Part shown: in pieces, positions 1 to 64,000 of the stretch
Numbering within the stretch: position 1 is the stretch's first letter
Layout: each line of letters begins with the position of its first letter
Assembly (NCBI GenBank): GCA_029641185.1
Contig: JAPWGK010000025.1
Location: 62,001-126,000 of the forward strand
Source: Pseudofabraea citricarpa
Taxonomy: Eukaryota; Ascomycota; Leotiomycetes; Helotiales; Dermateaceae
Direction: 5' to 3'
Length of the DNA stretch: 64,000 bases
Translations under genes and position numbers: made by a program
The notes under the pieces: model-generated
What the model saw: the letters and a program-made list of their open reading frames with translations, nothing else
Database searches by the model: none
Told to the model about the DNA's origin: nothing

Positions 1-66
1 AGAAATTGAGAATACCACCGATGATGTGAGTTTGAGACGAGCCACTAATAAGGATCTCACTGACTT

Positions 67-450
67 GTGTCTGTCTCAAAGACCAATATTCACCAGAGGG
101 TTGTGGCTTCCGCAGCAAAACTAAATGACAAGGCCGCTAATTTGCGAAATGCAAACTGTGCCCTTTTGCAAAAGCAGCTAAGTTCTTTTCGAACTCGAGC
201 CCTACGAACAACAGATCGCCTTCTCGAGCTTTACGATCTCGGTCTCTGTTTGGACTTTTACCGTCACGACGAGGGTCTGAAGAATCTCCTGGACTTGGTT
301 CACGAACGGTTTGCTGACCTTATACTTACACGTGATGATTATGGAAATGATGAAGATTGTTTGAATGAGGGAGAAATTGTGCCAAGGTCACAAAAGAGGA
401 GAAAGTCCACAAGCAAGTCTCAGCAACTTTGGAATATCCAAGCGGGATGA
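67..450 (+). CDS. Uncertain ORF, possible 3' exon of a gene to the left
   Basis: This is an open frame of about 127 codons with no ATG at its beginning. It opens at a GTG just after an in-frame stop, and a CAAAG acceptor-like site near 80 could make it a terminal exon. The N-terminal part reads like an amphipathic coiled coil (LNDKAANLRNANCALLQKQL). The C-terminus ends in a basic patch (SQKRRKS). I do not recognise a family. It lies tail-to-tail with the first DUF3328 gene. It may be real, a transposase-tail relic or a chance ORF. Confidence 0.2.
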   Translation: MSVSKTNIHQRVVASAAKLNDKAANLRNANCALLQKQLSSFRTRALRTTDRLLELYDLGLCLDFYRHDEGLKNLLDLVHERFADLILTRDDYGNDEDCLNEGEIVPRSQKRRKSTSKSQQLWNIQAG

Positions 451-583
451 ATACTGGCACGTGTAGGTCTTTCAATAAAACACGATTTACACTTCCCGTT
501 GCGTCAAATGGTATTTGCGAGAGATTGTGACATATTCTTAGGTACTTGCAGGTTTCTTTTGTTCTTACTTCTTCTAGCAATTC

Positions 584-1377
584 TCAGATATAATCTTGTG
601 CTACATCATATAATGATTGGCTGCTGCCACATTGATGTTCTGACCCAACTCCATCCACATACATTATCCCAGAACCATCGACTTTCGTCGTCTCTTTTGT
701 TCCGTCTGCGTGGCAAAGGATAGACTATTGGCGAAACCAAGTCAGTAAACATTCTGTCTTAGATCCATGGACTATTTGTTTTCAGTTGGCCACCTTGGAA
801 CTTGCGATGATTTGCAAGAAAGCATTGCATTTCATTTCAAAGTAAATAAGCTTACCTGTCTCAAGTAGTCTAGACAATGAGTCCAATGTGGCTGACCCTC
901 TGCGACGTGTACTTCGTCATTATTCCTTCCGTCATGATGATGTTCTCCCTCGTGATGTCCTTTGTTGCCAGTTTGTAATGCCATACGAAGCATCTGCAAA
1001 CAATGTAGCTGATGAAACATAGCAATTCCGTATGCCTGTGGTGAATCACTGTTGTCATACTGGAGGCCAAATCCACCATTCGAAGGGAGTAAGTTTTGCC
1101 ATAGACTATCAAAGCTCGGGGATAAATCTTGATACGAGTGGTTTGAGATAAGCACTCTGGTGGTTTGGCTTGTTTTTATAATAGTTGATGTGGACAAAGA
1201 CGCAGACGAGGTGTTGATTCCATGATTTATGGAAGAAGGAGAAGTAAATACTGGCCAGAAAGATTTGACAGAAATTTCTATTGTGTTGTGAATGTAGTAG
1301 CCCAACAAAATAGATGCAAAAATGAAAATCAAGATCGTAAAATAAATCGACCTTCGAAAGTTCACAGGAATTGACAT
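584..1377 (-). CDS. UstYa-like DUF3328 oxidase A of the RiPP cluster
   Basis: UstYa/DUF3328 proteins are membrane-anchored oxidases that cyclise or hydroxylate ribosomal peptides in the secretory pathway. Two exons give about 220 aa: 856-1377 and 584-724, with a 131 bp GTAAGC...CAATAG intron. I chose ATG 1377 because it puts a short N-terminus directly before a membrane segment (SIYFTILIFIFASILLGYYI). The same frame is open to an ATG at 1572, which would add 65 aa. The lumenal part has a 'SLWQNLLP' region, the first HxxHC (HQLHC) in YGIAMFHQLHCLQMLR, a His-rich insert, and the second motif (HWTHC) followed by LDYLRQ. Exon 2 continues SILCHADGT and ends with a family-like GxGxxHQC segment and LYD. 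The second exon is easy to miss. It is convergent with the ORF to its left and co-oriented with oxidase B. Confidence 0.85.
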
Positions 1378-1859
1378 TTTCGACTTGTGTTTCTTTTCGA
1401 TGCCTTGTGAGTTTCTGGGTATCAGGGGGTTATTGGATTTTCGAGCTCTTGTCACTTTCAGCCTTAGGCAGTATCCCAGCTGCATAATACTCACATCGTA
1501 GATCCCACCTGTTCCAATCGACCGGGGCGTGGTTTTGTCGAATTGGTTAGTCCAGTCACATCTTTCGATCATGATGTCAAACGAGGCTTTGGCCTATTAG
1601 ATTTCCCGTGGTGATTATTCTGCTCGCAGCTTGCAGCATGCCTGGTCAGAGCACTTTCCAGAGATTTTTAGATGTCGGTACCCGTTTTTCAACCCTTGGC
1701 TTACTTTGCATAAACGATAAGGCTAACATCCCTGGATTACATTACATGAACCATAAAGCTAATCTAAGCGATCTTACTATCAAACTCTTATCTGATTTTT
1801 ACGTGATATTTTTTAACAGATTTAAACAAGGATATAGAAATAATTATTTTATAATATGA

Positions 1860-2217
1860 AATTAGGACATGGGGTAATTTCCTCAGATAATTAATTAGGC
1901 TTTTAATTTATTTTAAATTCTTTTTATAAGATAAGTATTGAATAATAATTTGTAATACTAGAACCTATAAATATTCCCTTATATTATATTATATTGAAAT
2001 TAAATATCTGTTAAATATAAATATTTTAGTAATCTATTTATAGGTTAATATTATAGTATTTATTAGAAATAAAATTAGTATTATAATATATTTATAAGTA
2101 AGAAAATAATTTAGGGTCTTCTTTTTATCTATTTAGTATTTACAAATTATAATATAAAAAGCGAGGTAATTTCAGTCTATATTCAGATTTGATAATAATT
2201 TTGACAACTTGTATATC
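1860..2217. other. AT-rich gene-free block
   Basis: The stretch between oxidases A and B is very rich in A and T, with runs such as TATATTATATTATATT. I see no coding potential beyond chance. It may be a decayed repeat (RIP-like) or simply a terminator region; the sequence alone does not decide. Confidence 0.4.
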
Positions 2218-3239
2218 TCAAATATCCATGTTCCGTAGTTGTTGCCACTCCCGGATTTTATCATAATTCCTACAAGTATGATGCACCATCCAATCAGAAT
2301 CATATTGAGGCTCACCATCAATATATTCTCTTATGTACAATGGGATGGGGGTGGTGTCTCCGTAGCATATGAGGACTTGACGAAGATAATCGATACAATG
2401 GTCTGTTCCAAAAGTTAACATGAATCATCCTGAGAATACATCGACGGCTTTATAGTAATAAAGGACTTACCTGTATGCTTCCGAGCAGTAATTTCCGTCT
2501 CGTTCATTGGATTACTATTCCCCCACGCCACTCTTCTAATTCTATCCTAGAATATGTTAAAGGATTTTTATACGTGATGAAGTTTGAGGCTTACTAGACA
2601 CTACATAAAAGCCATTAGCAATGAACCCTTTCTAGTCCTGGAAAAGACATACATGTATTTGGTGGTACATAGCAATGACAACAGGGTATTTGGTATGGTC
2701 CTTATGATAAGGAATAGTGGGATCAGGCAATTTCAAGTTCTCTTCTTCAGTGAGAACGTAGGTACCAACTACACACAGGATAAGTTTTGGCATATATCAT
2801 TCCGTTTAAAGAAACTTACCATCAAACAGCTTCTCCCAAGCTGCATCAATTTCGGGTGTTGGTTTGCCTTCATATCCATCATTGGGAATTTCGGCGGAGT
2901 GAAAAGCACTTGGCTTGAAGATTACATCGTCAAGCTGTAGCCAGGGTTCGACTGAGGCTTAATTGCCATCCAATTTAGTATAAATCCATTTAAATTATAT
3001 AGGATCTTCTACTCACATAGCTCAGTAGGAAATGCTTTGGGCGTTATAGGACGTGCTCGGAATAAGAGAAAGAAGTAAAATATAGTATAGAGAGAAATAA
3101 TCAGACCATGAATAAGCCAAAGAGACCTGTTGTATGGTTTCCGCGCTGATACGATTTCTCTAGACTCATCCTCAATTGAATACTCTTGTAACAAGCCTTC
3201 TTTTGAAGATGCTTCAGACTCAGACATGGGTGAGACCAT
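2218..3239 (-). CDS. UstYa-like DUF3328 oxidase B of the RiPP cluster
   Basis: This gene is only visible after splicing. Exons on the minus strand are 3017-3239, 2820-2957, 2653-2768, 2595-2600, 2471-2546 and 2218-2402. They sum to 744 nt, in frame, for 247 aa. The order is a charged cytosolic N-terminus, a membrane segment (LIHGLIISLYTIFYFFLLF), a lumenal region with FKPSAFHSAEIP and PTPEIDAAWEKL, and then the first HxxHC (HQIHC). The second motif (HTDHC) is followed by IDYLRQVLICYGDTT, and the family C-terminal HTCRNYDKIREW closes the protein. The fourth exon is only 6 nt and falls inside the first HxxHC region. The alternative of reading through would require a 27 nt intron, which is too short. 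ATG 3227 is another possible start. The gene is divergent from the precursor gene across 558 bp, so the two may share a promoter. Confidence 0.85.
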
Positions 3240-3696
3240 AATTCTAGCATGAGAGTAATACCAAATAATGAAAACTTTTGGCAGTGAAAATAATGAGGAT
3301 ACTGTAAGAACGCAGACAAAACATGGAGGAAACGAAAAAGCAATAAAAAAAAAGAGTTGTCGGCGCCACTCTTGCAACGCTTCACCGCCGCTGTCAAAAT
3401 CGCATGATTCCGTAGTACGCTAAAAGATGACTTTATCATGAGTTGGCCACATGCAACTGTGAGATCCTCATTGCATGATGACATTCCTCGCTGCATAATT
3501 TAGCCTCGTGTATATGCCCTGGATACAGCGTCAGCACCATAACAGAATGAGGCAGTTCATCCCAAACGGGGTGTCGATCAAATCACGTAAAGAATTCAAG
3601 AAATTAGGCGAGCAACCGATCACAGAAGTGGGCATTAAATCATAGAGGAGTAGGTGGTAGAATATTGATTAACATGTATCGGATTTTTGTTTATCA

Positions 3697-3702
3697 TATA
3701 TA
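3697..3702 (+). promoter_or_regulatory. Candidate TATA box of the RiPP precursor gene
   Basis: TATATA lies about 96 bp before the precursor ATG, inside the 558 bp divergent promoter shared with oxidase B. Position and sequence fit a fungal TATA element; this is inference only. Confidence 0.35.
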
Positions 3703-3797
3703 ACGTGAATACCCGCGAGTGACCAAGAAGAGAAACTTGTCCTCCAAACAACACACTTCACATTCTCAACTACTCTGCCAAATCATCCTCTTTCAAC

Positions 3798-4292
3798 ATG
3801 AAGCTCTCTTCTGTACTCGTCACTAGTATCTTGGCCTTCGTGGCATCTGCTGCACCAGTCGCAAAACGAGCTCCAGAATTCCCTTTCCCAACCTACGCCG
3901 GTGTAGAGAAGCGAGAGGCAGAGGAGAAGCGGGAATTCCCATTTCCAACCTATGCCGGTGTTGAAAAGAGGGAGCCCAAGCCAGAGTTCCCATTCCCAAC
4001 CTATGCCGGTGTAGAGAAGCGAGGGGCAGAGGAGAAGCGGGAATTCCCTTTCCCAACCTATGCCGGTGTAGAGAAGAGAGAGGCAGAGGAGAAGCGAGAA
4101 TTCCCTTTCCCAACTTACGCTGGAGTTGAGAAGAGGGAGCCCAAGCCAGAGTTCCCATTCCCAACCTACGCTGGAGTTGAGAAGAGGGAGCCCAAGCCAG
4201 AGTTCCCGTTCCCAACTTATGCCGGGGTTGAGAAACGAGAATTTCCCTTCCCAACCTACGCTGGCGTTGAAAAGAGGGAGGTCACCGCTTAG
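3798..4292 (+). CDS. Kexin-processed repeat RiPP precursor peptide (dikaritin-type)
   Basis: This single-exon gene encodes 164 aa and starts at an ATG followed at once by a secretion signal (residues 1-19 or so, ending ASAAP) and a first KR at 23-24. The rest is eight copies of EFPFPTYAGV at residues 27-36, 46-55, 63-72, 82-91, 101-110, 118-127, 135-144 and 148-157. Each copy is followed by EKR. The spacers after EKR are EAEEKR or GAEEKR (three times), EPKP (three times) or nothing. The repeats are identical in protein but differ at many synonymous positions. This is the architecture of fungal RiPP precursors such as those of ustiloxin, phomopsin, asperipin and epichloecyclin: signal peptide, repeated cores and Kex2 sites, next to UstYa genes. 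The single Tyr in each core is a likely modification site by analogy. The product and its activity are unknown. No other modifying enzyme class is seen nearby. Confidence 0.9.
   Translation: MKLSSVLVTSILAFVASAAPVAKRAPEFPFPTYAGVEKREAEEKREFPFPTYAGVEKREPKPEFPFPTYAGVEKRGAEEKREFPFPTYAGVEKREAEEKREFPFPTYAGVEKREPKPEFPFPTYAGVEKREPKPEFPFPTYAGVEKREFPFPTYAGVEKREVTA
3873..4281 (+). repeat. Coding tandem repeat, 8 copies in units of 39-57 nt
   Basis: The eight imperfect direct repeats encode the cores of the precursor. Unit length is 57, 51 or 39 nt according to the spacer. Third-codon positions vary among the copies (TAC/TAT, GCC/GCT, GGT/GGA/GGG/GGC) while the core amino acids do not. The minus-strand reading frame across this stretch is a mirror of the repeat and is not a gene. 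Confidence 0.9.
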
Positions 4293-5061
4293 TCCGGATA
4301 CTCATCGGTCAGTCTTAATCGCAACAACGCAAATTACATCCAGTTTTAACTAAAAACCAGATATAAAATCCGAATACTTGTGACTACTCTATAGAAGGAT
4401 GTTTTGGTGTGTGGGGAGGTGTGGTGAGGGGCAGGAGGCTCAAGGATACTCAACGATCCAATGAGGTAGACTTTAGTAGCTGTATCTCAATATTCAACAT
4501 AAACAATAGATATGAATCCAAAATTTGTCACAATCAAATATTAATAATCTTATTTCGTATCGAATAATTATCCGGTCAATTTCGAAATTAATGTTTCTCG
4601 TACTGAAGAAGTAATTTCTGGATGAAGAATTATTGCTGGTTCATTGCCAAAAGAAAGAAAAACCACATTACACACACAGTTCCAACCAATTGACGGTAGA
4701 TATTTGTGACATGGCCACTTTCCCCTATAAGTGGGTCCCAACTCAACGTTGCAAGAGGCACAGAAGCGCTGATCTCGTCAAATGGACTACATTTGCAATA
4801 CGAACCATCTTGTCAGCGCTAGTCAGGGGTCTTATGCACGGCAATGTCAACTGCAAGATCACCATGCATAAATACGCTTATTCTAGAGGATTGCCGGATG
4901 TTGCCTACGGATATACATCCCCCTGAACAGAGAACCGAGGGGCGTATCCCAGATAGCGACCCAATCCTGATAGCAACATAGCTTTCCTAATGTTTACATA
5001 GCCGGTTCCGACTTCAGTGGAAGTAAATCTTTTGTAACGAAATTTCGGCTGAAAAGTGAAG
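4293..5061. other. Intergenic, no gene seen
   Basis: This stretch holds the precursor 3' region, an AT-rich patch near 4490-4600 and the upstream region of oxidase C. The open frame at 4633-4926 has no family features and I treat it as chance. The GGGGCGT at 4939-4945 recurs upstream of oxidase A. Confidence 0.5.
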
Positions 5062-6097
5062 ATGTCTTCCTCAGAACAGGAAACAAAATACTCTCAGGAT
5101 TTAGATGCCGGGATAATCAATCTTCGGAAAGCTCTTCGCGAAGAAATCGAGATAGAACTCGAGCACGGCCACAAAGACTCATATTCGCTGAAATACCGTT
5201 TTTGGATCAAAACATTTTGTTGGCTGACAGGTCTCGCTGTGTTTCTCGTAATTATTATAAGTACCGTTTTGTATTACGGCCACAAAGAATTCAAAGCAAC
5301 GCTGGTACAAGAATTAAATGGCCTGGTTCCACAATGTAAGGAGCATTCGAAAACTTGCACAGATTGTACTGACACTTCTTTGTAGTTTCTACACACATAG
5401 TCACATTTGAGCCAGATCATAGATTTGAGCCTAATCGTGATCCAACTGATGATGGAAAAGCTAGTCTAAGAGCATGGATGAGTTTAATTCCAAGTATTTC
5501 TTCCTCTCTTAATCTTCCTCTCACGAAAAAGACGATGCAGAATTGCTTTATGATTGGCCACCCACCACTTCGATATCCCATGTTTTATTAAATGACTGAT
5601 CTCATTCAATGACATTCATGCTGACGCTGATTTTATAGAGGGCGCAGGAACAATCAACATCACGAAGAACGCGAAATATGATCTTCCTCCAGAAGTACCG
5701 CTGCCGGGTCATCATGGAATTTACTCTGTTTCAGTAATGCATCAAATGCACTGTTTGGTAAATATCTCGGCTCCTTTATTTAATTGAGAAGGCTAAATTG
5801 TAAAAGCATTCCATCATGTCAGCATATGTTACTCTCTCTAAAAACGAAACCATGCGACAGCAAGATCCTTACTTCGATGAACTTAACTTGAAAGCTTTCC
5901 ACATCGACCACTGCTTTGATTACTTACGGCAGTCACTTATGTGTTGCGGTGATACCGCATTGGAAGGCAAGGGCGAATCTTTTCCGCCGGAGATTATTGG
6001 CATTGATGGCTGGGGTGGAAAACATGTATGCAAGAATTATGATGAGATATTCGCATGGACGGAAGGGAACCGAGCTGTTGACTATAGACATTTGTAA
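5062..6097 (+). CDS. UstYa-like DUF3328 oxidase C of the RiPP cluster
   Basis: Four exons, 5062-5335, 5386-5493, 5639-5757 and 5807-6097, sum to 792 nt, in frame, for 263 aa. The start is ATG 5062; an in-frame GTG six bases earlier is not needed. A soluble N-terminus of about 55 aa is followed by one membrane segment (WLTGLAVFLVIIISTVLYYG). The lumenal domain has VTFEPDHRFEP, WMSLIPKGAGTI and YSVSVMHQMHCL (first HxxHC). The second motif is HIDHC, followed by FDYLRQSLMCCGDTALEG, and the C-terminal HVCKNYDEIFAW is typical of the family. The third intron follows HQMHCL, a common intron position in this family. The gene is co-oriented with the precursor and about 770 bp downstream. The family is implicated in oxidative macrocyclisation of the peptide; which bond this copy forms cannot be told from sequence. 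Confidence 0.88.
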
Positions 6098-6525
6098 GTA
6101 GGATGGATGATTATATCTTCGAATTTTATAGTATTCAGATCTATTAGAACAAGAATTTACGATTGAAAACTTTTAGATGGTCTCCTAAATGGATAAAAAT
6201 CACCCCGTACACGAGTTGCCATTTCAATTTAATACCATTCAATTGGATTGTGTTTTCCAAGTTAAAGATTCATATTTTAGCTTTTCTTGTAAGACTGAGG
6301 TACTAACATTCATTTTTATAAGATATCTTCCTAAGCTAATCCACTTGCCTCGTGCAACTGAACTTGCCCCACTTCAATTTTCTTTCTAAGCATCACGCAA
6401 GACAAATGAAAATATTAACGATAGATATAGCCTGCTGAAAGTCTATTTCGCTTCCAATTCAAGCTTTAGTGCAAGACATCCATTTCCGAATCCCTTGACC
6501 ATCTTCCTCCATTGGCCGAATATGC
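6098..6525. other. Intergenic, no gene seen
   Basis: A tail-to-tail spacer between oxidase C and the PAN-like protein gene. It is AT-rich and holds only a short chance ORF at 6189-6389. Confidence 0.5.
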
Positions 6526-7281
6526 TTATCCAATTTGCGAATTGCCGTAGCAGAAATTGCTTCCATCACTTGGATACTTTTGGGAGAAGAAGGTGCCACT
6601 TTTATTTGGCTTAACATTTAGGAAAGAATGGTATTGTTCACAAAGACCAGTCTTCGCGTTGAAAGAGTATGAGATACACTGCGTTATCACAGCACAGTAA
6701 ATCTGACACTGCAATATGTCGGACACTGTCAATGAACCAAAAAAGTTCTCTGTCATTCCGGACGAGGCAGTGCCCTCTACGTTACAGCCGTCAATCTTCT
6801 TCGTCGGCAATACACTCGAGACTGTTGTCGATGAAGGTTTCTGACTAAGTGTTCCGGATGTTGTAGTTGAAGCTTTTTGAATAAATGTTGTTGGGATCGT
6901 ATTTATTTTATCTGTGGGTAGAGGTTTTCCAGTCGATAAAATGGTTGTGACGAAGGGTATGGTCCTTGTCTTGTAAGATGTTGTATTTCTCGTTACTACG
7001 CCTTGTGTTTCCAGCCACAAGTAAGCAGATCCCGAGAAAGTCATTGTCAGGGCGTTGGGAATAATTGTCTTCACGCCTGGAGTTTCAATCTCGGTTTCAA
7101 TTGTTATTGGTGCGGTTGTAGTTATCGCAGATAGTATTGTGTCTGTAATTGTCGAATATTTTGTGATAACTGTCCGTTTGTCTTCATTTTCAGGACCTCC
7201 GAAGACAGGATCAATGGCAAGCAAGCCAAGTACAAGAAGTGCTTTGTATGAAGGCATTGTTTTTGAACTCTTGGTTTTCAA
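6526..7281 (-). CDS. Secreted Ser/Thr-rich protein with PAN/apple-like C-terminus
   Basis: This intronless ORF encodes 251 aa. A signal peptide is clear (ALLVLGLLAIDPVFGG), starting from either ATG 7281 or ATG 7257. A kexin-like KR follows at about residue 35-36. Residues about 36-165 are dense in Thr, Ser and Ile (linker-like, likely O-glycosylated). The C-terminal 80 aa carry a pattern of Cys (DGCNVEG, LQCQIYCAV, TQCISYSF, TGLCEQYH, NFCYG) that resembles PAN/apple-type binding modules of fungal secreted proteins. The role is probably cell-wall or carbohydrate association; no enzyme motif is visible. It lies next to the RiPP cluster but has no evident link to it. Confidence 0.65.
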   Translation of the reverse strand: MKTKSSKTMPSYKALLVLGLLAIDPVFGGPENEDKRTVITKYSTITDTILSAITTTAPITIETEIETPGVKTIIPNALTMTFSGSAYLWLETQGVVTRNTTSYKTRTIPFVTTILSTGKPLPTDKINTIPTTFIQKASTTTSGTLSQKPSSTTVSSVLPTKKIDGCNVEGTASSGMTENFFGSLTVSDILQCQIYCAVITQCISYSFNAKTGLCEQYHSFLNVKPNKSGTFFSQKYPSDGSNFCYGNSQIG

Positions 7282-8289
7282 GTAAATGGAGTAGAGAAAT
7301 GATTGCCGTTGAATCCCGATTATCTATGTGAAATATGATGATGTTTTAATGGCCTTGATGAGATGATTTACTGGAGAGTTATTGAGAGGAATATCTTCAA
7401 CTGTTAAATAGACTGCCCTATCACACGTTCAGTGCATTTGGGATGACGTGTTAGACGAGCATGGCCTCGGTCATCTCGAATAGCCCACAGAGCAAAGTTC
7501 TAGAACATAGTGACGGAGACACCGCCATGCGATGATACTAAAGGGTCTATGCCCAACTTCATTCTCTTTGGGAGGGGTGTCCGGATTTCGCATAGTGAAA
7601 TTTCAGCGATTACGCTAACCACTCGCTAACCATACCCGTCAGGTATTTCTTCCGTTCTTGGTCTTTATGTCAAATACTTTCCTTAATGCATTGAGTAAAA
7701 TCAGGTACAGATCAACTAGATCGAAGTCCAATTTGGGGTGGCTTTCGTGTTCCAGATGGAAGTGTGGACAATGAGTGCCACTGTCATGACTATCGACATG
7801 AAATCTCATCTTAAATACCGGATTTAGAATTGTCTATTGGTGATACTATATCTATTTATTACTTCGATTCTTTACTTTTATGGCTCTATTTTGGCCATTT
7901 CCACGTCGGTTGTTGGTTGCTGATAGACTGGCCAGTCTGGTCTATAGGGAGCGCATCGTGGAATTGGTGTCTTAAAAGGATCAAGTTCTTATCCGATTAC
8001 ATACCTCTTCTAGGTTAGCATATCCTAAGTAGCGCCAGAACCAACGAAGTCAAATGTTTTAACGGCGACAAGGATTCCAAGCAATAATTAGGAGCGGGTG
8101 GTTTGCTCGCTAAATGTCAAGGCACAGAAGATATTTTAGCCGACAAACTTTTGGAGGGTAAAATATGTCTTTGCACTCTACCAAGTAAATAAAATTTCTA
8201 ATCTCAGAGCATTATATCAAATTGGGTAACTCTGGATTACTCCAGTCTAGTGCCTGATAATTATTACTTACAATAGCTAAAATTATAAT
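7282..8289. other. Intergenic, about 1 kb, no gene seen
   Basis: This is the upstream region of the PAN-like gene and the 3' side of the GH1 gene. ORFs here are short and unlike any family I know. Confidence 0.5.
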
Positions 8290-10208
8290 CTACTTTGCTT
8301 TTGGCATCCTCGTTGTCACAAAGTCTACCAGATCGAAAAAGCTCTTCTTGAAGTACTTTGTCTGAGTGGTTCGGTTCACAACCTGTAACCCAAATTGAGC
8401 GTTGTAGTCACCAAACTCCCAATTATCTGCAAAGCTCCATGCCAATGCCCCCATAACATGAACGTGATCTTCCCAAATACTCTTCAGGACTTCACTCATA
8501 AAGCTCAAGTAGTAAATGCTGCGAGGGGAATCATAGAGCTGATCGGCAAGATCCTTTTCAGCTTCATTGAAAACCGGAAAACCAAACTCCGAAATGAGAA
8601 CTGGTGCTTCGAATGTGTTGTATAAGTAAGAGAGATAGGTTCGGAGATATTTGGGCGTCGTGTAAACGTATGAGTGTGAACGATATCCGATGTTCCATCC
8701 GAAAGTATTATTTGTGGCTTGTGTAACACAATATGGGAAAAAGGAACTACTCGAGTTTGCAGTACATGCTTCAATACCCTCAGGTGGTGGAGAAACTACA
8801 GTCGCAGTATATGGGTCGACACCAAAAAAGTCTGATGTGTGGTTGATGTATGCTAGATCCTCGGTACTTAGCGGGACATAATCTGGAACGGTTTTCTTGA
8901 AGGCATCAGGATAATCCACGCCGAGGAAAATGGGATTTGCGAATGTAGCAAGTTGAAAAGCGTTGAAATGGTTCGCTGCATCTACGTGGGACGGATCTTC
9001 GGGGTCTCGTGGAACTCCAAAGTTATCATTGAATTTGATCCCAAGCTTGCCAGTGGCTTGCATATCATCGTGATAGAAGTGGTAGACTCGAGCATGAGCT
9101 TTGACAATATTGTTAATACTCTTACCGTTGTCGGAGTATAGAAGTGGTTCGTTAAACCTGCACAGCGTTAGAAGGATATATTAGGTCGGAGGTATGGGAA
9201 ATCATACGTAAACCAAATAGGTACACGATCTGCGTAATGGGTGAGAAGGATTTTGCTATAATGAACAAATGCGTCCTGGAATGTCTCATTCTGATAGCCG
9301 CCGTTAACATAGCCGATCAGTGCATCGTCGGCAACTGTACTAAGATTTCCATAGAACTGAAGAGGTGTGTCAAAATGGAGCATGGTAACGGTAGGAATCA
9401 TGCCCTTTTCCAAGACGAAGTTGATCAAATCGTCATAATGATCAATCCCTGCCTGGTTCACCGGAGTGCCCGGCAAAGCAAACGGCAGGATACGAGTCCA
9501 TGCAATTGAGAAACTATAATATTTAACTCCCATCGAAGCAAGTCTCTCAATATCCTGTTTGTAAAGATAGTAATTCTCATTGGTCACATAGTCTTTTGGC
9601 CTGCTGTCTCGTACCAAGACTTCCATTAGAGATGGTGTTTTCCCCTCACTGGCAACAGCCCCTTCTATTTGAGAAGCGGATCCAGCAACCCCAAAGATGA
9701 AGTCATCAGGAAAATTGTAGCAATCTGTGGGACCAAAGTAATCTGGAGGCGGCAGTACAAGCTCGCTTGTTGGAATTGGAGTTGGTGACACAGTGGTAGA
9801 GTAAAGACCCGTGGCGGTGAAATTCGGTGGGTTCGCTCTTTCCCACAAAGCAGACCAAGCTGAGTTTCCGTAAGGATTCGCCGAGTCGGATGCCGTCGTC
9901 GTTGAATTTGGATTCCAGTCACCCCATGCTGTGGTAGATAGTGATGGGACGAAGGAACTCAACTGTACATATGGAGGTGCATATGTTGTAGTTGTCGTCG
10001 GACTAGGGACTGACGTCGCGGTTCGATATGTCTCAGTCTGCGTAAATGAAAACTGCGACAAGCTGTACGTCGGCGTTGGATTATTGCAAGAGGTACAAAG
10101 TGTTCTCAGGTAGGGCCCATCTGTTGAACGATATACTTGCTGTGCGTACGCTACACCAAATAGACATTCAGTATACGCGACAAAGATGACAAACTGATGT
10201 GACCACAT
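8290..10208 (-). CDS. Secreted GH1 beta-glucosidase
   Basis: GH1 enzymes release glucose from beta-glucosides by a retaining mechanism. Two exons, 9208-10208 and 8290-9157 with a 50 bp intron, give 622 aa. The N-terminus is hydrophobic and signal-like, followed by about 150 aa of Thr/Ser/Pro-rich low-complexity sequence. The GH1 barrel begins near FPDDFIFGVAGSASQIEGA. It continues with YSFSIAWTRILPF, HFDTPLQFYG and, rebuilt exactly across the intron, IWFTFNEP with the acid/base Glu. The nucleophile region is VLISEFGFP. This replaces the classic TENG but keeps the Glu and is known in fungal extracellular GH1 lineages. The C-terminus has GALAWSFADNWEFGDYNAQFGL. A plant-glucan or glucoside scavenging role fits its neighbours (pectin acetylesterase, sugar transporter). 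Confidence 0.9.
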
Positions 10209-11130
10209 TATGACGGGTTTGAAGCGTTCAAATCAATGACTGTTCAAGAACAAAACGGAAAATCACAAGCCTATTTATACCCAGAATCGAAATAGCTCAT
10301 GATCCGACAGCGCAGAGAGAACTGTCTTTGTGGTTTTCCTGGTCCTCGGATCAAAAGACATCTAGGGGAAATAGCTAGTCACTGGACACATGTTGGCTTC
10401 TTTAATTGGGCGCTGGTCCTCTATGTGGAGATTTTGACTGCCAGATTATGAAGTACTCGAGAAAATGGGCGAAATTTTACTCAACTGCAAGGTTAATATT
10501 GTTTAGTGGACCATGTTAGTCGCAAGTTGTGGGGTTTAGAGTAACTGCGGGGTATGCCAAGACCTCACGGTTCTCCTCGGCTTGTTCCAAAATAAATTTG
10601 TGGTACAGGATTCAACATGATACGGAACAACGAGAAACAGACTCCTACCTGATACTCCTTAAAAAAAATGGCCTATATAGAATTAAAAGAACATATGATA
10701 GAAAGAAAATCTCCATAACCTTCTCTTAGCAAAGCCTTGCTTAAAAGTAACTTGAGTTGAATTGAAGCGAGCAACTCGGTGACGTAGTGGGCTTTGCACG
10801 GCCTTGCCGGACCGGAGTACATGGGATTTTGGAGGTTCATCGCTTCCCTGCCGTTGAAGCTAGCCGCTCTAATGCGCTAAGTTATTCTTAATACACTTTG
10901 ACTATTAAGAAGGACCGAATACATCAATGTCCTCTGACCGGCAATGGCTCCCCATTCTTGAGGATTATTCTTTTTACCGAGCTCAAAGATGGGATTAAGT
11001 GTTTGTGGCTTTTTATTTTTCTATGCTTCCTTCACACAACTTGGACGTCTCGGAGTTATAAAGGTACATGATTTCGATAAATTATGCAAGTAAGTATTTA
11101 ACATGAACTCAAGCTATTGCTTCTCTTCTA
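10209..11130. other. Intergenic, about 0.9 kb, no gene seen
   Basis: The upstream region of GH1 and the 3' side of the acetylesterase. The open frame at 10529-10729 has no family features. Confidence 0.5.
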
Positions 11131-12115
11131 TTAACATGAATACTCAACTGCCGTCGAGTTTTCGTTTAGAAAACGTGTTAGTTGAGATTTTTGGAAGCCA
11201 AGACCAAAACACTTTACAGCGGTGACAAATGCTTCGGTGTTTACTAAACCGTGTTAAATATTTCCATAGCATATATATCCTAATGGACTTACTTTGAGCG
11301 CCATCCCAACTGGTATGCGTAGAGTCATTCAGAGGATAGTATGGAAGAGTGGCATTAAGCGAGCCAAAGGTCTGCCATCTGTTTACGGAGTATTTTGTAT
11401 GATCAATATACTCTATATGTTCCTGTCCGGCAATCTTGATAGAATTAGCAAAATCCGGATGATTCCGAGGAGAAAAACTTACCTCTTTCTCATAATCAGC
11501 AAAGTCCCACTGTTTCCGTAGAACATCCCCCGTCCAACTCATCACGGGAACCATGCCGCTGAGGACTGGCACTCCACCCCTGTCTTTCACATCTGCGATC
11601 ATCCTTCTGAGATAGTGTCCGAAGGTGAAAACAGTTTCGGTCGTGCTACCTGTGGCATTACTTGACACTACCACCGTCTCCTCGCCAATCCCTGGAAGTG
11701 TCGCACGATTCTTCACATCAGTGACTGGATTGCCATTGTCGTTATGGCCCATCTCGATAAGCACAAATGTTCCCTCGCCAGGAACAACATTGGCGAGTAG
11801 AGATGCCCATAGTCCTTCGTTGATGAATGATCGCGTACTTCGACCACCTCGAGCGAGGTTTGTGATGTTGAGATTGAAATAGTTGTGCATGTAAAATCCC
11901 CAACTAAAGAATATGAGCTTGCGAAATATAGAGAGCCACAAGAATCCCAAAACACATTACCCTTGAATGAGGCTGGTGGTTCCGTATGGCATCGTAGTGC
12001 TGTCTGAGCATATCAATAATTTTCTTGTAGACTTCACAGTCGGTGATGCCGCGCTGAAAGATATTGCTCCAGCAAGCAAAACCGACCCCAGTTGTGTAAA
12101 TTTAGTAAATTTCAT
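11131..12115 (-). CDS. Rhamnogalacturonan acetylesterase (CE12, SGNH hydrolase)
   Basis: These enzymes remove acetyl groups from the pectin backbone rhamnogalacturonan I. Four exons, 11961-12115, 11483-11903, 11293-11434 and 11131-11243, sum to 831 nt, in frame, for 276 aa. ATG 12115 gives a clean signal peptide (GSVLLAGAISFSAA); an in-frame ATG at 12145 would add 10 aa. Block I is LLICSDSTTMPYG with the catalytic Ser, followed by QGWGFYMHNYF and NLARGGRSTRSF. The Asn block is MGHNDNG. The terminal Asp-x-x-His is DSTHTSWDGA. The last exon, after a GTAAGT intron, encodes about 38 residues ending VEYSC. The second intron (48 nt) is in frame and could be read through, but its removal restores family spacing. 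The neighbouring sugar transporter suggests coupled pectin degradation and uptake. Confidence 0.88.
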
Positions 12116-12145
12116 TTTCACTTTCAAGAGAATGTCAACTTTCAT

Positions 12146-12893
12146 AAATTGGACAGAAGGACGTGAGAATCATCGAGGACTTTGAGCTTCTTATTTATTT
12201 CCTTGCATTTTCGTGTTTTTCAACATACACCGAATAACCTTCCTTTATTAGACTTCCCAAACTAGTTGAACCAGCCACTTATAATTTCGGGCCAAGGGAT
12301 GAGGCGGTTCTCTGTCGAGGGATTATTTCTGGTGGAAGAATAGAAGTCCGGGGTAGGTAATTTGGGGCTGTTTTAGCGGGGTCCCCAAACTCGGTCTTAG
12401 ATGCGCCGAGCAAATCCTACTCCCCACAATTGCAAACTCTAAGAAATTATTCTTTTCACGCCTCGGGTGAACAAGCCAGATTTCAGACTTTTTTTTTCAC
12501 ATTGATAAGTGCAAGATAATGCCCTCTGAAACTTGCCTCATTTGTACTCACAGAAAGATGCGAATTGATAGCGTAGGAAACGCCAACGCCATTTTATTAC
12601 TACCAAATGCTCCTCCTGTTACTAGCTAGCCTCAGTTATTATATTCAGTTTTGTTAATTTTACTTGGCGTCTTGTTAAATGAAAATGCCTTTCCACCCTA
12701 GACACCAAAAGTGCTTCCAAACACCAACTCGAAATCTTTGATCACGCCCCATCAAGTTTTATCATATATGAAAACGTTCTAGCAGCGAGTTTTGGCCTCT
12801 TTTTCCTAGCAGTCATGTCGAGGGATTAAAAAACTTGAGAGCAGTCGCATCTTTTCTTCGATTGGCATACAAAGCTTCGATGAATGCTTAAAG
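12146..12893. other. Intergenic, no gene seen
   Basis: The upstream region of the acetylesterase and the 3' side of the sugar transporter. No coding potential noticed. Confidence 0.5.
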
Positions 12894-14865
12894 TTAGAGA
12901 TTTTTAGGATCCTCGCCAGCATCGCCGTGTTCAATTTGGTGGGCCGTCTCGCCGTGGGTGTTAAACACATTTGCATGTGGTTTGCTGCTGCGCTTCACTA
13001 ACCCGTGCTCAGGATCAATAACGGACTGCTTCTGTCTTGCAGCTTGAATCAAATCTGGATTCTCCGCTTTCAATATCGCAAAGTTCCGCTCTGCATCCCA
13101 GTTCCAAGGCGTGTCGGCTGCAAAGAGGAGATCCATTTCTTCGAGAGTCCGTTGATTTGATTCCGGATACAAAGCCCAAACCATCGGAAGGGTAATGACA
13201 TTGCTGATAGCGAAGATGTACAGAGTCTTTTCGCCGATGGCTCCAAACATGACGGGACAAAGGAGAGTCTATCAAGTTAGTTTCTTTCTGAAGAGGAAAG
13301 GATCCTACTTACTAGCCATCCGTTACCGATAGACCAACCGACAACGCCCCATGCATTGCCTTTTGCACGGACAGCTAAAGGGAATATCTCGGCTGGGTAC
13401 AGCCAAGGTACAGTCAACCAAGTAGCTCCGAATGTGGAAGTGAAGATGAAAATCATTGACGCCGCCGCAGCCCCATACGACGACGCTTTTGCAGTCTCAT
13501 TGGCTGCAGTCGCATTGAGACCGAGGCGAGAGAACCCTCCAGCTAAAAACATAGCAATGCCTTGGACCACAGATCCCCAATATAAGGTATTTCTTCTTCC
13601 AATTCTATCAAGAGTGAAGACACAAATCAGAGTTGCAAACTGCTTTGAGTTAGCAGAAACTCATTATTGTATGTCCTAGGCTTACCATGTAAAATATATT
13701 ATTGAGACCGCTGATCCACTGACTCTTTTCAGTATCAAACCCAGCAATTCTGAAAATGGTGGGTGCGTCTGCGATATAACTGTATTAGCTCCATGTAGTG
13801 ACCGAAGTCGGCTGGATAAAACTCACATATCGTGACTCCAGCAATTCCAACCCATTCTTGCATGATCTGTAGCCAGATAACAAGTTGAACTCGGCGACCC
13901 ATATGGAGCTTTCCTGATCCGATACCAAAGAGCATGGAAAAGTAAGAGTTACTATGAGACGTTGCTTTTTCGAGCTCGGAAACATTTTGAATGTCAAGAA
14001 ATTCCGCTTCAGCTCGGAAAGCATCGTCACCTTCAGTCCCTCGAAGTCTTCCCAAGATGAACCTGGCTTCCTCGTCTCGGCCTACTTTTACCAACCAGCG
14101 AGGACTTTCGGGGAACCACCATGCAGCGGCAAAGAGAACCAGAAGAGGAATGATTTGAAATGCGATCGGAAATCTCCAGCGGAATGCAGATGCTCCACCA
14201 TCGATATACGAAAGACCACTGTAAAGAAATCAGGACACCACGTTCGCCTTCTCCTTGGAAATTACTCACAATTCGAGCCAATATGCGACTACAACACCAA
14301 AGATGTTGAGCGTAAATTCAATGGCTATGAACTGTCCTCGACTGGTATGTTCAGCCGTTTCTGTAGCCCAAACTGGTACAATAGCATTCAAGATTCCAGT
14401 TCCCCAACCATTGATGAGACGTGCTAACCACCCCTTTCCTTAGCTCATGTAATGAAATAATTGGTTGGCCAACATACCAAATATCATCCAGGTGTGATTT
14501 TGGGCTGAGCACTGGAGAGATGCTCCAAAGATAGCCCAGGCTGCACCAAGAGCAATCGTCTTGATCCTGCCTATCTTGTCTCCTACCCAGCCACCCGCAA
14601 AAGCGCCAACGAGAGTTCCCAAGTAGTATACTGACACGATGCCGCCTTGCAACAAAGAATCTGTCACCACTGGTGTGCCATCTTCAGCGACATACCCAAA
14701 CCCCATGAGGTCAATGTAATTTTTTGCATTGTTCACACCACCCATCATTCCTTGGTCATAACCAAAGAAGAAAATAGACAGTGCAGCAAGTGAATTGATA
14801 GCAATAAGGAGCTTGCGCTTTGAAAGGCTGTGGGCCACATTCCACTGCGTGATTTGGTTCCCCAT
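12894..14865 (-). CDS. MFS sugar transporter (hexose/pentose type)
   Basis: This is a plasma-membrane sugar porter of the Major Facilitator Superfamily. About six exons on the minus strand are joined by short introns. The N-terminus has FFFGYDQGMMGGVNN, the loop 2-3 motif GGWVGDKIGRIKT and, after the first intron, RLINGWGTGILNAIVPVWATET. The sugar-porter signature PESPRWLVKVGRDEEA follows, with QLVIWLQIMQEWVGI (helix 7), TLDRIGRR and helix 10-12 segments (TVPWLYPAEIFPLAVRAKGNA). The tail is PESNQRTLEEMDLLF. This matches a full 12-helix transporter. Exon boundaries near 13270-13320, 13680-13750, 13790-13830, 14220-14275 and 14427-14473 were read by eye and may be off by a few bases. Substrate is not predictable. 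Confidence 0.88.
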
Positions 14866-16207
14866 GGCTCTGGCAGTCTCTTGATTCTTGCTTAGAAAAT
14901 GTCGTGATACTTATCACAACGAAATGCTAACAGTGGGATGGTATATAAGCTAATAAGCTATCATTATAGCGGTAGCTCGCCGAGATGCCGTAGTTCTGAC
15001 TCGTCTTGTAGCATTTGAAGCGGCTTTCCTCATCCAGCAGTCCGTTGCGGGCTTGTTAATCCCCAAGTACCCCACAAGTTCCCCAACTTAGACTAGCGAG
15101 AGGCCGTTGAGATACAGCCGCACCAATCGGCTTGCTTTACTCACCCTGTTCACTGCCAGTTACCGTCTTTACCCGCAAAGTACAGTAACAATGTCTTCAC
15201 TAACCATTGGGCACAAATGACGTGTTCCTGCCGATTCGGCAGTCCCTTCAATGTTGAAAAGCTTTGAAGTCACGCGCGATCCCACTTTTCGATTTCACGT
15301 GACATATCACGCACTGCAATTCTAACTCCTTTTCTTGCAAAGGAGTACATATCAATATACTACCAAATACAGGGTTTTAGACGCTTGGAATTTCAGGTGA
15401 AACGATGCAAAACGATATCATGGGTTCACAGAGAATAAAGGAGAATCACGTCATTAGAGGCATAAGCGAGTGCCCCTGTGAGGGGAAACTGCTTGACAGG
15501 TAGCTTCTCTCCTTTCCTTTTCACACTAGAATACGAAGGCCGATACTAGTATCTGTGTGCTAGGATCTCTAGCTGGTATTATCTTGATGTATTATAATGA
15601 GTATAAAATTTTGATTACCATGTAGGTAGTTTAGAAAATAAGTTATAATATGAACAACAGGCAAATTGAGAAAGAATTACTCTGTAAGATGTATTGATTC
15701 TAGGTTAGTACCTATGATTGGGGATAGTGGTGGCGACTAAATCTGCAACCTTTCCCCCCAAGATCAAGAGATAACCTTCTGTGCCTCCCCAAGCCGGAAG
15801 AATTGGTTGACAAATCGCTTAATTTCTCAAATTCGAATTCTGTTTAACCCGGACTGGGAAATTTTATTACCAATTGGCTCGTCCATGGAGATGATATAAC
15901 CATTTGTTTCAGTTTTGCCTGCTTACTGTGCATTTATGTAGAGGGTTTGTGTATAGATTTATATAGAAGCCGTCAGAGTTGGAAGTAAAGAGTCTAACTA
16001 GTTGAATACCCCAGGACAGCTTCTCCCCCGCCAGATCTTGAATTCTAAATGATTAATGGATACAAGGAATTCTACATAGAGTTTGATGTAGACCCTGACT
16101 TGCTAGTACATGGGTCAGAGTTGAGATTACAAAGCCCAATCAACTCTTAACAATACTGCGCTCCAAACAGGATATGCCTGAACCAAAAATCCATCTCACC
16201 ACAGCTT
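14866..16207. other. Intergenic, about 1.3 kb, no gene seen
   Basis: The upstream region of the transporter followed by AT-rich DNA (15560-15900). I see no gene or RNA. Confidence 0.5.
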
Positions 16208-17110
16208 TTAAGCCGACCCGCCTGAGGCTGGTCCAGATGACACCACAACGCTCGGCAATACACCCCCTCGTCCATCTTGAGTAGGTCGGGAGTTGAACCC
16301 GATGATCTTTTGTATGGTTGTATACAAACTACTGTCGAGTGACAGAGAAGCTTCGCTAATGACCCAGTTAATTCCCTCTGTGCAGGGGGGAGTCGTTAGA
16401 GATCCAACTCGGCGATAGACTTTACTGCCTGCAAAACGATCTTGTAAAGCAGAGAAATCTAGAGGTCCAGTGGTGGTGCTGGTACCCGGTGTTTCCACAG
16501 ACTTCACATTACTAAAAACATTTGCAAGAAGTGGAGTGGTGTCGCCAAGTTCAATTAAGACTGCAACAACGGCTAGTTCTTTATCTATTGAAATCAACAG
16601 TGTTAGCAGGTAGAATATGATTTGTTTCTTCATTGGTTTACCTTCTGACTCGAAAACAAAATGTATCTCTCCAACAAATGCCCTCTCGTCGATCCGGTGC
16701 TCACTTGGGGTGTGAAAGTGAAATTGAGCCAGATTGTAGGTTTTGGAACCGTCAGTCAATGTACCATTGGAAGGAATTTCAAGAGTTGATCCAATGTTCT
16801 CGAGATGGGCTCCGTCAGGATACGATTGAATACTGATGCTAACGTCCGAAACCCCAGACTCGGTTGTGATTGTACTGAGATTGACGTTGATGGGCGATTG
16901 CTCCGTTCCACTATCACAGAGCGCATTTCGTCCACCGTCGATCGTGGCCCAGTTATATGGGCCACGGAGACCGGTGTAGGTAAAGTTTGCAATTGGAACT
17001 TCTTCTTGAACGGGATCCTCGGATGTACCATAATCACAACCAGGTCCAGTACCAGCCATGACTGGCAAGTATTGTGTCGCTGAAAGTATGATAAGAAGAG
17101 TAGGAATCAT
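16208..17110 (-). CDS. Secreted alpha-class carbonic anhydrase
   Basis: Alpha carbonic anhydrases hydrate CO2 with a His3-bound zinc. Two exons, split by a 57 nt intron (GTAAAC...CAATAG, in frame) inside the 16550-16650 region, give 281 aa. The signal peptide is the first 19 residues or so (LLIILSATQYLPVMA). The domain reads YNWATIDGGRNALCDSGTEQSPINV. The first two zinc His are in QFHFHTPSEH (HFH) and the third is in GEIHFVFE. The C-terminal substrate-pocket segment is VGSLTTPPCTEGINW. Two Cys, in NALCDSG and PPCTEG, are placed for the family disulphide. It probably acts in the cell wall or outside the cell on CO2/bicarbonate. It stands alone, with no functional link to its neighbours visible. 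Confidence 0.92.
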   Translation of the reverse strand: MIPTLLIILSATQYLPVMAGTGPGCDYGTSEDPVQEEVPIANFTYTGLRGPYNWATIDGGRNALCDSGTEQSPINVNLSTITTESGVSDVSISIQSYPDGAHLENIGSTLEIPSNGTLTDGSKTYNLAQFHFHTPSEHRIDERAFVGEIHFVFESEGKPMKKQIIFYLLTLLISIDKELAVVAVLIELGDTTPLLANVFSNVKSVETPGTSTTTGPLDFSALQDRFAGSKVYRRVGSLTTPPCTEGINWVISEASLSLDSSLYTTIQKIIGFNSRPTQDGRGGVLPSVVVSSGPASGGSA

Positions 17111-20100
17111 TGTGTAATTTTAATGTTGAAAAGTAGGGAGTAGATGAGTTCAGATGTATTGGAAATGAATGTGAAGCCGATGGTGCTGATGAGTGAAATT
17201 GCTGGTGGAAGGTATGGTTTTATAGTGAAATATACAAGCACAAGCACCTCTGTAATAATATGACAATGCAAAGAGAACCTCATGGGAAGTCCGGATGTTC
17301 AGTCTTTGGAAAAGTATCTAAAACTTTGCTTTTCCAGGACAATCAAGCCAGACCAAGATACCTCCGGGCTCTACAGAGCATCGAGAAAACCCAAGAACCA
17401 AAAAAGGAACAAAACAATTTCATTTCATCTGATGAACATGGGAATATCCAAGGATGAACGACGAGGCAGAAGCACTCGGGTTCAGTATAGGCTCTCGCAT
17501 ATACCTTGCGAGACCTTGATCTTTCATAATGTGGCTGGCTGGAAGTTCATGTTATCACTTAGAAGGAGTCAGATGATACAAGTAAGGAGCTGGAACTCGG
17601 ATATAGCATATATCTCGTACGCAGTCAGCCTTCGAGCGATACTCATGATGCGGTTTGGTAAAGTTTCATTTGCTGGGTTTGAACAGCTGACATGACAATT
17701 CGGGGAGGAGTTAGGCTATGACCTGGATGCCCTTCAAGTCTTCGTATATACCTTGTCCTCGCTGTAGTCTCGGAAACGCGGGTTTCTGTGAGTTCACATA
17801 CTGCCGCTTGTGCCATGTGACTGAAATTATTCGGGTTTATCCATTTTATTGATGGTGTAGGTCTGAGGGTATGAAATAAATGTGCAGACTTTTTGGAGAA
17901 TAACAAGCCCAAACACAAGCCAGTCTGATAACTGGGTGATTGAATCTGAATAATTTTCAACAATGGTTCCTTGAATCAGTGTCCTTTCCAACCGATTCTG
18001 TACGAACAGTCTTGGAAAGGGAGCGAGTTGATAGACCCAGGTAGAGCGCTTACGCTATATTCAAATCCCTACATAATAATTATGAAGACGAAATGGAGAG
18101 GGAGGCTGCTGCAAATGTGACCCTAGTCAGTTTAAGTTTGGTTTGTATCGGCTGCCAAGTTATATAAATTATAGGATCACGAATTAAAAGATTGTAAGTG
18201 GATGTGATGTTGATATTTTCCAACAAGACCATTCATAATTTAGTGCTCCACGGAACTGTCTGCCTATGTCCTCTGTTAAGTAATTGTTAACAAGGACTAG
18301 TGAACGAATCGGCTCTTAGATATCCGTTCATTCATAGGTTGCTTAGTATAGAGCAGCTCTGGACCACAGATAGAAAGGTTAGATCATTCGGGCAAAGACG
18401 AATTAATATCTTGGCAAGGCGGGTGGGTGATCATAGCTCAAACTCATATGCCGTTGATCTACAAGGTGGTAGCTGGAACCCCTAAGTGGACGGACTCCAT
18501 GTGTTAGGCTTCTCATAAAAGTCTGGGGAGGGTGTTTGCTTTTTCATATTTAAAAAGCTGTAATCTATAAAATGTCCAATGATTTGTATTCGGGGAACCT
18601 AGTAATAGGCTCTGGTATTTTCCTTCAGTCCTTATAGAAAGAAAACTCAAATATATATGATATATTTGTGTAAGTACCTAACTACCTCTTAGTAAATTCA
18701 GATGTTCCTATGAAATATTTTCATGGGCCGAAATCCACAAACATCAATGAGTTCTAAGCCGGCTTTTGAAGAGGTTTTATGATAATAGAATTCAAATGTA
18801 ATTTCTAAATAGGGCAACTCAATTCTACGACACATCTGTCTTCCGCCGACTACCGGAGAGGCGGAAGGAACAAAGTCGCCGTCTTTGATAATAATAGTTA
18901 GAACTTTAGCTGATATAAGCAGACTTGAACCTAATTAATAGCCCCCGAAAGCATCCCTTCCGGGAAACTTTAAAGCAAAGTTAATAGATATGACCTGAGA
19001 AGCTTAGGCATACCATTTAAGCTTCGCCAAATGCTAGTGTCAAGCAGAGTTTCGGAAAGAAAGCGACAATTATAAAAGGCCCGAAAACCATAAAATGGTT
19101 ATATGAAATCTAGGGCTATAATTTTCAGGGGTCGAGAAATAGTAAATAAACGTGTAAAAATTGTTTATTGTTCCACCTTAAATTTCCGACATATTTGAAG
19201 GAATTGGATTTAAACTAGATAGGAAAGGTGAGTGAACTTTCCTCGTATAACTTTGAAACTTTGTGATCATCGGAAGTACGTCCGAGTGGGATTTTCGAAG
19301 CGATGTGACTATCGAAACGTAGTTCCTTCGCAGCTCGCTTTCCTAATAGCAGATGCGAATGATAAAATCTATTAGGATTATCTTATTGATTTACCTGGAT
19401 GTAATATAATATTCTTATAGGAACGTGGAGGGTGTAAGTGAAATATATTTTACGTAGTAGAAATTGAACATTTGGATTTATAGCAGATTATATTCTCATA
19501 ATATAATGATAAATCATTCGCGTGTATTAACTAGAGCTAAAATGGTGTTTATAGTAGAATTTAACAAAGATAGGCATATAAAAATTGAAACATATTCGTG
19601 TATATGCTTAGAATGAACATATTAAAAGCCCAGGTACCATCTGATGTTATATCTGATACTAGAATGAGAAATGAAAAAGCACACCTTAGAAAAATTTACC
19701 AGCTCATTCTCGGTTGCGGGAAATTTTAAATTTAAGCTCTTTCGGTCAAAGCTTCAAAGGTGTGCTCTAGAGAAAGTATGTATTCCTTAACCGGGCGTAT
19801 CAGAAGAAGAATAATAAAAGAACCTAAGTAGCTATGAAATTTCTTTTATATGTAACATAACGACGGCGTGGAGTTATAACACGGTACAAGTAATATTAGG
19901 AATACTCTCAAAGTACTAGGGAGAAACTCATCATAGTATAGCAGTTCTTTTCGCCTATTAAAATCAACAACTTCATTTGCAGCAACTTATTATGACCTTC
20001 TATTAACACGATAATTGGATGAACACCTTGATTTTAATCGCCACTTCACCATAGTACGAGTTTATTTTCTCACGAATGAACGCGATCAGATCGAATGGCA

Positions 20101-20685
20101 TTGAGATCATGTTAGATATACTAAGCTATGAATTTCTCTCCAACAAAGACAATACTTAGGAAAAACCATTGCTTGTATTTTAAATCTTTGTAAGTAGAAT
20201 GTATATCTTATCATTCCTCGTCCTGCAAGGAACCTAAGATTGACAGCTTTGCGGAAAAACAGCTTCACCAAGTGATTCCAATGCTGCTTACTTAAGACCT
20301 TTGCCCCGGAAAACCATGTCGCACCACTTCCCCGCACTCCGGAATTTGGCCCAATTGGCGGATAACAATTGAGATTAGCCCATTTCCAGACCGGATAACA
20401 GATAAATTAGTATCCGCTGCAATCAAAATCACAAGCAAGTGCGGATATGTCACATCAGCACACTGCACGAACACCAGAGCTTATGATTTGCGGGGCCCCA
20501 ATTACCCCAGATTTCTTGTCCTTCCAGACGAGACTTGGGTGGTAGCGCGACCTTAAAGCTCTTTCGTTATAAAGTATTGGGACGGTCATGCAATTTATAG
20601 ACTGCCATCAACATCGAGACTTCATCTCGTTGACAGTTCAACGACAAAGATTGGACTACTCGACCACAGCGGCATCAAACACAAG
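17111..20685. other. Gene-poor AT-rich stretch, 3.5 kb
   Basis: Only chance ORFs are seen (the longest are about 100-137 codons near 17282-17963, without family features). A GC-rich hairpin, CTTCCGCC at 18840-18847 paired with GGCGGAAG at 18860-18867, stands out from the surrounding AT-rich sequence. The stretch could be decayed mobile DNA, but I see no terminal repeats or transposase remains. Confidence 0.45.
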
Positions 20686-22420
20686 ATGACTTCTTCCCAC
20701 GCACGAGACGGGTCTGTGAAAGCAGCGGTGGATCATGTTGACGATGTGGAAGCCAACGAGAAGCCAATCCTGCCAGATGGGCAACCGGATCAATTTGGGT
20801 CTTATGCAAAGATGGACCCCCGTGAAGTCGCTCTTGTACGCAAGATTGACTTCTACATGATGGTAAAGTCTCTCGAGATGTCCGATTGTGTTGGTTTCTA
20901 ACACCATGTTTATAGCCTATTCTTTGGCTTATGTATTTCATGAACTTTTTGGACCGAAATGCGATGATCAATGGCAAACTGAACGGTCTTGATAAGGACT
21001 TAAAGCTGAAGGGGACACAATACCAAACTTGCGTTTCTATTTTATTCGTTGGGTAAATAGATTTGTCTTAGCCGCATTTCCAGTGTACTGACCATCTTTC
21101 AAGTTATTTGGCAGGACAAGTTCCATCAAATATGATTCTTAGTAAGGTTCGGCCATCTTTATACATGGCAGGTAAGCTGTTTTTTTCCCTTGACAAATAT
21201 CCACGAACTAACGGTTCGCAGTGTGCATGGTGGCATGGGCGATTGTTTCTACTTTGACGTGTATTGTCCAAGATTATAAGGGAATGATTCTTTGCAGATT
21301 CTTCCTTGGGCTTACAGAAGCTCCTGTAAGCTTACTCCTAATGTTCTCATTGCCACTTTGAAAAAGAGCTTCTTGCTAACATATTCATCGAATCAGTATT
21401 ACCCGGGTGCATTATACATGATCAGTCTGTTCTATACGAGGAAAGAAATTGCAACCAGAATGTCTGTTTTCTATACTGGAAACATGCTTGCTAGTTCCTT
21501 CTCGGGTCTCATTGCTGCTGGAATATTTGCAGGGCTTGATGGCAAGGCTGGTCTGGAAGGTTGGAGATGGTACGTCAAATATTAGCTACACTCAGAACTA
21601 ATACTAATTCGCCATAACTAGGCTATTCCTCATCCAGGGCGTGGTCACAGTAGTGATCGCAATCATTGGCATTTGGATGCTTCCTGATACTCCGCTCAAG
21701 ACAAGATGGTTAACACCGGAAGAGAGACAACTTGCGCACGATCGAATTGCACGAGATACCACAGGGCTTCGAGAGAGTACAAGTGCATGGAAAGGACTTG
21801 TGGAAGCATGCAGCGATTATCGAACTTGGGTCTTTTGTCTCATGCTCAACCTCCATCTATCCGCCAATGGATTTAAGAACTTTCTCCCCACGGTTGTCAA
21901 GACACTTGGTTTCAGCACGACAATCACCCTCGTCCTCACCTGTCCACCGTATCTTCTCGGAGCTGGTATTAGCATTCTAGTTGCAGCTTCATCTGGACAC
22001 TACAACGAACGAACGTGGCATATTACTATATCAAAAGCAGTGGCCATTGTTGGGTTCGTCCTGGGCTGTGCTACTCTGAATATTGGCGCAAGATACTTCG
22101 CAATGTGTCTTTTCGTAGGAGCCACATATGGAGTTAACAACATCGGTATTGGTTGGGTTGCTTCGACACTGGGTCAAACGTCAGAGAAGAAAGCTGTCGC
22201 GGTGGCTTTGGTGAACGCGCTTGCGAACTTGTCTTTTGTCTACACCCCCTACCTCTGGCCGGACTCAGACGCCCCTCGATTTTTGCCCGCCATGATGGCT
22301 AGTGTCGCATTCTCCGCAGGTGTGGTCATTTGTGCTTGGATAATGAGATTCATTCTGGCCAGACAAAACAAAAAGATTAGGGAGTCTGAAGATGAGGCAA
22401 TCAACTTCTATGCTTACTAG
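20686..22420 (+). CDS. MFS anion:cation symporter (allantoate/vitamin permease type)
   Basis: This is a Dal5/Tna1-like permease for small organic anions such as allantoate, ureidosuccinate, nicotinate or pantothenate precursors. ATG 20686 opens a soluble N-terminus of about 50 aa. Then come VRKIDFYMM, PILWLMYFMNFLDRNAMINGKLNGL (the family helix 1-2 region), YQTCVSILFVGYLAGQVPSNM, FFLGLTEAPYYPGALYMISLFYTRKEIATRM, and GWRWLFLIQGVVTVV. After an EER-containing central loop (LTPEERQLAHDRI) the second half continues to the C-terminus EDEAINFYAY. Short introns interrupt the first third (near 20880-20913, 21053-21110, 21172-21221, 21326-21397) and 21572-21621. The spliced family match is continuous. 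Substrate cannot be assigned. Confidence 0.88.
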
Positions 22421-23427
22421 AATGCTAATCCCAAAGTCACATATCGGACATGTAAGGGATGAGTGGTTTGTGAATTTGTAAAGCAAGTAGAAATATCAAA
22501 GGCCTGGCTTGACTTGAGACTATCTCGTCATATGTTTTGAATGCAATGAAATATCCAATATATCCCCCCTGTCAGCAAGCAAGAATGAATATCCATACTA
22601 TTAGTCGTACCCTGATTAATGGGATTACCTCACCCTTTAGACTTGAGACGTGGGTGCCATCTCTATATCTTAAGTATTATAATATTTTGTGCGATAAAAC
22701 AAGCTTTAGTTAACTCCTTGACCACCTGTTCACTCGTCGAATCTTGTTTAGGCATACTTTCGTCACCTCCTCACATATTCAGTCGTCATCTGTCTCATGC
22801 TTCAAAATTGCGTACAACGCGTCTTATGATCAATGTGGTTTATTGTCACTAGTTTGAAAATATGTTACTATCCCAAAGGACAACGATTGCTCGCAAGAAT
22901 ACCTGATTCAATACGGAATTTATCAGATCACCGGGCCTGAGGGCTGGGATAGGTTTTAGATCACCTGGGACGCTATCGTCCACACTACAAGTCTAAGCGA
23001 CTTTATGCGTTTTATTAGTGCTTGGCACGAGGCTAAGCATTCGGCTTACAATCCTAACAAAAAAGCTAATACTGAATTGAGGAGGCTCATGTGGCGCAGA
23101 GTGAGTACTATTTCACTCTTTAGTCCTAAGCTAGGCTGGTCTAAGCTTATAGCTGGATCATTTCTGCCTAGATATCTAGCTTTTTTAGGGCTCTTCTGAT
23201 CTTGGTGCTCCCTTGGTGTCAAAGCTTAGGTAAAAAGTTTGAAGCTAATGGTCCGAGCCAAATAGACATGATATATTTCCAGTCTCCGGAATTTGCAAAG
23301 GGTTCTCCTCTCTCCCTAATAATAGAATGTACGTCATTTCTTTTTTTGTTAAAACTAGATATCCCCAACCAAGTACCACACAAAACTCATAACAATAATA
23401 TTTGAAACTTCTTCACAGACCATTGTC
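22421..23427. other. Intergenic, about 1 kb, no gene seen
   Basis: The 22980-23220 part has short ORFs rich in CTAAG/CTTAG words. It may be degraded repeat DNA, but I cannot support an identity. Confidence 0.4.
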
Positions 23428-24252
23428 ATGCATCTCATTATCCGACCAATATTTTTATGGGCATTATTTGCTATTTGCTGTAAGTATTTCTTCATTTCTT
23501 GGTTGTAGTAGAAGCTGTTGCTAATTCGCATAGCTGCTGCAACTGTACTGCCACGCGGAGTGTTGCTAAATCGTCTGGCATCACGAGCGATCAATAATGC
23601 GGTTGATCTCAAGATAATGCCGCTCGGCGCATCGATCACTTATGGTGTTGCTTCCACGGATGGAAATGGCTATCGACTTGAACTTCGCAACCTCCTCCAA
23701 GCTGGGGGCAACAATGTGTCTTATGTTGGAACTCAATTTAATGGTACAATGACCAACAATGCTAGCGAGGGATACCCCGGCCGTAGAATCAGCGAAGTTG
23801 GCGACTTGGCAGAAACATCAGGTGTTTATGACTATTTGCCGAACTTAGTACTCATTCATGTTGGAACGAACGATTGTATTCAAAATTACAACACTACCGA
23901 CGCACCTTCGCGACTCGTCACTCTTGTGCAAGAAGTTCTGAAAGCGATTCCAGGTACGACCGTTTTCGTATCTAATCTGGTGCCCAATCGAGATGCTGTC
24001 GTCGAGCAGTGCATCTTGACCTTCAATAGCGCCATTGAAGAAAATATTCAAAGCTTGATTGACGAGGGCCTGAAGGTCGTATTTGTCGATATGCATAGCG
24101 CAGTTTCGACAAGTGATATCAACGAAAGTGATGGTACTCACCCAACTGATGAAGGCTACAGAAAGATGGCTCAAGTGTGGTATGGCAGTATGGTGAATGC
24201 ATCTTCGAAGATTACTCCACCTGATTCAGATGGAGAGCCAGCTCCCGTTTGA
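23428..24252 (+). CDS. Secreted SGNH-hydrolase (CE3-like esterase)
   Basis: An extracellular SGNH esterase, probably an acetylxylan-esterase-like enzyme. Exon 1 (23428-23479) encodes a signal peptide beginning MHLIIRPIFLWALFAIC. A 54 nt intron (23480-23533, GTAAGT...CATAG) joins it in frame to exon 2, which starts SAATVLPRGV. The catalytic block is KIMPLGASITYG (Ser). Block II has GYPGRRI, block III is LIHVGTNDC (Gly, Asn), and the terminal block is DGTHPTDEGY (Asp, His). The total of about 256 aa suits a single-domain CE3 enzyme. Starting at the first long open frame alone would lose the signal peptide. It fits the plant-polysaccharide theme of the window. Confidence 0.82.
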
Positions 24253-25269
24253 TTCGAATTTCAAGTTATGATTACCATGTGGATTTAGGAGTTTTGGCAA
24301 GGAATAGGTGTTGTGTTAAATTTGGTGCTTAATTGGGTTTCTATTCTCACAATTGGCTAATATCAAAAGTAATTGATAAACTTCGTCTCTCAATATTCAC
24401 GATTGATTTTTAAGCCGTGCATATACTCATATTTCTAAACCATATTTCGTCGTTCATATAAGCAATAAGCAGAAGCAATGAGTGAAACACAATCACTATG
24501 TGATTAAAAACTGGCAATTGGGCACGTGTTATAGTCGTAAAAGCCTAGTACTTGAAATCCCCTTGCTAGATATATTTCAAAAGAGAATAATATTAACTGA
24601 TTTTATAATACTCGAAATAGTATGTCTAAAGTAGAGCTAGTATACATATAAAGGCCTTGTGCTTGAAGGACCACAGAATTAATCCAGACCGACAATATGT
24701 TTGAGAGAACTTAATCCTCAAACCAGCTGCACTTAATAGTAGGTTAAGATAAGAAATCGTAAAAGTTACCTCAAAGCTGATAAATCTCAACGGCTTCGAC
24801 AATAGACTTAGATCCCTGTTAAATCGATCTACCGAGAATAAGGTTTAGTTTTGGACAAAATCAATCAACAAGACTATAGGTATATTTAATCAAGCAGACT
24901 CTAAGTAGAAAGCTCTAAGGTGCGGTAATATATGAAACTGACAACTCTTAAAGGTGTAGCTTAGATCCATTCTGTAGTCTTGCTCGTACAGCATCATCGG
25001 CAGTCACAAAATCCACCATGGGTGTTATGGTATACTATTAGATACCCATCTCAACAATTACACAAAACACTTCGGAATATTTCAGGTAGAAGTGGGTAGG
25101 GCAAAAAAGCAGGCAAACAGAATGGAAATCTTCCAATCTTTCTGGAAAATTCCATGTAAATGAAGCTTTGACAAGGAGTTTGAAATCTCAAAATAGAGAG
25201 ATGAAAAAATTTAGGTAGTCAAATTTTTCACGCCACTGAATAGTAAATGTCTACTGATAATCCATGTTG
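24253..25269. other. Intergenic, about 1 kb, no gene seen
   Basis: AT-rich 3' region of the esterase and 3' side of the pseudogene. Nothing recognised. Confidence 0.5.
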
Positions 25270-27010
25270 TTATCATTCTAATATTAGTTGCACAACCGTC
25301 TCTATAACCGTTGAGGCAGATTTCGACTTTTTGTACGTCAAAATCACCATTCTACCCTCCAAATAAAACGAGGGGGAAACATCCGATATTCTTGCCCAGC
25401 CCAGTATATCTTCACATCTTCTTACAATTCCGAAGCCTTCCTCTTCAATGGCTATAACATGCTCGGAGATATGGGCTACCAATTTGGAATTCCACATGCC
25501 TTCTTGTCGCCTAACTTTGCGAAGTAGACTGATGACTTTGCGACGAATGGTAGGATCTCGACATGTGCTTGCAACAAAGAACAAAGGGCTTATAATGCCA
25601 TCGTCGTGTGAAAGGTATTTCTCTTCCAGAGGTCTGGATTCGTCGATACCATTAAACCTATTACAGAATCAACAAGTCTTAGAATATCCGGGCAGTCGGT
25701 AATGTATTTGTCCCATAAACTTTGGTTGTCAATTTCACCTCTCGGTAGGTCCAGATTTATCATAGCGGTATGCTCATGTATCTGTAAGATGAGGTATCCA
25801 AGTTGCTTCTTGGTGGTGAATTCTTGGCCACGAGAATTTACCAAACAATTAAGCTGTTGACCATCTACACAATAGTTCTTTATAGAAATTGTTGTTCCTT
25901 TGAATTATTTGAGACGAGATGACTTTTTCATTCTTAGCCTCGCTAGATAAAGAGTATATATATCTATGCCAGTGATACTCCAAAGAGTGACGTGCTTCTG
26001 AAATTGTCGAGAATGATAGTGGCATGCTGTGGCTTGACTGTTGAATCTTATCCCTTTTGGCGACGGTGAATATACTTTTGCCGGTAACCTAAATTTCCAT
26101 TAGCAAAATTCGTTTATAGGCTACTTCCTACCTTATATAGTAAAAGTTTCATGCAAAACTTAAAAGCGGACCAACTACCAAGCTAATATGACAAGCACGC
26201 TACTCAATCATAATAGAAAGGAAGCCCTTACCTGAATCACTTGAATCTTGAGTCTCATATAGAGAACCTCCAAAATATCAAGTGGCATGTGTGTTATACA
26301 CGTTGAGCTTAATACTGGATGTTCAAGTTGCTTCTTGTCCTTGGTGATATGAAGTTGGCAAAATATCTTGATTCCACTTTAATATGCGCCAGAGCTGCTC
26401 CATTGTGGCCTCGAATAGTCTTTGAGACGGATTTTTAATTAGCTGTTTGCCTTAAAATTGTGGGTGTATCAGGAAAATACCTCGAAACAGACAAAAATGA
26501 CGTAGGCTGCCAAAGCAATGTCTACTGCCTGTTTCTAATTCATGAAGAGAGGTGAGAGTAGCTGCTTGATAGCTAAATGATATTGCTGCACTGGGAAGTT
26601 TGTTTCCCCCATGATAGTATTATTGCCAGTTCCATTTTCGAAACACTCATACATAGAACTCAGTGCAAAGATTCCATGACGAATTGCAGGCTCCTGGTGA
26701 GCTGCTTGTAATACAAGTCTTTCCCAAAATCCACTCCCATAAAAGGCAGAAAGTTCTGGAACAGTTCTGGTTCGGAAAAAAAACGAAACGCGCGACGCTC
26801 TCTATTGGTTTCCTGAATATTGGGCTGCAGAAGAGTAGTGTTTATTTATAGAACTATCTTTCTGAAGATTCGGAACGTACCCGTCACACTTGCGGCCGGT
26901 AGATGTGCACTTAACACAACAAGGTTTTATTTTGTCGAATTTGATGCGTCTTTCTATATTCACATGTAATGAGCATTCTAAATCAAATAAGCATAGTCCT
27001 CTCACTTCTA
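25270..27010 (-). pseudogene. Decayed Zn2Cys6 transcription factor
   Basis: Pieces of a fungal binuclear-zinc-cluster regulator lie in order on the minus strand but in shifting frames. Near 26940-26880 is a zinc-cluster half (RRIKFDKIKPCCVKC, then GRKCDGY). There the consensus RRIKCD has Phe for a zinc-binding Cys, and the first CxxC is not recognisable. Near 26770-26560 follows RTVPELSAF, AAHQEPAIRHGIFALSSMY and QYHLAIKQLLSP, which runs into an in-frame TAG. AVDIALAAYVIFVCFE and GHNGAALAHIK then lead to GIKIFCQLHIT in another frame, and HMPLDILEVLYMRLKIQV. The tail is PLFFVASTCRDPTIRRKVISLL, LRKVRRQEGMW and HVIAIEEEGFG, the typical C-terminus of these regulators. A further one-base shift lies near 25660. 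At least two frameshifts, a stop and a lost zinc ligand mark it as non-functional. Sequencing error is a less likely cause of all of these. Confidence 0.75.
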
Positions 27011-27779
27011 AAACACAAAATCAGTTCTCGTTTTGAAACGTAAGTTTGTGAATCTTCGCGCAGACATACTTATTTGCAAACAACCCGTTCGGGTCTTGGG
27101 CTTGTACGCTCTTACTCTCTGACTACGCTTGACTTTCGGCATGTCCGGCTGCTTCTTACAGCAATGGAATTTTGGTACGATGGTCACTGCCTACAGCCGT
27201 TTTCCAATGAGTCTTGATGGTTTGATGATTTTGTGATTATAAAATAGAGGGCAGTGCATTCGCAACTTTTCATCGGGCTGTTCGGGGCTGAGTTGTTAGC
27301 CTCGCTTTAGCCTTTATGTGCCACCCTCCTGCAGATCACACACAGTCCACGAAATTGAATTAGATTCCACTATGGGATAGTTAGTACTAATTTAGGCATC
27401 GTCCTTACGAACCCATCAATCATGGCTCGAGATTGTGGATCCTGACAGAAGATGGAAATATTTGTGTTGATGAAGCCTTGCCTTCATGGCCCTCGAAAGA
27501 GGCTCTGTCGACTGGCAATTTAAATGGTTATTGAGATGGCGAAATGAGTTTTGAAAGTTAACATAGAATGGGAGGATTCTATGATTTCTAATTAAGCTCT
27601 GCGGTGAGAAGAAAATAGTTACAAGTACAATTGTCTTGATGTGCCACCTGCGCAATATGCCAGATTCATTACTCGTCAGATGGGCAACCGACTGATGTCT
27701 TCGTACAAACGAAGCAGAGTCCGTCTGCCTTTGAAACTTGACACAAATACATTGTGTCGTGACACGTTACAAAACGGTA
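27011..27779. other. Intergenic, no gene seen
   Basis: Between the pseudogene and the CHRD gene. The ORF at 27416-27655 has no features. Confidence 0.5.
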
Positions 27780-28764
27780 TTACAATATTGCATATAAGAG
27801 ACCTGCGGCCATCATAGCGCCTCCAACTTGTTTCGCATTGGCACCTCCTGTGTATTGAGTCGGCTGAGCGGTCTTGGTTGCTGGATTATCGGTGCTATAT
27901 GTAACAGGCGTGGTGGCAATAGTCGTTGGATATTTGGCGGTAGTTGAAAGACCTCCACCATGAGAATCTGGGGTGCCAGTTGCCACAGGCACTGAATATC
28001 CGGGGAGCTCTGAAACAGGGCATATGGTTGTATAGATTTCGTAAGTGGTTGTAGTGACTGGCTTGGTCTGACATATCTGATTAGCAGAAATTGCAATTAG
28101 TATGAAAGCTACTTACAATGTATGGGCAATCCACGACTACAGTTGGACAAGCTGTAATAGTCGATACTTGGGTTTTGGTAAGTGTAGCGGTAGTGAGTGC
28201 ACTACCTGGTGCCAAGGTGGTAGTTGTGTTTCCAGTTGCAGGAGGGATAGGTGGACTCTGGATATTAAATTGACCACGAACCACACCTGCTGGGAAAAGT
28301 ACCGTGTGTGAATCGGTGAAAAATCCAGTTGGGTTGGCCTCAATCTGGGCAACTGTAAATCCAGCACCGGTATCAGTCACATTGTCTGCAGCTTTAATGC
28401 CCGTCAGGAATGGGCCGGTCAAGCACCCGACAGATTTTCGGATAGTGTCATCGCCCACTGGGTTAGGGAAAGCGATACGGGGAGGTCCGTTGCGACCCAC
28501 AGCCGCTTCATGAATATGAGTCGCGGTCAATGCTGGCGATCGATAGTCACCGGTGACACCGTAAAGAGTAATATCGTAGCAAATCGTATTGGTCTGGCTA
28601 TTAAGCGCATAGTTGAACTGGCCTTTGGCACCTGGCTGTCCAGGAGTGGATATACTCGAGGCGTTAACGACCTGGTTCGGGGTAGCAGTAATGTTAAAGA
28701 TAGATGTAAACTGCTGGGCGGATACCACGGAGGCAAGTACCAGGAGTGAAGCAGTGTACTTCAT
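27780..28764 (-). CDS. GPI-anchored CHRD-domain surface protein
   Basis: Two exons, 28117-28764 and 27780-28076, with a 40 nt intron (GTAAGT...AATCAG), give about 314 aa. There is a signal peptide (ASLLVLASVVSAQ). Residues about 20-170 form a CHRD (chordin-like) domain, with KGQFNYALNSQTNTICYDI, THIHEAAVGRNGPP and FPAGVVRGQF. The C-terminal third is Thr/Ser/Pro-rich with four Cys (ACP, DCP, ICQ, ICP). It ends in a GPI-type signal: small residues (GGANAKQ) before a hydrophobic tail (AMMAAGLLYAIL). Proteins of this layout are fungal cell-surface components of unknown biochemical role. The intron placement restores an unbroken Cys-containing linker. Confidence 0.82.
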
Positions 28765-29823
28765 CGTGCAGTGTTGGATATTGAATGAGTGACTATGGTA
28801 AGTGACAGATAATAAAAAGAACTTAAATACAAAGGACAGTGATTGAGCGATGGCTGATTATTTCGAACAGGAGAAGGGCAACTTATGTAGAGTAGCATAA
28901 TTTTCGCCCGCTACTTACGACTACTCCTTCATTCTTTTCTAATCCCAAGCATTGGCGTGAATGATGGCAATTTGAACAAAATGAAATAAACGCCAACGCG
29001 GTCTTTTATGCTCTAGGTCTCATGCTAATGACTTAGGGAACAGCGGGTTAGCGAGCAGATTAAGCCAACAAGGGATCTTGGCGGTTGGCGATCGGAATGT
29101 AATCGATCGCCAGGGTAATTAAACACCATTCTCTGACAAAGTCAGCAATCATCTGCATATCACAGGGGCATAATTATCCCAAAAAGCGGCATTTTATTCT
29201 TCCTGGGACCATTGGCATCGCTAGATCTGATCGCAAGCAAATTAAACAATGAATACTATGCCGTGAGTTGGCTACAGTGATGTCATTTAAACACACCGGT
29301 GCAATCGCGCTTCGGACTTTATTATATCCTTACTCTCGTATAGCATTTGCACGATTGTGTTGACCGAATGAAAGGAACCCGATCAAAACTTGCTCCTCGG
29401 ATAATGTAAGCATCATTAATCAACTATAAAAACACGATTTACTGATGACTCAACCACTGGGAATCACAAGTATAAGGAACAGTTTTTTTCTTACTATATT
29501 ACTTCATTTTTTGAAATTTTGCTTGTTTTGTTTTGTTTTGTTGGCCTGAAGGCTTTGCAACTGTGCTCGCTTACCCACCTGTATGGTTTAAAATTGGCAT
29601 TTTCTATCTTGAATTTCTAACAACCAATGAATTGATGATAACTAGATACATGAGGGGAAAATACTGGCCTTAATAATTTCCTTTTTATAAACAGTCAACT
29701 ATCAAGTCCTGATTATAATCAAGATGTAAAAATCAAAAATTTAAGTGAGCCTGTGAATCTTAAAAGGTTTTTATCACCAATCTCGGTTTCTTGTCCTGCA
29801 TTTGATCTTTTGACGAATCTTGA
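28765..29823. other. Intergenic, about 1 kb, no gene seen
   Basis: The upstream region of the CHRD gene, followed by AT-rich DNA with a TTTTG run near 29520-29540. Nothing recognised. Confidence 0.5.
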
Positions 29824-31019
29824 TCAACGAACACCTTGTATAATAACTTTGAAAACACTCTCCTTTCCTTCTTTGACTAGTTCAAATGCCTTTTCTGCAT
29901 CTTCAAAACCGAACCGATCGGTGATCAATCTTTTTACGTCAATTTTCCCCGATGCAATTAGTTCAATGGCCTTTGGATAGCATCCAGTTGTATAACGAAT
30001 TGACCCTTTGATATTGAGTGCACGAATGCAGGCAGTGGTAATTGGGAAGACCACATTCTGACAATATATATTAGTATTTACAATTTCCAATCTTGGATTT
30101 AAATTCTTACCTCTTTTCCCATTCCTGTCTGTACATATGTACCGCCCCTCTTAGCAACAAATATACCGGCCTGTATACATTGCTCAGCGCCAGTACACTC
30201 AAGGACAACATCTGCGCCATCTCCTAAACCGAAACCCTTTTTGATATCTTCGGCAATTTTCTCACTGGCCTCGATACCGTCAATATTCTGCTTAGGTATA
30301 ACAGTTTTATAAACACCGTCAGCTCCATAGGCCTTCGCAAAGTTAAGCCGGGAATCCGAGATGTCTACACCAATGACCTTGCTAGCACCATAGGCTTTGC
30401 AAACTGCCTGACACAAAACTCCAATTGGACCTGAGCCAAATACAACCACACTTTGTCCAGCCCTGATATCCCCAACTTTTGCCACTTGAACTGCAACAGC
30501 AGTAGGTTCTACCATTGCTCCCTCTTCAAAAGTCATATGGTCTGCAATTTTATAACAGTAGTCGGCGGCAACACTGTAATACTTACTCAGAGTCCCATCC
30601 CAAGGTGGAGTTGCAGCGAAGATTGTATCGGCACAAAGATTATACTTCCCGTCTCGACAGTAATCGCAACGCCGACATGGTGTGCCAGGCTCAATCGCAA
30701 CGCGATCACCCACTTTCATATTCTGGACGGATTTCCCCACTTCAACGATGATTCCTGCGCTTTCGTGGCCTAAAACAATTGGACTTTTTAAGACAAAATC
30801 ACCGATTCGTCCGCGTTGCCAGTAATGTACGTCGCTGCCACAGATGCCCGTTTTCTGAATATGCACACGAACTTCATAGTCGTCGCGAAGTGCTGGTGTC
30901 GGTCGATCTTCGAATGACACGTTTTGAATCGATTTCAAGACAAAGGAACGGTTCTGTTGTTCTCAGTCTATAGTTCTAGGGAATTTTATAATACTTACAT
31001 TCTCGCCTTGTAACGTCAT
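29824..31019 (-). CDS. Zinc-dependent polyol dehydrogenase (sorbitol/xylitol type)
   Basis: A medium-chain dehydrogenase that oxidises a polyol such as xylitol, sorbitol or arabinitol to the ketose with NAD+. Three exons, 30999-31019 (only seven codons), 30111-30953 and 29824-30057, sum to 365 aa. Catalytic zinc ligands are Cys in TGICGSDVHYW, His and Glu in LGHESAG, and Glu in MVEPTAVAV. The structural zinc knuckle is CRRCDYC followed by NLC. The Rossmann motif is VFGSGPIGVLC. An Asp at the end of the second strand (VIGVDISDSR) suggests preference for NAD over NADP. It is divergent from an SDR gene across about 690 bp and heads a polyol cluster with a transporter, a second SDR and a regulator. 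The precise polyol cannot be read from sequence. Confidence 0.92.
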
Positions 31020-31708
31020 GCTCGTTGAAGCGGGGTCGATGCAACAAATTCGGCGATTTTGTAGAGGGAGATGCCTACGTGGCTAATGAGACTGATGCAC
31101 AGCGAGTTCTTATTGTGCTCTCCACCACTGCTTTTGAAGACAGGAACTTTGACCCTAGACGACGAAAGTAATGAACTTGGATGCAATGGTCGAATGTTTC
31201 CCGCATTTGCGCCGATCATATGATGGGGTAACCTGGGAAAGTGGGGTCCCGGAAACAGTCACCCTCATTATGGCAATACGGCTCATAGGACACAGAACGC
31301 CAGAGACCCATTTTATTGCATGAATCACGGTAGAATGCTTATTCTTGTACTTTTTTGTTAATCACTCTGACCAGTTGCAGTAAGTTTTACTATCCGAGAC
31401 TACCCAGCGTGACGTCCGAAGCTGACGAATAACTTTTAAAGAAGGGCCATTTGCTCTAAGACCTTCTAGGTGGAGAACTAAACTAAACTTAAATTATCTT
31501 CCTCTTCTGATTTGATAAAATAGTTTGAATGGAGTTTACATTTCTGCACACTAAGGTGTACAATGGCCCCGTCCGACGGAGACAGTCCTCCTTGCTGTTC
31601 ACTATGTACACATAAGTGCGAAGCTTCTATCAAACATTTGGGAAATGGTCTAAGGTTGCCCAACTTTCATCCAAATCTTGTTATTTTCTCTTAAAAAAAA
31701 CAACTACA
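31020..31708. other. Divergent promoter region of polyol dehydrogenase and SDR 1
   Basis: Between head-to-head genes; besides the GGGTGACTGTT site it contains GGCTAA at 31081, which matches the XlnR-type hexamer known in Aspergillus but is too short to mean much alone. CAGCGTGACG near 31405 loosely resembles the AGCGTGGGTGAC part of the other sites. Confidence 0.4.
31254..31266 (-). promoter_or_regulatory. Candidate cluster regulatory site (GGGTGACTGTT)
   Basis: On the minus strand this reads GAGGGTGACTGTT. It lies about 235 bp upstream of the polyol dehydrogenase and 445 bp upstream of the first SDR. It shares the 11-mer GGGTGACTGTT with a site upstream of the sugar transporter and GGGTGAC with a dyad upstream of the second SDR. 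Confidence 0.45.
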
Positions 31709-32618
31709 ATGTCTATTTCCATCCGTAATCCAGATCCTCCCATCAAGGATAGTGTTTTTGACATGTTTCGCATGGACGGAAGAACAGTCATAATTACTGG
31801 TGGCACAGGTGGAATTGGCTATGAAGTAGCTCGAGGTCTTGCAGAAGCTGGAGCAAATGTGGGTTAATCCACGATCACATCAGTAGAAGCTTATACTATT
31901 TTGATAGCTTGCGATCTGGTATCATTCATCGCCAAAAGCTGGAGAATTTTCGGACGTTATTGCTAAAGAATTCGGCGTCATAGTAAGGGCGTATAAAGTT
32001 GCGGTAGAGAACTATCGAGAGGTGGAAGATGCAATTGCTACAGTTGTGGCCGACTTTGGAAGACTGGATGTTATCATCTGTAATGCTGGTGTTCCATCAA
32101 AAGCAGGTGGACTCGATGATAAACTCGAGAACTGGAACAATGTAAGAGCCATTGACTTCGATGGAGCATACTATTGCGCCCGTGCCGCTGGCTATGTGTT
32201 CAAGGAACAGGGTTATGGTAATTGCATATTTACAGCTAGTATGTCCGGTCATGCTGTCAATGTACCGCAAGAGCAGACTTGTTACAACGCATGTAAAGCA
32301 GGAGTGGTAAGAACCCCAGGATATCAAGAAAACAACTTGCTAAAGCTTTGAGTTTAGATTCATCTGTCCAAGTCTTTAGCTGTAGAGTGGGCTAAATTTG
32401 GGGCTAGATGCAACTCTGTTTCGCCTGGATATATCAATACTGCGATCTCTGGAGATTGCCCTTTTGATATGAAAGAGGCGTGGTTCGGATTAACTCCCAT
32501 GAAGCGAGATGCAGACCCTCGAGAACTGAAAGGAATTTATTTGTATTTAGCATCAGATGCAAGCTCATACACAACAGGAAGCGACTTTTTAGTTGATGGG
32601 GGTTACACCTGTAGATGA
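31709..32618 (+). CDS. Short-chain dehydrogenase 1 (ketose/polyol reductase type)
   Basis: Three exons, 31709-31858, 31908-32306 and 32358-32618, sum to 810 nt, in frame, for 269 aa. The nucleotide motif is [24 protein letters not shown] (TGxxxGxG). The NAG motif is VIICNAG, the catalytic Ser lies in FTASMSG, and YxxxK is YNACK. The C-terminus has [22 protein letters not shown] and VDGGYTC. It resembles fungal L-xylulose/sorbose reductase-like SDRs, which interconvert ketoses and polyols with NADP(H). It is a paralogue of the SDR at 35754. It lies head-to-head with the polyol dehydrogenase, so the pair could run a polyol-ketose step together. Confidence 0.88.
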
Positions 32619-33353
32619 GCGGATTCAAAATTCGTTGTGATTGTAATTACCTATGTTAGAACTCAGGTTTATTAATAAACCAAAACATTTTCAAAAATCA
32701 AGTAAAAGTTCCTCGCAGGCTATTGCACTGATTTGAAAATCTTAAATGTATTCTTGATCTTCAATGAATCACCCAGTGTATCGAACATATGGTAAAACCA
32801 AAAGAAGAATAAATTTAAATGAATTGATATTTGATGTGAATAAATAATCGTAGATAAAAAAGGTCTTAATTCAACAGATGATGATGAAGGCCGGGAAAAA
32901 AGAAAGAGAGAGAAAAGTCCGTTGATTCTGGGGAATGTGGGGGTGGATGCGACGTCGGTTGCGGGGAAGCTATGTCTACCAGTTTGCTGTACCCGGGAAG
33001 TCAGCCCACCTTGAATGGCCCTTTGATTTTACAGACCGCAAAGTATTCTTGACGTCAATTTGGATTAGCGTGGGTGACTGTTGACTTTTGATGTCTGGAT
33101 TCTCTGTCCGCCTCAATAGCAGGATTGCAATCTCCAATTGCCTAAGATTACTTCATCTGAGCCCAGCCCGACGTAGCAGATCACAACTAGGATCTGTAAC
33201 GAGACGCTTGTATGACATGTTTAGTACACTATTACTTTCGAAAGTATAAAATACTCGAACCACCACAAGTAGACCTCGTCTCGTTCCCACAAGAGATACG
33301 CGATACAATAATACGATTCACTTTTTCGACCTTTAAGTACAAAACGATCAAAG
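32619..33353. other. Intergenic and transporter promoter
   Basis: This holds the 3' region of SDR 1, a purine-rich patch near 32890-32920 and the upstream region of the sugar transporter with the regulatory site described separately. Confidence 0.5.
33065..33085 (+). promoter_or_regulatory. Candidate cluster regulatory site (TTAGCGTGGGTGAC)
   Basis: TTAGCGTGGGTGAC (33065-33078) followed by TGTTGAC lies about 276 bp before the sugar transporter ATG. The 14-mer is identical to 35551-35564 upstream of SDR 2. Confidence 0.55.
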
Positions 33354-35070
33354 ATGGTTCAAAAACACAAAGGCAGCAATCATATTGCAGGAGATGCAAT
33401 CCAGGAAGTTCTTCCTAAGACGAACAAATATTGGTTTCAAATTCCACATCTGCTGCAGTTGAACTTGATTCTCTTAATTCCCTTGCTGTCTTCATCTGTA
33501 GCAGGGTATGATGGTAGGATTACCATCAACATACAAAAATGACAGGATACTACTGATGCGATCTTAGGTTCACTCATGAACGGGCTTCAAAGTCTCCCAC
33601 AGTGGAAAGAATATTTTGGAAACCCATCTGGTGCCATCCTTGGACTTGTGAATGCTGCACAATCGATCGGATCTGTAGTCGTTCTCCCGCTTGTAGGCTG
33701 GTTGAGTGATAGATTGGGTCGCAAAAAGGTGCTACTCTCGGGCATCATCATCATTTTGATAGCAACTGCTATTGGCACTGCAAGTGTAAATCTCGGCATG
33801 TTGATCTTCTCTCGTGCTGTTGTTGGTGCAGGAGGCATGCTCGTCGTTCAACCTGCTCCTCTTCTTATAGCTGAGTTGGCCTATCCCACACATCGTGGCA
33901 AATATACATCCGCGTTTTGGACGATGTACTACCTTGGTTAGTATGAATCAGTCTCTATGGTGCGTTCATGCTAACATGAAATTATTTCAGGGGCAATACT
34001 TGCATCATGGACAACTTTCGGCACACAGAACTACCAAAGCACCTGGAGCTGGCGTATCCCAACTTTGCTTCAAGCAGCATGGCCGTCGGTTCAACTTGCT
34101 GGGTTTTACTGGTTACCGGAATCTCCAAGATGGCTTGTTGCAAATGATCGACTTCACGAGGCTCGAAATACTCTATGCAAATACCATGCTGGCGGCGACG
34201 AAAACAGCCCTCTTCTAGATCTTGAGATGAATGAGATTATTCAATCAATGACAATGGAGAGAGAGGCTTCCGCCACAGGCTGGGGTGCCTTGGTTTCTAC
34301 TTCTGGAAACCGCAAGAGACTTTTTATCGCTGTTTTTCTAGGCTCTGCCGCGCAATGGAACGGAATCGGTGTTGTGTCCTACTATCTTACACTTGTGTTA
34401 GATACAATTGGTATTACTGATACATTTATGCAAACACTCATAAACGGCCTCTTACAGGTATGGACGCGCTGTAGATTGAATATCTCACAGTATACTTGCT
34501 AATTTATCCTCGAAGATTTTTAACTTTTGGGCTGCTCTTTCGGCAGCTTTTCTAGTTGATCGACTGGGTCGTCGGACACTCTTCATTTGGTCTAATATCG
34601 GAATGTTGGTATCGTATATTATATGGACCGCCTGCTCGGCGATCAATTTCAACACTGGCTCGAAGTCCGCTGGAATAGTGGTTGTTGTCTGTCTCTTCAC
34701 TTTCTTTTTCCATTACGACATTGCTTATACGCCCCTGCTCATGTCATACCCGACGGAAATTTTCACGTACACACTACGAAGCAAGGGTCTTACATGCGAG
34801 TTACTCTCAATTTATTGTTCTTTGATAATCGCAGCTTTTGTTAATCCTGTGGGCTTGGACAATATTGGATGGAAGTACTACATCGTCTTTTGCTGCTTCT
34901 TAGTAGTTATTCTTCTGGTAACATATTTCACTTTCCCGGAAACTAAAGGATACTCTTTAGAGGAGATGGTGGTTGTTTTTGATGGGAATTCATCTGGCAC
35001 GGCCCTGGCATATGTCGGTGCGGATAAAATGGACGTCGCTCAAGTTGAGAACCTTGAGCATCGTGTTTAA
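33354..35070 (+). CDS. MFS sugar transporter of the polyol cluster
   Basis: A 12-helix sugar porter in four or so exons, with introns near 33516-33567, 33938-33990 and 34460-34515. The start is ATG 33354. The N-terminus is soluble and about 35 aa long, and then come NLILLIPLLSSSVAGYDG, the loop motif GWLSDRLGRKK, and the signature YWLPESPRWLVANDRLHEA. The central loop is followed by AQWNGIGVVSYYL (helix 7), VDRLGRRTLF and SYPTEIFTYTLRSKGL. The tail PETKGYSLEEM is the standard sugar-porter C-terminal motif. The second half (helix 7-8 and HYDIAYTPLL) resembles fungal lactose/pentose permease-like members. It sits between the two SDR genes and shares a 14 bp promoter word with the second, so it likely imports the substrate of the cluster. 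Confidence 0.9.
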
Positions 35071-35753
35071 GCGGTATAGCTTTTACCTATCGTTTCAAAT
35101 ATGACACGAGAGGATAAATCTTTGTATGAGACGTAATCTGATGATGGATTACCTTATTATCCCCAAATTGACTTCGAAATTATTCTGCACTTAGATTTTT
35201 GAACTGAAATGATTACCTTCATGCCTTGTTTTAAGTGGGTATTTAGGTCACCTCCAAAGAAAATCAATGCTAAGACAGGGTGCGGATCAAAGTAGAAACT
35301 AACCAAGAGAGCAAATTTGAAGGCATTCCTCCTCCAAATCAAAATGTGGGGCCGCTTAGATTTAGTGGACGGTCCATCAGATTGAGAGTGAATACACCCA
35401 CATTTAGATTCAGTTTGTGTGTAGGAACGATAATGTGTTTCTTTGCTTAGGCGTAAATATCTCACGGGAATGTTTTCCCGATTTACATATGCACATTGTT
35501 CGATCTGTCGTCATGATCGCTTACAATTCGGCATACCCACTCGAGCCACTTTAGCGTGGGTGACAGTCACCCTGACGCTAACCCATCGTGGAACAGGCTA
35601 TGGAATAACCAGAAATGGCAGGAAATTCACATGTGATGTAAGTGTGGTAGTTTCTGCTCGATGGATAAGGGTATAAAATTAGCTAGTTACGCAAGATCAG
35701 GTTGTGTCCACTAGAATTCTTACTACCGATCTTGTTTTACCATCGATTTCAGA
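35071..35753. other. Intergenic and SDR 2 promoter
   Basis: The 3' side of the transporter, then the promoter of SDR 2 with the dyad at 35551-35581. No gene is seen. Confidence 0.5.
35551..35581 (+). promoter_or_regulatory. Extended dyad regulatory site
   Basis: The centre GGGTGAC-A-GTCACCC (35558-35572) is a perfect 7 bp inverted repeat around one base. It is flanked outside by TTAGCGT on the left (35551-35557) and ACGCTAA on the right (35575-35581), which also mirror each other with a 2 nt offset. It lies about 175-200 bp before the SDR 2 ATG. The left half is identical to the site upstream of the transporter. A dimeric regulator is the natural reader; the Zn2Cys6 gene at 36807-39304 is a candidate. 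Confidence 0.6.
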
Positions 35754-36698
35754 ATGCCGCTTTCAAAGCCCCAGAATACGCATGTGTTATCGCAGTTCAA
35801 TCTCAAAGGAAAGAATGCTTGTGTTACTGGAGGAAGCCGTGGTATCGGGCTTGAAGTTGTGATTGGCCTTGCCGAAGCTGGAGCTAATGTAGCTTTCACG
35901 TATAGCACAGCAACTGACAGCGAAGCCACTGCTGCTAGAATAGCTAAAGAAACAGGCGTCATAATCAAAGCATATCATGCTGATGTGAGGGATGCTAAAA
36001 ACGTGAAGGAAACCCTTGATCTAGTACTCAAGGACTTCGGTGGCATTGATATTGTTGTAGCAAATGCGTAAGTTGATGAAATACTCTGGTATATAATACA
36101 ATTTCTAATCCTTATTCCCGCAGTGGAATTGCGACGCATATACCGGCACTTGAGTACACAGCAGAGCAATTTGCTGACATTATGCGTGTCAATCTTGATG
36201 GTGCTTTCTACACTGCTCAAGCAGCAGGAGAAATATTCAAAAAGCAAGGACATGGGAGTCTAATATTCACTGCCTCCGTCTCAGCAATTTTAGTCAATGT
36301 TCCACAAAAGCAGATGGCCTACAATGCTTCAAAGGCCGCAGTAGTACAAATGGCAAGGTGTTTGGCGGTAGAATGGGTCGATTTTGCTAGAGTGAACTGT
36401 ATATCTCCAGGATTCATTGCCACAGACAGTATGCAAACATTCTTTTATAGAGAAAAGATACATGCTAAAATATACAGTGTTAAGCGTTCATCCTGAAGAA
36501 TGGAGGAAGCAATGGTTTTCGATGATCCCAGCTCAACGTTTATGTGACCCATGCGAGCTTAAAGGAGCTTATGTCTTTCTAGCAAGCGACGCTAGTAGTT
36601 ATATGACCGGTAAGTGTTGTAAATATCCTCTCATGGCATGTTGATTGACGAATTCAGGAGCAAATATGGTCATTGATGGGGCATACACTCTACCGTAA
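35754..36698 (+). CDS. Short-chain dehydrogenase 2 (ketose/polyol reductase type)
   Basis: Four exons, 35754-36067, 36124-36428, 36478-36609 and 36658-36698, sum to 792 nt, in frame, for 263 aa. Motifs are NACVTGGSRGIGLEVVIGL (TGxxxGxG), IDIVVANAG, FTASVSA (catalytic Ser) and YNASK (catalytic Tyr and Lys). The C-terminus has [25 protein letters not shown] and VIDGAYTLP. The basic/Ser residues after the first strand (GGSRG) fit NADP use in this subfamily. It resembles SDR 1 in the same segments (for example NVPQKQMAYNASKA against [14 protein letters not shown]), so the two are likely paralogues in one pathway. The last intron leaves a terminal exon of only 41 nt. Confidence 0.9.
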
Positions 36699-36806
36699 TA
36701 AATATATGGGTTGATAATGTTACAAAAGAATTATCGAAGTACGCTACATATGTGTTATAACAAGCATGAATCAATCTATTTCCAATGAAGCATAATCTTT
36801 CACCAA

Positions 36807-39304
36807 CTACGGATGTGCCATAAGATTCCACGGTTCAGTAAATATATCAATGCTAGCAGATTCCTCGTCGTGTGACACCTGCCCGAAGAATTCCAACCAA
36901 TTTTCATCTTGCATCATAACATTTGCCTCGGCCTCTGGCACATTCGGCCACATCATGGAGTAGACGTTGCTGATCTGTGTTTGCGGGGATTCTTGAGTTG
37001 ATTCTGGTTGAAGTACTCCTAAGGACGTATCAATATCTAGGTACTTGCCGCACAGGTTCTGTATCATCTCGTAGCACTTCATACTGCTTGAATTGATAGT
37101 AAACATGGACTCCATCACCGTAAGAGCAAGTTTAATGTTCTCCCGCCACGCTGAGCTGTCTTCGGATGTTGGATCATTTCTGAGGCAAAATATTGGTAGC
37201 AGAGTAGCTTGGAACATGAAATACCTAGAAATTAGTTTAAGAGTGATGAGAGACTTTGGCAGTACATATGAAACTTACAGGCAATACCATGCTGCTAGCT
37301 TATTGCGAACATTAATAGACCAAAATTTATCAATAGTCTGTATAGAAGCCGAAGCTTCACTCAAGCATCGTCGGCATGCTTCCTGCTCTGCTCCTTCGCT
37401 TCGTACAAACATACTATCGACCCGCTTCTTAAGAATTTGACGGATTACAAAAGGTCGGTACATTATCAGTCGTAGATTGCGGTAACGCCACATCATCACT
37501 GCATGAGAAAGTGCATATTGATATGGAACGATAGCTGATTCGGTATACCATGATGGTAGTGATAATAGCCATGGAGAAATGTGTTTTTGATCCATTTCTA
37601 AAGCTTCTTGGGGCGAAGGAAAAGGTACACTTATTACGCGTGAGTATATACAGTTTGTTGCCCGGTGAAAGGTGACCTGCGCTCTGACCGCTGAGTATGT
37701 GGTGATTTCGTCAATTGGCATTGGCGGAGTGGTAGTTGCGGCCGTAAGAAGCTGCAATGATTAGCTAGTGTGATGCGTAAAATAAAGGTTGTTATTACTC
37801 TGTCATGTATATTCAAGGGCAAAGCAGCTTCAATACCTTCATGCGGCCATCCCAAAGGGCGGCTAAATGTAATTGTTGCCCCTATATCAAACACAAAAAG
37901 CGTCCACCATATTCTTCTTCGTATTTCCATTTCAAGCGGGCTAATGTTCCACTTCGAGAACTCTTTATGTAACCCTAGACCCATGGCCATTCTTAAAGCT
38001 AGCCCTAAATAGTTGTAACCTGAATTTGGTTGATTCCTCTTTTGAAGATAATTAGACATAAGTGTTAAAGCTTGGACGAGGCTTGTGTTTCCGGATTCCA
38101 GATCTCCGATTGATAGTTGGGACTTTGCATGTTGGAATAAAGTTATATCAGTTGAACCCGACTCAAGACTTGATGAAAATGCTCCTAGAGTAGCAATCAT
38201 GTACATCAAGGCTCTCCAGCCAGTTCCTTCTGGTTTTGGGATAACCTCCGAATACTGTGCACGGAATCTTGCTTCGTGAACAATAGGATAGCTGAGGTGA
38301 TATGTTCGAAAATATCCATCAATCATAGCATCAATAACATGCATATTTGGATTGGGTTGGGCGAAGACCACGGAATCGTGATCTTGACGAGAACAAAATC
38401 GATGTGGATGGCCATGTGTAGGTAGTTCAGGATGCTGGTGCAACATACGCAGCAAAGCGGCTCCAGATGCGACCCCAAGATAACCTGCTTCGTTCTCATT
38501 GACAGACAACGAGGCCATTCCATCTATGAATCCTGAGGTGTCAGGGTCGATCTCGTCCTGAGAAAAATCATCAGAATTCGTTAACACGTCTTGCTCGTTC
38601 CAGTCAAACTCAGTGGTGGCCAGAGGTGTATCTTCGAGTCTGAGTAGCGGGCTTTCATTTCCATCTGCATGAGAGCTTCCTGTGCGCAAGACATGTTCTG
38701 ACAATTCCATTTGATACGAAGGGGTCAAATCTAGCTCAGAATAGCTAGTGCGAACACTTGCTTCTTCGAGTATTCTGGAGGTGCCTTCCATGTCTGGAAC
38801 CTCCTCAAAGCCACTCGATTTGAATGATAAATCCTCTTGCACTCTTTGTAGTTCGTTGATCTTTCTTCGGAGGATGCGGATTTCTGCAGTAGCAGCTTCT
38901 AAGCGGTGTTCGACATGTGTGAGATGCCTAGTGTTTGTTAGGTATCTTATGCTTATTGATGTTGATAATTTAGCAGAACGTTATTACTTCCGTGTTAGAG
39001 GTGACTTGATATGCTGAGCATAAAGACAATGTCGATTGTATTTGGCACAAGTGCCGCATTCTGGCGCGACGCGATCACATCTGCCCTTCCGTCTTTTGCA
39101 TTCATTGCATGCCTGTTGAGCAAACAACCTCTCCGGGGTATCTATAACATTTTGTTGGTGGGTTGATCCACTGGCTAGCTCGTCATGCTCATCCATTATA
39201 TGTACGGCACGAACTGGAGATCGGAACTGGATACCTGACGAGAAAAGGCCTTGGCGTTGTGGGCGGAACGCGGGGTACCGCATTATGTAACCAGTGGCGA
39301 GCAT
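36807..39304 (-). CDS. Zn2Cys6 transcription factor (Fungal_trans) of the polyol cluster
   Basis: A nuclear Gal4-type activator. The zinc cluster is intact: QACNECKRRKGRCDRVAPEC, then GTCAKYNRHC. It is followed by a coiled coil (VEHRLEAATAEIRILRRKINEL) for dimerisation, read across a 60 nt intron (38928-38987). An acidic region (residues about 130-250) precedes the Fungal_trans domain: DGYFRTYHLSYPIVHEARF, GYNYLGLALRMAMGLGLH and EIRRRIWWTLFVFD. Further introns lie near 37757-37795 and 37223-37277. The acidic C-terminus includes MMWPNVPEAEANVMMQDENWLEFF. The protein is about 770 aa. The first ATG at 39304 gives a 65 aa leader before the zinc cluster; ATG 39196 is an alternative. It is convergent with SDR 2 and resembles xylanolytic-activator-type regulators, so it probably controls the adjacent polyol genes. 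Confidence 0.88.
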
Positions 39305-39724
39305 ATTTTAGACTTTTTTTCCCCAGTAAACCCGGACTGAGAATGCTTAACAAGGGACTCGAGTTGTTTTGGAGAACATAAAATCCGTTAAAAGAAACCA
39401 ACGCTACTCATTCATAAAAGGATCATATTAATATTTTTGTCCTGTAGAGTAAAATGTCTTACCAAATGGTGTTAACCCGGTAGCTTGAATCTGAGCTTTG
39501 CACAGCCAGAGAAGAATGGCGAGTGCCAAAGGGAATTATATGAGAGAGATGAGAGCAGAAAACGAACAGTTTATGGATTATGTTTTACAAAGATACAAAG
39601 ACGAAATGGAAAAGATAATTAAGAACAAGAACGAGTCAGCTGATATCCATGCTTCATCTTTCTCGCCACCAGATACCTTATAATATTTCCAACAACAGCC
39701 TTAATCTGTTAGGCATTGCCCCCT
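39305..39724. other. Intergenic, no confident gene
   Basis: An ATG-led frame at about 39516-39683 could encode a small coiled-coil peptide (MASAKGNYMREMRAENEQFM), but I see no supporting context. Confidence 0.3.
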
Positions 39725-40129
39725 TCACAGTTCATCTTCTCCAGAACATCTCTCTTGATCGGTGTTGCTTCCGATCAGCCCTAGAGCCATAATGAGTTGC
39801 TCAAAGCGAGTTGGATTCTCCCAAAGGTAAACCCGAATTGCGATTGTTGATGTCGTACTGATAGTAGCCAACTCCTTGCACATCCAATGTTTGTGCTCTG
39901 GGACTGCTAGCAGACATGCCGATCGCATTGTTGCGAACACAACTGCAGAGTACAAGATGGTGTTCGTTGTGTATTCAACTTTTTGCGAATAGTCTGCTCT
40001 GGAGACTGCCGGTTCTTGCGTTGGGAGGACTGACTCTACTCCGTGTTTATAATATGTTTCTCCATGAGCATAGCTTTGCATGCCGAACACGGTGACCACC
40101 ATCCAGATAACCAACTGAAGCAGCCTCAT
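39725..40129 (-). CDS. Small secreted protein of unknown function
   Basis: An intronless ORF of 134 aa with a signal peptide (LLQLVIWMVVTVFGMQSYAHG). The middle holds a moderately hydrophobic stretch (TNTILYSAVVFATMRSACLLAV) and a second segment after MCKEL. Three Cys lie in the mature part (RSAC, WMC, ERC). The C-terminus is GEDEL, similar to an ER-retention signal but not the canonical form. The segment RSACLL...C...TIAIRVYL has a loose counterpart in the kexin-processed protein at 42262. I recognise no family. Confidence 0.5.
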   Translation of the reverse strand: MRLLQLVIWMVVTVFGMQSYAHGETYYKHGVESVLPTQEPAVSRADYSQKVEYTTNTILYSAVVFATMRSACLLAVPEHKHWMCKELATISTTSTIAIRVYLWENPTRFEQLIMALGLIGSNTDQERCSGEDEL

Positions 40130-42261
40130 GCTTCTGATCTCTAGCTAGTCCACGATATCAGCTTTTTCACGTTGGCTTTATTTCCACTGCTGTCTCTTAC
40201 TTCTTTCTATAATATTTGCTTCGTCTTTCGAATCCTCTTGGGACTGTGTTTTCTTCTCTTTCTTTTATCTTTCTGAGATTCCTTTATGGTACAGTTGTTG
40301 GGCAAAACTGTGTCAAATCCGAATCCGAGCTCCTGAAGACATCTAGATAACACCTGGAGCACTGAAGTCGATATAGAAGTTGCTCTTTGTGTCGTTACTA
40401 TTGTGCAGCTTGCTATCCTGTGGTAACGGCTTCAGTCAGCCAAGGTGGAAACAAAGACAGGGAGAGAAAGAGGCTAATGTTCCCTACCTGTGTGGGTCAC
40501 GAGACTTTGAGTCGATAGCTTGTTCTTGTTTCTTGTATGGGGCGTTTCGAACTGTCTGCTACGGTAGCGTCAAGCTTTCTTCTTTGAGATAAGCTCACTG
40601 TGCTGGCTGCGGGTGGAGCTTATTTTGCCAGGCCGGTGGTCGACGGCTCGGATGGTCCCATAAGTGGTGTCTCAGTGGAGCAGGAGGCTCGTATACAATC
40701 CTACGAGCGATCACGAACCTTGGGCCCAGATTGTCAAGCTTATTTCCAGCGGCGCAGTCTTAGTTTTATGATAGATCAAGACTACCTTTTCCCGAACATG
40801 CTTCTTATTTGGTGATTTGACCTTCTTCTTTCAGGTCAACCGCTGCCTGCGTCTTGGGTCAGTCTGTGCATATTTTGGTGCTGGGGCACTCAAGCATTTA
40901 TCAGCATCGTTAAATCTCCTTCCTTTTAACCGAATCAGGAACTTATCCCGTGCTTTTCGGTTCCGAAAAACTGACCGAACCGGCACAGGCTCTAACTGAT
41001 ACCAAAGGATAACCTGGATACTTTTCTAATACAAGGACTTAGAGGCTGCTTTGAGTCCTACGTATATTATCACAAATATTTGGCACATTTCAATTTGTTG
41101 GAATAGTTGATTTATCTGGGGGAAAAGGAAGAACAAAAATCGTAAAGCTTTGCGGAGTGGTTTTGGTGTCATGGACCATAATGATTTCGGCTAGTTTTTT
41201 TCGGAACCGAACAGCTCGCGTATTTTGCAGCAGGAAAAATTCATGTTTTGAGATCTAGAATTAGCCTTCTATTGTATTTACATGTTTTTGAGATAATTTT
41301 AGTTTGAATACCCCTAGTCACATCCACATTCGGTACACCTCCAACCCCTAACTCATCATACAAATAATTGATAAGTTTATAATCGTTACGAAGTTCTAGG
41401 TAAGCCTAATCCATGTATACGGTTCCCTCAGGATATCAGAAATATAACCATCTCACCAGGTATTCTAACCCGAGAGATGTTTTACCTTCCCAAGCACGGG
41501 ACGGAAAATCTAATCGTCGGGGTGGTTAAGATATTCTTAGAACCAGGATCGTTATGTCAACGCTTCACTGTATCCGCATTCATAGAGAAACCAGACACCG
41601 GTCTTATCAAGCATTGACTACAGTACAGACATTAAGCAAAGAGAAGCATTAGTTACCCACTCTTCTGAGTATTACTTAGAAAGCCCTTACGTCAAAGCTG
41701 CATCAGGCTGTCATCAAAATTTCGGTTGTGGTTCTGAGTCTGTGGTATCGGCTGTTTACGTCGGATCATTTCTCAAGGTAGAGATTTACTGCGATACACT
41801 GCTTTTCATGATTAGTTGCACATTGGTTGGTGCTAGACTAAGAACTTTATTGTTTTCCTCTTTAGTTATTATGGTAGGGTTATTCTATAATCTAATCACA
41901 TCGGTTTAAAGTTATTTACCAATTCCGTTTTGTTGATTGATCTCCTTAGAAGCTCTCCGGAGAAAAGTGAACCGGGTTAGCTGGTGTTCGAATATTTTCA
42001 TCAAGCCTTTCCTCGTTAGAGTCTGCATCCGAGAGTGGATCCTTATTTTGCTCCTCTTGTTGCCGCTGTCAGAAAGCACCAATAATGCAGGCAGCCTAAA
42101 AGAGAAATGAGGATTTTGGGATGCATGGAGATGAACTGAAAGAACGCGTGATTCTAGGTATAATAAGCCCTTGATTTCTCCCAATTTTTAGCTTCAGAGA
42201 CTCATCTTATCCATCATTCATTGTTCTCTTCCTCATTCACTCACCTTCTCCCCCTCTCATC
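40130..42261. other. Intergenic, 2.1 kb, no gene supported
   Basis: The open frames at 40380-40592, 40600-40815, 40817-40999 and 41912-42184 lack family features, signal peptides with sense or splice partners. The CT-rich stretch at 42205-42260 is probably the leader of the next gene. Confidence 0.45.
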
Positions 42262-43185
42262 ATGAAAACTTCAGTGTTCCTAGGGTTAGCTCTTTCTGTA
42301 GCATCAACCATTGCTACTGATCTTGCTGTTGCTTCTCAAAAAGTCCCCCGAGGACCTTCGGGCTTCAATCATGCCCTTGCACCTCACAACTCTTCTCCAG
42401 CCTCGCCACTTATTATGAAGAGAGAAGATGAGTGCGGAGTTGTTGGACTTGTAATTAATGCCATCGGAACCAGCACAGGCATGGTTACATACGTTGGTCT
42501 CGGAGGGGTTACTACTCGTTCTGTCTGTATTCTCTTGTCCGCTGCACTCGGGAGGACAGATACTCTTTGTAACGACTTTGCAATTGCCATCACGGGGTCG
42601 GTTACCGGCATATATCTCATTGCAACGAGAAACCAATCAGGTACCAAGGACACGAAGCGTGACGAGCCTGAGGCTGAGCCTTCCCTTTCAGACTTTTTGA
42701 TCGAGTCTCTCAGCAGCAGAGGTGACTCTTTTGAGAGCATTACGCCTATGCCAATTCTATCCAAGCGCCAAGAAGGAGTCAAAACTGTCATTTCTCAAGC
42801 CAGTGTCAAGGGTTGGAACTTCCAAGGGACCTTGCTCGATGCCGTCTTCGCCGAGTTCGGCAATGGTGAAGGCCATATCTTTGTGTCCCCAACCCCGACG
42901 AATGCCACCTCGCTAGCCAAGAGGCACGACGGTGCTGGTTTCAAAGTCAACTATACCACTCGTCTACAATCCCTGTTGACTCAAGCACATCAGATTCAGA
43001 TGGCACAGGCTTTCGGAGATTCTTGGAATTACCGTGCAAACACTGAAGGAATTGTCGACTACTTCGGCCTCGCTAAGACGGATCACAATGCCAACTTCTA
43101 CATGAGAATTATCCCAGAGAACAAAGGCTATGGAGAGGAATATGAATCCGTTGATGTTTGTGGTGGCATGGCAGGGTTTTTGTAG
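42262..43185 (+). CDS. Secreted preproprotein with multiple kexin sites
   Basis: An intronless ORF of 307 aa. A signal peptide (VFLGLALSVASTIA) is followed by a propeptide up to LIMKR. Four KR sites (LIMKR, KDTKR, ILSKR, SLAKR) would cut the protein into an N-terminal propeptide and four mature fragments. The first mature fragment is strongly hydrophobic (CGVVGLVINAIG and FAIAITGSVTGIYLIAT) with three Cys. The second is acidic and short, and the third is about 50 aa. The last (HDGAGFKVNY...) contains WNYRANTEGIVDYFGLA and ends CGGMAGFL. Multi-fragment kexin processing is known for fungal pheromones, RiPPs, candidalysin-type peptides and yeast killer proteins. Nothing here identifies which, if any, applies. 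The function is unknown. Confidence 0.7.
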   Translation: MKTSVFLGLALSVASTIATDLAVASQKVPRGPSGFNHALAPHNSSPASPLIMKREDECGVVGLVINAIGTSTGMVTYVGLGGVTTRSVCILLSAALGRTDTLCNDFAIAITGSVTGIYLIATRNQSGTKDTKRDEPEAEPSLSDFLIESLSSRGDSFESITPMPILSKRQEGVKTVISQASVKGWNFQGTLLDAVFAEFGNGEGHIFVSPTPTNATSLAKRHDGAGFKVNYTTRLQSLLTQAHQIQMAQAFGDSWNYRANTEGIVDYFGLAKTDHNANFYMRIIPENKGYGEEYESVDVCGGMAGFL

Positions 43186-44384
43186 GCAAGCTGTGAGAGA
43201 GAGGGGGGGACATTTGGGCTCCGTATTTAGAAACATCCAATATTTAAAGCTTGCCGGAGAAGTTGCCTGTGGGTACCATAGACTTTTGTGAGAAGTCACA
43301 TTTATAGGTTAGTATAATTGGGCCTAGATTATCCAATGTATCATCAGAATCATGATCTATTCACTCAAACGGCGCAGGAATATATCACCCTTTCAATCCT
43401 GCTTCATACCATATGAACCGGCTGTCGTTATGAGAGGCAATTAGCATTGAATAATATATGACTCCTCACGGGCCACTTAGAGATATTAACGCCATACTTT
43501 ATGCAGCTCCTAAGGGTAAGATAATAACTGTGAAAACAGCACCTAGACATGCACAAAACCATAGTCTTGAATGGCTTTTTTGACGCACGCTGGTTGCAAG
43601 GGGCGTGATGTTGGGATCCCTACCCCGTCACAAAAGAGACGACGCGGCGGGGTATAAGGTACACACACCTCGCTTATTAGTTGAAACTTTGTTAATCATC
43701 TACACTCCTCCTCGTGCTTCTCTTGCGAGATCGAGAGTAAACTTTATGCTGGGATGATAAGCATGACATGAGTTGCGTTGGATAGTAAATTTCTAGCATT
43801 ATAAGTAAGCCCGTCTCCAAGAAATTGTTAAAACTGATGTACCTTAATTAACGCCAAGTAAAAAATGCATGGCGTGGCGTGCTTTACCTGATCAAGCACG
43901 TTTCTTTTGCCTCCTCGTTTTTAGTCTAGATATATCAAGGTTTTTGGATATAGTCTGGCGCACTGGCCAATGATATACGCCTTATTAATCGTTCGCACTT
44001 TTGGGATTGGCTTCTATGATCGGCTACCTGGTCATGGCGTTCATAGCACCATTACTAGACTTATGTTAAGACTTTCAAAAGTGGGCATGATGGTAACTTT
44101 CAGTGACATTTGAGAATTTTTATTACTGTGCCACTGATGTGGTTTATACCTCTATAAAGAACAACCATTTAGAAAATAGTTGCATCTGCAGACTTGTGAG
44201 TGTCTTAGCTTTTTCATCTCTTGGCCTCTCAAATATATCATTCGGCTGTTCGGTGTATAGATAACGGAGACAATTTTTTCAATAATTCGACCAAAAATAC
44301 TACTACAATTTGAAGAACTTTCAAGACAGAAATATTCAATCCTTGGCTTTTGTTCAATAGCTGTTTTCTATCAGGCTATCACAA
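43186..44384. other. Intergenic, 1.2 kb, no gene seen
   Basis: AT-rich 3' region and then the upstream region of the 2OG oxygenase gene, including a TATAAAGA at about 44151-44160. Confidence 0.5.
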
Positions 44385-45440
44385 ATGGCATCTACAACTA
44401 CATTACAGTCCCAGGCATTTTCAGCTGGCACATTTACAACATCTACTAATGATCCATCATTTTCGGATGCCCAACCTTATAATGCAACAAAGTTCGATCC
44501 AGACAAGCACATGTGTTACACTCCTCCGTCAAAAACCATCACGCTGGCCGAAATCAATCTCAATCCACCACAAGCTACTTCTCCTGTTGCCATAACCACA
44601 CCATTTCAACTAATTACGGAAGAAGGTATTCGAGAACTCCGTGCAGATATCTTCCGCCGCGAGATTGTTGCAAAGTATGGTTCACTCAAGTATCCTGGTG
44701 TGTATCGAATCCGTGGATATGGAGCTGAGGCGCCTTTCACATATGCGTTGTGGCGCAGTGAAGAAATGCGACGGGTGTGTTCGGCAGCTGCAGGCACAGA
44801 ACTAGAGATCATCTTTGATTATGAGATTGGGCAGCTTAATGTCCAACTTGCTGAAAGCGTGGATCGGGACGCGCCGATTGCTGACGTCTTGCCACCTGCG
44901 GTACCCCCGAGGCCAGAAGTCTCACAAGATGAGTCCGCGGAGCCGGATGAGATTTCGAAGAACTTGGTTTCTGCTTGGCATATCGACTCATACCCTTGGG
45001 TCTGTGTGTTGATGTTGTCTGATCCAGTGGGCATGAAAGGTGGTGAAACCGCTCTCCGAACAGGTGATGGCTCGATTTTAAAAGTCAAGCCACCAGGTAT
45101 GGGATATGCAGTCATGATGCAAGGCGGATCCATCAATCATGCTGCTCTCCCTTGTCTTGGGAAAGGAGAGCGAATCACATTTGTGACCTCTTTCCGACCG
45201 AAAGATCCTACCTTGCCGGACATGAGTAGCCTAAGAACAGTCAGGCCGATCAGTAATGTTGATGAACTATTTAAGCAGTGGACTACATATCGGATGGAGA
45301 TTCTATCAAAGAGAGCAGCATTAATGAAGAAGGAATTAGATGTTAATGGTCGGACGGTGGATGATATCAAGAGTTTGCTTGGGCCATGGGTTGAGGACCA
45401 GATCGCGTATCTTCGTAACACTATGGAAGAGATGATGTAG
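44385..45440 (+). CDS. 2-oxoglutarate/Fe(II) oxygenase-like protein
   Basis: An intronless ORF of 351 aa starting at ATG 44385. A probable iron site is present: HID in AWHIDSYPWVCVLML (H-x-D), a distal His in GGSINHAALPC, and an Arg in ERITFVTSFRPK where 2-oxoglutarate would bind. GGETALRTGDGSIL matches the loop after the HxD strand in these double-stranded beta-helix enzymes. The N-terminal 100 aa and the helical C-terminus (KQWTTYRMEILSKRAALMKKEL) are fungal extensions. No signal peptide is present, so it is probably cytosolic. It is convergent with the ornithine-cyclodeaminase-family gene 177 bp away. Substrate unknown; amino-acid or small-molecule hydroxylation is plausible. Confidence 0.75.
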   Translation: MASTTTLQSQAFSAGTFTTSTNDPSFSDAQPYNATKFDPDKHMCYTPPSKTITLAEINLNPPQATSPVAITTPFQLITEEGIRELRADIFRREIVAKYGSLKYPGVYRIRGYGAEAPFTYALWRSEEMRRVCSAAAGTELEIIFDYEIGQLNVQLAESVDRDAPIADVLPPAVPPRPEVSQDESAEPDEISKNLVSAWHIDSYPWVCVLMLSDPVGMKGGETALRTGDGSILKVKPPGMGYAVMMQGGSINHAALPCLGKGERITFVTSFRPKDPTLPDMSSLRTVRPISNVDELFKQWTTYRMEILSKRAALMKKELDVNGRTVDDIKSLLGPWVEDQIAYLRNTMEEMM

Positions 45441-45616
45441 CTCAAGCTTATAAAAACCGACGTTTCATAACATAATACAGAAATATCCATAGTAAGCAAT
45501 TCAATCATGTTCAAAGCTCTCGCCAAACAATCACGAGTTTTCAAATCACCCAGATCGCAAGAGCCTTCTATTTATAAGAGCTTCTAATATATACCTAGGT
45601 AGGTTCAAAAATCATC

Positions 45617-46621
45617 TCATGCAAACCTAAGAGACTGCCCAATTTTCAGCTTCTCTGCCTTATCTAACATTGCTTTACCTAAAGCAATATCGCTCAAACT
45701 CAAACCCCGATGCCAGAATAGAATGGTCTCCTCATCACTTTCCCGTCCAGGCTTCTCCCCGGCTACCACTTCGCCCATCTCAGCATAGAGATTCTCCTGG
45801 GTAATTCTGTCACTTTCGACATGCTGGCGAAGCGCACCATAAGGAAGACCCTTCTTGCACTGGCCCCAATCATCAACCAGAACCTTCGTCATGATATCTG
45901 TCAAAGAAAGCTCCACCGCACTCATAGTTCCATAAGGCATAACCAAAGCGCCCTTCTTGATCCACTCAGTTTTCAGCAGGGGTTCAGGAGCAGACAGTCT
46001 TGATGCTTCGACAACGATATCTGCGCCGCGGATGGTATCTTCCCAGTTGTCAAACACCTTCAATTTCTTCCCCAGCTCCTCGGAAAGTCGGTCGCCCAGG
46101 GCATTGCGGCTTTCCGGACGCTTGGAATGGATTCGTATCTCATCAAAGTTGAAGATACTATCAAGGAGACGGATGTTCCAGTATGAACTACCTCGTGCAC
46201 CGATATGGCCCAGGATTTTGCTAGACTTTTTTGCAAGGTATTTAGCACCGATTGCTGTCATGGCGCCTGTGCGCATCTCGGTGATCGATGTGGCATCGAG
46301 TATAGCTTGAGGCAGACCTGTTTCTGGATCGAAGAGATTCAGAATTGCAAATTCTGAGGGGTAGCCTTGCTTGTAGTTGTTGACAAAATCTCCTACAATC
46401 TTTACCCCTGCTGTATGCAATGGATTCACAACTCCCCTGAGGACATTGAAGTGGCCTTCTGCTGAATCTTTGGGCACTAGATGTACTCGAGGCTCAATCA
46501 CTGTCTGGTTGCGCCCTTGTGCATCGAGGGCCTTCTCGATAGCATCCAGAATCTCCTCGTTTGTCATTGCCAACTCTCTGACGTCTGGTCCGTTCAAGTA
46601 CGTGAGGTAAATTGGTTGCAT
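45617..46621 (-). CDS. Ornithine cyclodeaminase/mu-crystallin family protein
   Basis: An intronless ORF of 334 aa. This family includes ornithine cyclodeaminase, ketimine (pyrroline/piperideine-2-carboxylate) reductases, alanine dehydrogenase-like enzymes and NAD-dependent amino acid synthesis enzymes of secondary metabolism. Seen are the N-terminal substrate region (EPRVHLVPKDSAEGHFNVLRG and KIVGDFVNNYKQG). TSITEMRTGAMTAIGAKYLA is the conserved helix with the Arg-Thr-Gly motif. The Rossmann segment is KILGHIGARGSSYWNIRLL, where the usual GxGxQ is replaced by GARGSS. It ends LGKAMLDKAEKL. It lies between a 2OG oxygenase-like gene and a ThDP enzyme gene, suggesting a small amino-acid-derived pathway. 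The altered Gly-rich loop makes the exact cofactor use uncertain. Confidence 0.82.
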   Translation of the reverse strand: MQPIYLTYLNGPDVRELAMTNEEILDAIEKALDAQGRNQTVIEPRVHLVPKDSAEGHFNVLRGVVNPLHTAGVKIVGDFVNNYKQGYPSEFAILNLFDPETGLPQAILDATSITEMRTGAMTAIGAKYLAKKSSKILGHIGARGSSYWNIRLLDSIFNFDEIRIHSKRPESRNALGDRLSEELGKKLKVFDNWEDTIRGADIVVEASRLSAPEPLLKTEWIKKGALVMPYGTMSAVELSLTDIMTKVLVDDWGQCKKGLPYGALRQHVESDRITQENLYAEMGEVVAGEKPGRESDEETILFWHRGLSLSDIALGKAMLDKAEKLKIGQSLRFA

Positions 46622-47189
46622 TTTGATTTGAATAAAAAAGAGGATTTGAAGTTCGGACTATTTTTCGCAAGCATCAGATGGAGCATCTATATTATATTAT
46701 TTCTGAATATACAAATATTTATGGTGTATTTTATTACAACTATATTTTGTCCCATCCCCCAGTTAAACGTGAGGGGTGATCCATATGACGCCATGCCCCC
46801 TGTAAACAATAACCAGCAGAATATGACATCTGACCAAGAAGCTATATAGTACAAACAGATGCTACTTTCGTGTCGATCAAGGCACCAAGCGTCATTGCAC
46901 CACCCCCACGTTTGGATATTTGTCAGACTAATCAAATAACTTTATGATACTAAGTAGGCGGTTTATGGTATATCACATGTCTGCGCATACTGTTGGTATC
47001 TAGATTTCATCATATTTATCATATTCTAGGAATAGTTATCTCCTTCCAAAATTGTTCATTATATTACGTCTGGCGAAATCACCCTGCCTAGGTACTTACA
47101 ACAATTGCTGACGTCGATATAGTAATTGGTTAAGCACGCTACATCTAGTCGTATGAATAACTAAAGTCTGATAACAATAATGGAAGAAT
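46622..47189. other. Intergenic, no gene seen
   Basis: The upstream region of the ornithine-cyclodeaminase-family gene and the 3' side of the ThDP gene. AT-rich; nothing recognised. Confidence 0.5.
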
Positions 47190-49111
47190 CTACGCCGTTT
47201 TCCCCTCAAGTCCCGGAATTCTACACTCAACAACTGCTGTGATGCCTCGCACAACACTCTCTATAGCTTTTGGCAAAACATCACTCAACTGCGAGACGGT
47301 GCTAGCAGAAGCCGTAAAGATTGTTCCACCACTCGCGGCCTTGGCGATGCCACCGAAATCCGGGCTTGGGTTTGCCAGACTGATGCTCAAATCGGAATTA
47401 GTAGAGCGGCTTCCCACACCCTGTGGATGGACGAGTTCAAGCGAGATCCGCGGGGCATTCCAGCCGTTATTGCACAGCACTATGGTCAAGATGGGGATCG
47501 AGTAGCGCGCCGAGATCCAGTAGACGCTGCTGGGCATAGTGAACATGAAGGTCCCGTCGCCGACAATCTGGGTTACGAATTTGGGAGTCCCTGATGCGTC
47601 GCTTGCCAGTTTCACACCGAGCGATGCACCACCAGCCCAGCCGAGTCCGGTAGCCCCCGACGCGATATAAGTCCCTGGAATCGTGCATTGCAGCTGGTCG
47701 AAGATTGCAAATGTACTCGTTACAGCTTCCACACACCAGACTGTGGAGGATGGGCATGCTCGCTTGAGCGCTGCGGCAACGAGATTGGCATTTAGCTGAG
47801 CTTCTGGTCCAGCCGTAGCATTAGTTTTGATTTGGGCTATTAGTGAGCTATATGACGAGGCTCGAGATATACTAGCATCTGCTGTGGCCTTGTTGACTTG
47901 GTTCGTTAGCGCCAGATTGGTCGTGATGTATTGATTGAGCTGCTTGATCGCATTGTATGCGTTCGCTTGCCAGTTTCCAACGGTGTTGAGATAATGTACA
48001 GGGACTGACCGTTTCAATGGATCAAGATCGACGTGATAAATGACAGCATCCTCTCGCGGTTTGCACTTTGTGGGTACCCAGGGAACATCACAATCAAGTA
48101 TCAGAATGAAATCCGCCGTTTCGATGCTTGGATGTGCCGAGTACTTGCCACTAAGCCAGGCCGGATGATTTGCTGGGAAGCACACATCGCTTATGGAAGT
48201 GTCTAGTATTCTCAGACCTGGAATAGCATCTGCCAGCTTGACCAATTCAGCGGGTGTCTCAAGATTGCGACCAGAATATCCTGTCAGGATGAGCGGTTCT
48301 TTTGCAGCTACTAAAGCCGTCGAGATCTCTTCTACGGCTTCTTGAGGCAGTGCTGATGGACCCGTCGGGCGCCAATGTCTCTGATCAAGTTTATACGGCT
48401 TAATCTCTTGTTCCAGAACTTCTCTTGCTGCATACAGGTAGACGGGTCCCTTGGGATCAGACTGTGCAATTTGCAAGGCACGGTTAACCATCTGCTTGAC
48501 GTTCTTGCTGTTCCGGATCTCATTTGTGTACCGACAATACTGACGAACAATAGCAGACTGGTCCGGGATATCTTGGAGGAAGTTGACGAACTCAGTTCTG
48601 GAACCGCGCTCCTCTCCCTCGATCGTCGCAGGGCAAAGACCGGCAAATACTAAAACCGGCGTGCGTGCAATGTGTGCGTTGTGGAAGGCACAGCCGAGCG
48701 CTTGCGTCCCGACGTCAACATGCACTATGACAGCCTGTGGCTTTCCCGTGGCTCGGGCAAACCCGTCTGCCATTGACATTGCAACCATCTACATCGGTGT
48801 CAGCAGAAGTATTCTATGTGTACATGCAACTGTACTCGCCTCGCTTGGACATGTGATGATCTCAGGAAAACTTCCTTCCTTGGCCTTCTTTCCTTTGGCC
48901 ATGGATTCCATTACGGCCGGATGATCAGATCCCAGATTGACAAAAACATGTGTGACTCCGGCCTATAGATTTTCAGTATCCAGCTTTACCAAAAGAATTC
49001 TAGTGGTATACTGACCTCCCATAATGCTTCAAAGAAAGCATCTGCAGCAGTATAGCTCCTGTATTAAAATAAGCTTTCTCCGGAGGGAAGAGAGAAGAGA
49101 AAGTTTCACAT
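47190..49111 (-). CDS. ThDP-dependent enzyme (acetolactate synthase/decarboxylase family)
   Basis: Thiamine-diphosphate enzymes of this group make or break C-C bonds next to a carbonyl. I read four coding exons: 49110-49111, 49016-49058, 48840-48962 and 47190-48788, giving 588 aa. The start codon is itself split by a 51 nt intron (AT|G). The N-terminus then reads MSYTAADAFFEALWEAG, VTHVFVNLGSDHP and IITCPSE (the catalytic Glu), then MVAMSMADGFARATGKP. The third intron has a GC donor (GAG|GCGAGT). The ThDP/Mg motif is GDGTFMF followed after about 25 residues by CNNGWNAP. The middle domain has ILTGYSGRN and DTSISDVCFP. A fungal secondary-metabolism or 2-oxoacid role is possible. It is co-oriented with the ornithine-cyclodeaminase-family gene. 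Confidence 0.82.
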
Positions 49112-50681
49112 TTTGCAATCCACTTGATTCTTCTTCACTGTTGTCAAAAGAGGTAACAATATTCTTTTCGATCAAATGAAGGAACTGAGGATCCGAGTTT
49201 CGACTTTCTCCTCTTGAGACTCCTGTTCATAGATGGCATTTTTATAGAGTGGGGGCCCGTCTTTCGGCAAGCGGGGGTATTTAACGGGGAAGAGTCGGCT
49301 GTTGATACCGGCTTACGTATACCAGCATATAAAGGCTATTAAAAAGCAAGAACTTAACCTTCCACGGCCCCTCCGGTAGACGTTTGCTTATCAATTTGTA
49401 TCACCTGAAATGACTTTATTTGCGGTGCTTTAGCAACTTTTTATAGCTCGCTTAAATGGCTGTATAATTAGTACTGGTCAATTGTTCTCGACGGATAAGA
49501 ACTTATGAATCGTGAAACCGTTCTAAATCATTTAAATTTAAAAAACTGGGTTAATTAACAGCGGATCATAAGTACAAAATAGATAATTACATGAATTAGT
49601 AAGCGGCAACCCACATCTTTCATGTTACATCTGCTGAAATTCCAAGTGGGTTTAGACATCAAACGGAGAGTAAAGCCTTCAAAATTCTACATGCAGCTCA
49701 AGCGACATTCGAGAGGTATCCCGTTGTTAATATTTTGTGCCTATCAGCTATTGCAACTGCACTTGTAATTTGTTAATGTATCTCATAGTTGACAGGGCGT
49801 AGTAGTAAATTTAAGCAAATTAAGCGATGGCACTTGATGCCTTGCTCAAAATTTGCAGATAAGAAAATTTTAGATCCTTCTTTTAATCGCTACCCCTTTG
49901 GAGGATTACTCGTTTCTCTTGGGTGGAATTCGGTACTGAACTAACTTGGTTTGAAATTGCTAAGAACCATCAACTAAGAACAATCCGAGGCAAAAGAGAC
50001 ATTCAGTCACGACCTCGTTACTGCAAGTGATTTTCCCTCTCGCCGTAATGTTGATTTCAAGGGGCAGCATCTTCAAATATTTATATCTATCTACCGTTTG
50101 AGTCAACCGTATAGACTCCAAATATGTCAATGACCCGACTTGCTTACAATTTCACATGACTACAACTCAGGCATTCATCTCATCAGGTCAAGGGTCCACT
50201 TTTAAAAAATGGCGCAAGATGGAACGAGCAATAGAGCGATAGACACCAACAACCAATAGCAGAGAAATAAGCAGGCTACACGTGATTCCAGAAACAGTGA
50301 CTCAGTGAGGAGAAGATGGGGAAGTGGGAGTGCTCGGCCGGAAATAAAGCTCACCGCTGCAGACTATCCGCCATCCACTCACACAGAGAAAACGTACTGC
50401 ACTGCACGAATCAGAGTAGCGTGGAAAAGAGACAGAAAAAAAAAATCCGATAGTCGGCATGGCGGCACTCACATCGCATCGCATTGCATCACGTCACGAG
50501 CCAGACTTGCATATAGTATCAAGCATTCCCATTCCCATTCGCAATCCCGTCCTCATCTTCATCTTCATCGCGAAACTTTTGGTATTTGCATCTTAATGCC
50601 AGGTTGAATTTGTTTTCGTTGCAAAGTATTCATACCTCACTTATTACATATGTGCATCCCACCACCAGCATCACCACTGCC
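49112..50681. other. Intergenic, 1.6 kb, no gene seen
   Basis: AT-rich to about 49,900, then rising GC; a CCCATTCCCATTCGC / CATCTTCATCTTCATC simple-sequence stretch at 50526-50570 is the leader of the next gene. The transition marks the change from accessory-like to housekeeping-like DNA. Confidence 0.45.
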
Positions 50682-52199
50682 ATGTCGCTAATAACAAGAA
50701 AGCTACAATGGCTGTACAATGAATTCGGGCTTCCATCCGTGCACTCGACAGGGCGTGATGCCTGGCTAATCATCATCACACGCAGCTGCCGGATGTTTGC
50801 GTACGGGACAAACTCACTCATCATCGCCTTATTCTTCTCGTCGCTCAAGTTCAGCGACTCGCACATCGGGTTATTCATGACGCTGACACTGCTGGGCGAC
50901 GTCTTGCTATCCGTATTTTTGACTCTGATCGCCGACAAGGTTGGGCGGCGACGGATCCTGTTCGCGGGGTCGTGCCTGATGGTGTGCTCGGGAGCGACAT
51001 TCGCGCTGTGTGAGAATTTCTGGCTGCTGCTCCTGGCGGCCGTCGTGGGCGTCATCAGCGCGACGGGTAGTGATTTTGGTCCCTTTCGTGCCATTGAGGA
51101 GTCTATCTTGTCGCATCTCACGACGCCCAAGACTAGATCCGATGTCCTCGCTTGGTATGTGACGACGGCCAGTCTGGGATCGGCGGCGGGCACGGAATTG
51201 TCGGGGCGCATCATCGATTTCTTGCAGAGCCGCGAGGGATGGACCATCATCGATGCCTATCATACGCTCTTCTGGATCTACTCGGCCATGGGCTTGTTGA
51301 ACATGTTTCTGACGCTGTTGCTGAGCGAGAAGTGCGAAGCGAAGAAAGTCGAGGAAAAGGAGACGGAGGATTCGGAATTCCTCCTCGATGAGATGGACAG
51401 CGAGGACGAGGGATCTTCTTCGTCTCCTTCTTCTCCCACAGCCAACAACCCAGAATCGCAGCCCGCCATATCAAAACAACCCGAGCGGCCAGCAGCCAAG
51501 AAAGGCTGGCTATCAAACTTCTCCCAGATCTCTCGCGAGACGCGGTCGATCATGTACAAGCTGTGGTTCCTGCTAGCGGTAGATTCGCTGGCGGACGGCA
51601 TGGTGCCATACTCGCTGACGACGTACTACATCGACCAGAAGTTCACGCTGAGCAAGACAACGCTCGGGAACATCATCTCGCTGAGCTATTTCATGTCGAG
51701 CTGCTCGACCATCTTCGCAGGACCACTAGCACGGCACCTGGGCCTGATCAACACCATGGTCTTCACGCACCTGCCCTCATCAGCCGCCGTGCTGTTCTTC
51801 CCGCTGCCGCGCGGCTTCCCGCTCACCGTCGCTCTGCTGCTGCTCCGCACCACGCTGAACAATATGGACCAGGCGCCGCGCTCGGCTTTCATCGCTGCTG
51901 TCGTCAAGCCGGAAGAGCGGACCGCCGTCATGGGTATCACTAGTATGCTCCGCACGCTGGCGTCAAGTACGGGCCCGACCGTCACGGGTTTCCTCGCTGG
52001 GAACCAGAAATTCTGGATCGCCTTTGTTGCCGCTGGCTCGTTTAGAATCTGCTATGACCTCGGCCTGTTTACGCTGTTTGTTAATATGAAGCTCCACCTG
52101 CATGAGCAGGACGAGGCGGAGAAGGATGGTGTTAGCGTAGAGAGGGAGGAGAGGGAGAGTGATGAGGAGGAGTTAAGGGAGATGCGGACGAGGACGTGA
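50682..52199 (+). CDS. MFS transporter of unknown specificity
   Basis: An intronless ORF of about 505 aa. ATG 50682 is chosen because the open frame upstream begins with TTG and the N-terminus then fits the family. The first half has RMFAYGTNSLIIALFF, loop 2-3 ADKVGRRRILF (the MFS motif) and ATGSDFGPFRAIEESIL. The central loop is acidic and Ser-rich (SEDEGSSSSPSSPTANN). The second half has DSLADGMVPYSLTTYYID and TLNNMDQAPRSAF, and the C-terminal tail is highly charged. It resembles a conserved fungal subgroup related to bacterial multidrug-type MFS, without a known substrate. GC-rich codons differ from those of the genes to its left. The acidic tail and loop may be regulatory. Confidence 0.85.
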   Translation: MSLITRKLQWLYNEFGLPSVHSTGRDAWLIIITRSCRMFAYGTNSLIIALFFSSLKFSDSHIGLFMTLTLLGDVLLSVFLTLIADKVGRRRILFAGSCLMVCSGATFALCENFWLLLLAAVVGVISATGSDFGPFRAIEESILSHLTTPKTRSDVLAWYVTTASLGSAAGTELSGRIIDFLQSREGWTIIDAYHTLFWIYSAMGLLNMFLTLLLSEKCEAKKVEEKETEDSEFLLDEMDSEDEGSSSSPSSPTANNPESQPAISKQPERPAAKKGWLSNFSQISRETRSIMYKLWFLLAVDSLADGMVPYSLTTYYIDQKFTLSKTTLGNIISLSYFMSSCSTIFAGPLARHLGLINTMVFTHLPSSAAVLFFPLPRGFPLTVALLLLRTTLNNMDQAPRSAFIAAVVKPEERTAVMGITSMLRTLASSTGPTVTGFLAGNQKFWIAFVAAGSFRICYDLGLFTLFVNMKLHLHEQDEAEKDGVSVEREERESDEEELREMRTRT

Positions 52200-52885
52200 T
52201 GTGATGATGATAATTTGATGAATTTATGCTGTTTTATGTGATGCTGTGAATATAGAGATCTGCTTCCAAGAATGATATTGACTCGGCTTCAATAACCTTT
52301 ATCTCCTTTGCAGGTGGCTTTTATTATATAGCTGAATATGATATCCAGACTGCCTTAATCCCCTAGCTGGCAAGCGACGAATTTACTCACTCACTCTCTC
52401 GCTCGCTTACCCACAAACCCCCTATCTAAGTCTCCAACCTCGGTATCAAGACACAGAGTAACACAAAAACACGGCCAGTCAATCAAGTACGAAGGCAGAT
52501 ATAGAAGAGAAAGAGGGAAAACAATCTAAGCGGGATTACATCCGTTTTGGCAATTGCAGTCAGTGATAAAAAGAACAAGAAAAAGGAATAAAAGAGTCGG
52601 GGGGATTTAAGTTCTGGCAAAAGTATACAGAGAGTTTAGGAAATGAAGCGAGCAAGCAAGTAGCTGATAGATATGTGAATACCGTACCGCGTAAAGCTGT
52701 TAAATTGTCTCGATAACCAAAAAAGACTGTATAAAAGATCGAAATTCGCCTCGGCAGACAGGGAGAGAGAGACGGATGAGAATCAAAAAGATATTAATAT
52801 CATAACTCATGTATTACTCCCCAGCCACTCCATCTATCATCTATGTATTACCTCCCCTCACACTCAAACTCATCTCCGCACTCAC
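52200..52885. other. Intergenic, no gene seen
   Basis: 3' regions of the converging MFS and glycine-rich genes. Low-complexity CTCACTCTCTCGCTCGC is present near 52390-52407. Confidence 0.5.
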
Positions 52886-53201
52886 TTAACTCCCACCATC
52901 TCCTCCGCCTCCACCGCCACCACCACCGCCGTCTCCCCCACACCCACCACTACCACCATCTCCAGTATATCCACCACCACCTCCTCCGCCGCCCGAATAA
53001 TCGCCTCTCCTACGTTTCTGCCTTGTTGTTCTCGCAGCGGGAGCAGTTCTGACGGTGTTTTTGGCCGTGGAGATTTGTCTATTTTTTGGAGTTAGTTGTT
53101 TATTCGGTGGAGGAAGTGAATGGGACGGGGGAGGAAGGAACTTACTTCATTTTCGGGGGGTTGGAAGTGGAAGAGGGAGAGGAGCGGCGGCCGAAACACA
53201 T
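52886..53201 (-). CDS. Small glycine-rich protein
   Basis: This gene is visible only after splicing a 67 nt intron (53079-53145, GTAAGT...CTAAC...TAG). Exons 53146-53201 and 52886-53078 sum to 249 nt, in frame, for 82 aa. The protein starts MCFGRRSS, has a basic middle (RTTRQKRRRGDY) and ends in a long Gly run interrupted by single Tyr, Cys, Asp and Ser (GGYTGDGGSGGCGGDGG). Very small fungal proteins starting MCFG with Gly-rich tails are known to me only as uncharacterised. A frame open upstream to 53408 would allow a longer N-terminus (ATG at 53408). Membrane association through acylation of the N-terminal Cys is a guess. The His-rich plus-strand ORF over this area is its antisense mirror. 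Confidence 0.6.
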
Positions 53202-55604
53202 GTTTGGTTGTCTTTTTCTTTTTCTTTTTGGGGAGTTTCTTTTGATGGGTTGTTTTGGTGGGTTGTTTGGGTGGTTTGGAGGAGTGAGAGGAGGTGAGGA
53301 GAGTCGATGTGCTGATGAGGTGAGACTTAGAAATGATGAAGGAGAGAGATACTTATACTCGTCCGTCTGTCCTGCCCTAGCACCGCCCGAAGAAATAATA
53401 TGACGCATGGAATTTTCTACCTCCCTACCAACCTACCTCGCTATCTTCCTACCGAATAGACAAGTTCCCATCACAGCAGGCTGTACATTCCCATTCCCCC
53501 ATTCATCCATTCCGACGGTTCAGCTCGTCAGCCTGGCGAAGCTCATGATTTCTCAAGTCAAGGCTCCGCGCAGAGATGCGATAGCAGGCAGTCAGCCTCG
53601 CCAAGAGCTGTCATCACGTACGTTCGTACATCGCTTCTTGCTTCGACGCTTCAACTGCCAGATATGTCCTCGTTCAAGTGGCTAGTTTTTGACAATTCCC
53701 CATTCGAGCGCCTTGCTTTGCTCGGCTTGCTGTCTCTCGTCTCTTTTCGCTGAATGCAGACACGATAGGGCGTGCGAGAGAGTGAGTATGCCCTGCACGT
53801 GATCTTGCCTCGACAGGGCGGAGCAGCATCAAGCTTTTTGAGGATGGGGGATGGATGGACGGACTTGTGAGGGAGATGATGATCATGTGAAGCTTTTTCT
53901 TTAGGCGGTGTTCCGGTGCTCGAGAAGATGAACTCATCCTCAACTGCGATTACTTTAATCTTCGAACAGCTCGCTCGCTCGTTCGTTCCTTGGACTTGGA
54001 TTTCCTCCTTCGCTTGAGGAACCTGCCCTGCCACTTATTGAAACACTCCTAGAGATATCACTCCTTCTCGTGCTGTATAATACACACGCTACCTCACGGC
54101 CGCGCAGCGCAATGGGGGTTTGGGGGCTGGCCCCCATGAAAAAAAAAAAAAAAAAACGAAGTCAACACTCGGACCGCGGCCATGGCAAGCGTGTGTTCTT
54201 GGGGGCCAGCCCCCAAACCCCCGGTGCGCTGCGCGGCTGGGAGGGGAGAGGAGATACAGACTTCTGGATTTTGGAGTTGTAGCTATGAAGAGCTGTCTGT
54301 CATTGGATATTGAGATGATCTTGCCATGCTTCTGTATGTCATTTCATAGAGAGGAGAGGGGATAGCTTCAAGTTCTTTGCTTTCGTGAGCGGGTGTTGCT
54401 TGCCGTGGTGTCTTCGAAGTCCTTGGTGTTGGTCTTGGTAGTTGCACGAGAATCCTCTGATTGCGTATTGTTTTGTGATGGCTGGTAAGAAAACAGCGGC
54501 TTGGGGTGTGTTCTCGTCTCGAGTACTTATCGTCTAGCTATTAGCGACGTGGAAATGAAGCGAGATTGGCTGACAGATTGATAGTCGAAGGATGAGGATG
54601 GATGAAATCTTCCCTGCTGGCTTTTCCATTAACCGGGTCCTTTCTTGGGATTTAGGTATCCAGGCTGGAGTGGTTGGGTTGGGTCGGGAGTGGGAGGCTG
54701 TTATGATGGGGCTCTGCTGCTCTGTTGATGGAGAAACAAGACAGAGACAGATAGATGTGCAAGCGGACGGAATTAGAAACACAGTACACATGGCTATCAT
54801 GACCACTAACCAGGACGCTGACATAACGCAAAGCTTGCGCAGCCGCAGCGGGGGGGAAGGGGGGTGGTGCACTGTGCAGCCCACAAAACTGGCCCAAGGC
54901 GGGATGGTTCAGGGAATCAGGGTGCCAGCCACGGGCATCTGACGCAGCCTTAAGACAGGACATGGAGACATGGCTGAAAGCAAGGGACAATGTACATCAA
55001 GTAGACAAAGTGTAATTAAGAGCATGATTTGAAATGGGGAGATGGAAATAGTATGATATATGAAGAATCGATTGTGTGCATGTGCATTGCATGTGTCTGT
55101 CTACAATGACCACAAATAGGGGATTTGGGTGTTGATGTTGGCGCTGTAGTCGCCTGTAGTCGTGGTGGAGGCGGCGTGGCTGCAGCAGCTGAAACCCTGG
55201 AAGTTAAGCCTGTCGATGCCTGTTGATGCCTGTCGATGCTGTCGTTGCGCCGTCGTTCGTCCAACTTGGTATTTGTCCCGGGGCAGTGCATCCGTAATCC
55301 ACAGGCCGTCATAACCACCACCGCGATTCGTCCTTTTCACCACAACACGAGCAAAAACATCCTCATCCTCATCACCTCACCTCACCTCACAGCCCGGCCC
55401 ATTACGACTTGTGTACCAGTCCAGTCTAGTCCACTCGTTCACCTCCACCTTCACCTTCACTCTCACTCTCACTCTTGATCTCTCACACTGGCCGCGCAGA
55501 CAAACGCATGGTACATATCCAGAACCTCACCCCCGTCCCTACTTCCATCTCATCTTGAGCTGAACATCAACACCATCGTTTGAGGATCACCAACAACCTC
55601 CATC
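53202..55604. other. Intergenic, 2.4 kb, no gene supported
   Basis: This holds chance ORFs and simple sequence (CCTCACCTCACC near 55375, TTCACCTTCACTCTCACTCTC near 55449). It also holds the hairpin element at 54099-54237 and probably the long 5' leader of the rhomboid gene. Confidence 0.45.
54099..54237. repeat. Inverted repeat with G/C-rich 38 nt arms (hairpin element)
   Basis: The left arm (54099-54136) and right arm (54200-54237) are reverse complements of each other with two mismatches (AT against CC next to the G run). The arms include GGGGGTTTGGGGG and GGCTGGCCCCCA. The loop is 63 nt and starts with ATG and an 18-base A run (54139-54156). No ORF or target-site duplication is evident. 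It resembles the short GC-rich palindromes that are scattered in some fungal, algal and organelle genomes; it may be a mobile non-autonomous element. Confidence 0.8.
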
Positions 55605-57322
55605 ATGGCCGCCAACGAATACTACAACACACATGCTCCCCAGCAACCCCCGCAGCCTCAGCAACCATACTACGAGAGCTACAATGAACCCACAAGACCC
55701 CCGTTGCATACCTACAACTCCGAAGCGCCCTCCTACCACTCACAAACCCCCAAGCCCACAGGTCCATCTCCTGTCTCGCCCTTTGAAGCGCCCTTCGATG
55801 ATCACGTATACCCGTTAGGAGGACCCGCGGCGCATGATTACAACCGCCAGGATAGCCAGAGCAGCTTTGGGCAGGACTCGAGATACTATGGGCAAGGCGG
55901 AGGAGGAAGGCCACAGGATTCATCCAATTCGTTTCCCGAAGACATCCCTCTGCAGAACCAGAGCCAGAGTCAGGGTCAAGCTGGACCAGCGAAGTACCAA
56001 CCCACGACCGATCATGTGTATGATGCAGGAGAGGCAGGGCTCCCACCAGGCGTGTCAGATGGCAGAAAGAAACGGAGGAGCGCGCTGGGGTCCATGTTTG
56101 AAGGAAAGGGTCCAAAGAAGCGCATCCCGTGGGTCGTATACTTCTTCACTATCATCCAGACGGCCGTCTTCATTGCCGAGATCGCAAAGAATGGTAGGTG
56201 CAAGTTTGAGCTTATACGGGGACGAGGGCTAATGAAAGCAGCGCAATTGACGGGGTCCCCCATCGAGATCAAACCTTCCTTCAATCCTATGATCGGCCCT
56301 TCGCCGTGGGTGCTCATCAACATGGGTTCGCGATACATGCCGTGTATGCATAACGTGGTGGGCATTCAGGATAGCACCGAGGTCATCAGCTGGGGATGTC
56401 CCAACACCACGTCCAATACCGTAGCCGACTGCACGCTCTCGGATCTGTGTGGCTTTTCTGGAGTGCCCAATCCCCTCTACAATGGCGATATCGACCAGAG
56501 CCCCGAGCCGAATCAGTGGTACCGATTCATCCTGCCCATGTTCTTGCACGCCGGTCTCATCCATATCGGGTTCAACATGCTTCTGCAATTGACCCTGGGC
56601 AAGGAGATGGAGATTGCAATTGGCCCTATCCGGTTCTTCTTGGTGTATATGGCGAGCGGCATCTTTGGATTCGTCTTGGGTGGGAACTTTGCCGCGACGG
56701 GCATCTCGTCAACGGGTGCATCAGGATCGTTATTTGGAGTCATCGCCCTGACTCTACTGGATCTGCTCTACACGTGGGGCGAGCGAAGGAGCCCCTTCAA
56801 GGATCTCGCCTTTATTATGCTCGACATCGTCATCTCCTTCGTCCTCGGCCTCCTGCCGGGTCTGGACAACTTCTCCCATATCGGAGGCTTCCTCATGGGC
56901 TTGGTTCTAGGTATCTGCATCCTGCACTCACCCAATGCCCTCCGAGCGCGCATCAGCCAGGATCCTCCGTATACGCCCGTCGATGGACAGGCCAAGGTCG
57001 GTCTCGGACCGCAGCCAGGCGTTCAGGGATTCGTCAAGAGTCCCGTGGGATTCTTCAAGGGCCGCAAGCCCGCGTGGTGGGCGTGGTGGTTGATCCGGGC
57101 GGGCGCGCTCGTGGCGGTGTTCGTGGTGTTTATCGTGCTGCTCAATAACTTCTACAAGTACAAGAAGACTTGTAGTTGGTGCAAGTATTTGAGTTGTCTG
57201 GTGAGTTTTTATATTTTTTTATTATTTTTGGTCTCCCCTTGTGTGTCTTCTTGAATCAAAGCTGACCTTCTCAATAGCCCATTAATGGATGGTGCGAGAT
57301 TGGAAACATCCAACTCACGTAG
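55605..57322 (+). CDS. Rhomboid-family intramembrane serine protease
   Basis: Three exons, 55605-56193, 56242-57200 and 57278-57322, sum to 530 aa. The first intron (48 nt) is in frame. The cytosolic N-terminus, about 165 aa long, is rich in Pro, Gln, Tyr and Ser (QQPPQPQQPYY), and is followed by a basic KKRIPW. The first membrane helix, VVYFFTIIQTAVFIAEIA, precedes a lumenal loop of about 100 aa with Cys. The rhomboid core has the first helix pair FLHAGLIHIGFNMLLQLTLGKEME (HxxxN), the catalytic Ser in STGASGSLFGV (GxSG), and the catalytic His in FSHIGGFLMG. A last helix (AGALVAVFVVFIVLL) lies near the Cys-rich C-terminus. Proteins of this layout act in the secretory pathway. It is GC-rich and probably housekeeping. 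Confidence 0.93.
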
Positions 57323-58522
57323 ACGACCTCTGTTGGCACGCGAGAAGTGGTGACTTGGGATTTCAATACAGCGGCTACCTGAGATACAACACGTCGATAG
57401 CATAGGACACGAAAGGAGGGCAACCGGTTGGGTTTCTAATTGATGAAAAATATGAACAATCTGCATAGCGATGGAGTTTTTGTCCTTTGGCTTCTTCTTT
57501 GGGTTCGGGTTGAGGATTGGAAGAGCAGATTGGGAAGTACCGTACTTGTTGCAGGGTGATTACGTACATGCACACATATCTCAGGAGGGAGGGAAAGAAG
57601 AATAGGAGGGAAGGAGGTTTTGTAAATGATTCGAGGTGGTTCGAGTTCGAGTTCGAGTTTGGAGCTTGAGCTGGGCAGTGTTGAGGATTAAGACGGAGAT
57701 GAAAATGAAAAGTGTAATGTCTTGTATTTGTTGATATGGATCGAGAAGGAGAAGTAAAGCACCTCCTTGAACCAACAAGTGACTTGTGACTTGTGACTTG
57801 AGCTTGAGCTTGAGGTAGTTTATTAAGAGGTTGAAGAGGAGCTGTATGGATAAGTTATAGGTACCTAGGTCAACAATGCATGAATCAATAGCCTTCTTTT
57901 CTCCCCTACTGCACAGATCTATCTTAGTGAAGTTGCTTTTTCTTGTCTTCCATCGTATCTCCGTCCTTCTATCTTAGCCTTCCATTCCTGAAGTAGAAGA
58001 AAGGAAAGAAGAGAAAGCACGTGTTCCTATCCCTCGGTTTTCTTATCGCCTCGCATTATCGGGGTACCCTATCTCGGAACAAAGCAAACAAAAACGAAAA
58101 TAAACATTACATTCCCCAGTTTGCGGCACTCGAGCATACTTTTTCTTTTCCCCGCGAAAAAAGAGAGAGAGAAGAAGAGAGAAAAAAAGGCGAAGAGAGG
58201 AAGGGCGCGAGAAGACAAAAAGATATATAGCGGATCTTATACCCTTTTTCCTGGCTTCTGGCTTCTGGCTTCTGGTTTCTGGTTATTTTGCGCCTTCGCC
58301 ACCGCTTTACTATCACTGCTACTACTGCTGCTTCTCACACACAACATATTTATCTACCGACGTTTATTGGATCTTGGATTTCGGATTTCGGATTTTGGTC
58401 TTTGTTCTTTGTTCTTTGTTCTTTGGTCTTTGGTCTTTGTTCCCCCCCACAGAACCTCTCTTTCTCCTCCTCCTCCTCCTCCAACAAACAAACCACCAAC
58501 AAACCATAAACCACTCGTGGAT
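57323..58522. other. Intergenic, 1.2 kb, simple-sequence rich, no gene supported
   Basis: This contains repeated GTGACTT / GAGCTT words near 57775-57815, a purine-rich tract (58155-58200), a CTTCTGG run (58250-58280) and TTTGTTC/TTTGGTC runs (58398-58440). The plus frame from 58121 to 58522 is open but low in complexity and is probably leader sequence. Confidence 0.45.
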
Positions 58523-59200
58523 ATGGCACCCCCTCCCACCTCAACCTCGACCTCGTCCTCGAACTCAAACTCAAACGCGATCCCGCAGCAGAATTGGCAA
58601 CTCCTCTTCCGGCAACACGTCGCGGTGCTAGAAGCGCACGTCGAGCTCCTCGAGAGTCTATCCTCTTCCTCTTCGTTATCCTCGAGCGACGGAAACAGAG
58701 TGAGGGAGAGAGAAGTCGAGGGTATGCTCGCTCGAGCGAGGATGGCGCTGCTGGATGCGAGGAGGGGTTGTGTACAGCCAGAAAAAGAAGAAGAAAGAGG
58801 GAGGGTGGTGAAGAGACGGCGTGTTGAGGATGAAAGCGAGGTGGTTAGGAAGAGGGAGAAGAGTGAAGAGAGACAGAGAGAAGGAGAGGATTGTGATATA
58901 GCGGATCGCATCTTGAGATTTCCTGTGTTGATCGGTCGGAGGAAGGTTGGTCTTGGGCTTGGGCTTGGGCTTGCTGGGGTTAGGGATGGGAAGAGGAAGA
59001 GGAGCGTCAGTGCCAGTGGGAGTATTGCGGAGCATGGAGATACTTGTGCCGAGGAGAGAGAGAGGGCTGGGAAGAGGGTTAGGAGGGAGGAAGAGGGGGA
59101 GGGGAGGAATAAAAGAGGAAGGGATCAGGAAGATCGAGTGGTTTGTGAGCCACAGGCAGAGGCAGATGGTGGTAGGAGGAAGAGGAGGAGAGAGGGTTGA
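58523..59200 (+). CDS. Low-complexity basic, probably nuclear, protein
   Basis: ORF of 225 aa starting at ATG 58523. The frame is open upstream, but that part is low complexity, so the first ATG preceded by coding-like sequence is chosen. The N-terminus is Pro/Ser/Thr-rich, followed by a likely helix (WQLLFRQHVAVLEAHVELLESL) and a second (REREVEGMLARARMALLDARRG). The remainder is Glu/Arg-rich with basic clusters (VVKRRRVEDE, GKRKRS, GGRRKRRREG) that look like nuclear localisation signals. No known domain is recognised. Confidence 0.4.
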   Translation: MAPPPTSTSTSSSNSNSNAIPQQNWQLLFRQHVAVLEAHVELLESLSSSSSLSSSDGNRVREREVEGMLARARMALLDARRGCVQPEKEEERGRVVKRRRVEDESEVVRKREKSEERQREGEDCDIADRILRFPVLIGRRKVGLGLGLGLAGVRDGKRKRSVSASGSIAEHGDTCAEERERAGKRVRREEEGEGRNKRGRDQEDRVVCEPQAEADGGRRKRRREG

Positions 59201-59517
59201 ATATGATATGATGATTCGATGATTTGATTTCTTGCATTTGTTGGATTCGATTTGTTGGATTCGACTTCTGTCTCTTCTTCTGCTATCTGAGCTTTCTTGG
59301 GAGATTGGTTCTTATACAACTACATATTACGGACGGTCGAGCGACTCTTCTTTTTTGATACCCCGAATTCCATCTCCAAATCAAACGCCATGCTATGCTG
59401 TACTATACCGTGCCATCTCGTACATATCCCATACATCACTTATACACCCCACGTAAACTCCAAACAAAACACCAAACCCCAATCACCAAGTACCAGTCAA
59501 ACAAAGCCAGTACTCTC
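59201..59517. other. Intergenic, no gene seen
   Basis: Spacer between converging genes. Nothing recognised. Confidence 0.4.
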
Positions 59518-60090
59518 TTACTTCTCCCCCTCCCCATCTCCCTCTCCCCCTCCCTTCCCCTTGCGATTCCACACCTCCCAGACCTGGCCCATGATCAAAT
59601 CACCATAACCCTTGCCCTGCTCAAGCGCCTCCTTCTCCCTCTGATCCCTCTTGATTTTCCAATCCTCATCCTCATCGCCCATCCAAACCTTCTTCAGCAA
59701 GCTGTCCCCGCCAGCATCTTTACTATCTTTACTATCCCTCTTCTCCCTCGCCTCCAAAGCCATCTTCTCCTCCCTCAACCGCCGCTGCATCTCCTGCGCC
59801 TTGACGGGCAGCTCCCGCTCCAGCGATCCCGTCACCCGGCTCACGATGCTCCGCCCCGTGTACGTCTGCGCTACGTGGTTCCCCGACACGCCTGTTGCGG
59901 CGACTAGCGAGATGGTGTAGATGTCCAGCTTGCGTGGTGGGAGAGCGATGATTAGAGGGCAGAGGACGAGGGCTGTGAGGGAGAGGGTTGTGTAGAGCTT
60001 GTCGGTTTGCGTTTGTGTTTGTGTTTGTGTTTGTGTTTGTGTTTGTGGTTGGGTTTGGGTTTGAGGGGGGGAGGGCGTTGAGCTGGCCAT
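59518..60090 (-). CDS. Conserved-type fungal membrane protein with Gln-Thr repeat
   Basis: An intronless ORF of 190 aa starting MASSTPSPPQ. The N-terminus has a run of about nine Gln-Thr dipeptides, encoded by TTTGTG-type hexamers on the plus strand (about 60005-60055). Two membrane segments follow (LYTTLSLTALVLCPLIIAL and IYTISLVAATGVSGNHVA). The C-terminal half is a charged helix-rich tail (LREEKMALEAREKRD) ending in KGYGDLIMGQVWEVWNRKGKG. The transmembrane pair and the conserved tail look like an organelle membrane protein, but I cannot name the family. The QT run is likely length-variable. Confidence 0.6.
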   Translation of the reverse strand: MASSTPSPPQTQTQPQTQTQTQTQTQTQTDKLYTTLSLTALVLCPLIIALPPRKLDIYTISLVAATGVSGNHVAQTYTGRSIVSRVTGSLERELPVKAQEMQRRLREEKMALEAREKRDSKDSKDAGGDSLLKKVWMGDEDEDWKIKRDQREKEALEQGKGYGDLIMGQVWEVWNRKGKGGGEGDGEGEK

Positions 60091-60582
60091 TTTCTTTCCT
60101 TCTTTCTTTTCTTTTTTGCTTCTGCGATTGATGGATGGATGGATGGATAGTTCGTGAGAGGAATAGCCGGATCAGGTTGGATAGGAGAATTATATGCGCT
60201 ACGCTACTGCTGCTGCCGGTATATGCGACGTGAAGCTGCTGCTAGGGAAAATAAAAATTCATGACGCGACGAGAGAGAGAGATAGAGATGGAGGTACCCA
60301 GAACTACCGATATTCAGCCGGCTTCTAATCCTAGCATGTGGGAGACAGAAACACGGCACACAATCCAGCACAACCGCAGTCGTGAAGAGAAAGAGAAAAG
60401 CAGGACAAAAACAAAAACAAAAAACGAAAGAAAAATTAATTCGGGACCTTAACATAAACCGCAATTAACAACCTATAGACAGAGAGTTCACCGCCACGGA
60501 GGAACATTCTTCACCTCCCCCGGAGTTTGTGTTATACAAGTATTAAGATAAGCTAATCTGTCCCAACAAACAACGAATCAAA
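60091..60582. other. Intergenic, no gene seen
   Basis: Upstream region of the previous gene and 5' flank of the tRNA; a GATG microsatellite lies at about 60129-60147. Confidence 0.45.
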
Positions 60583-60701
60583 GTCGAGTTGCCAGAGTGG
60601 TTAATGGGTATGACTCGAACGGATCCGCCTCTTCGGAGCGCGGCTTCTCAAATAGATATCATATGGTTTCGGCCGCGTAGGTTCAAATCCTGCACTCGAC
60701 G
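60583..60701 (+). tRNA. tRNA-Ser(CGA) with a 38 nt intron
   Basis: The acceptor arms GTCGAGT (60583-60589) and ACTCGAC (60694-60700) pair fully. The D region is GCCAGAGTGGTTAATGG. The anticodon stem TATGA pairs with TCATA (60659-60663). The loop reads C-T-CGA-A with anticodon CGA at 60616-60618. The intron starts one base after the anticodon (60620-60657). A long variable arm (GGTTTCGGCC) and T arm (GTAGG/CCTGC around TTCAAAT) complete a class II serine tRNA. The discriminator is G. A run of T follows as a Pol III terminator. Confidence 0.85.
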
Positions 60702-60707
60702 ATTCTT

Positions 60708-60716
60708 TTTTGTTTT
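60708..60716 (+). terminator. Pol III terminator of the tRNA
   Basis: A T-rich run (TTTTTTG within GATTCTTTTTTGTTTTC) begins about five bases after the end of the tRNA, the usual place for RNA polymerase III termination. Confidence 0.6.
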
Positions 60717-61680
60717 CTGTCTGTCTGCTTGATTGATCGTTTTCTTTCGATCGAGTTCTTTTTCTTTTTATGGTGGTGGTGGTGGGTGAGATGGCGGGCC
60801 TCGCTTATTCTTTTATTTTTTTCTTTTGTGGGTAGGTGAATGAAGGAAGGTAGAGAGGCGAGATAAGACGAGAGTGACAAAGGGATTTTAGAAGAGGAGA
60901 AATACTTTTAATTCGAATAATACACAGGTAAATCTTAGCTAAATTCGTACGTACACTTGAGATAACCTCTCTTTTCTTCAACTTTCTTACATATGGTAGG
61001 GTCGAGGATTTTACTTCGAAGTATCTTTTTTCTGACGGTTAATCGGGCAGTAAAAGGAAACAGAGATGCCGTCGGAGGTTCTTCCTTGGTCTTAGCTTAA
61101 GTAGGGAAGATGGTTTCTATCTGGATTGGATTTGTATCACCGCATATTATTATTTTCTCTTCCTTTACCTTTCTGAGAATAAGAGATAATGAATTTTATA
61201 TATTTAGCCGCGTTTTAAATATTTTCGCTCTGGCATTTTAATACGAAAAGAAACTCTCCAGCTTGACGCTTCTATAAGTGGCCTGCTTTCGAATCTCTTT
61301 TGCTAGACGTAAGCAGAGTCAGTGCGTTTCGAAAGCTGGAGGTTAAGTCTAAACAGGGAGAAATCAGAGGGAGGAAGATATATATATAATCTTCATATTT
61401 CTACTTCATACATCCAGGTACGACTCGACTCGACTCGACTCGACGATAACGGAAACTAGGCTACCTACCCAGGTACGCTCCGAGATTCAGCACTTACCCA
61501 TTGAAATTCCCGATACCCAGCCTGAGGTGGGCAGCACAAGATGATCGATTAATGCAAGCGAGCTCGATTAACATGTTACCAAGTGATATTTTTATAACAG
61601 GCCCATGGGCACGCCATGACTGATTGTGTAACTACTGTGCTCGATAAAAAAACGTCAAAGTCCTGCAATGAGCGTCTAAT
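60717..61680. other. Intergenic, about 1 kb, no gene seen
   Basis: AT-rich with simple sequence, including a five-fold CGACT repeat at 61421-61444. Confidence 0.45.
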
Positions 61681-63438
61681 CTACAAATCCTCAATCTCGA
61701 ACCTCACAAGCAACGAGCACTTCGTTTCCCTCCCTTTCGGATCCAGCATGCGAATAAAGCTCCAGCCCGTAGCGGCATACATGATCCTGACGGCCGAGAC
61801 AGCGAGGACGGGGTTGGTGGCATAGCTATCATCACTCTTGATAAGCAAGCGCAAGAAAACCATCTCGTTGTCTTCGTAATCCCACTCCAGCACCTCGTTC
61901 CAGATGGGATCTTTCGGCAGCGGGTTCTCGCCCTTGTGCAGGAAGCCAAGCTTGTGATGCTTGTAGGGCTCCGTCTTGCGCTTCGGCGGCGACTTTGCCA
62001 CGTCGTCTGGATGCACAAGCATGCACGTCACGTACGGCTTGATATCGTCGGTATCTCGCCCTTCTGGCACCGGCACGTCGGATGCTCCTGCGACGTGCAC
62101 GCGGAGCTTCTTCTTCTTCCCAGTCGCGAGATTCCCGCTCCCGCCCGCACGTAAAGCTGCCGGCTTCAACACGTATCCGTCGGATCCGCTGAAGAGCGCC
62201 TCATTGATCTGCATACCCGCACCAAAGGTCTGCCAGTTGAGAGCGCATATCTGAGCACCGACCCCCCAGTACGGAACCGGGTTGAGGTTTGCAGACGAGA
62301 TGCGCGTGCCCTTGGGAAAGACGCGCATCAGGTGCTTGGAGTTGTGGCAGCCGATCTTGGCACTCGCCGTCGCCATGTGAGATGCTAATCCGGATTCCGA
62401 TACGTTGATGAGATGATGATGCGGACCGTTCTTCAGCGCCGCTTCGTCGTACCACGAATTGTCGCTCGGCTTTACTGACTGGGCGTACACACCGAGATCA
62501 GCTAGCTCCGGCACGATGACAGCAGTTGGCGCAGCCTTCTTCTTCTCCTTGTACTCTTTCCTGGCATTGTTTTCTTCCTCGTCTCCATCGTCAGAGCTGG
62601 TGTCATCATCGTCATCAAGTTCGCCGGGAATGTGATGCTCAACAATGACGACGATCTTGGATCCGAGCTCATTTAGGAATACCTGCTCGTCACTCCCCTC
62701 CTGCTCTCGGTGACCTTCTTCTCGCACAGCCTTGCTTAGGAGCCGATCTCCCCAGACCTCCTTCATGATCTGAACAAGACGCAGCTGACCGTTAGCATTA
62801 CAATGGTTCTCTAACGACAAGAGAACTGGCGCCGCTTGATTGCCCTGTTCTTTAGTAGATGCAGCTAATTCCTTGTCGTAGAAATCTCGCATCACCTCAC
62901 AGACCGAGCGGAAGCTGATGTTAGAGACCAGCGTATAGCCATGGGTGACTTTGGGCTCATCGACATTCTCATCGTTGTCCCACGCATCAATCTCAACACA
63001 ACGCGCTCCAGCATTCAGCACCGTCTCATAGGCTTCGGCCGAAGAAGTCCCGTAGAGCTGATGCGCCATCAAGTACGTGTTGTGACTCGAGCTAATGAAG
63101 TACTCCGGCAAGGGATGGGATCTGTCTGTGAGGTACGAGGGCACATCGATATGCGGCTTGTCGAGGAGATCTCGCAAGGCACCCGTCGGTTCATAGACGT
63201 CTTCCTTTCCCGCATCTTCGCCGGGGAGCACTTTCTCGCTGACGAGGAATGATCTCAAGGCATGGCTGACCCTGAGCTGGTTCTTGGTGATGCCAGACTG
63301 TCGAGCACCGTGGCCGCCTCCTCCAACACTAGCCGACGTGACCTCCTCTCCCGCCTCGTCATTCTCATCGATCCGTTTTGGCTTTGCGAAAGGATTCAGT
63401 TCAGCTAGGCGTGAGGTGAGATTCGGCGACCCTGACAT
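61681..63438 (-). CDS. Phosphoinositide-specific phospholipase C
   Basis: PI-PLC cleaves phosphatidylinositol 4,5-bisphosphate into diacylglycerol and inositol trisphosphate. ATG 63438 (MSGSPNLTSRL) gives 585 aa. The frame is open further to 63735, but that part looks like untranslated leader. The X domain has HPLPEYFISSSHNTYL (catalytic His), GARCVEIDAWD and THGYTLVSNISFRSVCEVM. LLSLENHCNANGQ follows, then an acidic linker (DDDDDTSSDDGDEEENN). The Y domain has LGVYAQSVKPS, MRVFPKGTRISSANLNP, YWGVGAQICALNWQT and GSDGYVLKP. A C2 domain closes the protein (VTCMLVHPDD to RFEIEDL). There is no PH domain or EF-hand visible, a compact form seen in fungal and plant enzymes. Housekeeping signalling gene. 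Confidence 0.93.
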   Translation of the reverse strand: MSGSPNLTSRLAELNPFAKPKRIDENDEAGEEVTSASVGGGGHGARQSGITKNQLRVSHALRSFLVSEKVLPGEDAGKEDVYEPTGALRDLLDKPHIDVPSYLTDRSHPLPEYFISSSHNTYLMAHQLYGTSSAEAYETVLNAGARCVEIDAWDNDENVDEPKVTHGYTLVSNISFRSVCEVMRDFYDKELAASTKEQGNQAAPVLLSLENHCNANGQLRLVQIMKEVWGDRLLSKAVREEGHREQEGSDEQVFLNELGSKIVVIVEHHIPGELDDDDDTSSDDGDEEENNARKEYKEKKKAAPTAVIVPELADLGVYAQSVKPSDNSWYDEAALKNGPHHHLINVSESGLASHMATASAKIGCHNSKHLMRVFPKGTRISSANLNPVPYWGVGAQICALNWQTFGAGMQINEALFSGSDGYVLKPAALRAGGSGNLATGKKKKLRVHVAGASDVPVPEGRDTDDIKPYVTCMLVHPDDVAKSPPKRKTEPYKHHKLGFLHKGENPLPKDPIWNEVLEWDYEDNEMVFLRLLIKSDDSYATNPVLAVSAVRIMYAATGWSFIRMLDPKGRETKCSLLVRFEIEDL

Positions 63439-64000
63439 GTTTATAGCTGTCCAGAGAGGGAAGTCGTGTCCAGCTAGAGCGTGATTGATTTTTGTGAAGG
63501 TGACACAGTTCACACCCAAATTCTCAATTGTGCTTCCGAGCTCGCTGCCCTGTTTACTGCAATGGGTAACACGGGATCTTTCGTGTGTAATTTCGTTGCA
63601 AGATGATGTAGAAGTAGGGCGGGGATATACTTGGCGACGCGCTATGCCTGAAGAGGCAGCGCTAGAACCAAGTTTCACAGGGCTGACAGGGCTGGCTAAG
63701 TCGAAAACAGGTTTGCAGGAGATGCACGTGGGCATTGAAGCTGATGTGAGATTGATATTCAGAATTAAAATACACTCACCAGTGCAAGAGATCCGTAATT
63801 CTGACGTGCTGTGTATTGAGGTCTAAATACCAGATTGGGGTGGTCTGGTTGTGAAGTAATGTGACTTCCTTGTAATGTGGATTTAACTAGGATTTCCTTT
63901 TAAGGATGTGAGTTCTTAATCCCAAGGCCTTACACAGTGGAGAAAATATATGCGTGACAATGACATACTTCGGAAATCATTGTCTAGTTTTGAAAGCTTC
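63439..64000. other. 5' region of the phospholipase C gene
   Basis: Leader and promoter sequence; the minus frame stays open to 63735 but lacks domain content. No other gene is seen before the window ends. Confidence 0.45.

Follow-up and report, generated by a model that had tools for sequence, protein, structure and literature searches.

What becomes of a small peptide that is encoded eight times over in one putatively secreted precursor, directly between genes of the UstYa (DUF3328) family? This question is raised by a locus at the left end of the DNA analysed here, a stretch of 64 kb to which we refer as the window. Our answer is that the locus is very probably a dikaritin-type, asperipin-like RiPP cluster, in which UstYa proteins oxidize an 11-mer released by Kex2, likely with formation of a Tyr cross-link. 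The core EFPFPTYAGVE appears to be new; the pathway itself is of an established kind. The features within the window are compiled in Table 1.

Table 1. Features of the cluster in window coordinates; PF11807 scores in bits.
Feature	Position	Strand	Description	PF11807
bZIP-like gene, 3' part	1..453	+	390-aa spliced model; exon 3 = 82-453	
UstYa-A	584..1572	-	285 aa from 2 exons (1572-856, 724-584); motifs HQLHC and HWTHC after a hydrophobic N-terminal helix	73.5
UstYa-B	2218..3239	-	247 aa from 6 exons; motifs HQIHC and HTDHC after a hydrophobic N-terminal helix	147
Precursor	3798..4292	+	164 aa from one exon; signal-peptide-like N-terminus, then KR site and 8 EFPFPTYAGVE units	
Precursor N-terminal region, MKLSSVLVTSILAFVASAAPVAKR	3798..3869	+	signal-peptide-like hydrophobic stretch up to the first KR, judged from Kex2 fragments and hydrophobicity	
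8 core units, 33 nt each	3876..4271	+	KR and spacers EAEE, GAEE or EPKP in between	
UstYa-C	5062..6097	+	263 aa from 4 exons; motifs HQMHC and HIDHC after a hydrophobic N-terminal helix	92

An earlier note on this DNA had described a precursor with eight repeats between KR sites and three intact flanking DUF3328 genes. The open reading frame of the precursor and the open spliced models of its neighbours bear this out. The eight repeats are indeed identical, but conservation spans an 11-mer, EFPFPTYAGVE, rather than FPFPTYAGV. The units start at 3876, 3933, 3984, 4041, 4098, 4149, 4200 and 4239, and each is followed by KR. At the N-terminus hydrophobicity, the only measure used, peaks at VLVTSILAFVA. 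A putative signal peptide ahead of eight units separated by KR is the build of a Kex2-processed repeat protein (KEP), and this layout is described as defining dikaritin precursors (PMC10512285, PMC12048977). The array stands out from the remainder of the window: three of the 12 Tandem Repeats Finder rows for the 64 kb fall on 3873-4240 with scores of 303-520, and the other nine score 52-90.

The DNA of the repeats is more variable than the protein. Ten of the 33 nucleotide columns vary, every one at a third codon position, and all of the substitutions between the eight units, 14 or more, are synonymous. A unit has on average 7.67 synonymous and 25.33 non-synonymous sites; when changes are treated as independent and equally likely, a rough P of ~1e-9 results. 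This pattern is not due to chance. Since the protein units are identical and the DNA differs at third positions only, selection appears to act on the 11-mer in its entirety.

By analogy with related precursors the protein would enter the secretory pathway and Kex2 would cleave C-terminal to every KR. The ends would then be trimmed by a Kex1-like carboxypeptidase and a Ste13-like dipeptidyl peptidase. The spacers AP and EPKP are made up of X-Pro dipeptides, and on paper X-Pro/X-Ala trimming converts 8/8 copies into a single peptide, EFPFPTYAGVE. DPPIV_N genes are present in the genome (four exon-level matches).

The three UstYa genes in the window splice via GT-AG introns into open proteins with two HxxHC motifs each, splicing being predicted from the genomic sequence alone. 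Their assignment to DUF3328 in the earlier note is corroborated by PF11807 scores above the cut-off of 25 bits (Table 1). A fourth intact gene, UstYa-D, with two HxxHC motifs and a PF11807 score of 63.1 bits, is located just past the left edge of the window. For UstYa-B an alternative acceptor would yield 245 aa; the 247-aa form is preferred because a protein from Phlyctema vagabunda has nearly the same residues at this position.

The His and Cys residues of both motifs are invariant when UstYa-A to -D are aligned with two relatives from P. vagabunda (six rows), and their conservation reaches 90% or more across 45 aligned proteins out of the 48 listed database relatives of UstYa-B and UstYa-C. 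In all four proteins HxxHC(x)nHxxHC follows a single N-terminal transmembrane helix, as judged by hydrophobicity. The predicted structure of one UstYa-C relative (P0007, mean pLDDT 78.3) places the motifs on helices 163-185 and 194-216 and contains a further helix, 42-79, which matches the N-terminal transmembrane helix. Binuclear copper bound at HxxHC(x)nHxxHC has been demonstrated for CctR (PMC12435403). By family analogy each UstYa protein would build such a site from its two motifs, and UstYa-A to -D may be O2-dependent binuclear copper oxidases. UstYa-A and UstYa-D are at most ~35% identical to any protein compared. The retrieved regions of the fungus's own genome hold no close paralogue of the four; the best-scoring pieces there include ~39% identity over 121 aa for UstYa-B (L007), 35% over 122 aa for UstYa-C (L002), 35% over 106 aa for UstYa-A and 39% over 62 aa for UstYa-D.

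How far does the cluster extend? The compact arrangement of a precursor with three UstYa genes, as claimed earlier, is correct for the window; beyond its left edge the cluster is larger and continues with UstYa-D, ABC-transporter ORFs and most of a bZIP-like gene. Likewise, the statement that no transporter is seen alongside holds within the window and fails beyond it, an effect of the window's edge. The bZIP-like exons lie at 61173-61245 (outside the window), 61295-62025 and 62082-62453 of the contig; the protein scores 19.3 bits against PF07716 (bZIP_2), under the cut-off of 22.3. Going by position, the adjoining ABC transporter may export the peptide and the bZIP-like protein may turn the genes on. 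A PAN-like gene at 6526-7287(-), at 20.6 bits just below its cut-off of 21.4, was rejected as a cluster member, as were GH1, GDSL-like and sugar-transporter genes further out. The P450 search of the genome scored 92 of 297 candidates.

The class assignment depends on how strictly the term dikaritin is used. In the broad sense DUF3328 proteins with two HxxHC motifs stand beside the precursor (UstYa-A, -B and -C, with UstYa-D upstream), and these PF11807 matches together with the precursor layout support the dikaritin-type reading already put forward in the earlier note. The strict sense requires a tyrosinase and an S41 peptidase, the gene set of Ding 2016 as told in PMC6514808 and PMC12048977; none of the 28 tyrosinase and none of the four S41 peptidase matches in the genome is on this contig, which agrees with the note as far as the tyrosinase is concerned. 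What is present is the asperipin type, i.e., precursor, UstYa and transporter, linked by position only, without tyrosinase.

The asperipin-2a cluster of Aspergillus flavus (aprA, aprY, aprT, aprR) is alike in its Kex2-repeat precursor with a Tyr-containing core, its UstYa protein and its transporter, and neither tyrosinase nor peptidase is listed in the account of PMC6514808. It differs in its core (FYYTGY) and in having one UstYa gene instead of four. The transporter here consists of ABC-transporter ORFs, and an isoflavone-reductase-like gene of the aprR type was not recognised among the 14 neighbouring ORFs scanned with Pfam. With the phomopsin and ustiloxin clusters the locus shares the precursor layout and the presence of several UstYa genes, five and two, respectively, according to PMC7329392; it is set apart from both by the lack of tyrosinase and S41 peptidase matches on the contig. 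Unlike the cluster presented here, a phomopsin-like locus on contig C42 of the same genome does have tyrosinase/S41 matches. The epichloecyclins (gigA) also derive from a repeat precursor with KR sites and are described with a Tyr-based ring (PMC6514808). In line with the claim that the core is unlike the characterised ones, the strings FPFPTYAGV, PFPTYAG, FPTYAG and PTYAGVEKR are absent from the main text of all 5.39 million published papers searched.

Which reaction would the UstYa proteins carry out? Membrane-bound and facing the lumen, three encoded in the window and one just outside, they would oxidize the released peptide. By analogy, they would most likely form one or more side-chain cross-links starting at the single Tyr, perhaps accompanied by dehydro or hydroxyl groups. 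Within the same kind of cluster they might instead hydroxylate or desaturate only, without closing a ring; this overlaps with the cross-linking reading and differs from it in chemistry. CctR is a hydroxylase (PMC12435403), phomopsin UstYa proteins are reported as needed for amino acid desaturation (PMC10512285), and the core offers a single Tyr, no Ile and, past Tyr, no branched aliphatic residue other than Val. Against this, AprY alone is reported to make the Tyr ether rings of asperipin-2a, whose cluster has four genes and lacks a tyrosinase (PMC6514808). Furthermore, both kinds of reaction could be shared out among four UstYa proteins, and we consider a purely ring-free product unlikely.

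A linear product is a different matter. The precursor could yield a peptide that is secreted unmodified and serves in signalling or mating, as alpha-factor does, the UstYa genes belonging elsewhere. The same linear 11-mer comes from all eight units, and yeast alpha-factor, too, is matured by way of KR sites and X-Ala/X-Pro spacers. However, the precursor is directly flanked by UstYa genes on either side and has no Pfam domain at E<=0.1, thus no MF_alpha-type domain; resemblance to known pheromone peptides was assessed by visual inspection only. On these grounds a linear pheromone was rejected as the main reading. In a fungal survey, pheromone-type repeat precursors are not beside DUF3328 genes save for three exceptions, and repeats with Tyr are more frequent among UstYa-associated precursors (65.6% versus 38.2%; PMC7329392). 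A linear peptide is thus quite improbable. A decayed or silent remnant, to which a stretch of 20% GC at 1701-2230 inside the cluster might point, is the least probable of all, since every modelled reading frame is open, the repeat units carry synonymous changes only, and UstYa-B and UstYa-C have close relatives in fitting order in another species.

These relatives are found in P. vagabunda. UstYa-B is 81% identical to PVAG01_11367 and UstYa-C 76% to PVAG01_11365, the contigs of the two being listed with equal lengths. With a single tag between them, one annotated gene occupies the expected place of the precursor if the tags run in order. Searching ~5.8 billion proteins (6033 candidates) returned no relative of the precursor at E<=0.1; the P. 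vagabunda gene may fall beyond the length range covered, carry a different core or encode some other protein. In its own genome the precursor retrieved itself and one very weak match on contig C39 (E 1.42). Four different UstYa proteins, each a binuclear-copper enzyme, acting on one Pro/Phe-rich 11-mer without tyrosinase might produce a multiply modified peptide with a cross-link unlike those of ustiloxin, phomopsin and asperipin, e.g., from Tyr to a Val, Pro or Phe carbon, in a cluster conserved in a lineage to which an apple-rot fungus belongs. We advance this tentatively, with more doubt than conviction.

Only five dikaritins were reported as of a 2022 review (PMC10512285), and in a 2020 survey the number of Kex2-repeat genes near DUF3328 genes came to 1758 (PMC7329392). 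Because the cluster is compact, its substrate fully predicted and its contig devoid of tyrosinase matches, the individual effects of several putative UstYa copper enzymes on one peptide could be studied here in a clean setting. Two of the enzymes have close relatives in a named species, P. vagabunda, which makes a comparison of core and enzymes possible.

A peculiarity of the contig concerns the gene count. Contig positions 1-29878 recur as an exact reverse complement at 30229-60106, with ~350 G-rich, TTAGGG-like bases in between. Most likely this is an assembly fold-back at a chromosome end; it may also be a real inverted duplication. An apparent extra UstYa copy at 5604-5849 of the contig is such a mirror image and was rejected. 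Since the arms mirror each other, UstYa-D and the ABC transporter are counted once.

The cluster around the precursor is real, intact by its own gene models and conserved in part. Taken broadly, a dikaritin cluster is described as a Kex2-repeat precursor with UstYa proteins (PMC10512285; PMC12048977), and by this definition the present cluster is a dikaritin cluster; the repeat precursor and the PF11807 matches bear out the type assigned in the earlier note. By the older gene set, which is given as including a tyrosinase and an S41 peptidase (PMC6514808), it is not. The cluster is of a known kind; its product, ring and activity are putative.

The precursor is a 164-residue ORF in which KR, the Kex2 site, follows every one of eight EFPFPTYAGVE units (eight EFPFPTYAGV repeats in the earlier note), and its array is the top-ranked repeat of the window (Tandem Repeats Finder). 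The eight units are identical in 11 of 11 residues. Their DNA varies at 10 of 33 columns, all of them third codon positions, and at least 14 changes are required, every one silent. A unit offers on average 7.67 synonymous sites against 25.33 non-synonymous ones, and the chance of an all-silent pattern is roughly P = 1e-9, a figure which assumes independent, equal changes and is rough given shared ancestry or gene conversion among the units. The direction is clear nonetheless: the entire 11-mer, both Glu residues included, is kept. In the papers searched, by main text, the core does not occur; it may already be listed in supplementary material, e.g., in the tables of Kex2-processed repeat proteins of one survey (PMC7329392).

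Predicted cuts at KR release EFPFPTYAGVE-KR four times, EPKP-EFPFPTYAGVE-KR three times and AP-EFPFPTYAGVE-KR once, together with three EAEEKR/GAEEKR pieces and one tail. Ste13-type peptidases strip X-Pro and X-Ala, the precedent being yeast alpha-factor. On paper, once KR and next any X-Pro dipeptides are taken off, each of the 8 core fragments ends up as EFPFPTYAGVE; we infer that Ste13-like trimming after loss of KR would give this single peptide from all core fragments. The genome has four exon-level matches to DPPIV_N.

The precursor is flanked by UstYa-A, -B and -C, and the claim of three intact DUF3328 genes with two HxxHC motifs each is upheld; all three PF11807 scores exceed the cut-off of 25 bits (see table). 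Each protein has a single strong hydrophobic stretch at its N-terminus. An alignment of UstYa-A to -D with two proteins of Phlyctema vagabunda (Dermateaceae, Helotiales) shows no variation at any His or Cys of the two motifs, nor in a YLRQ stretch. The DUF3328 protein CctR is reported as a membrane-associated binuclear copper enzyme which uses O2 and in which the HxxHC(x)nHxxHC residues are essential (PMC12435403); for the Tyr ether of asperipin-2a a 2025 paper has UstY enzymes using a dicopper site (PMC12186524). In a structure model of P0007, the UstYa-C relative (45 sequences; mean pLDDT 78.3, pTM 0.67), the motifs are placed on consecutive helices, 163-185 and 194-216, a predicted arrangement in line with the CctR description. 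Comparison with solved structures yielded no clear relative. Between UstYa-A and UstYa-B, window 1701-2230 has 20% GC versus 44% for the window and is possibly a mutated repeat remnant.

PVAG01_11367 of P. vagabunda is 81% identical to UstYa-B and PVAG01_11365 is 76% identical to UstYa-C, both on contigs with a length of 1,408,082. If tags run in order, the sole tag between them fits the place of the precursor, for which a protein database search returned no relative at E<=0.1. The next relative of UstYa-B is from Xylogone (46% identical); other UstYa-C relatives reach at most 48%.

The cluster extends past the left edge of the window (C18:62001-126000), with a bZIP-like gene, ABC transporter ORFs and UstYa-D upstream. 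Thus the statement that no transporter lies alongside holds inside the window and fails upstream: four of the six ORFs there were run against Pfam, of which two matched ABC_tran (55.7 and 57.2 bits), one matched ABC_membrane (96.2 bits) and the fourth matched no family. A PAN-like gene at the right edge of the cluster, followed by GH1, GDSL-like and sugar-transporter genes, marks the downstream border. The Pfam search covered 14 neighbouring ORFs, other window ORFs being listed only, and found no methyltransferases or flavin enzymes among the 14.

In this assembly (44 Mb, 43 contigs) the sequence of C18:1-29878 recurs exactly, in mirror orientation, at C18:30229-60106, just left of the window; the two 29.9-kb arms enclose a G-rich, TTAGGG-like centre. 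C18:1-60106 is probably a chromosome end on which the assembly folds back, and by the fold-back reading the precursor would lie about 36 kb from that end; it could also be a real inverted duplication.

None of 28 tyrosinase exon matches in the genome is on C18, in agreement with the earlier note, nor is any of four S41 peptidase matches. These absences are more telling since the same searches find both at a phomopsin-like locus on C42. P450 matches number at least 103 (92 of 297 candidates scored); one of these lies on C18, at a distance of about 290 kb from the precursor. The system nearest in predicted working is asperipin-2a, for which a precursor and a single UstYa are described together with a transporter and a reductase (PMC6514808), whereas the present cluster has four UstYa genes. 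Four is on the high side against the mean of 1.7 DUF3328 genes reported for 1758 Kex2-repeat precursors near such genes in 1461 fungal strains; phomopsin has five (PMC7329392).

Features of the cluster and its right border, and of Kex2-repeat loci elsewhere in the genome
Feature	Location	Strand	Details
UstYa-D	C18:54228-54983	-	214 aa; HQMHC, HVLHC; PF11807 63.1 bits
ABC transporter ORFs	within C18:55561-60133	-	
bZIP-like gene	C18:61173-62453		last exon window 82-453; own splice model; bZIP_2 19.3 bits, below 22.3 cut-off
UstYa-A	window 584-1572	-	PF11807 73.5 bits; two HxxHC
UstYa-B	window 2218-3239	-	PF11807 147 bits; two HxxHC
Precursor	window 3798-4292	+	hydrophobic signal-like start, KR, eight units
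UstYa-C	window 5062-6097	+	PF11807 92 bits; two HxxHC
PAN-like protein	window 6526-7287	-	secreted-looking, Thr/Ser-rich; PAN 20.6 bits, cut-off 21.4
Kex2-repeat ORF	C42:1018446-1019219	+	unit around QVGYDQRALY; near UstYa genes
Phomopsin-like precursor	C42:1064209-1064853 (in L023)	-	YVIPFD/YVIPID units; Kex2-repeat script
Kex2-repeat ORF	C22:58370-58798	-	unit around QGIQGLHNYVTLKVKG; near UstYa genes
Kex2-repeat ORF	C28:353811-354161	+	unit around DWIYPPPDRK; near UstYa genes
C39 Kex2-repeat locus	L036:1900-2262, 3529-4314, 6261-6659	-	Kex2-repeat ORF with EVGYTY units; 262-aa ORF; tyrosinase match, 23.8 bits, cut-off 22.6

Genome-wide, PF11807 has 46 exon-level matches on 11 contigs, 45 above the cut-off; two are mirror copies of one UstYa-D exon. 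All four stretches that were read in length and have several UstYa matches hold at least one Kex2-repeat ORF (C18, 126 kb; C42, 80 kb; C22, 60 kb; C28, 32 kb), as called by a simple script with its own thresholds and with ten further UstYa places left out. On the C18 stretch the present precursor is the only such place; L006 alone among the eight short loci (L001-L008) has such an ORF, and it overlaps with the C42 stretch. The C42 phomopsin-like precursor has an S41 match about 4 kb off (C42:1060570), a tyrosinase match about 10 kb off (C42:1074557) and several UstYa matches nearby. The closest named UstYa relatives that this analysis gives for the genome are from Helotiales. On C39 the EVGYTY-unit ORF lies about 4 kb from the tyrosinase match. 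PF11807 has no match on C39; the 262-aa ORF beside the repeat ORF, with no Pfam match, carries a single HxxHC motif and a hydrophobic stretch, and the place may be a precursor cluster whose UstYa-like enzyme has diverged greatly.
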